Of a DNA stretch of 22,097 nt, positions 1 through 22,097 are shown piece by piece. Origin of the DNA: Nitrospinae bacterium RIFCSPLOWO2_12_FULL_45_22 (GTDB taxonomy: Bacteria > 2-12-FULL-45-22); the NCBI GenBank assembly GCA_001803565.1, contig MHDQ01000287.1, positions 7,005 through 29,101 on the forward strand. Reading direction: 5' to 3'. A program made the position numbers and the translations under genes. Each line of letters starts with the position of its first letter. Position 1 is the first letter of the stretch. The notes below the pieces were generated by a model, which searched no databases, was not told the origin of the DNA, and saw nothing but the letters and a program-made list of their open reading frames with translations.

Positions 1-35
1 GCAATAAAAGTATTTGTGTCAGCAATAACTTTCAT
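1..35 (-). CDS. PIN-domain protein, N-terminus only (cut by window edge)
   Basis: Reading the minus strand from an ATG at 35-33 gives MKVIADTNTFI before the sequence ends. The hydrophobic strand followed by D-T-N is the usual start of PIN-domain ribonucleases such as VapC toxins, where this Asp is the first metal ligand. The gene lies immediately beyond the attC hairpin, so it would be the first gene of the next cassette. No antitoxin gene is visible between the attC and this start; one could follow it outside the window. Only 11 codons are visible, so the family call rests on one motif. Confidence 0.5.
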   Translation of the reverse strand, partial: MKVIADTNTFI

Positions 36-71
36 ATGTACAATTGTGCTTTAGAATTTAATTTTTGTCAA

Positions 72-130
72 GCCGAACGGCTCGGATGAGGGGCGCGCGC
101 TTTTTGCGCGTCCCTCTCGAGCCGTTAGTT
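72..130 (-). repeat. attC recombination site of an integron cassette
   Basis: A 59-bp near-palindrome with attC architecture. The outer core-like heptamers are GTTAGTT (124-130) and GCCGAAC (72-78). Inside them AACGGCTCG pairs with CGAGCCGTT, then GAGGG with CCCTC and CGCGC with GCGCG, around a T-rich loop. Unpaired bases (GAT on one side, single T residues on the other) give the asymmetry expected of attC hairpins that are recombined as folded single strands. It begins 11 nt after the stop codon of the nuclease gene at 142-912, on the 3' side as in gene cassettes. A Rho-independent terminator is less likely because the core heptamers and asymmetric bulges fit attC and no U-tract follows. Confidence 0.75.
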
Positions 131-141
131 ATGTGTTCTTT

Positions 142-912
142 TCATTCCGTGATCGCCCCTCTCAAAATACTTTTGAATAAATCGCTCCATGTTAACCAGC
201 CCATATTGGCTGCAACGGTCTGAATAGGTGGAATATCTATTCCTTCAAGTGCTTTCCTCAGAGGACTTAAACTGTAGTTTCTTCCAAACTTATAGTAATT
301 GGATAGCCAAGCGCTTTTCCATTTATCATCAAATCCTTTTTGTACTGGTGCAAGCGCTTCAGATTTATTTTTTCTTTTAGTCAGTTTCTCAAGCGGTGCT
401 ATATCAAGAAAGATAAAAAAGAATTCCCTTGTGTCGTTCAAGGGAGAATCAAGACCGATTCGTAGTTTTCTGGCAATTTGATCATGTGGCTTAGTCGGTA
501 GCGACGCCATACTCATTGGGCTGTATAATTTTGCTTCAATGAATATCAATTTTCCCGGTAATTCTATGCTCGCATCTACTTCGGTTGATTCCTTTGTGGA
601 AGAACCGGTATATTGTTTGCCAATATAAATTTGGATTTCATTTTCTTTAAATTTGCCATCCTTGAACAAGAATTTGTTCTGTCCTTGGTACGCGTCCTCA
701 AATATTTCATCCAATACAGATACTTTCTTCTTTATAGGTAAGCTGTATAGCACATCGAAACAGGACCATGTTAATGCATCCTCGCTGTGAGAATTGAACC
801 CATTATTCCACTTGTGCTGCATTCCTTTATAGTCTTGTTTGAGAAAGGCTTCCAAAGCTTTTTCTCTGCCAGGCAAAATTACATGGTTACGTCGATAGTC
901 TTTATAGATCAT
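142..912 (-). CDS. PD-(D/E)XK-fold nuclease-like protein (cassette gene)
   Basis: 256 residues, unrecognised as a named family. Residues 111-128 read as a PD-(D/E)XK core: E111 and D113 in a strand, then the hydrophobic strand ending in E126-A-K128 (IFIEAK), followed by Q145 in the helix HDQIARKL. This arrangement is typical of restriction-enzyme-like nucleases. An N-terminal SEDALTW segment (43-49) could supply another acidic helix residue. No membrane segment or signal peptide is visible. The ATG at 912 has only a weak GGA upstream. The gene is divergent from the methyltransferase gene, and its stop lies 11 nt from an attC site. It could be a restriction enzyme, a nuclease of another defence system, or an extra component of the neighbouring restriction-modification pair. 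The fold is moderately sure; the target is unknown. Confidence 0.6.
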   Translation of the reverse strand: MIYKDYRRNHVILPGREKALEAFLKQDYKGMQHKWNNGFNSHSEDALTWSCFDVLYSLPIKKKVSVLDEIFEDAYQGQNKFLFKDGKFKENEIQIYIGKQYTGSSTKESTEVDASIELPGKLIFIEAKLYSPMSMASLPTKPHDQIARKLRIGLDSPLNDTREFFFIFLDIAPLEKLTKRKNKSEALAPVQKGFDDKWKSAWLSNYYKFGRNYSLSPLRKALEGIDIPPIQTVAANMGWLTWSDLFKSILRGAITE

Positions 913-979
913 TGGCTATTCCGCTTTTGCCGATAGCTTTGACGTAACCATCTTTCCCTAAAAAAGAGCAAGAAAAGGG

Positions 980-1008
980 TTGACTCATTTGGTAAACCCC
1001 AGTATATT
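980..1008 (+). promoter_or_regulatory. Promoter of the methyltransferase gene, leaderless arrangement
   Basis: TTGACT (980-985), a 17-bp spacer and TATATT (1003-1008) match the sigma-70 consensus well. The gene's best ATG is at 1016, seven bases after the -10 box, where transcription would be expected to begin. There is no Shine-Dalgarno sequence before that ATG, so the mRNA is probably leaderless. Confidence 0.65.
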
Positions 1009-1015
1009 ACCCATC

Positions 1016-2344
1016 ATGAAACGAACAAAGCATCCCATCATCGTCAACGAGGACCTGGACATGCACCAGTTTGGACAACACCTGAGGGCTATCCGTATTG
1101 GGTGCGGCTTGACCCAAGCCGCAGTCTCGAAACAACTGAATGTCTCTAAGGGATATATTTCCCGCCTTGAGGGAGGCAAGGCTCGCCCGTCGGAATCGGC
1201 GGTTCGGCGACTTGCCGAGGCATGTGGGACTGATCCTGGTTCTCTCCTGATCCTGGCAGGTTACTTGCCTGGAGACATCCGAGATATTTTCAGGCAATAC
1301 CCCACGAAAGCGCCAGCGGTCTTGCGAGAAACATTCCGGGACAATGGTTATGAGACGGAAGAAAGAACCGGAATTGCAGCGGCTGTCGCCGAACCACATG
1401 CGGTCTTTCAAGCAAATGAAGCAACCTACGATCTTGTCCAGGGAGATTGCTTCGAGTGGATGGAGCGCCATCAAGCCGATAGTATTCATGCCATTGTCAC
1501 GGATCCGCCCTACGGCTTAAAGGAATACACGGACATTGAGAAATCCAAACTCAGGCGCGGCCGTGGGGGCGTTTGGCGAATCCCTCCTGCTATTGGTGGA
1601 TGCGTCCGTCGTCCGCTGCCGAGGTTCACAGTTCTCAACAACGATGACAAACAAGAACTCGCAGAGTTTTTTCGGAAGTGGGGCGAGCGTGCATTTGCGG
1701 TTCTCGTTCCGGGGGGGCACGTGTTCATAGCCACCAACCCGCTTCTCTCTCAGTTGATTTACACAGCCCTCCTTGAAAGCGGATTCGAAAAGCGTGGCGA
1801 GATCATCCGCTTGGTTCAGACTCTTCGCGGCGGAGACCGTCCCAAGAATGCGCACGATGAGTTCAAAGACGTCACTGTCATGCCTCGATCCTGTTGGGAA
1901 CCATGGGGTCTCTTCAGAAAACCTTGCGAGGGTCGAGTCCAGGACAACCTCCGTAAGTGGAAGACGGGGGGGCTTCGTAGGGTTGGCTTGGATCAACCGT
2001 TCTGCGATGTTATTAGAAGCTCTCCGACGCGCTCCATTGAGCGCGAGATTGCTCCACATCCGTCCCTCAAACCACAGGGGTTTATGCGCGAGATAGTGCG
2101 TGCGGCATTGCCCCTTGGGGAAGGTATCGTCCTTGACCCATTCATGGGCGGAGGTTCGACCGTTGCTGCCGCATTGGCAGTCGGCTACACAAGCATTGGA
2201 ATCGAAAACGATCCACAGTTCTTCGCGATGGCAAAAGAGGCAATCCCGAGGCTGGCAGCTCTGGTGCCTAATGGGCAGCCCAAGGAGCGATCTTCCCGTA
2301 TTTCGAGGGGCACCGCAAGCACCCAGCCGACCCTGTTTGATTGA
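1016..2344 (+). CDS. XRE-type HTH / beta-class DNA methyltransferase fusion
   Basis: 442 residues from the ATG at 1016. The N-terminus (about 18-75) is an XRE/HTH_3 DNA-binding domain, with the core LTQAAVSKQLNVSKGYISRLEGG. The catalytic domain follows: DPPYG (163-167, motif IV) comes first and LDPFMGGGST (373-382, AdoMet-binding motif I) comes near the end. This IV-before-I order marks a beta-class amino-methyltransferase. DPPY favours N6-adenine, though N4-cytosine is not excluded. The region between, about 170-350, would hold target recognition. The partner nuclease lies tail-to-tail 23 bp downstream. The HTH domain could repress the gene's own promoter, as C proteins and some methyltransferases do; this is inference. 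A TTG at 980 would extend the protein by 12 residues but coincides with the -35 box, so I reject it. Base composition is visibly richer in G+C than the flanking cassettes. Confidence 0.88.
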   Translation: MKRTKHPIIVNEDLDMHQFGQHLRAIRIGCGLTQAAVSKQLNVSKGYISRLEGGKARPSESAVRRLAEACGTDPGSLLILAGYLPGDIRDIFRQYPTKAPAVLRETFRDNGYETEERTGIAAAVAEPHAVFQANEATYDLVQGDCFEWMERHQADSIHAIVTDPPYGLKEYTDIEKSKLRRGRGGVWRIPPAIGGCVRRPLPRFTVLNNDDKQELAEFFRKWGERAFAVLVPGGHVFIATNPLLSQLIYTALLESGFEKRGEIIRLVQTLRGGDRPKNAHDEFKDVTVMPRSCWEPWGLFRKPCEGRVQDNLRKWKTGGLRRVGLDQPFCDVIRSSPTRSIEREIAPHPSLKPQGFMREIVRAALPLGEGIVLDPFMGGGSTVAAALAVGYTSIGIENDPQFFAMAKEAIPRLAALVPNGQPKERSSRISRGTASTQPTLFD

Positions 2345-2367
2345 AGTCAGTATCATGATCTAGCGCT

Positions 2368-3015
2368 TCATGCTCTCGGGTTTGCTAGGATGTCTCGGTG
2401 CCGCCCTATCCCGACACCGGGAAGGCGGTAGAGAAAGTTGCTCCGAAGCTTCTCAACTCCTGTCGCCGTTATAGATGCAGTGGGCGTCCTTCGAGATGCA
2501 CCCTTCCGTCCTGAAAACGACCAATCCGTGCGCACGAGCTTGGCACACAGAATCTCAAGAAACGTCAGGGGAACAGTTTCACCATTATCCTGCTCCCCTA
2601 TCCCGTAGCGAAACACCATCAGCCAGCAGTCCTCTGGATTATGGCCCTGCCAACCTCCACGTTGAATGGACGATTTGACTTCTATTCCCTCGTCACCTTT
2701 CAAGACAAGATTCGAAGAGTAATGGCCTTTGGGGAGAAGGTCGGGATGGCCCCCGACCTTCATGTTGGCCTCCAGCGTTTGTGACGCGCGAGCAATATTC
2801 TTCACCAGGAACTCCGAGATTATACCTGAGAGTGAGTTCCCGAGCAGGAGTTCTTCGAGAGGTCGAAACCCACCCTGAATAAGGAAGTCGTTGAGACCGT
2901 GGAATAGCCTATATGTCTCTGCGACACCCTTCTCAACCTCGATAACCTGCAAACCATATGGTAACTGAACGCGACGATTGACGTATGTAATATCAAGCTG
3001 AGTAGGTCGTGTCAT
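2368..3015 (-). CDS. Type II-like restriction endonuclease, PD-(D/E)XK fold
   Basis: 215 residues. P91-D92 (GHPDLLP) and E112-V-K114 (GIEVKSS) form a PD-(D/E)XK catalytic core, which would cut DNA with Mg2+ as cofactor. The ATG at 3015 has an AAGGGAG Shine-Dalgarno about five bases upstream. The gene faces the HTH-methyltransferase tail-to-tail with 23 bp between the stops, as in many type II restriction-modification pairs. I therefore infer that it cuts the sequence protected by that enzyme. Similar G+C content in the two genes suggests they moved together. The recognition sequence cannot be read from the protein. I do not recognise the exact restriction-enzyme family. Confidence 0.7.
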   Translation of the reverse strand: MTRPTQLDITYVNRRVQLPYGLQVIEVEKGVAETYRLFHGLNDFLIQGGFRPLEELLLGNSLSGIISEFLVKNIARASQTLEANMKVGGHPDLLPKGHYSSNLVLKGDEGIEVKSSIQRGGWQGHNPEDCWLMVFRYGIGEQDNGETVPLTFLEILCAKLVRTDWSFSGRKGASRRTPTASITATGVEKLRSNFLYRLPGVGIGRHRDILANPRA

Positions 3016-3050
3016 GTCTGCTCCCTTATTCTGTCGCCGCGTTTTGGTCG

Positions 3051-3122
3051 GCTAAAGGTACGGCTAAGCGGTTGCAATGGAGCGTAGCGGAATTGCAATC
3101 CGACTTGATCCGATTGTTAGAA
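3051..3122 (-). repeat. attC-like site, partly degenerate
   Basis: Starts 5 nt after the stop of the HEAT-repeat fragment. Reading the minus strand, TTCTAAC (3122-3116) is the first core, then an arm with AATCGGATCAAG and TTGCAAT/ATTGCAA arms around a short loop, then CTTAGCC and CTTTAGC as degenerate second-core candidates. Arms pair through TTGCAAT, AAG/CTT, CGG/CCG and CTAA/TTAG with unpaired bases between, as attC sites do. The second core lacks the expected leading G, so this may be a decayed site. The 3' position after a minus-strand gene matches the attC at 72-130. Confidence 0.55.
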
Positions 3123-3127
3123 ACAAA

Positions 3128-4189
3128 TCATATATCAATTGGTTGCCAAATGAATTTATTCTTAAATTTTCCGGGTGCATATAAAAAACCGTCCAAAAAG
3201 CTTGTTACGTTATAATAGTACGTCTGGCTTTCAATATAAGAGTTCAAAATAGTCTCAAGTTGATTCCTGCCGAGGTCCCTCGAAAGTATTTGGGCTACTA
3301 ACAGACGAATCTTGTCATGTTCAGAATGTAATAATTTGGTTGCGAGAGGAATTCTATCCTCCCGCGACAGTAAATGAATCTGTTCAGCAGCTATTTCGGA
3401 AATATTTTTGTCTTTTCCGTAAACCAAATCTTGAATCACTTTCAACTGATTGCCACTAAGTTTAATGGCTACAATTACGGCCTTTCTCTGGGTGTAACCA
3501 TAAGTATCTTTAGCTAGATTGATGAGGCGTTCGATGTCTGTATGATCACCGTGTCTTTCAATTATTGAAATACAATCATCATTACCCCTCCCGTGCTTGA
3601 GATTCCCCATATACTGTCTTGCAAATTGAATATCAGCTTTATCATTTAACATTGACAGTCCTTTCAATGCCGCTTCTGTAAAAGAATCCTTAAGGAATTG
3701 TTCTATGCCTGGCTTATATTGCGCTAAAAGCAATGAAGCATTATCACCATATTCTGCCTTTAACTTGTCAATAGAATTCCTTTTGATATCTTCGAAGTTA
3801 TTATTCAAATCTGATCTAATTTTTTCTGCCATAGTTGAAAAGTGCAAGATTAACAAAGCTTCATAAGCCTCTTTGCCGTACCCAGAATAAAAATCAACCA
3901 TGTTTTCAAGTTCTTCTTGTGTCCGTCTCGAAAGAACCAACGGAATGATATCATCCTCTGTAACGTGAGGACTTGATAGACCTAGTAATGTCGGTCGCCC
4001 TTCTTTTGGCGTAGGAAATAGTTTAGAAATTTCACTGAGACTAAATTTTCTGCCGTTGTTAATTAACCAAATGAAGCCGATTTTTCTAACAAATGAATCA
4101 GTATCAGCGAGGATTTTTTCTGAAATATCAGCCGTCAATGCGCTTATTCTATCCGTAAAATAGCGATTGATTTTTGAGCAAGGATATTT
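3128..4189 (-). pseudogene. HEAT-repeat C-terminal fragment, probably of the DUF4062 gene split by an IS
   Basis: The frame is open from 4189 to the TGA at 3128; the first usable start is a TTG at 4138 without a convincing Shine-Dalgarno. Residues after 4138 contain helical repeats with HEAT character, such as the segments around DTDSFVRKIGFIWLINNG and HDKIRLLVAQILSRDL. No catalytic motif is seen. The upstream DUF4062 protein ends in the same kind of repeat. Removing the IS at its 9-bp flanking repeat joins the two in the same frame, making about 808 codons, with one TAA lying within the 9-bp repeat. I infer one former gene, encoding a sensor-like repeat protein with a DUF4062 effector head. 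An independent second gene remains possible. Its end abuts an attC-like site. Confidence 0.6.
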
Positions 4190-4193
4190 TTAG
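4185..4193 (+). repeat. 9-bp direct repeat flanking the IS, left copy
   Basis: TATTTTTAG here is repeated exactly at 5816-5824. The pair flanks a transposase-bearing segment of 1622 bp and may be the target-site duplication. IS1380-family duplications are usually shorter, so part of the match may be chance in AT-rich sequence. Confidence 0.5.
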
Positions 4194-4383
4194 TCCTGCT
4201 CTGAGCTTTTCTCTTACTCAGGTATTATTTTTATGTTAATTAACATTAATTACTGATTTGAAAGCCTCAATTATTATTAACCAGGCCAAATAGAGGCTAT
4301 TTCTAGGCGGACTTCCCCTCTGCCTTCTCGAAGAAGGCCAATGATTATGAGATAGCTCCCTTAGACTAGGTAAATATCCTGGG

Positions 4384-5694
4384 CTATCCAGGTCGACATA
4401 GGGCAGAGATGTTCTCACGAATCTCTCTAAAGAGGTTATATTTCTCTAGGCCTGCAGCAATCTTAAGGATAATACTTCTGCCATGCTTAACCACCCGGGC
4501 GGCGGTTTCAAACAGCCTCCAGCGAAGGGTGGCTACGGTATGATACATCCACTCTGGGGGACAGCACAGGCGTTTAAAACCAATCAACACATTGTAAGCA
4601 ATGCTGCCCAAGCGATACCATACCGCATTGGCATAGCTTTCCCCACAGGGCAGGGTCTCTAAGCCAAATCCGATCTTGGATTCTTTGATATAATTCTCTG
4701 CATTCCCCCGGCCATTATGCCACTCTAATACCTTCTCTGCATCCCATTTCTCGGGGAAGTTGCTAGCAACGGCATGATAACGCTCTTTGGGACCCTCTCC
4801 CCATAAACTTAACTGGAGTTCTCTCTCCTTTAGCACAATCAGGCGGAAGGCCTTCTTGGTATGCTCCATGCTGTGCACCGTCTCTGCTATCCAGGCGCCA
4901 TCCCTATCCTTCATGGGTTTCCAATCCTCAGCCGTGATAGCCTCTATGGCTTTTTTAACCGCACTATCCTGATCTGCCGTAATGGTATATTCTATCTGAT
5001 CCTCCTCGCAGTGATTTATAATCCCTGCCTGATAAGCAGCGCTGTCACTGCGGAATCTCTTAATCTTCTTGCCCTGAGGCATCCGCCTCTGGCATTCCTT
5101 CAGGGCCTCCAACAACCCCTTGGAAGGACTCTCATTGCCCTCCCGAAATTCCTCATAGATCTTTAGCCCGTTCTCTGCTAGATACCCCTCCAAAGGCATA
5201 TAGCCCTTAAAGCCCTTATAGGTCATCTGGGCCTCTCTCTTGTTGGCCTCAATAGCCGTGGCATCTAAGTCCAAAGTGTATTCACTAAAAGGCTCCCGCC
5301 TCATCACTTGATGACAGTGGGCTATCTGAACCCTCTCCAATCCCTTAAGCCCTTTTGCTCTCTTAGCAGGATTCCCCATCCGGCGCAACCAGTCCCCCGT
5401 AGCCGATACCGAAGGAATTTCATACTTCAAGACCTTCTTCAATCCCTTATCCCCCTCCAATATCCGCAAATCCTCTATACACCTACCCCCTCCTAGCTGC
5501 ATCAGGATTATGGGTTCGGCATAGACTACTGCCTTCCTGCCTCGCCCACTCCCAGGCTCGGGAAGCTCCCGCGCTAAAGCCCGGTGCAATCCAAGCCCAT
5601 GCAGGTATTCTCCTACCAGGGCTAATCCCGCCCTGGGAGTTAATACCTCATCTGTCATCTCTAGCTTGAATGGCAAAACGGTTTGTTGTGTCAT
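4384..5694 (-). CDS. IS1380-family DDE transposase
   Basis: 436 residues, apparently intact. The DDE triad can be placed at D144 (LDLDAT), D217 (RSDSAAYQAG) and E333 (in GNAENYIKESK); the last motif is characteristic of IS1380-type transposases. It catalyses cut-and-paste movement of the element. The ATG at 5694 follows an AAGGAGGG Shine-Dalgarno about 12 bases upstream. A strong promoter lies within the element at 5753-5781. The full length and intact motifs suggest recent insertion compared with the degraded integrase tail nearby. Confidence 0.9.
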   Translation of the reverse strand: MTQQTVLPFKLEMTDEVLTPRAGLALVGEYLHGLGLHRALARELPEPGSGRGRKAVVYAEPIILMQLGGGRCIEDLRILEGDKGLKKVLKYEIPSVSATGDWLRRMGNPAKRAKGLKGLERVQIAHCHQVMRREPFSEYTLDLDATAIEANKREAQMTYKGFKGYMPLEGYLAENGLKIYEEFREGNESPSKGLLEALKECQRRMPQGKKIKRFRSDSAAYQAGIINHCEEDQIEYTITADQDSAVKKAIEAITAEDWKPMKDRDGAWIAETVHSMEHTKKAFRLIVLKERELQLSLWGEGPKERYHAVASNFPEKWDAEKVLEWHNGRGNAENYIKESKIGFGLETLPCGESYANAVWYRLGSIAYNVLIGFKRLCCPPEWMYHTVATLRWRLFETAARVVKHGRSIILKIAAGLEKYNLFREIRENISALCRPG

Positions 5695-5752
5695 TTTCTT
5701 CTGAGCCCTCCTTGGTTTAGGGTTTCACCCGCATGGTGATGGTTTTTTAACC

Positions 5753-5781
5753 ATTATACCTGGCTGAAACCCTTATTCCAA
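5753..5781 (-). promoter_or_regulatory. Transposase promoter inside the IS
   Basis: On the minus strand TTGGAA (5781-5776), a 17-bp spacer and a perfect TATAAT (5758-5753) precede the transposase. A palindrome ATGGTT-TTTT-AACCAT just downstream, and inverted GGGTTTCA/TGAAACCC arms around it, could fold in the leader and limit transposase expression. Confidence 0.65.
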
Positions 5782-5815
5782 GGAGATTTTTCCATTTGAG
5801 GCTATTTTTAATCAC

Positions 5816-5824
5816 TATTTTTAG
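5816..5824 (+). repeat. 9-bp direct repeat flanking the IS, right copy
   Basis: Exact copy of 4185-4193. On the minus strand it contains the TAA stop (5823-5821) that ends the DUF4062 reading frame. The identical TAA also precedes the downstream fragment, so clean excision would leave one in-frame stop. Confidence 0.5.
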
Positions 5825-7188
5825 GTTCTATTAAGGTAATCTGCTGCATATTCCCTGACACGGGGCGCTGCCTCAAATATTGCTGAAACAATCAAATCAA
5901 CACTCACTTTGATGTCAAGGCTCTCCAGTGAGGCTTTATACACATTTGTTACTTCAGTTGACTTTTCTTTGAGAAGAATAAATGACTGTTCCGGTTCAAA
6001 TAAATATAACAAGTCTATGTAAGTAGCCATAGCAACATTTCTTATATTTTCATTTTCATGAGTAAGTAGTGGTTCTAAAAGGGCTAGAAATGTTTTTTCT
6101 TGACAGTATTTTATTAGACTAATTGCCGCGATAATGATGTCATCGTCATCGTCCTCCAGTAGATCACTCATTATTTCTAGTGGAGGAGTAGTATTGGAAT
6201 AATTCAAAGCCGCCAATGCACCTTTTCTGACTGCACCATTGCGATCATTTCGCGACAAGTAAAAAAGTATGTCTTCTATGTCGTTAACATCTTTACCAGA
6301 AAGCCAATACCATCCCGGTATAACACCAGAAAAATCACCAAAGTAGGTTCTCATTAGGAACGATTTTTCATTAAAGGATAAATTCCACTCATTTCTTTTT
6401 CGATATACTAAGTTAGTCTCATGTGTTCCGAAAAGTTCTCCTATATGTGATGAGGAAAAAAGGGCGCTGGCAGAAAGATAGGCACGAATACGTTCCCAGT
6501 AATCTATCTCTTCCTCATTACCATCTCCTAAACATTTTCCAATCTTAGTGAAAACGTCAATGAGTTCATCGTTCTTATTATCTCGATAATTCGCTTGTTC
6601 TAGTTTTGCATATGGAACAGCGTTGGAGGTAGGCGGCTCGGTTTCTAAATCGGAAGACGTTTTCTGGGAGCTATTATTAATATCTAACAAGTATGCACTT
6701 AGATCTTCAAAAGCTATATCCCTAAATGCACTTATGTCTTCAAATTCCTTAAATAAAAGCTCCTTGCCTTCTATAAGTTGCTTCTTGAAATGAATACATT
6801 TTTTTAGCTGTTCTCCTGGATCTTTGAATAGCTCTTCTTCAATTCGCTTGAAAAACATCCATATTTCTGGCTTGTCACCATTGATCCTCCTGCTACGAGC
6901 AATAGAAAATTCTTCTTCGAAGCCAGAACTATACTCACCGCTTTCCGTACCCCAGCGCTTCCATAGCATGCCAATAAATAAATCGCAATTTTCAACATCC
7001 TTGTTTATTAAGGTTTGCGGCCTAGAAAAGCCAGCTAGGGTATCTTCCCATCCCAATAGCTCTATTTGCCATCCAATGCGCTTTCCATATATTTTATTTA
7101 ATCTTTCAACTACATCTCTTAGAGTTTTTCTCTCGTCACTCAAATCACTGGGAGATGCGACAAAAACTGATAAAATCTTCCGTTCCAA
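5821..7188 (-). CDS. DUF4062-domain protein with HEAT-like repeats, 5' part of IS-split gene
   Basis: 455 residues. The first ~100 residues match DUF4062: VFVASPSDLSDER near the start and, around 68-95, CDLFIGMLWKRWGTESGE followed by an acidic helix. This domain occurs at the N-terminus of multidomain proteins with NACHT, TPR or HEAT regions and is suspected of defence or signalling roles; no reaction is established that I can cite. Residues about 300-455 are alpha-helical HEAT-like repeats with a DDDDD acidic stretch. The start is a TTG at 7188 preceded by AAGGA at eight bases. It is first after the integrase remnant and its promoter, and G+C is low. The stop falls exactly in the IS flanking repeat, so the protein is probably truncated from about 800 residues. 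Confidence 0.75.
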   Translation of the reverse strand: MERKILSVFVASPSDLSDERKTLRDVVERLNKIYGKRIGWQIELLGWEDTLAGFSRPQTLINKDVENCDLFIGMLWKRWGTESGEYSSGFEEEFSIARSRRINGDKPEIWMFFKRIEEELFKDPGEQLKKCIHFKKQLIEGKELLFKEFEDISAFRDIAFEDLSAYLLDINNSSQKTSSDLETEPPTSNAVPYAKLEQANYRDNKNDELIDVFTKIGKCLGDGNEEEIDYWERIRAYLSASALFSSSHIGELFGTHETNLVYRKRNEWNLSFNEKSFLMRTYFGDFSGVIPGWYWLSGKDVNDIEDILFYLSRNDRNGAVRKGALAALNYSNTTPPLEIMSDLLEDDDDDIIIAAISLIKYCQEKTFLALLEPLLTHENENIRNVAMATYIDLLYLFEPEQSFILLKEKSTEVTNVYKASLESLDIKVSVDLIVSAIFEAAPRVREYAADYLNRT

Positions 7189-7224
7189 GCTATTGGTCCT
7201 TTCTTTCTATTGAGCAATTCTATT

Positions 7225-7231
7225 TTCTAAC
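7225..7231 (-). other. Putative cassette boundary core (G^TTRRRY-like)
   Basis: The minus strand reads GTTAGAA here, about 40 nt before the DUF4062 start. This is the exact complement of the first core TTCTAAC of the attC-like site after the HEAT fragment. In integron cassettes the two ends of one cassette show just this complementarity. The motif is short and the region AT-rich, so chance is possible. Confidence 0.4.
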
Positions 7232-7245
7232 TACTAATTATATAG

Positions 7246-7279
7246 AAAAAAATTCTGCATTTTCCGGTAAAATGCAGAA
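7246..7279 (-). terminator. Hairpin plus U-tract in the leader of the DUF4062 gene
   Basis: An 11-bp perfect inverted repeat (7253-7263 with 7269-7279, TTCTGCATTTT and its complement) closes a five-base CCGGT loop. On the minus strand it is followed by seven T residues. It may terminate transcription from the integrase remnant, act as an attenuator between the promoter at 7331-7359 and the DUF4062 start, or belong to an attI-like region. Confidence 0.55.
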
Positions 7280-7330
7280 AAATTTCTGTTATAATCCAAA
7301 TATTATCGTTTTTTACAGAATTCTACCCTC

Positions 7331-7359
7331 ATTATAAAAACTAAAGAGCTATCTGACAA
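7331..7359 (-). promoter_or_regulatory. Cassette promoter with operator-like palindrome
   Basis: On the minus strand TTGTCA (7359-7354), a 17-bp spacer and a perfect TATAAT (7336-7331) form a strong sigma-70 promoter reading into the DUF4062 gene. A perfect palindrome TGACA-A-TGTCA (7354-7364) covers the -35 box and overlaps the integrase stop codon, so a repressor site is plausible. The predicted leader is about 135 nt. By position this would be the array's cassette promoter. Confidence 0.6.
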
Positions 7360-7361
7360 TG

Positions 7362-7508
7362 TCAATGATCTAATGGGCTTTTTATACTTATCCCGGGCTT
7401 ATTTAACACATGGGTGTAAATCATAGTGGTTGAGACATCGCTATGACCCAGCAACTCTTACACCGTCCTGATGTCGTAGTTTGCCTCCAGTAGATGGGTG
7501 GCATAAAA
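7362..7508 (-). pseudogene. Integron integrase (IntI-type tyrosine recombinase) C-terminal remnant
   Basis: Conceptual translation of the minus strand gives ATHLLEANYDIRTV, a stop, then [16 protein letters not shown] and a tail ending KSPLDH before TGA at 7362. The second catalytic His/Trp-region histidine (LGHSD) and the nucleophilic tyrosine (MIYTHV) are present. The catalytic Arg-His segment expected just upstream is replaced by QGFY. The in-frame TAA replaces the usual Gln of DIRTVQ. The [16 protein letters not shown] and SPLD signature is typical of IntI proteins. Everything 5' of it is missing: the fragment starts eight bases after the waaA stop. It cannot be functional. A related non-integron recombinase is possible, because the IntI-specific insertion lies in the lost part. 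Confidence 0.8.
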
Positions 7509-7515
7509 TCCCTGG

Positions 7516-8841
7516 TTAGGGATTATTTTTATTCAATAATTCTTTTATTAGCTCAAGATAGCGGGAGACGGCCCCCTGGTTAGCAAAGACCACTTGTTGG
7601 GCCTTTTCTCCTAGTTCTTCTATTTTCTGGGGCTGCTGCAACAGCTCCAGCATCTTATTGGCCAGTCCTTGACCATCCTGGATCTGGATACCACCACCGC
7701 TCTCTATCAGTATCCGGCCTATCTCTTCGAAATTAAATACCGAGGGGCCAAAAAAGACCGGCTTTTTGTGCACCGCTGGCTCCAGCAGGTTCTGGCCCCC
7801 GGTCGGGACTAGACTCCCACCTACAAAGACCAGGGTGCCTAAGGCATATAGAGAGGCTAATTCCCCTAAAGTATCCAATATAATGATGGGCTTTTGATCT
7901 TTCTGGGGCGCTGATCCCTCTGCCAAAAGCTTAGTCCGTCTGATGCTGCGCAAGCCCTTTCTTTTTATCAGCTCCTCTATCTCCTCCGCCCGTTCAATAT
8001 GCCTGGGGGCTATTATCAAGACCAGTGATGGGTAGTGGAGCCTCAATTGCCCATACACTTCAACTATTATCTCTTCTTCACCACGATGGGTACTACCAGC
8101 GATAATTACCTGTTCCTGCCCGTTTAAGCTAAGGGATTGGCGCAGAGTATGTAATTCTTCTTTTGAAATGGCCGTTAAAGAAGTAGCCCGGTCAAATTTT
8201 ACATTGCCCAGTACCATTACCCTTTCTGGTGGGGCCCCCAGTTGCTGGATACGGTAAGCATCTGCGTCTGTCTGCATCCCGAAAAGGTCTATCTGACTAA
8301 GGACATGCCGCATAAAAAATCTTACCCGCCGATAGCCTTTATAAGATTTGGGTGAGAGGCGGCCGTTGATAATAGCTGACGGGACACCTTTTTGGGCCAG
8401 GTAATGGAAAAAATTGGGCCAGAGCTCGGTCTCCATAGCCAGGAAGAGCCTGGGCTGGACGAAATCTATCACCCGCTTCACCGACCAGGGATAATCAAAA
8501 GGGAAAAAGATAAACTGATCTGCCCAGGGTATTTTCTCCTGGGCCGTGCGGTATCCGGTTACCGTTACGGTAGAGAGCAGGACTTTCAACTGGGGCCAGG
8601 TCTTCTTCACTTCTCTTACGATAGGCACCGCTGCTATTACTTCACCTACTGAGACGGCATGGAGCCAGACCCAATCTCCTGGTTCCCAATCAGACCGGAT
8701 ATGTTGGGGTAGGAGGCCAAGGCGCTCTTTAAGGCTGATCTGGTATTTAGCAGTAGTGCTTAGTTTATACAGGATAACTGGAAATCCTAAGCCTGTGCCT
8801 ATATGGAGCAATAAATTATAGATGATAAAGCCTGGTTTCAT
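7516..8841 (-). CDS. waaA: 3-deoxy-D-manno-octulosonic acid (Kdo) transferase
   Basis: 441 residues, the normal size for the GT30 family. It transfers Kdo from CMP-Kdo to the lipid A precursor at the inner face of the cytoplasmic membrane. The N-terminal hydrophobic segment (about 5-25) fits membrane association. WLHAVSVGEV (59-68) carries the catalytic Glu67, and METELWPNF is the second family signature in the N-terminal domain. The C-terminal half carries donor-site signatures such as GGSLVPTGGQNLLEPA. The ATG at 8841 lacks a strong Shine-Dalgarno. It lies 87 bp downstream of lpxI on the same strand, with a palindromic repeat between them, so it is probably the last gene of the lipid A operon. 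The number of Kdo residues it adds cannot be told from the sequence. Confidence 0.95.
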   Translation of the reverse strand: MKPGFIIYNLLLHIGTGLGFPVILYKLSTTAKYQISLKERLGLLPQHIRSDWEPGDWVWLHAVSVGEVIAAVPIVREVKKTWPQLKVLLSTVTVTGYRTAQEKIPWADQFIFFPFDYPWSVKRVIDFVQPRLFLAMETELWPNFFHYLAQKGVPSAIINGRLSPKSYKGYRRVRFFMRHVLSQIDLFGMQTDADAYRIQQLGAPPERVMVLGNVKFDRATSLTAISKEELHTLRQSLSLNGQEQVIIAGSTHRGEEEIIVEVYGQLRLHYPSLVLIIAPRHIERAEEIEELIKRKGLRSIRRTKLLAEGSAPQKDQKPIIILDTLGELASLYALGTLVFVGGSLVPTGGQNLLEPAVHKKPVFFGPSVFNFEEIGRILIESGGGIQIQDGQGLANKMLELLQQPQKIEELGEKAQQVVFANQGAVSRYLELIKELLNKNNP

Positions 8842-8852
8842 ATAGGTTCACA

Positions 8853-8922
8853 GCGTAAAGTGCAAGATGTAAAGCTATGGTATTATTACTTAGCTTTGCG
8901 CTTTTAGCTTTAAGTTTTACGC
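8853..8922. repeat. Imperfect palindromic intergenic repeat
   Basis: Left arm 8853-8879 (GCGTAAAGTGCAAGATG...) and right arm 8892-8922 (ending TTTTACGC) are imperfect inverted repeats filling the lpxI-waaA gap. Its transcript would fold into a long hairpin within the operon. It has no good U-tract, so I call it a repeat rather than a terminator. Confidence 0.55.
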
Positions 8923-8928
8923 CTCTTA

Positions 8929-9735
8929 TTAGATACCTACAATGGCAATATTTGCTTGATTGGCCTGATAGATCATCTTTGCCAGGTCAACGATCAGGGT
9001 CTTTCCCGCTTCTAAGGCCAGGACAGATGCCCTTCCTTCCTTCATGGTCTCTATGGTTTGGCTCCCTACGGTTGGTGCATCTAAAAGAAAATCCTGATGG
9101 GGTCGGCTAACCTTTACCACCACTGCATTGCCATTACTAAAGTGACATCCTCTCCTGATGGCTTCATCCGTTCCTTCAATAGCCTCTACCGCCAGTACCG
9201 TTCTATCCTTTACTACTATAGTCTGACCAATATCTAATCTGCCAATCTCTTTAGCGATCTGGAAGCCAAACTCCACATCCTGCCATTCTTTATTAGTAGG
9301 TCTTCGGCTGGTCAGTACCCCTTTCTTTGCTAAATAATCTTGCAGGAACAGGGTCTGATCAAGCAGTTTTAATCCGTCTTTACCCAGCTCTTCTTTGATG
9401 GCAGAAAAAAGGGATTCATCACTCCCACTCCTGATCCGCCCGAGAGATTTTAAGGCCCTCCAGTCGAAACTAAATTTATTAAAAATAATCCCTTTATCTA
9501 CTTTGCCCAGGATAATTACATACTCAACCCCTTCCTGTTTTAAGGTATTTATAATCTTTTCTGCCTGGCCTACGCCATAATGATATACTTTTTGCGAAAA
9601 GGGTCTTAGCTCATCGCCTATCTGTTCAGTAAAGGCTATAGAGATTATTTCTATAGCCTTTTCTTTAGCAGCATTGGCAACTAAAACAGGTAATTTCCCT
9701 TTACCAGCAATCAGTCCCAGTTTCTTAATATCCAT
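8929..9735 (-). CDS. lpxI: UDP-2,3-diacylglucosamine pyrophosphatase LpxI
   Basis: 268 residues, the DUF1009/LpxI family. It hydrolyses UDP-2,3-diacylglucosamine to lipid X and UMP in the cytoplasm, the lipid A step done by the unrelated LpxH in Escherichia coli. The N-terminal domain starts LGLIAGKGKLPVLVA. The C-terminal catalytic domain has LLDAPTVGSQTIETM with the conserved Asp219, and an upstream ...VEAIEGTDEAIRR segment typical of the family. The ATG at 9735 overlaps the end of the oxidoreductase gene by 11 bp, which suggests translational coupling. The neighbours are an oxidoreductase and waaA. No lpxH, lpxB, lpxA or fabZ is in the window. Confidence 0.93.
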   Translation of the reverse strand: MDIKKLGLIAGKGKLPVLVANAAKEKAIEIISIAFTEQIGDELRPFSQKVYHYGVGQAEKIINTLKQEGVEYVIILGKVDKGIIFNKFSFDWRALKSLGRIRSGSDESLFSAIKEELGKDGLKLLDQTLFLQDYLAKKGVLTSRRPTNKEWQDVEFGFQIAKEIGRLDIGQTIVVKDRTVLAVEAIEGTDEAIRRGCHFSNGNAVVVKVSRPHQDFLLDAPTVGSQTIETMKEGRASVLALEAGKTLIVDLAKMIYQANQANIAIVGI

Positions 9736-10714
9736 TATAACAATCCCCTGGGATAATCTTCTCCTCTTTCATCATATTTATAATTTTTAGGGCTATTTCT
9801 AAGGAATATAGTTCTTCCTCGACAGAGATATTCCTGGCAACCCCATTAGTAGCACAATCCAGCAAGTGCATAATTTCCAATTTTAAGGGGTTATCCTTAT
9901 GGACAAAGATCCTTTCTACAAAGGATTCTTGTTTATAGCGCAGCTCTTTTCTGGTAAGGATATGCTCAGAGGCGGCATTTCGATGGATATGGATATCTTG
10001 ATCGGTATAATTTAAGAAGAGATAAGCATCTCGCTGGGTGACGGCCAGGGTACGGATCTTATGCTGGGTTGCTCTACTAGCCGTTATACTGGCCAGGCAG
10101 CCATTCTCGAAGGCGATCTGGACATTAGCCAGGTCTTCATACCCAGAATAGAGGGAGTAACCCACTACATTTATTTTTTTTACTTTAGAATTAACTAAAC
10201 TGAGGACAATATCCAGATCATGGATCATCAGATCCAGGATCACTCCCTCATCCTGTATCCTGGGGGTATAAGGCCCTAAGCGGCGGCTTTCTAAGAATAT
10301 GGGTTGGTTAACCAGCCGCTTTAATTCTTGCACTGCCCCATTAAATCGCTCCACATGGCCAATATGGAGTATTGCACCATGTTTGTCGGCTATATGAAAT
10401 AGTTCCCGGGCATGCTTCAGGTTTTGGGTAATAGGTTTTTCTAATAAAACATGAACGCCAGCTTCTAAGAAATCCTTAGCTACTTGATAGTGCTGAGGAG
10501 TAGGGACGGCAATGCTTACTATCTCTACCTTGCCTATTAGCTCATGGGCATGATGGTAAGGAGTGGTATTATACCGCTGGGCAATTTCATTGGCCCGGGC
10601 TTTATCAGTATCTGCTATCCCCACCAGGTCTACCTGGTGGAGCTCGGAATAGACCCCTACATGATACTGTCCCATGTGGCCTACACCTACTACCCCGGAT
10701 TTAATAGCTGGCAT
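9725..10714 (-). CDS. Gfo/Idh/MocA-family NAD(P)-dependent oxidoreductase, GnnA-like candidate
   Basis: 329 residues from the ATG at 10714. I chose this start because GGGAGG lies just upstream; a further ATG at 10735 would add seven residues before the Rossmann strand. The N-terminus holds GVGHMG (10-15, dinucleotide binding), followed by the LLEKPIT motif (about residue 90), HVERFNGA, and LDLMIHDLDIV with the family's catalytic-region His-Asp. It overlaps lpxI by 11 bp. In several bacteria a Gfo/Idh/MocA protein next to lpx genes is GnnA, which oxidises the 3-hydroxyl of UDP-GlcNAc ahead of amination by GnnB to make amide-linked lipid A. No gnnB is visible here, so the substrate is an inference. 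Confidence 0.82.
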   Translation of the reverse strand: MPAIKSGVVGVGHMGQYHVGVYSELHQVDLVGIADTDKARANEIAQRYNTTPYHHAHELIGKVEIVSIAVPTPQHYQVAKDFLEAGVHVLLEKPITQNLKHARELFHIADKHGAILHIGHVERFNGAVQELKRLVNQPIFLESRRLGPYTPRIQDEGVILDLMIHDLDIVLSLVNSKVKKINVVGYSLYSGYEDLANVQIAFENGCLASITASRATQHKIRTLAVTQRDAYLFLNYTDQDIHIHRNAASEHILTRKELRYKQESFVERIFVHKDNPLKLEIMHLLDCATNGVARNISVEEELYSLEIALKIINMMKEEKIIPGDCYNGY

Positions 10715-10889
10715 AACCTCCTCCCTGGTCTTCATTATGGTCTCAGGAAAAATTGATAAAAACTATCAGATAAATACTCAGCCGTTAGAGGCTTATACCG
10801 GGGCTTACCTCTGCCCACGGATTTATCCTATTTTACCACAAAAACGTCCTCTACCCAAAAATTTTGTCAACCAGCAGCCAATATTTGCC

Positions 10890-10918
10890 TTGCCCATTCG
10901 GATAGCATCTGCTATAAA
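10890..10918 (+). promoter_or_regulatory. Probable proS promoter
   Basis: TTGCCC (10890-10895), a 17-bp spacer and TATAAA (10913-10918) lie about 80 bp before the proS ATG. A second TATAAT at 10937-10942 lacks a -35 box. The rest of the divergent 285-bp space toward the oxidoreductase shows no other clear signal. Confidence 0.4.
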
Positions 10919-10936
10919 ATAACCGTATCGAAATAG

Positions 10937-12872
<1,936 letters not shown>

Positions 12873-12888
12873 AGCACTGCTTTATCGC

Positions 12889-13530
12889 TCACAGACCCAG
12901 CGATTCACCAATGAGCACAATCTCCAGGTCAGTGCTTCGAGGTTTCTTCTCAATGATTACCGTCACATTACACATGCTCTCGGGAGGTTTGCATTCAACG
13001 CATTGCCCTAATTCAACACAGGGGGTTTTATACCCCAGCCTCCGGGCATTCATAGGGGCGGCAATCTCTTTTATTCGCCTCCGGGCATCGGTAACATCTT
13101 TTACGATCTTGTTTGTACCGGCAACGACGAGTACTTTTTGGGGGCCAAAAAACATAGCCCCTACCCGGTTCCCACTGGCATCAATATTATAGATATGGCC
13201 ATCTTCCGTCAGGGCATTGGTACCAGTAAGGAATATATCGGCGGTTAAGGCCTGACGTCTTAAATTATAGGCCTCTTCCCGGGATAATTTTTTAGAGGAT
13301 GGATTTATGAGGTTGATTTGCAGGTTGCGCAATCCCTCAAAAAGGCCTATTTCTCCCAGGGTCAAAGAACCTCCAATACCGACGGTTGCATGTTGAGGGA
13401 TCTGGCTCAGGATATATTCCCGGGCCTGTGATTTCTCAGGGAAATAGCGTACCTGAAAGCCATTTCCTTGCAATGCCTTAATGGTTCTCTCTACTTGCTT
13501 TTCCTTTAGCCATTCTTTCAATTCCTTCAT
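12889..13530 (-). CDS. LUD-domain (LutC/YkgG-like, DUF162) protein
   Basis: 213 residues, a stand-alone LUD domain. Visible signatures are ATVGIGGSLTLGEIGLFEGL (about 69-88), ADIFLTGTNALTEDGHIYNID and GNRVGAMFFGPQKVLVVAG. The C-terminal part has four cysteines spaced C-x5-C-x2-C-x6-C (in TPCVELGQCVECKPPESMC), seen in this LUD subgroup and possibly metal-binding. LUD proteins accompany lactate-utilisation complexes, but this small type often stands alone and its reaction is unknown. No lutA or lutB is nearby. The ATG at 13530 is preceded by a GGGAGAG Shine-Dalgarno. The frameshifted dtd start lies 16 bp downstream, so the two may be co-transcribed. Confidence 0.85.
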   Translation of the reverse strand: MKELKEWLKEKQVERTIKALQGNGFQVRYFPEKSQAREYILSQIPQHATVGIGGSLTLGEIGLFEGLRNLQINLINPSSKKLSREEAYNLRRQALTADIFLTGTNALTEDGHIYNIDASGNRVGAMFFGPQKVLVVAGTNKIVKDVTDARRRIKEIAAPMNARRLGYKTPCVELGQCVECKPPESMCNVTVIIEKKPRSTDLEIVLIGESLGL

Positions 13531-13553
13531 TTTTTCTCTCCCTTCCCATATTT

Positions 13554-13608
13554 GTAACAGTTCACGGGGTTCAGTTAACAGAGATCAGGAAAAGACTTTA
13601 AATTTTGC
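13554..13608 (+). repeat. MITE-like repeat, copy 1
   Basis: Begins GTAACAGTTCACGGGGTTC and continues through TCAGGAAAAGACTT to AAATTTTGC. Nearly the same 55-bp sequence occurs inverted at 14232-14288. A shorter inverted arm is at 13720-13736, so 13554-13736 also looks like a small element with terminal inverted repeats and no gene inside. Confidence 0.65.
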
Positions 13609-13719
13609 ATAGTTAGCGATATTTGGAGATTGCGCGAAGGATTAATAGCCCCTAGATGCCTTTGAGTAAAATCTTACCTGACCTGTCTGCCAAGGCACAG
13701 GCAGGCAACTGATCCCTGA

Positions 13720-13736
13720 CCCCTGTGAACTGTTAC
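13720..13736 (-). repeat. Short inverted arm of the same repeat family
   Basis: CCCCTGTGAACTGTTAC is the inverted partner of the arm at 13554 (one mismatch in the core part). Its end includes the TAA stop of the hypothetical gene at 13733-14152, so an insertion may have trimmed or supplied that gene's 3' end. Confidence 0.6.
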
Positions 13737-14152
13737 CCATATTTTTCCCAAAGGTCTGGCCGTTGTTGCTTGATGAAAGGGATTACCCACTGGAACAGTT
13801 CCTTGTGTGCTGGATCAGACAGGGTTTTAAGCATAATTCCTAACTTATGTTCACTTAAATGGAGACCATATTCCAAGGCATATCTGATCTGGAGAACGAT
13901 TAGCAGATGGGAGACTAGAACATCAGAATTCTTTTGACCCCGCAACCATTCCAGTATTGCCTGGCTCTCTTGCCGGTCACCAGTGCCCTTGAACCATTTC
14001 TGGGACTCCATGAGAGCTGAAGGGAAACCCTCCGGTCCCTTGAAGCTATGCAGGGTCATCTCCACACCCAGGGGCCAGGCAAAGGCATCCCCGCAGGGAC
14101 TGGTATCTTTCTCTATCAGTGCATACAACCGATCTGCAATATTACTCACCAT
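13733..14152 (-). CDS. Hypothetical protein, 139 residues
   Basis: I do not recognise this protein. It is soluble-looking and helix-rich, with no membrane segment and one Cys. The sequence ends in LWEKYG, and a middle region of about 60 residues (LVSHLLIVLQIRYALEYG) looks amphipathic. The ATG at 14152 has GGGAGTGAGG at a good distance, so it looks expressed. It lies between two inverted copies of a 55-bp repeat (13554-13608 and 14232-14288), on the same strand as the acyl-CoA dehydrogenase 132 bp upstream. It could be a passenger gene of a small non-autonomous element or simply a host gene with repeats on both sides. Confidence 0.6.
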   Translation of the reverse strand: MVSNIADRLYALIEKDTSPCGDAFAWPLGVEMTLHSFKGPEGFPSALMESQKWFKGTGDRQESQAILEWLRGQKNSDVLVSHLLIVLQIRYALEYGLHLSEHKLGIMLKTLSDPAHKELFQWVIPFIKQQRPDLWEKYG

Positions 14153-14231
14153 TATTTATCCTCACTCCCTTTCGTTAATAACCTTCCCCACCAATTTTTC
14201 TTACGGGGCATGTATCAGGGCTCTTGGTTGG

Positions 14232-14288
14232 GCAAAATTTGAAGTCTTTTCCTGAACCCTGTTACCTGAGAACCCCGTGAACTGTTAC
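14232..14288 (-). repeat. MITE-like repeat, copy 2
   Basis: Inverted copy of 13554-13608 with a few substitutions and a short indel; it ends AACCCCGTGAACTGTTAC. Its end overlaps the TGA/TAA region closing the acyl-CoA dehydrogenase gene at 14285, so the repeat supplies that stop codon. Confidence 0.65.
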
Positions 14289-15817
14289 TTGATATCTTTG
14301 AGGCGTTTTTGGAGGTCTTCCTGGGCCCATTCAGGGATCATCCTATAGTAGTCGTCGGGTTTTGCCTTACTGAGTCCTTTATGGTTGGCCTTTATCAATG
14401 ATATCGTTTCTGGTCGGGAGCGATATAGACTAACCAGTCCTTCTTTTTCTAATCCCAGGAGGGCTGTTTTTAAGCGCTCCTCATCTTCTATACCCAGTCT
14501 ATACTTGAGGTCTTCTTTATCAGTAAAGAGACCAGGATGAGCCAGGTAGTCTTCGGCCAATAATTCCAAAATTGCCCTGGGCAAATCGGCTTTAGTTTCT
14601 TTCCCGGGCATCATTGATTTCCTTTCCTGTCTGAGATCTCGATACCGGTTAAGGGCCTGCCGCCAGATAAGTAATCGCTGAATCTGGTTACTGCCAGCCG
14701 ATATTTCTCTTACTTTGGCATCGCGGAATGCCCGCTCTACTGGGTAGTATTTGGTATAGCCATCACCACCATGTAATTGTACTGCATGATGGGCCACCTT
14801 CATCATACATTCCGAGGCATAGAGCTTAGAGACCGAAGCCTCCAGCACCGGGTCTTCACCCTGGTCTATCAGATAAGCCGTGGAATAGATCATCGTTCGG
14901 GCCATAGTCCACATAGTTACCATATCCGCAATCATAAATTGTAGCCCTTGATTCTCATTAATAGGCCGGCCAAACTGGATACGGTGTGCGGTATATTCCA
15001 GAGTAGACTCGATAGCCGTCCTGGTAGGGCCCATCTGGCCGGCTGCCCCAATAACCCGCTCGGCATTGAGGGCACCGGTCATGACTTTCCAGCCCTCACC
15101 TTCTTGGGCCAGGAGGTTTTCTTTAGGCACCCGGACATTATCGAAATTTAATACCCCATTCAACACACCATCTAATCCACATAGTTCGTGGACCTTCTCA
15201 ATAGTAAATCCGGGGGTATCAGCCTCCACAATGAATCCGGACAAATGCTTATATTTAGCCTTAGCCTCGGGCGAGAGGTCAGTGCGGCAATACACAGTAT
15301 ATAGGTCAGCTACTCCGGCATTGGATATGAAACGCTTCTTCCCATTAAGAATGTAACAGTCACCATCTCGATGAGCGCTGAGCTCCATAGATGCAGCATC
15401 AGAACCACTCTGGGGCTCAGTAAGGCAAACCGCTCCCAGGATCTCTCCCCGGGTGAGTTTGGCCAGGTATTTTTCTTTTAAGTATTCTGAGCCGAAGTGG
15501 GTAAGGGGTGATCCCAGTCCATAAACGGTTGTCCCGTAAAAGGTGATCATACCAAAACCTATCCGACCCAATTCTTCATTCACAATACACTTACCTACCG
15601 TACCATAGTCCTCTCCTGATCCCCCATATTTTTCCGGGAAGCCAATAGAAAATAGTCCTTTGTCAGCGACTTTCCTGGCTATCTTCCAGGGAAATTTGAG
15701 GCTCCTTTCATATTCTCTACTCAGTGGGAACAACTCTTCATCCACAAACTGCGCCAGGTCTTCTGCAAGCCGTTTCTGTTTCTCTGTCCACCAGGGGAAC
15801 ATCCGCGCACCATACAT
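14285..15817 (-). CDS. Acyl-CoA dehydrogenase with C-terminal extension
   Basis: 510 residues. The FAD-dependent dehydrogenase domain occupies about 1-392: CLTEPQSGSD (131-140), the RIQFGRPI helix end near 280, HGGDGYTKYYPVERAFRDAK (349-368) and EISAGSNQIQRLLI. It should introduce a 2,3-double bond into an acyl-CoA. The position of the usual catalytic Glu (YEGT in medium-chain enzymes) is Ala374. Isovaleryl-type and long-chain enzymes instead use a Glu in the helix before the RxAFG motif, and Glu270 (AIESTLEY) is a candidate here. Residues 393-510 are an added charged region, possibly helical or winged-helix-like. The ATG at 15817 follows AGGAGG. No electron-transfer flavoprotein gene is in the window. 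Substrate unknown. Confidence 0.9.
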   Translation of the reverse strand: MYGARMFPWWTEKQKRLAEDLAQFVDEELFPLSREYERSLKFPWKIARKVADKGLFSIGFPEKYGGSGEDYGTVGKCIVNEELGRIGFGMITFYGTTVYGLGSPLTHFGSEYLKEKYLAKLTRGEILGAVCLTEPQSGSDAASMELSAHRDGDCYILNGKKRFISNAGVADLYTVYCRTDLSPEAKAKYKHLSGFIVEADTPGFTIEKVHELCGLDGVLNGVLNFDNVRVPKENLLAQEGEGWKVMTGALNAERVIGAAGQMGPTRTAIESTLEYTAHRIQFGRPINENQGLQFMIADMVTMWTMARTMIYSTAYLIDQGEDPVLEASVSKLYASECMMKVAHHAVQLHGGDGYTKYYPVERAFRDAKVREISAGSNQIQRLLIWRQALNRYRDLRQERKSMMPGKETKADLPRAILELLAEDYLAHPGLFTDKEDLKYRLGIEDEERLKTALLGLEKEGLVSLYRSRPETISLIKANHKGLSKAKPDDYYRMIPEWAQEDLQKRLKDIK

Positions 15818-15905
15818 ATTGCCTTCCTCCTATCATGATATTTTTACGCCTTTTTCGGGGTTTTCGTTGGAGCCCATTATAGCAAAAATGCCCTAAATGC
15901 AAAGA

Positions 15906-16100
15906 TAATTTAAGGGTATAGGAATTTTCATTTTTTTGACAGGATTTACAGGATGAAACAGGATAAAGACAAAAGTCTCTAACCCTGCGGACTGGAAGCC
16001 TGTCGGGCCTTTTGGCCCGGAAGGATAAAAAATTGTAAATCCTGTTAATCCTGTCTAAAAAGTCCAGCCGAAGGCGGTTAATTTAAGGGTATAGGAATTT
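15906..16100. repeat. Small insertion between perfect 22-bp direct repeats
   Basis: An identical 22-bp sequence containing TTTAAGGGTATAGGAATTT is found at 15906-15927 and 16079-16100. The 151 bp between them has inverted arms, GACAGGATTTACAGGAT at 15938 and its counterpart at 16035-16055, a common kind of dispersed repeat. An inner GGGCC-TTTT-GGCCC hairpin is also present. Confidence 0.7.
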
Positions 16101-16168
16101 AAGCAGTGAGGGGTTAAAAAAGAGAAATTAACTCTTGCTATTAGAAGATAGCTCTGGTAAAATAAATC

Positions 16169-16291
16169 GTAATAGTTCAGCCCCTATCGAAAATGAATGT
16201 CATTCCGACCGAAGGGAGGAATCTTTATTTACCTCGGGTCTGGGAAAGATTTCTCGCTGTGCTCGAAATGACAAAGAAACTGAACTGTTAC
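16169..16291. repeat. Nested palindromic element
   Basis: The inner arms, 16199-16227 (TGTCATTCCGACCGAAGGG...) and 16245-16273, are imperfect inverted repeats of about 29 bp around a 17-bp loop. They are framed by GTAATAGTTCAG (16169-16180) and CTGAACTGTTAC (16280-16291), related to the arms at 13554, 13720 and 14271. The inner palindrome recurs at 21916-21991. Confidence 0.65.
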
Positions 16292-16833
16292 CATAAATTT
16301 TCAATAAGCTCAAAGAGGTTCTTTACAACAAGCTCTTCCCTGAAGGTGGGATGAGGCTTTGGAATATCGGGGTATACATTCTAGAGAAGGTATGTTTTCT
16401 GCTGGGTAATCTTGCGGAAGGTAACAAAAGGGTGGTTTAAGAGAGGGAAAATTATAAAGAATCATCTTTCTTTACGGGAAGAAAGAAGAGGCAGTTTATA
16501 AATAGACGGACCAGCAATTAAAAAAGACAGAATAGGATCAGCACTAAATCTCACTGAGGCATTACCCCATGAGGAGAAAGATTCTCAAGTGGATGTGAAG
16601 CGATCTATAATAACTCTTAATAAAAAGTTGATTAACCAAGGGTTATTTTCGTTACTGATGAGGAGAAAGTGGATTATCCTGGAGTGAATGCCTGGTTAGT
16701 TTCTGTCTTTTCCCCCCTAAATTTCTCTCTTAGGCCATAAGGCCATGATACCCATCCGATAAAGATCCTTCTCTATCCCTAACTTCCGTGAGGCAAAGTA
16801 AAACCCTGTTTACTGAAGGCTTGAAGAGGGTTA

Positions 16834-17448
16834 GTGACGGTGAGTAGTGTTCAGGTAAGGGAAACAGATATAGAATCTATTAAAGCCCGGATAAGAGAGG
16901 CTATCTTAGCCAAGCGGAACTCTCAGTCCTTCTCTGAATGTTTGGGGAAGAGCCATAAGATCAAAGAGAAACTATTTAGCTTGCCCGAGTTTAAAGAGAG
17001 CAGCAGGGTAGTATTTTATCTGGCCTTGCCCCAAGAGGTACAGACTAAAGATATGGCGAGAGAAGCGATAGGATTAGGTAAGAAGGTTATCTTGCCCCGT
17101 GTAGCTTCAACCGGTGATACCCTTGTGCTCTCTGAAGTTAGGGATATAGAGAGGGAGTTAGAGCCGGGTATGTTCGGCATATTAGAGCCAAAGGAGGGGT
17201 TTTATCGGCCCGTTACTCTGGCTGAAGCCGAGCTAATTATATTGCCTGGTATCGCCTTTGACCTTCAGGGCCATCGGATAGGTTTTGGCAAGGGTTTTTA
17301 TGACAAATTATTAAGCCAGGCCAATGCCCCCATTTTTACTTTTGGGCTAGCCTTTGAGTTTCAACTTGTACCAGAGATACCTGTGGTGGGGCATGATGTA
17401 AAGATGTGTAAGATTATTACAGAAAAAAGGATTATCTCCTGCGATTAG
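16834..17448 (+). CDS. 5-formyltetrahydrofolate cyclo-ligase
   Basis: 204 residues. It converts 5-formyl-THF to 5,10-methenyl-THF with ATP in one-carbon metabolism. The C-terminal signature LPGIAFDLQGHRIGFGKGFYDKLL contains the conserved D-x3-R-x-G-x-G-x-G-x-YD pattern. The N-terminal IKARIREAILAKRNSQS matches the family's substrate-binding region, with KxxxR. It starts at GTG 16834 with GAAGAGGG upstream. A second GTG at 16840 is the only close alternative. It is separated from rny by 207 bp holding a palindromic repeat, so it is probably a separate unit from the rny run. Confidence 0.93.
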   Translation: MTVSSVQVRETDIESIKARIREAILAKRNSQSFSECLGKSHKIKEKLFSLPEFKESSRVVFYLALPQEVQTKDMAREAIGLGKKVILPRVASTGDTLVLSEVRDIERELEPGMFGILEPKEGFYRPVTLAEAELIILPGIAFDLQGHRIGFGKGFYDKLLSQANAPIFTFGLAFEFQLVPEIPVVGHDVKMCKIITEKRIISCD

Positions 17449-17458
17449 AATATTCATA

Positions 17459-17603
17459 ACCGCAGAGACGCGAAGGGCGCAAAGAAGATAATGGGTTATT
17501 GGGTCATTAGGTCATTGGGTGACTACGTTATTGCGCCATTACTTAATAACCTAATAACCCAATAACGTAATGACCTATTGGCGGTCTTTGCGCCTTTGCG
17601 GTG
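17459..17603. repeat. Long palindromic intergenic repeat
   Basis: Outer arms ACCGCAGAGACGCGAAGG...GCGCAAAG (17459-17484) and CTTTGCGCCTTTGCGGTG (17586-17603) are inverted. Inside, permuted GGGTTATTGGGTCATTAGG-type units face their complements, so the transcript could fold into a cruciform-like structure. This is a dispersed repeat type rather than a terminator: no U-tract follows. Confidence 0.7.
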
Positions 17604-17655
17604 CATAATTTAGTCTAATACTAATGACTAGACATATAGGAGGTGAAACCTAAAA

Positions 17656-19224
17656 GTGGAAACCACTATGATCATTACCATAATTATAGCAACAATTTCT
17701 TTGCTTATAGGGGCAGTTTTTGGCTCTTGGGCAGGGAAGAAACTTATGGGAAAAAAGATGGGTAGAGTAGCGGATATTGCCCGCGAGACTATTGAGAAGG
17801 CCAAGAAGGAGGCCGAGACTAAGCGGAAGGAGCTGGCATTAGAGGCTAAAGAGAAATGGTATAAAGCCAAGACCGATTTCGAGGAAGAAACCAGAGAAAA
17901 ACGACAGGAAGTGCAGAAGCTAGAAAAGAGATTAGCCCAAAAAGAAGAGAATATTGAGAGGAGGATGGGCTTCCTGGAGGCAAAAGAACGGGAAGTCCTT
18001 GGGAAGGAAAAGAAGCTCATGGGGCAGGTGGAGGAGCTAAATGCCAAAAAAACAAGAGTTGACCAGCTTATAGATGAAGAACTGAAAAAGCTGGAGGCTA
18101 TTGCGGGGTTAAGTGCGGCGGAGGCTAAAGAGGAATTAAAACAAAAACTAAAAGGTGAGGCCAGAATAGAAGCAGCTAATATAGTAAAAAAGATCACAGA
18201 AGAAGCTAAAAGTGATGCCGAGAGCAAGGCCAAGGAGATATTAAGCCTGGCTATTCAACGCTGTGCGGCTGATCATATCACCGAGAGCGCTGTTACCGTT
18301 GTAGATCTACCTAGTGACGATATGAAGGGCAGGATTATTGGCCGCGAGGGCCGCAATATCAGGGCCTTAGAAATGGCTACCGGGATTGATTTGGTTATTG
18401 ACGATACTCCAGAAGCCATTGTCCTTTCCGGCTTTGATCCCATAAGGCGGGAGATAGCCCGTATATCATTAGAGCGATTGATGGCCGATGGGAGGATACA
18501 TCCCGGAAGGATTGAAGAAGTGGTAACCAAAGTAAAGAAGGATATGATCAATATTATAAAGGCTGAGGGGGAACAAGCTGCCCTGGAAGTGGCGGTAGAT
18601 GGCCTGCATCCCGAAGAGATCAAGCTCTTAGGTAAATTACGATACCGTACCAGTTATTCCCAAAATGTCTTGCAACATTCTAAAGAAGTGGCTAATCTTT
18701 GTGGGATAATAGCCGCAGAACTGGGGGCAGATATTAAGCTTGCTAAGCGGGCCGGACTGTTGCATGATATTGGTAAAGCCGTTGATCATCAAACCGAAGG
18801 GACTCATACGCAGATAGGGATGGAGCTGGCCGCAAAATATAATGAACCCAAGATAATAGTTGATGCTATAGCCGCTCATCATGAAGATGTAGAAGCTACC
18901 TCTATAGAAGCAGTAATCCTTCAAGCAGCCGATGCCTTATCCGCGGCCCGGCCTGGTGCCCGGCGCGAGATGGTAGAGACCTATATAAAGCGATTGGAAA
19001 AACTGGAAAATATAGCCGATTCTTTCAATGGTGTAGAGAAGGCATTCGCTATTCGAGCAGGCCGGGAGATCAGGATTATTGTCCAACCAGAGAGGATAGG
19101 CGATGCCCAGATAGTCTACCTTTCCCAGGATATCGCGAAGAAGATTGAGGAAGAATTAACCTATCCCGGTGAGATTAAAGTTACCGTTATTAGAGAAACC
19201 CGATCTATCGAGTATGCCAGATAA
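17656..19224 (+). CDS. rny: Ribonuclease Y
   Basis: 522 residues. It is a membrane-anchored endoribonuclease that starts mRNA decay. There is a transmembrane helix at about 6-26, then a long charged coiled coil (30-200), a KH domain with [10 protein letters not shown] (225-234), and an HD domain with H341, H370-D371 (LLHDIGK), H408 (AHHED) and D426 (AADAL). The GTG at 17656 is chosen because AGGAGGTG lies nine to ten bases upstream; an ATG at 17668 is four codons in. It overlaps ymdB by 11 bp. The rny-ymdB pair is conserved in Bacillus and other bacteria. It probably heads the transcript through secD. Confidence 0.96.
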
Positions 19225-20026
19225 GGTGGAGAGGTTACGGGTCTTATTTGTGGGTGATATTGTGGGCCGGGTGGGCCGGAGGATGATCAAGGAAAACCTC
19301 CCCTCAATTATTTCTGAGTACCAGATAGATTTTTGCCTGGCGAATGGCGAGAATGCCGCAGGCGGCCTGGGCATAACCCCTGAGATTGGCCAACAACTCT
19401 TAGCCACTGGTATCCATGTCCTTACTTCTGGTAATCATATCTGGAGCAAGAAAGAGGTAATGGAGTATATCGCCCGCGAGCACCGCCTCTTAAGACCCGC
19501 TAATTACCCACCGGAGGCGCCAGGAAGCGGTAGTATACTTACTGTCACACCCGGGGGTACCAAAATTGCCGTCATAAACCTCCTGGGCCGAATCTTTATA
19601 GACTATCTGGATTGCCCATTTAAGGCCGTGGAGCGAGAGATTGCCAGGGTAAAAGAGGAGACCCGGGTTATTATTGTTGATATGCATGCCGAGGCTACCT
19701 CAGAGAAAAGCGCTATGGGTTGGTATCTGGATGGGAGAGTAAGCGCCATGATAGGGACTCATACCCATATCCAAACCGCGGATGAAAAGATCCTTCCCCG
19801 GGGCACAGCTTTTATTAGCGATGCAGGGATGACCGGGCCAGCGGAGTCGGTCATAGGCATGGAGCGGGATATGGCTATTCATGGCTTAATTAGCCGGATA
19901 CCTAAAAAGGTTGAGCCTGCTACAGGCCCCGGGCAGTTAGAAGCAGTCATAATTGATATAGACCCCTTGCCCGGGAAAGCCCTGAGTATACAACGATTAC
20001 AGATCAAGGAAAGGAAACAAGATTAA
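19214..20026 (+). CDS. ymdB: YmdB-family metallophosphoesterase (TIGR00282)
   Basis: 270 residues from the ATG at 19214. It is a dinuclear metallophosphoesterase; Bacillus YmdB hydrolyses 2',3'-cyclic nucleotides and affects development and RNA decay. Metal ligands can be placed at D15 (FVGDIVGR), E46 (ANGENAAGG), N74 (TSGNH), H158 (DMHAE), and H183 and H185 (GTHTH). The length matches the family. An upstream GTG-type start at 19169 would extend the protein 15 residues into rny and lacks support; the chosen ATG overlaps the rny stop by 11 bp. Its TAA directly abuts the yajC ATG, so translation is likely coupled. Confidence 0.93.
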
Positions 20027-20332
20027 ATGAAAGAGCTAACCCTGGCCCAGGTCAGCCCGGCCTCGTCCATCTTGGTTAATTTTATACCGTTGATACTGAT
20101 TGTCCTTATCTTTTATCTGCTGGTCTTTTTACCTCAGATAAAGAAGCAAAAGCGCCATAGGGAAATGATGAACAGCCTAAAGAAAGGGGATAAAGTAATT
20201 ACTACAGGTGGCATTCATGGGATAGTATCTAAAGTAAAGGATGATATAGCAGTTCTCCAAATAGCGGAGAATGTGAGGATCGAGGTATCTAAGAGCGCTA
20301 TTGCTCAAAGAACGGGAGGGAGTAGCGAATGA
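20027..20332 (+). CDS. yajC: Sec translocon accessory subunit YajC
   Basis: 101 residues. One transmembrane helix (about 16-37) is followed by a KKQKRHREMMNSLKKGDKVITTGGIHGIVSKV cytoplasmic region, the YajC signature. YajC associates with SecDF, and the gene is directly followed by secD: its stop overlaps the secD ATG (ATGA at 20329). It starts at ATG 20027 immediately after the ymdB stop. Confidence 0.94.
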   Translation: MKELTLAQVSPASSILVNFIPLILIVLIFYLLVFLPQIKKQKRHREMMNSLKKGDKVITTGGIHGIVSKVKDDIAVLQIAENVRIEVSKSAIAQRTGGSSE

Positions 20333-21879
20333 AAAAAGATATAATCCGCTGGAAGATCCCATTAATAATCCTGATAGTTGGCGCCGCCCTATTCTATTCC
20401 TTCCCACTGAAAGATAAAATCAAATTAGGTTTGGATTTACGTGGGGGGGTACATTTGGCTCTAGAAGTAGAAGCAGATAAGGCAGTAAGTAGTGCGGTAA
20501 AAAAATATGCCTCAGAAATAAGGGAGCTTATGAATAAGAAAGAGATTGATTACGATTCAGTAGCTAGCAGAGATAGTACCTTAATAATTAAGCTCTTTGA
20601 TGACAAGGCTTTATCCGCTGCGAAAGATATCATGGCTGAATACGCTATCTTTCAGGCGCAGGGTTGGAACAAAGATACCCGGGAGCTAGCGTTTAGCTTA
20701 AAAGAAGCGGCTATAACCGAAATAGAAGGAAATGCCATAGACCAGGCCCTGGAGACCATACGCAGCCGCATAGACCAGTTTGGAGTAGCAGAACCCTCCA
20801 TCCAGCGGGAAGGCAATAACCGGATCATTGTCCAACTCCCAGGCATAGAGGATCCTGAAAGGGCCATGAAACTCATTGGTAAAACCGCCCTGCTGGAGTT
20901 CAAATTGGTGGATGAAGAACATAACATACAGGAGGCACGGGAAGGAAAGATACCCCCGGGCAGTGAAATCCTTTACGAAAAAAAGGTAGATAAAGAGACG
21001 GGCGAGATTACCAAAACTCCTTATCTGTTGAAAAAAGAGGCCCTCCTTACCGGTGATTTTCTTACCGATGCCCATATAAGTATTGACACCCAGTATAACG
21101 AACCTTATGTCTCGATTAGTTTTAATAAGGCGGGCAGTAAGATATTTGCCCGCATTACGGAGCAGAATGTAGGTAAGAGACTGGCCATCATCCTGGACAA
21201 TAATGTCTATTCTGACCCGGTCATAAGGGAAAAGATCCCTAGCGGAAAGGCCCAGATAACTGGTAATTTTACCGAGGAAGAAGCCCGTGATCTGGCTATT
21301 GTATTGCGGGCCGGGGCACTACCCGCACCGATAAAAGTTCAGGAAAACCGCACCGTCGGCCCTTCCCTCGGCCAGGACTCGATTAGCAAAGGATTTAAAT
21401 CAGTAATTATTGGAGGCTTATTGGTCGTTGTTTTTATGGTAGTCTATTATCGGGTCTCGGGATTAGTAGCCAATATAGCCTTACTCTTAAACATCATCCT
21501 GCTCGGTGGGGTGCTGGCTTATTTCCGGGCTACCTTGACCCTGCCTGGCATTGCGGGTATTATCCTGACTATAGGCATGGCGGTAGATGCCAATATCTTG
21601 ATCTTTGAAAGGATAAGGGAAGAATTGAGGCAAGGCAGGCCGGCGCGGGTAGCAATAGAGAACGGGTTTGCCAAGGCATTTTTGACCATTTTGGATGCTA
21701 ACCTGACTACTATCATTGCTGCGATAATCCTTTTTCAATACGGTACTGGGCCGGTAAAGGGTTTTGCCATCACCTTAACCATTGGTATCCTGGCCAGCAT
21801 GTTTACTGCTATCTTTGTCTGTCGGGTAATATTCGACCTACGCCTGGCCAGAAAAGGGATGAAAAAACTGAGTATTTGA
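20329..21879 (+). CDS. secD: Protein translocase subunit SecD
   Basis: 516 residues. SecD works with SecF, using the proton motive force to complete export at the periplasmic side. A first transmembrane helix (about 9-26) is followed by KLGLDLRGGVHLALEV, a SecD signature. The large periplasmic region contains GVAEPSIQREGNNRIIVQLPG and VGKRLAIILDNNVYSDPVI. Membrane segments 2-6 lie from about 355 to 505, with VDANILIFERIREE in the conserved C-terminal part. ATG overlaps yajC by four bases. It ends without a fused SecF half. No secF starts in the following 218 bases. Confidence 0.95.
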   Translation: MKKDIIRWKIPLIILIVGAALFYSFPLKDKIKLGLDLRGGVHLALEVEADKAVSSAVKKYASEIRELMNKKEIDYDSVASRDSTLIIKLFDDKALSAAKDIMAEYAIFQAQGWNKDTRELAFSLKEAAITEIEGNAIDQALETIRSRIDQFGVAEPSIQREGNNRIIVQLPGIEDPERAMKLIGKTALLEFKLVDEEHNIQEAREGKIPPGSEILYEKKVDKETGEITKTPYLLKKEALLTGDFLTDAHISIDTQYNEPYVSISFNKAGSKIFARITEQNVGKRLAIILDNNVYSDPVIREKIPSGKAQITGNFTEEEARDLAIVLRAGALPAPIKVQENRTVGPSLGQDSISKGFKSVIIGGLLVVVFMVVYYRVSGLVANIALLLNIILLGGVLAYFRATLTLPGIAGIILTIGMAVDANILIFERIREELRQGRPARVAIENGFAKAFLTILDANLTTIIAAIILFQYGTGPVKGFAITLTIGILASMFTAIFVCRVIFDLRLARKGMKKLSI

Positions 21880-21915
21880 AGCTGGTATATCGTTCAGAAA
21901 TTAACGTTGCAGTGT

Positions 21916-21991
21916 TGTCATTTCGAGCGAAGCGAGAAATCTTTTTAAAACCAAAGGGTTATTAAGATCTCTCCCTTCGGTCGAGATGACA
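21916..21991. repeat. Palindromic intergenic repeat, second copy
   Basis: Imperfect inverted arms TGTCATTTCGAGCGAAGCG... (21916-21943) and ...CTTCGGTCGAGATGACA (21964-21991), about 28 bp each. It belongs to the same family as the core of 16169-16291. It lies 37 bp after secD and may shape the transcript's 3' end. Confidence 0.65.
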
Positions 21992-22058
21992 TGCTAATTA
22001 AGAAACGCTCTACTAGTGTGACGTTTCATTAAAATGTTTGCAATGCGTAACCAAGTCT

Positions 22059-22086
22059 TTGCCACGAAGTCACAAAGACACAAAAT
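22059..22086. repeat. Partial dispersed repeat at the window edge
   Basis: TTGCCACGAAGTCACAAAG and the bases after it have the CACGAAG/CACAAAGACAC pattern of a common dispersed intergenic repeat. The element continues outside the window, so only one arm is visible. Confidence 0.4.
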
Positions 22087-22097
22087 TTCTAATTCAT

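Follow-up and report, generated by a model that had tools for sequence, protein, structure and literature searches.

Reverse ("unusual") integrons have been described from Treponema denticola and its relatives, Chlorobium phaeobacteroides and Blastopirellula marina (PMC3607928, PMC6557892). Sedentary chromosomal integrons have been proposed to act as biobanks of defence systems (Darracq et al. 2025, reviewed in PMC12409362). As relayed in that review, the survey describes integron defence systems as streamlined, with at most two genes.

The window analysed here is a stretch of 22,097 nucleotides from a draft genome (85% complete) of Nitrospinae bacterium RIFCSPLOWO2_12_FULL_45_22. Between kdtA and lpxK it contains what is very probably a reverse chromosomal integron in decay, which carries mostly defence-type cassettes. 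Like the known reverse integrons (Treponema denticola and others), it has its attI core, here a candidate, of the form GTTRRRY and 3′ of intI; unlike them, it sits in a distant host lineage, is decayed, and belongs to an integrase family with a HARP-like N-terminal domain. With sedentary chromosomal and classical integrons it shares attC structure, cassette logic, a promoter-first layout and defence-type cargo, but it differs from them in intI orientation and in its cassettes, which measure 2.5-3 kb and hold as many as three genes.

The kdtA-lpxK insert and its reverse layout

Two lipid A genes, kdtA and lpxK, which are neighbours in 13 of 29 other genomes, are here separated by an insert of ~8.8 kb. 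This comprises the last 48 codons of intI, a predicted sigma-70-type promoter, a candidate attI core and three to four cassettes; every gene but one lies on the integrase strand, and the array runs on for ~1 kb to the left of the window. The anatomy, orientation, family and decay of the locus are legible in these letters, and the initial annotation, which had proposed a decayed integron with a reverse integrase, is borne out by the tail, the promoter, the core, attC polarity and sister loci. An empty kdtA-lpxK site was sought in the only relative from the same taxonomic order (G001, a draft 68% complete), where no kdtA match was found. An Rfam scan of the window gave chance matches only.

The intI remnant (7362..7505, minus strand; 48 codons with one in-frame TAA) adjoins the end of kdtA. 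As claimed earlier, it is an IntI-like C-terminal tail: it matches residues 283-330 of the IntI profile NF011946 at 55.6 bits, shares 40 of 46 residues (87%) with the intact IntI of L220, an integron in another phylum, and is 82-86% identical in DNA to two loci of the same genome, C136 and C317. Of an intI with catalytic core and IntI-specific insert, as a complete integron has, the window retains only residues 283-330; the insert and the HARP-like domain are therefore visible only in the sisters. An IntI profile search of contig C287 found no intact intI.

The predicted cassette promoter, a feature also listed in the initial annotation, is a Pc-like TTGTCA-17-TATAAT on the minus strand (7359-7331), matching the consensus at 11/12 positions. 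Its homologues, in an alignment read by eye, are TTGACA-17-TATAGT in C136 and TTGACG-17-TATAAT in C317. A hairpin, TTCTGCATTTTACCGGAAAATGCAGAA, followed by T7 (7253..7279, minus strand; two found, 0.1 expected), might be part of attI or terminator-like; L220 has a shorter palindrome in the same place (ATACAGA..TCTGTAT), and a related one occurs in L126/L142. The core-like heptamer of the initial annotation is GTTAGAA (7231-7225, minus strand), which starts cassette 1 and is exactly complementary to TTCTAAC, the R″ box of that cassette's own attC; the corresponding core in L220 is GTTGGGC. Heptamer and promoter together represent a candidate attI and cassette promoter beside intI, attI being a site without a general model.

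In the window, C136 and L220 alike, the cassettes lie 3′ of intI and attC polarity follows the intI strand, which is the reverse layout. C136, a sister of the window's locus within this genome, is followed by canonical attC sites that share its polarity. Both C136 and C317 have the same head as the window with the N-terminal part fused to the tail, and the stretch from tail to promoter is common to all three loci. In L220 IntI is complete, and the core, the first cassette and both of its attC sites lie 3′ of the gene; an intact integron of this order in another phylum shows that the layout is real. The same genome holds classical, divergent integrons too. Nearly every attC site of the comparison set (105 of 106) matches one of the two geometries, classical or reverse, which makes calls of polarity reliable. 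Reverse integrons in the sample come from Elusimicrobiota, Nitrospira, Omnitrophota, Lentisphaerota, Actinomycetota and other groups. The initial annotation named a few lineages such as Treponema and Chlorobium; reverse integrons are not confined to these.

attC sites, cassettes and cargo

A covariance-model search for attC sites on the contig and its left flank had been named beforehand as the test of the integron reading. The model (CM R1, trained on 53 attC sites from elsewhere) was run over 14.6 kb with filters off, and its ranks 1 and 2 fell on the two predicted sites, both on the minus strand as predicted. The first (72..134; 24.1 bits, E 5.7e-4; relaxed structural scan 12.25) is the clear attC at the end of the nuclease gene and closes cassette 2; its R′ box GTTCGGC (78-72) opens cassette 3, and no plus-strand model match was found at this position. 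The second (3051..3122; 12.6 bits, E 0.26; relaxed scan 11.75) ends the DUF4062-HEAT gene and closes cassette 1. Taken alone it scores weakly; it has three extrahelical bases (GGAT[C]AAG[T]CGG[A]TTGCAAT), and its R′ box, TTTAGCC, ending at 3050, has lost the crossover G. R″/R′ boxes, an L″/L′ stem and extrahelical bases are present in the window's sites. Cassette 3 has an attC that can hardly be recognised (8.1 bits), and the model maximum in the other 14.8 kb of the window is 6.6 bits.

The relaxed structural scan placed 72-134, 3051-3122 and L009 5999-6127 (minus) as its top three, all on one strand, and none of 20 shuffles reached 11.5. The third is an additional attC left of the window, the side on which, by the initial annotation, further sites would support the reading. 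The whole genome has 62 attC matches. Complementarity between cassette start and R″, as in cassette 1, occurs in 65% of 51 neighbouring attC pairs vs 10% after shuffling, and R″ GCCGAAC at L009 6415-6409 is exactly complementary to the start of cassette 3. Loose hairpin scans, which are unable to tell attC sites from other hairpins, had pointed to the plus strand for 72-130, but both the covariance model and the relaxed scan put the site on the minus strand. Mutations in the R′ boxes or 3′ arms caused a strict consensus scan to miss the window's own attC sites, leaving 72-134 uncalled in the minus orientation.

Cassette 1 carries a DUF4062-HEAT gene (3128..7188, minus strand; Pfam DUF4062 E 1.6e-11, HEAT_2 E 5.8e-6; PADLOC PDC-S60 E 3.4e-29). 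The gene had been recognised together with the attC at its end, but it is not whole: an IS1380-like insertion sequence (4153..5825, minus strand; Pfam DDE_Tnp_1_4 E 4.7e-43) splits it into frames 5821-7188 and 3128-4138. The element, which we take from its resemblance to belong to the IS1380 family, has a DDE transposase (4384-5694), terminal inverted repeats (CCGTAAAATAGCGATT / CCTAAAAATAGTGATT) and a 6-bp target duplication, TTCTAT, at 4147-4152 and 5826-5831. Related partial copies lie on C303, C282 and C39.

Cassette 2 (2.98 kb) holds three genes, a restriction-modification pair, as first annotated, and a nuclease. The putative type II restriction endonuclease (2368..3015, minus strand) matched no Pfam or PADLOC family; in Gordonia and Iamia its homologues are plasmid-borne and adjoin genes for DNA methyltransferases. 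Its partner, an HTH plus N6/N4 DNA methyltransferase (1016..2344, plus strand; Pfam N6_N4_Mtase E 5e-19, HTH_31 E 9.8e-18; PADLOC MTase_II E 5.7e-113), lies on the strand opposite to the integrase tail. The PD-(D/E)XK-like nuclease (142..912, minus strand) has a D..ExK motif, seen by eye, and a REase-ARP match (E 6e-5) that falls under the curated cut-off. Cassette 3 starts with a vapC-like PIN-domain gene (1..35, minus strand; Pfam PIN E 4.1e-6), as proposed, and continues with a Phd/YefM antitoxin (L009 6386-6631; Pfam PhdYeFM E 3.9e-9). The attC-adjacent genes and the PIN gene are all on the minus strand with the integrase tail, in agreement with the first reading. From the family matches MTase_II, PDC-S60, REase-like and PIN/Phd, the cargo is predicted to be mostly defence-type, and cassette 2 to be one unit with a defence function. 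Large multi-gene defence modules had been called unusual cargo; here that description applies to one cassette, the three-gene one.

Clusters of attC sites lacking an integrase are termed CALIN in IntegronFinder. The window resembles a CALIN in having several attC sites and no functional intI nearby, but its intI tail can still be recognised, with the promoter and the candidate attI core attached. Such an array, derived from a classical integron, might have moved beside an unrelated IntI fragment, the reverse orientation being accidental. The genome is indeed rich in IntI fragments and attC arrays, and one deletion breakpoint is common to three heads, so duplication or rearrangement has occurred. 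This account is nevertheless very improbable: the tail-promoter stretch recurs in three loci, the order is repeated in C136, where the attC sites score well, and L220, in another phylum, shows it with a complete gene, which strongly disfavours an accident. Scarcely credible is a defence island, without any integron, whose borders are hairpins formed by chance and the remnant of an ordinary tyrosine recombinase. The cargo is defence-like and the strict scan gave no minus call for 72-134, but the attC model and scan matches are strand-specific and located at gene ends, the boundary heptamers are complementary, the tail is IntI-type by homology, and a check of the rest of the contig found attC-model matches less frequent there.

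Within the reverse-integron reading, it is possible, if somewhat doubtful, that cassette 2 is not single and has lost an attC that once separated the nuclease from the restriction-modification pair, in which case its genes arrived separately. Decay of the array and mutation of its attC sites speak for this, as do the surveys, which, as far as PMC12409362 relates Darracq et al. (2025), report no integron defence systems of more than two genes. Against such a split, 142-3015 contains no attC-like match above 9.7 bits and none at the two gene junctions, and the intact L220 likewise has a two-gene cassette of ~2.3 kb.

The HARP-like integrase family

The sister integrases bear an additional N-terminal domain that is DNA-binding-like. 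Four IntIs with such a domain score 13.5-14.6 bits against Pfam HARP (PF07443), with no score reported for L217 and L086; these values are under the curated cut-off of 25 bits, so the domain is named HARP-like only, and in this it differs from SMARCAL1 HARP. The predicted fold (pLDDT 84.8) resembles SMARCAL1 HARP (4o66; Z 5.0, rmsd 1.4 A, 47 residues) and the archaeal XPB damage-recognition domain (Z about 6-6.7), a match that serves as a lead since unrelated folds score equally high. A sequence profile search of the domain against solved structures returned nothing, and the open-access papers searched contain no report of HARP-like integron integrases.

All six HARP-like integrases with attC sites in reach are reverse, vs 11 reverse and 35 classical among integrases without the domain (p = 0.0006, uncorrected for kinship; the three independent pairs are too few for significance). 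In the integrase tree, which leaves out Treponema IntI, the window's family nests among classical IntIs, outside the main reverse clade; by this tree, reversal together with the HARP-like domain arose a second time in that family. A bolder and rather unlikely idea is that integron integrases gained a HARP-like fork- or junction-binding domain by repeated fusions, each accompanied by reversal, the window being the remnant of one such independent event. If so, the domain would have a part in the mechanism: it might grip the folded single-stranded attC at its base, for instance, or hold an attI 3′ of the gene.

Proposed history and significance

The locus would originally have had a full-length integrase that began, like its sisters, with a HARP-like domain and was read towards its own attI, which would have lain directly downstream of the intI stop codon beside the cassette-driving promoter. 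This enzyme would have recombined folded single-stranded attC sites with attI, and capture there would place the newest cassette first under the promoter. Later decay deleted most of intI and cost one attC its crossover base, and an IS1380-like element disrupted the first cassette gene. The remnant is a fixed, presumably promoter-driven array of a broken DUF4062-HEAT gene, a restriction-modification pair plus nuclease and a PIN/Phd toxin-antitoxin, which may serve in defence. Recombination by its own enzyme is no longer possible; the intact classical integrase of C304 could still work in trans on the array's attC sites.

The direction of an integron decides whether integrase transcription runs into the cassette insertion site. 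Reverse integrons have so far been described from few lineages, and the present comparison extends them to many phyla and places both layouts within one genome. Cassette 2 is a candidate three-gene, 3-kb defence-type cassette, a kind absent from integrons according to the published surveys as summarised in review. For experiments, the HARP-like domain offers a testable marker, and L220 is a relative from the window's own family that is intact.

Setting of the insert and the integrase remnant

The window takes up bases 7005–29101 of the 29.1-kb contig C287, part of a 3.67-Mb draft genome that is 85% complete, and the contig extends 7 kb further left (locus L009, which also covers the window's left part). 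lpxK follows kdtA on the same strand in 13 of the 29 other genomes with kdtA, mostly with a gap of <150 bases (one comparison genome is from the window's order; the remainder are related at domain level only). The two are therefore a conserved pair, and about 8.8 kb has been inserted between kdtA (window 7516–8841, minus strand) and lpxK (L009 4617–5726, minus strand) at this locus.

Next to kdtA lies an intI remnant (7505–7362, minus strand), interrupted by one in-frame stop, that encodes the final 48 residues of an IntI-type integrase. Contigs C136 and C317 of the same genome carry this stretch too, over 160–230 bases at 82–86% DNA identity. Where the window has the tail alone, these two have an N-terminal part joined directly to the tail, the middle of the gene missing from an identical point. 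The window's remnant begins exactly at this breakpoint (codons ATHLLEA; window 7505, about 10017 in the C136 locus and about 8765 in the C317 locus). The three remnants may be copies of one deleted integron head that spread within the genome, or the breakpoint may be a hot spot.

After the intI stop codon, on the minus strand, comes a promoter-like TTGTCA-17-TATAAT (11/12); its equivalents, read by eye from an alignment, are TTGACA-17-TATAGT in C136 and TTGACG-17-TATAAT in C317. Between this candidate cassette promoter and the putative attI is a hairpin of 11 pairs followed by T7 (7279–7253, minus strand); it is terminator-like on either strand and would serve as an attenuator or else belong to attI as an inverted repeat. 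The putative attI core heptamer, GTTAGAA (7231–7225, minus strand), lies 3′ of both. In the reverse integrons L126, L142 and L220 (3460–3400), ATACAG..CTGTAT palindromes stand immediately ahead of the GTTRRRY core, a possible attI design common to reverse integrons; in L126 and L142 they lie about 130–170 bases past the intI stop and overlap a TATAAT.

attC sites, cassettes and cargo

A canonical attC scan (R″ box, spacer, stem with an extrahelical base, six pairs, extrahelical A, inner stem, back to R′) found 13 matches scoring ≥13 over 331 kb, whereas Markov shuffles yielded none. A covariance model was built and calibrated from 53 sites at other loci, the window's own being left out. Run over L009 without filters, it places first and second, both on the minus strand, the attC-like sites that the initial annotation had put at 72–130 and 3051–3122: L009 7076–7138 (window 72–134; 24.1 bits, E 5.7e-4) and 10056–10124 (window 3052–3120; 12.6 bits, E 0.26). 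In the other 14.8 kb of the window no match exceeds 6.6 bits. Left of position 1, where the annotation had proposed looking for more attC, lies a further site: a relaxed scan, in which R′ may be mutated and up to three extrahelical bases may occur, has as its top three window 72–134, L009 5999–6127 and window 3051–3122, all on the minus strand, with no shuffle reaching 11.5. The site at L009 5999–6127 has a long loop and a mutated R′ (GTTACCG), and sits after a small antitoxin-like reading frame. Another, L009 6343–6415, retains the 5′ arm only, GCTCCACCTGACCGC, found likewise by eye in several canonical sites.

In an array, a cassette's first seven bases should complement the R″ box that closes it; this complementarity is exact in 65% of 51 neighbouring attC pairs versus 10% when shuffled. 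The boundaries are exact for cassette 1 (GTTAGAA ... TTCTAAC) and cassette 3 (GTTCGGC ... GCCGAAC). Cassette 1 encodes a DUF4062-HEAT protein, its gene interrupted by an IS1380-like element (4153–5825; inverted ends, duplication TTCTAT), and cassette 3 a PIN toxin with a Phd/YefM antitoxin. Cassette 2 has three genes: a plus-strand one for an HTH-DNA methyltransferase, one for a protein with homologues that adjoin methyltransferases on plasmids, and one for a PD-(D/E)XK-like nuclease. The start of the cassette, TTTAGCC, is apparently a mutated GTTAGCC and partly matches one candidate R″ (AACTAAC). If single, cassette 2 is unusual, because a review of the 2025 surveys reports that integrons lacked any defence system with three or more genes (PMC12409362). 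The main alternative is that an attC has been lost inside it, so that it is not one cassette; the covariance model over L009 finds no attC within it.

Orientation of the array

Among 126 IntI loci scored for attC polarity, 65 attC sites fit the classical geometry (5′ of intI, opposite polarity), 40 the reverse (3′ of intI, same polarity) and one neither; attC polarity is therefore a reliable guide to orientation. In the window's genome, C304, C243, C115, C95, C206 and C17 are classical, and C136 and C287 reverse. One classical integrase there (L010 4451–5815, plus strand) is intact, with 454 residues and its own, different N-terminal extension. The genome is integron-rich and from a little-sampled lineage: the attC model gives 62 matches at E ≤0.1 genome-wide, and attC arrays occur on about 40 contigs, several beside broken integrases.

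The nearest complete integrase, at L220 in genome G624, comes from outside the window's order. It matches the C136 integrase at 75% identity over shared columns and the window's tail at 87%. Its 3′ side reads GTTGGGC, first cassette, attC, two-gene cassette, attC, all on the integrase strand. The decayed integron with reversed integrase and defence-type cassettes proposed for window 1–7508 is real and was read correctly, and the reverse reading is secure because this intact locus has the same layout.

In such an integron, the integrase would be produced from a gene transcribed towards attI, cassettes would be inserted at the G of GTTRRRY, and the first would be placed under the promoter. The deletion of intI leaves the array frozen, unless another integrase acts in trans, such as the intact one of C304. 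Past activity of the array, its expression and protection against phage are what we infer.

The HARP-like domain and the origin of the layout

The C136 and L220 integrases have about 75 extra N-terminal residues, also present in Elusimicrobiota and Nitrospira integrases. The Pfam HARP match to these residues stays under the cut-off. A structure model (pLDDT 84.8) resembles the SMARCAL1 substrate-recognition domain (rmsd 1.4 Å over 47 residues) and the XPB N-terminal domain, with unrelated folds scoring equally. As a guess from this fold and from the known properties of SMARCAL1, the domain could assist in gripping folded or forked DNA, for instance an attC hairpin at its base. Some tyrosine recombinases without the integron-integrase signature (L013 on C55, L064, L060, L065) carry it too and are possible donors.

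All six HARP-like integrases with attC in reach have the reverse layout, while among the others the classical layout outnumbers the reverse by 35 to 11 (Fisher p 0.0006). Kinship weakens this association, since the tree has four orientation changes, four domain changes and only three independent pairs, none contrary. Most reverse integrases fall in one clade (98/94); C136 and L220 (100/98) are nested among classical integrases (95/87), and thus reversal with the HARP-like domain would have arisen at least twice, if this tree of sequences holds.

The array belongs, in decayed form, to a known kind, the reverse integrons. Its variant, of which we found no description in the open-access papers searched, has a HARP-like integrase, both layouts within one genome and, if the tree holds, a second origin of the reverse layout.

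Follow-up and report, generated by a model that had tools for sequence, protein, structure and literature searches.

Directly behind waaA in the draft genome (3.67 Mb, 321 contigs) of Nitrospinae bacterium RIFCSPLOWO2_12_FULL_45_22 lies a short stretch of DNA that resembles the end of a tyrosine recombinase gene, which raises the question of where this fragment comes from and whether it is an isolated scrap or the edge of a larger element. We addressed this question in a stretch of 22,097 bp of contig MHDQ01000287.1 (C287), referred to here as the window. A sequence-only reading had taken the fragment for the remnant of an integron integrase (IntI) in which the catalytic Tyr and the SPLD ending survive and which carries an in-frame stop, and in these respects it was right. 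Specifically, the reading frame of the tail runs on the minus strand (a point that reading had left unstated) from 7502 down to 7362, retains the catalytic Tyr (YTHV) as well as SPLD, and is interrupted by a TAA at 7458–7460. In searches in which the in-frame stop was entered as Q or X, the tail matched positions 268–314 of the integron-integrase model TIGR02249 (E 1.3e-18) and the Pfam integrase model PF00589 (E 1.2e-8), and it is 72–81% identical to annotated IntI in plasmid records; because of these profile E-values and identities we do not regard the resemblance as chance. Although the ATHLL...YTHV core is common to all tyrosine recombinases and would also fit a tail from a XerC/XerD or phage-type enzyme, the translated comparison with tyrosine recombinases favored IntI, the tail being 73–87% identical to the four IntI of a local panel (L129, C304, G001, C243) and 57–62% identical, over a shorter stretch, to Xer-type recombinases. 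Together with the SPLD ending and the attI and attC context described below, these identities rule out a Xer or phage origin so nearly completely that we give it hardly any weight, and we take the fragment to be the true 3′ end of an integron integrase gene.

The truncation is as sharp as had been claimed: no IntI sequence was found upstream of ATHLL at the waaA locus. Absent from the tail are the IntI-specific additional domain and the full catalytic set (R, K, HxxR, Y), of which it holds the late H and Tyr segment only, and that with a stop; judged by these residues the tail is an integrase remnant that would not specify a working enzyme. From the waaA stop codon (7516–7518) it is 13 bp to the tail's GCC (Ala) codon. 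The tail does abut waaA, but the distance of eight bases given earlier is too short because two further codons (Phe-Tyr), which are not clearly IntI, had been counted in. Likewise, the tail does form one edge of an island of accessory DNA, but it marks this boundary a few bases less exactly than had been claimed, the short ATTTTAT ahead of ATHLL being of uncertain assignment. We also considered whether the waaA joint is a dispersed repeat or the end of an IS and rejected this, since the joint pattern CCCTAACCAGGGATTTTAT has no other mismatch-free copy in the genome. The coordinates of this and the other features are collected in Table 1.

Table 1 Features of the island edge at waaA (positions in the window)
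Feature	Position	Strand	Basis or remark
intI 3′ end	7362..7502	minus	last 46 codons and stop; TIGR02249 and IntI identity
Putative cassette promoter Pc	7331..7365	minus	TTGACATTGTCA ... TATAAT
attI-like region	7225..7320	minus	TTCTGTAAAAAACG...ACAGAA..TTCTGCAT, partly repeated second half, core GTTAGAA at 7225–7231
11-bp perfect hairpin inside attI-like region	7253..7279	minus	terminator-like on both strands
Proposed gene cassette 1, attI core to attC, IS-enlarged	3049..7230	minus	R″/cassette-start match
DUF4062/HEAT cassette gene, 5′ part	5821..7188	minus	PF13271 E 1.6e-11; PADLOC PDC-S60 E 3.4e-29
DUF4062/HEAT cassette gene, 3′ part	3128..4138	minus	frame continues across IS flanks; weak HEAT match
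Insertion sequence splitting the cassette gene, approximate boundaries	4152..5825	minus	DDE_Tnp_1_4 transposase ORF 4384–5694, PF13701 E 4.7e-43
Candidate attC	3049..3123	minus	R″ TTTCTAAC at 3116–3123, L″-like GGATCAAGTCGGAT, long imperfect stem, degenerate R′ box
waaA (Kdo transferase), chromosomal gene, right edge of island	7516..8841	minus	PF04413 E 1.3e-63
waaA stop/IntI tail joint, 13 bp	7503..7515	minus	one hairpin arm (AATCCCT-AACC-AGGGATT) and ATTTTAT, resembling the C136 junction

To the right of the tail are waaA, lpxI and a gene for a Gfo/Idh oxidoreductase, and lpxK (PF02606, E 1.9e-95) lies beyond the window on the left, so that the accessory DNA between waaA and lpxK, ~8.8 kb with the IntI tail as its right edge, sits inside the lipid A cluster. 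Beyond its first part, the island contains a type II methylase gene on the other strand and nuclease-like ORFs, with genes on both strands and no clear attC, so that a cassette-like character can be shown for the first part only. At 980–3015 an HTH-methylase fusion (type II MTase, PADLOC E 6e-113) faces a 215-residue ORF of no known family, and the two are likely a restriction-modification pair. At 72–130, with a nuclease-like ORF on one side and a PIN-domain-like ORF, mostly outside the window, on the other, we note a very stable hairpin (AACGGCTCG...CGAGCCGTT) that is doubtful as an attC, its R and L boxes having no spacer and its form being terminator-like. Upstream of waaA, in the intergenic region at ~8848–8900, there is a match of 85% over 53 bp to C213:5821–5873, possibly a small dispersed repeat. 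An Rfam search of the window returned no match. Our genome collection yielded no relative for the 3′ side of waaA, and waaA was not detected in the sole genome of the same order that we examined (G001), which has its own full-length IntI with the next gene on the same strand.

The treatment of the tail as an isolated scrap does not hold, as a promoter-like sequence, an attI-like module and a cassette follow it on the same strand and it is one of three copies in the genome. Searching the genome at the DNA level, we found two loci related to the window copy, C136 and C317, and the module of promoter and attI is present in exactly three copies, each behind an IntI tail. At C136 and C317 the IntI stop is followed by TTGACA/G 17 nt from TATAgT/TATAAT and then by TTCTGTAAAAAnCG. 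In the window a 6-bp insertion parts TTGACA from TATAAT, and the adjacent TTGTCA-N17-TATAAT matches 11 of 12 consensus bases; this stretch would be the cassette promoter, Pc, with putative promoter activity. The nearest full-length IntI that we found, that of Candidatus Brocadia sp. BIN37 (JAUQXU010000321.1; L129), is 79% identical over the N-terminal part and 87% over the tail, and the intergenic region beside it, read toward the cassettes, holds TTGACT-N17-TAAAAT and a module that aligns with those of C136 and the window. The attI-like region of the window is 74.5% identical to that of C136 over 102 columns and aligns with the attI region of L129 in two overlapping pieces (83.7% over 43 and 70% over 54), and the C136 module is 77% identical to L129 over 48 bp. 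Shuffled sequences aligned with L129 as well as the real module in 9 of 2000 cases for the window, 0 of 2000 for C136 and 90 of 2000 for C317. By itself the window thus matches L129 only modestly, and the C317 module alone falls short of significance, yet it is homologous to that of C136. We read the shared modules as Pc and attI, the latter by homology among C136, C317 and L129, with attI activity presumed.

The proposed cassette begins with GTTAGAAA, the exact reverse complement of R″ TTTCTAAC, and in the following 5 kb TTTCTAAC occurs a single time, just past the DUF4062/HEAT gene. The insertion sequence that splits this gene has inverted ends CCgTAAAATAGcGATT / CCTAAAAATAGtGATT and is flanked by a 6-bp repeat, ATAGAA. 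The candidate attC has a weak predicted fold (z −2.0, with 4 of 200 shuffled sequences folding as well), and from these features together we infer a cassette in the window. The integrase gene and the cassettes lie on the same strand, with the 3′ end of intI toward attI, in the window as well as at C136 and C317. The succession of tail, promoter-like sequence, attI-like module and cassette on one strand points to the platform end of an inverted-integrase integron.

The sister copies bear on how the tail lost the rest of its gene. At both C136 and C317, IntI model positions 3 to 124/125 are joined directly to the tail (269–313), so that residues ~125–268 are deleted at one shared junction; the joint is identical (TTATT joined to CCGCCAC, with the same frame offset) within an element of ~596 bp that is 83% identical between the two. 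C136 carries two well-formed attC on the strand of intI, behind ORFs of 396 and 321 residues, and its first cassette starts with GTTAGAC, complementary to its R″ GTCTAAC. Directly after the platform at C317 comes a PIN-domain gene whose DNA is 65% identical over 565 bp to that of a gene from the L129 array. A search of viral contigs for the core-deleted junction found none. Window and sister tails start at the same codon, to within about 7 bp, with waaA in place of the N-terminal part in the window copy. A deletion or recombination had been proposed to have joined the island to the lipid A genes; the island does abut waaA, but because two sister copies have the same internal deletion the break is not simply a local one.

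We therefore favor the explanation that the window feature is the surviving intI 3′ end of an inverted-integrase chromosomal integron, probably derived from a core-deleted form, and we hold it with good though not full confidence. The platform sits directly behind waaA and before lpxK, with intI read toward Pc-attI and the cassettes. The window copy would descend from a core-deleted form of the C136/C317 type, the most likely ancestry judging from the junction, and would then have lost its N-terminal part; with the integrase gene at waaA gone up to the codon ATHLL, the site could no longer make its own integrase. The remaining promoter and attI would transcribe one fixed cassette, the IS-split DUF4062/HEAT gene.

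Alternatively, an illegitimate deletion with no relation to the one at C136 and C317 may have truncated a full-length intI behind waaA and ended at ATHLL by chance. The window tail is equally distant from C136 and C317, agrees with the shared junction to no better than about 7 bp and has no N-terminal part, which makes an independent break conceivable, and the hairpin at the waaA joint could have favored a deletion. Breaks within ~10 residues of ATHLL are also seen in other recombinase tails, namely in C106 (behind a FabK-like gene), in C95 and in G103 (a gene with an insertion flanked by terminal inverted repeats, TIR). Against this, a break in a gene of ~950 bp would fall by chance no more than ~10 bp from the shared junction in roughly 2% of cases, and most IntI fragments in another phylum break elsewhere, so that a general hot spot is not established. 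On balance we consider an independent truncation possible but doubtful. Deletion at ATHLL as a general hot spot was itself considered; the pattern is suggestive in this genome, but fragments of another phylum break at many places.

The three other broken recombinase genes are as follows. C106 (L061) has at ~4800–4946 a tail from a recombinase of the C55/C202 Xer-like family (LLEGGTDLRYIQELLGH...), which begins immediately at the stop codon of a gene whose C-terminal sequence, judged by eye, resembles a FabK-like enoyl-ACP reductase, an arrangement that parallels the window tail at waaA. On the minus strand of C95 (L060; contig ~6479–6640) an integrase N-terminal extension is joined directly to a GYDIRTV tail, which we read as an independent large internal deletion ending ~7 residues after the window break. 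In another phylum, at ~1130–1600 of G103:C99 (L138), an insertion of ~400 bp, with the ends TATCCCG/CGGGATA and a short repeat, CGGCA, separates HTFRH from SFATHL in an integrase gene, close to the window breakpoint.

As to how C136 and C317 came to share one junction, either the deleted form was duplicated and kept constrained at C136, or the deletion moved between copies. C136 and C317 differ within 10 bp on both sides of the joint, leaving little room for gene conversion. With L129 as outgroup, the N-terminal part shows 13 synonymous and 6 nonsynonymous changes on the C136 branch and 10 and 16 on the C317 branch, and in the tail, set against the window copy, the C136 branch shows 8 synonymous and 0 nonsynonymous changes; these counts come from short sequences and a single distant outgroup, with ambiguous sites omitted. 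The C136 branch thus looks mostly synonymous and the C317 branch neutral. Such a pattern, along with the open frame at C136, would suit a core-deleted IntI (N-terminal extension and core-binding domain, perhaps with the tail added by frameshifting) that selection has maintained, for instance to regulate attI or attC sites by binding DNA, with the other copies decayed from it. However, the C136 tail is out of frame with the N-terminal part, and the same picture could arise if the gene had been constrained until a recent deletion that was then transferred between copies; we regard selection for the deleted form as unlikely. The truncated IntI frame at C136 (L054, 9795–10660) is open for 252 residues. 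Also present at the C136 junction is a canonical heptamer for −1 slippage, A AAT TTT, which would bring the N-terminal part in frame with the tail and may be coincidence; C317 lacks it.

It is similarly improbable, in our view, that the three copies form a dispersed family of platforms that lack the integrase catalytic core but retain their Pc-attI ends, and possibly a truncated IntI protein, as non-autonomous integrons that the intact integrases of C243 or C304 could serve in trans. The same genome contains, at 90–4197 of C304 (L057), a canonical integron with a full-length intI and six well-formed attC.

The layout that we propose resembles that of the chromosomal integrons of Treponema, in which the integrase is transcribed toward attI (PMC3607928). 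Unlike those, the intI here consists of the last 46 codons (window) or is core-deleted (C136, C317), and there are three copies in one genome, with few cassettes. Xanthomonas integrons have a fixed place behind a housekeeping gene; their intI is widely truncated or lost, with deletions shared among strain groups (PMC12444791). There as here a chromosomal integron behind a housekeeping gene (ilvD there, waaA here) has lost intI and retained cassettes, but there one ancestral locus is found per genome, whereas here there are three loci of one family, two of them sharing a deletion junction. The L129 integron shares with the copies described here the attI-like module, a Pc-like sequence (TTGACT-N17-TAAAAT) and a related PIN-domain gene but has a full-length intI and the canonical divergent layout. 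Finally, clusters of attC sites lacking an integrase (CALIN), which have been reviewed together with their proposed origins (PMC8618304), are comparable in that cassettes remain with no working integrase nearby. A CALIN, however, takes at least two attC without intI; positions 1–7300 of the window hold at most one or two candidates, all weak, and Pc-attI and the IntI tail are still recognizable.

Because integrase loss is common in chromosomal integrons, the window feature is largely ordinary decay; what is unusual is that one genome holds the same platform in three copies, of which two have a core deletion in common. Our findings indicate that a chromosomal integron can decay to a nearly unrecognizable 140-bp tail with a promoter and attI, a platform that would escape the usual searches for intI or attC clusters. 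They also record a known but uncommon layout, with the integrase directed toward attI, in a poorly sampled lineage. If core-deleted copies were indeed selected, or served in trans, they would represent a new route by which integrons persist without an integrase of their own.
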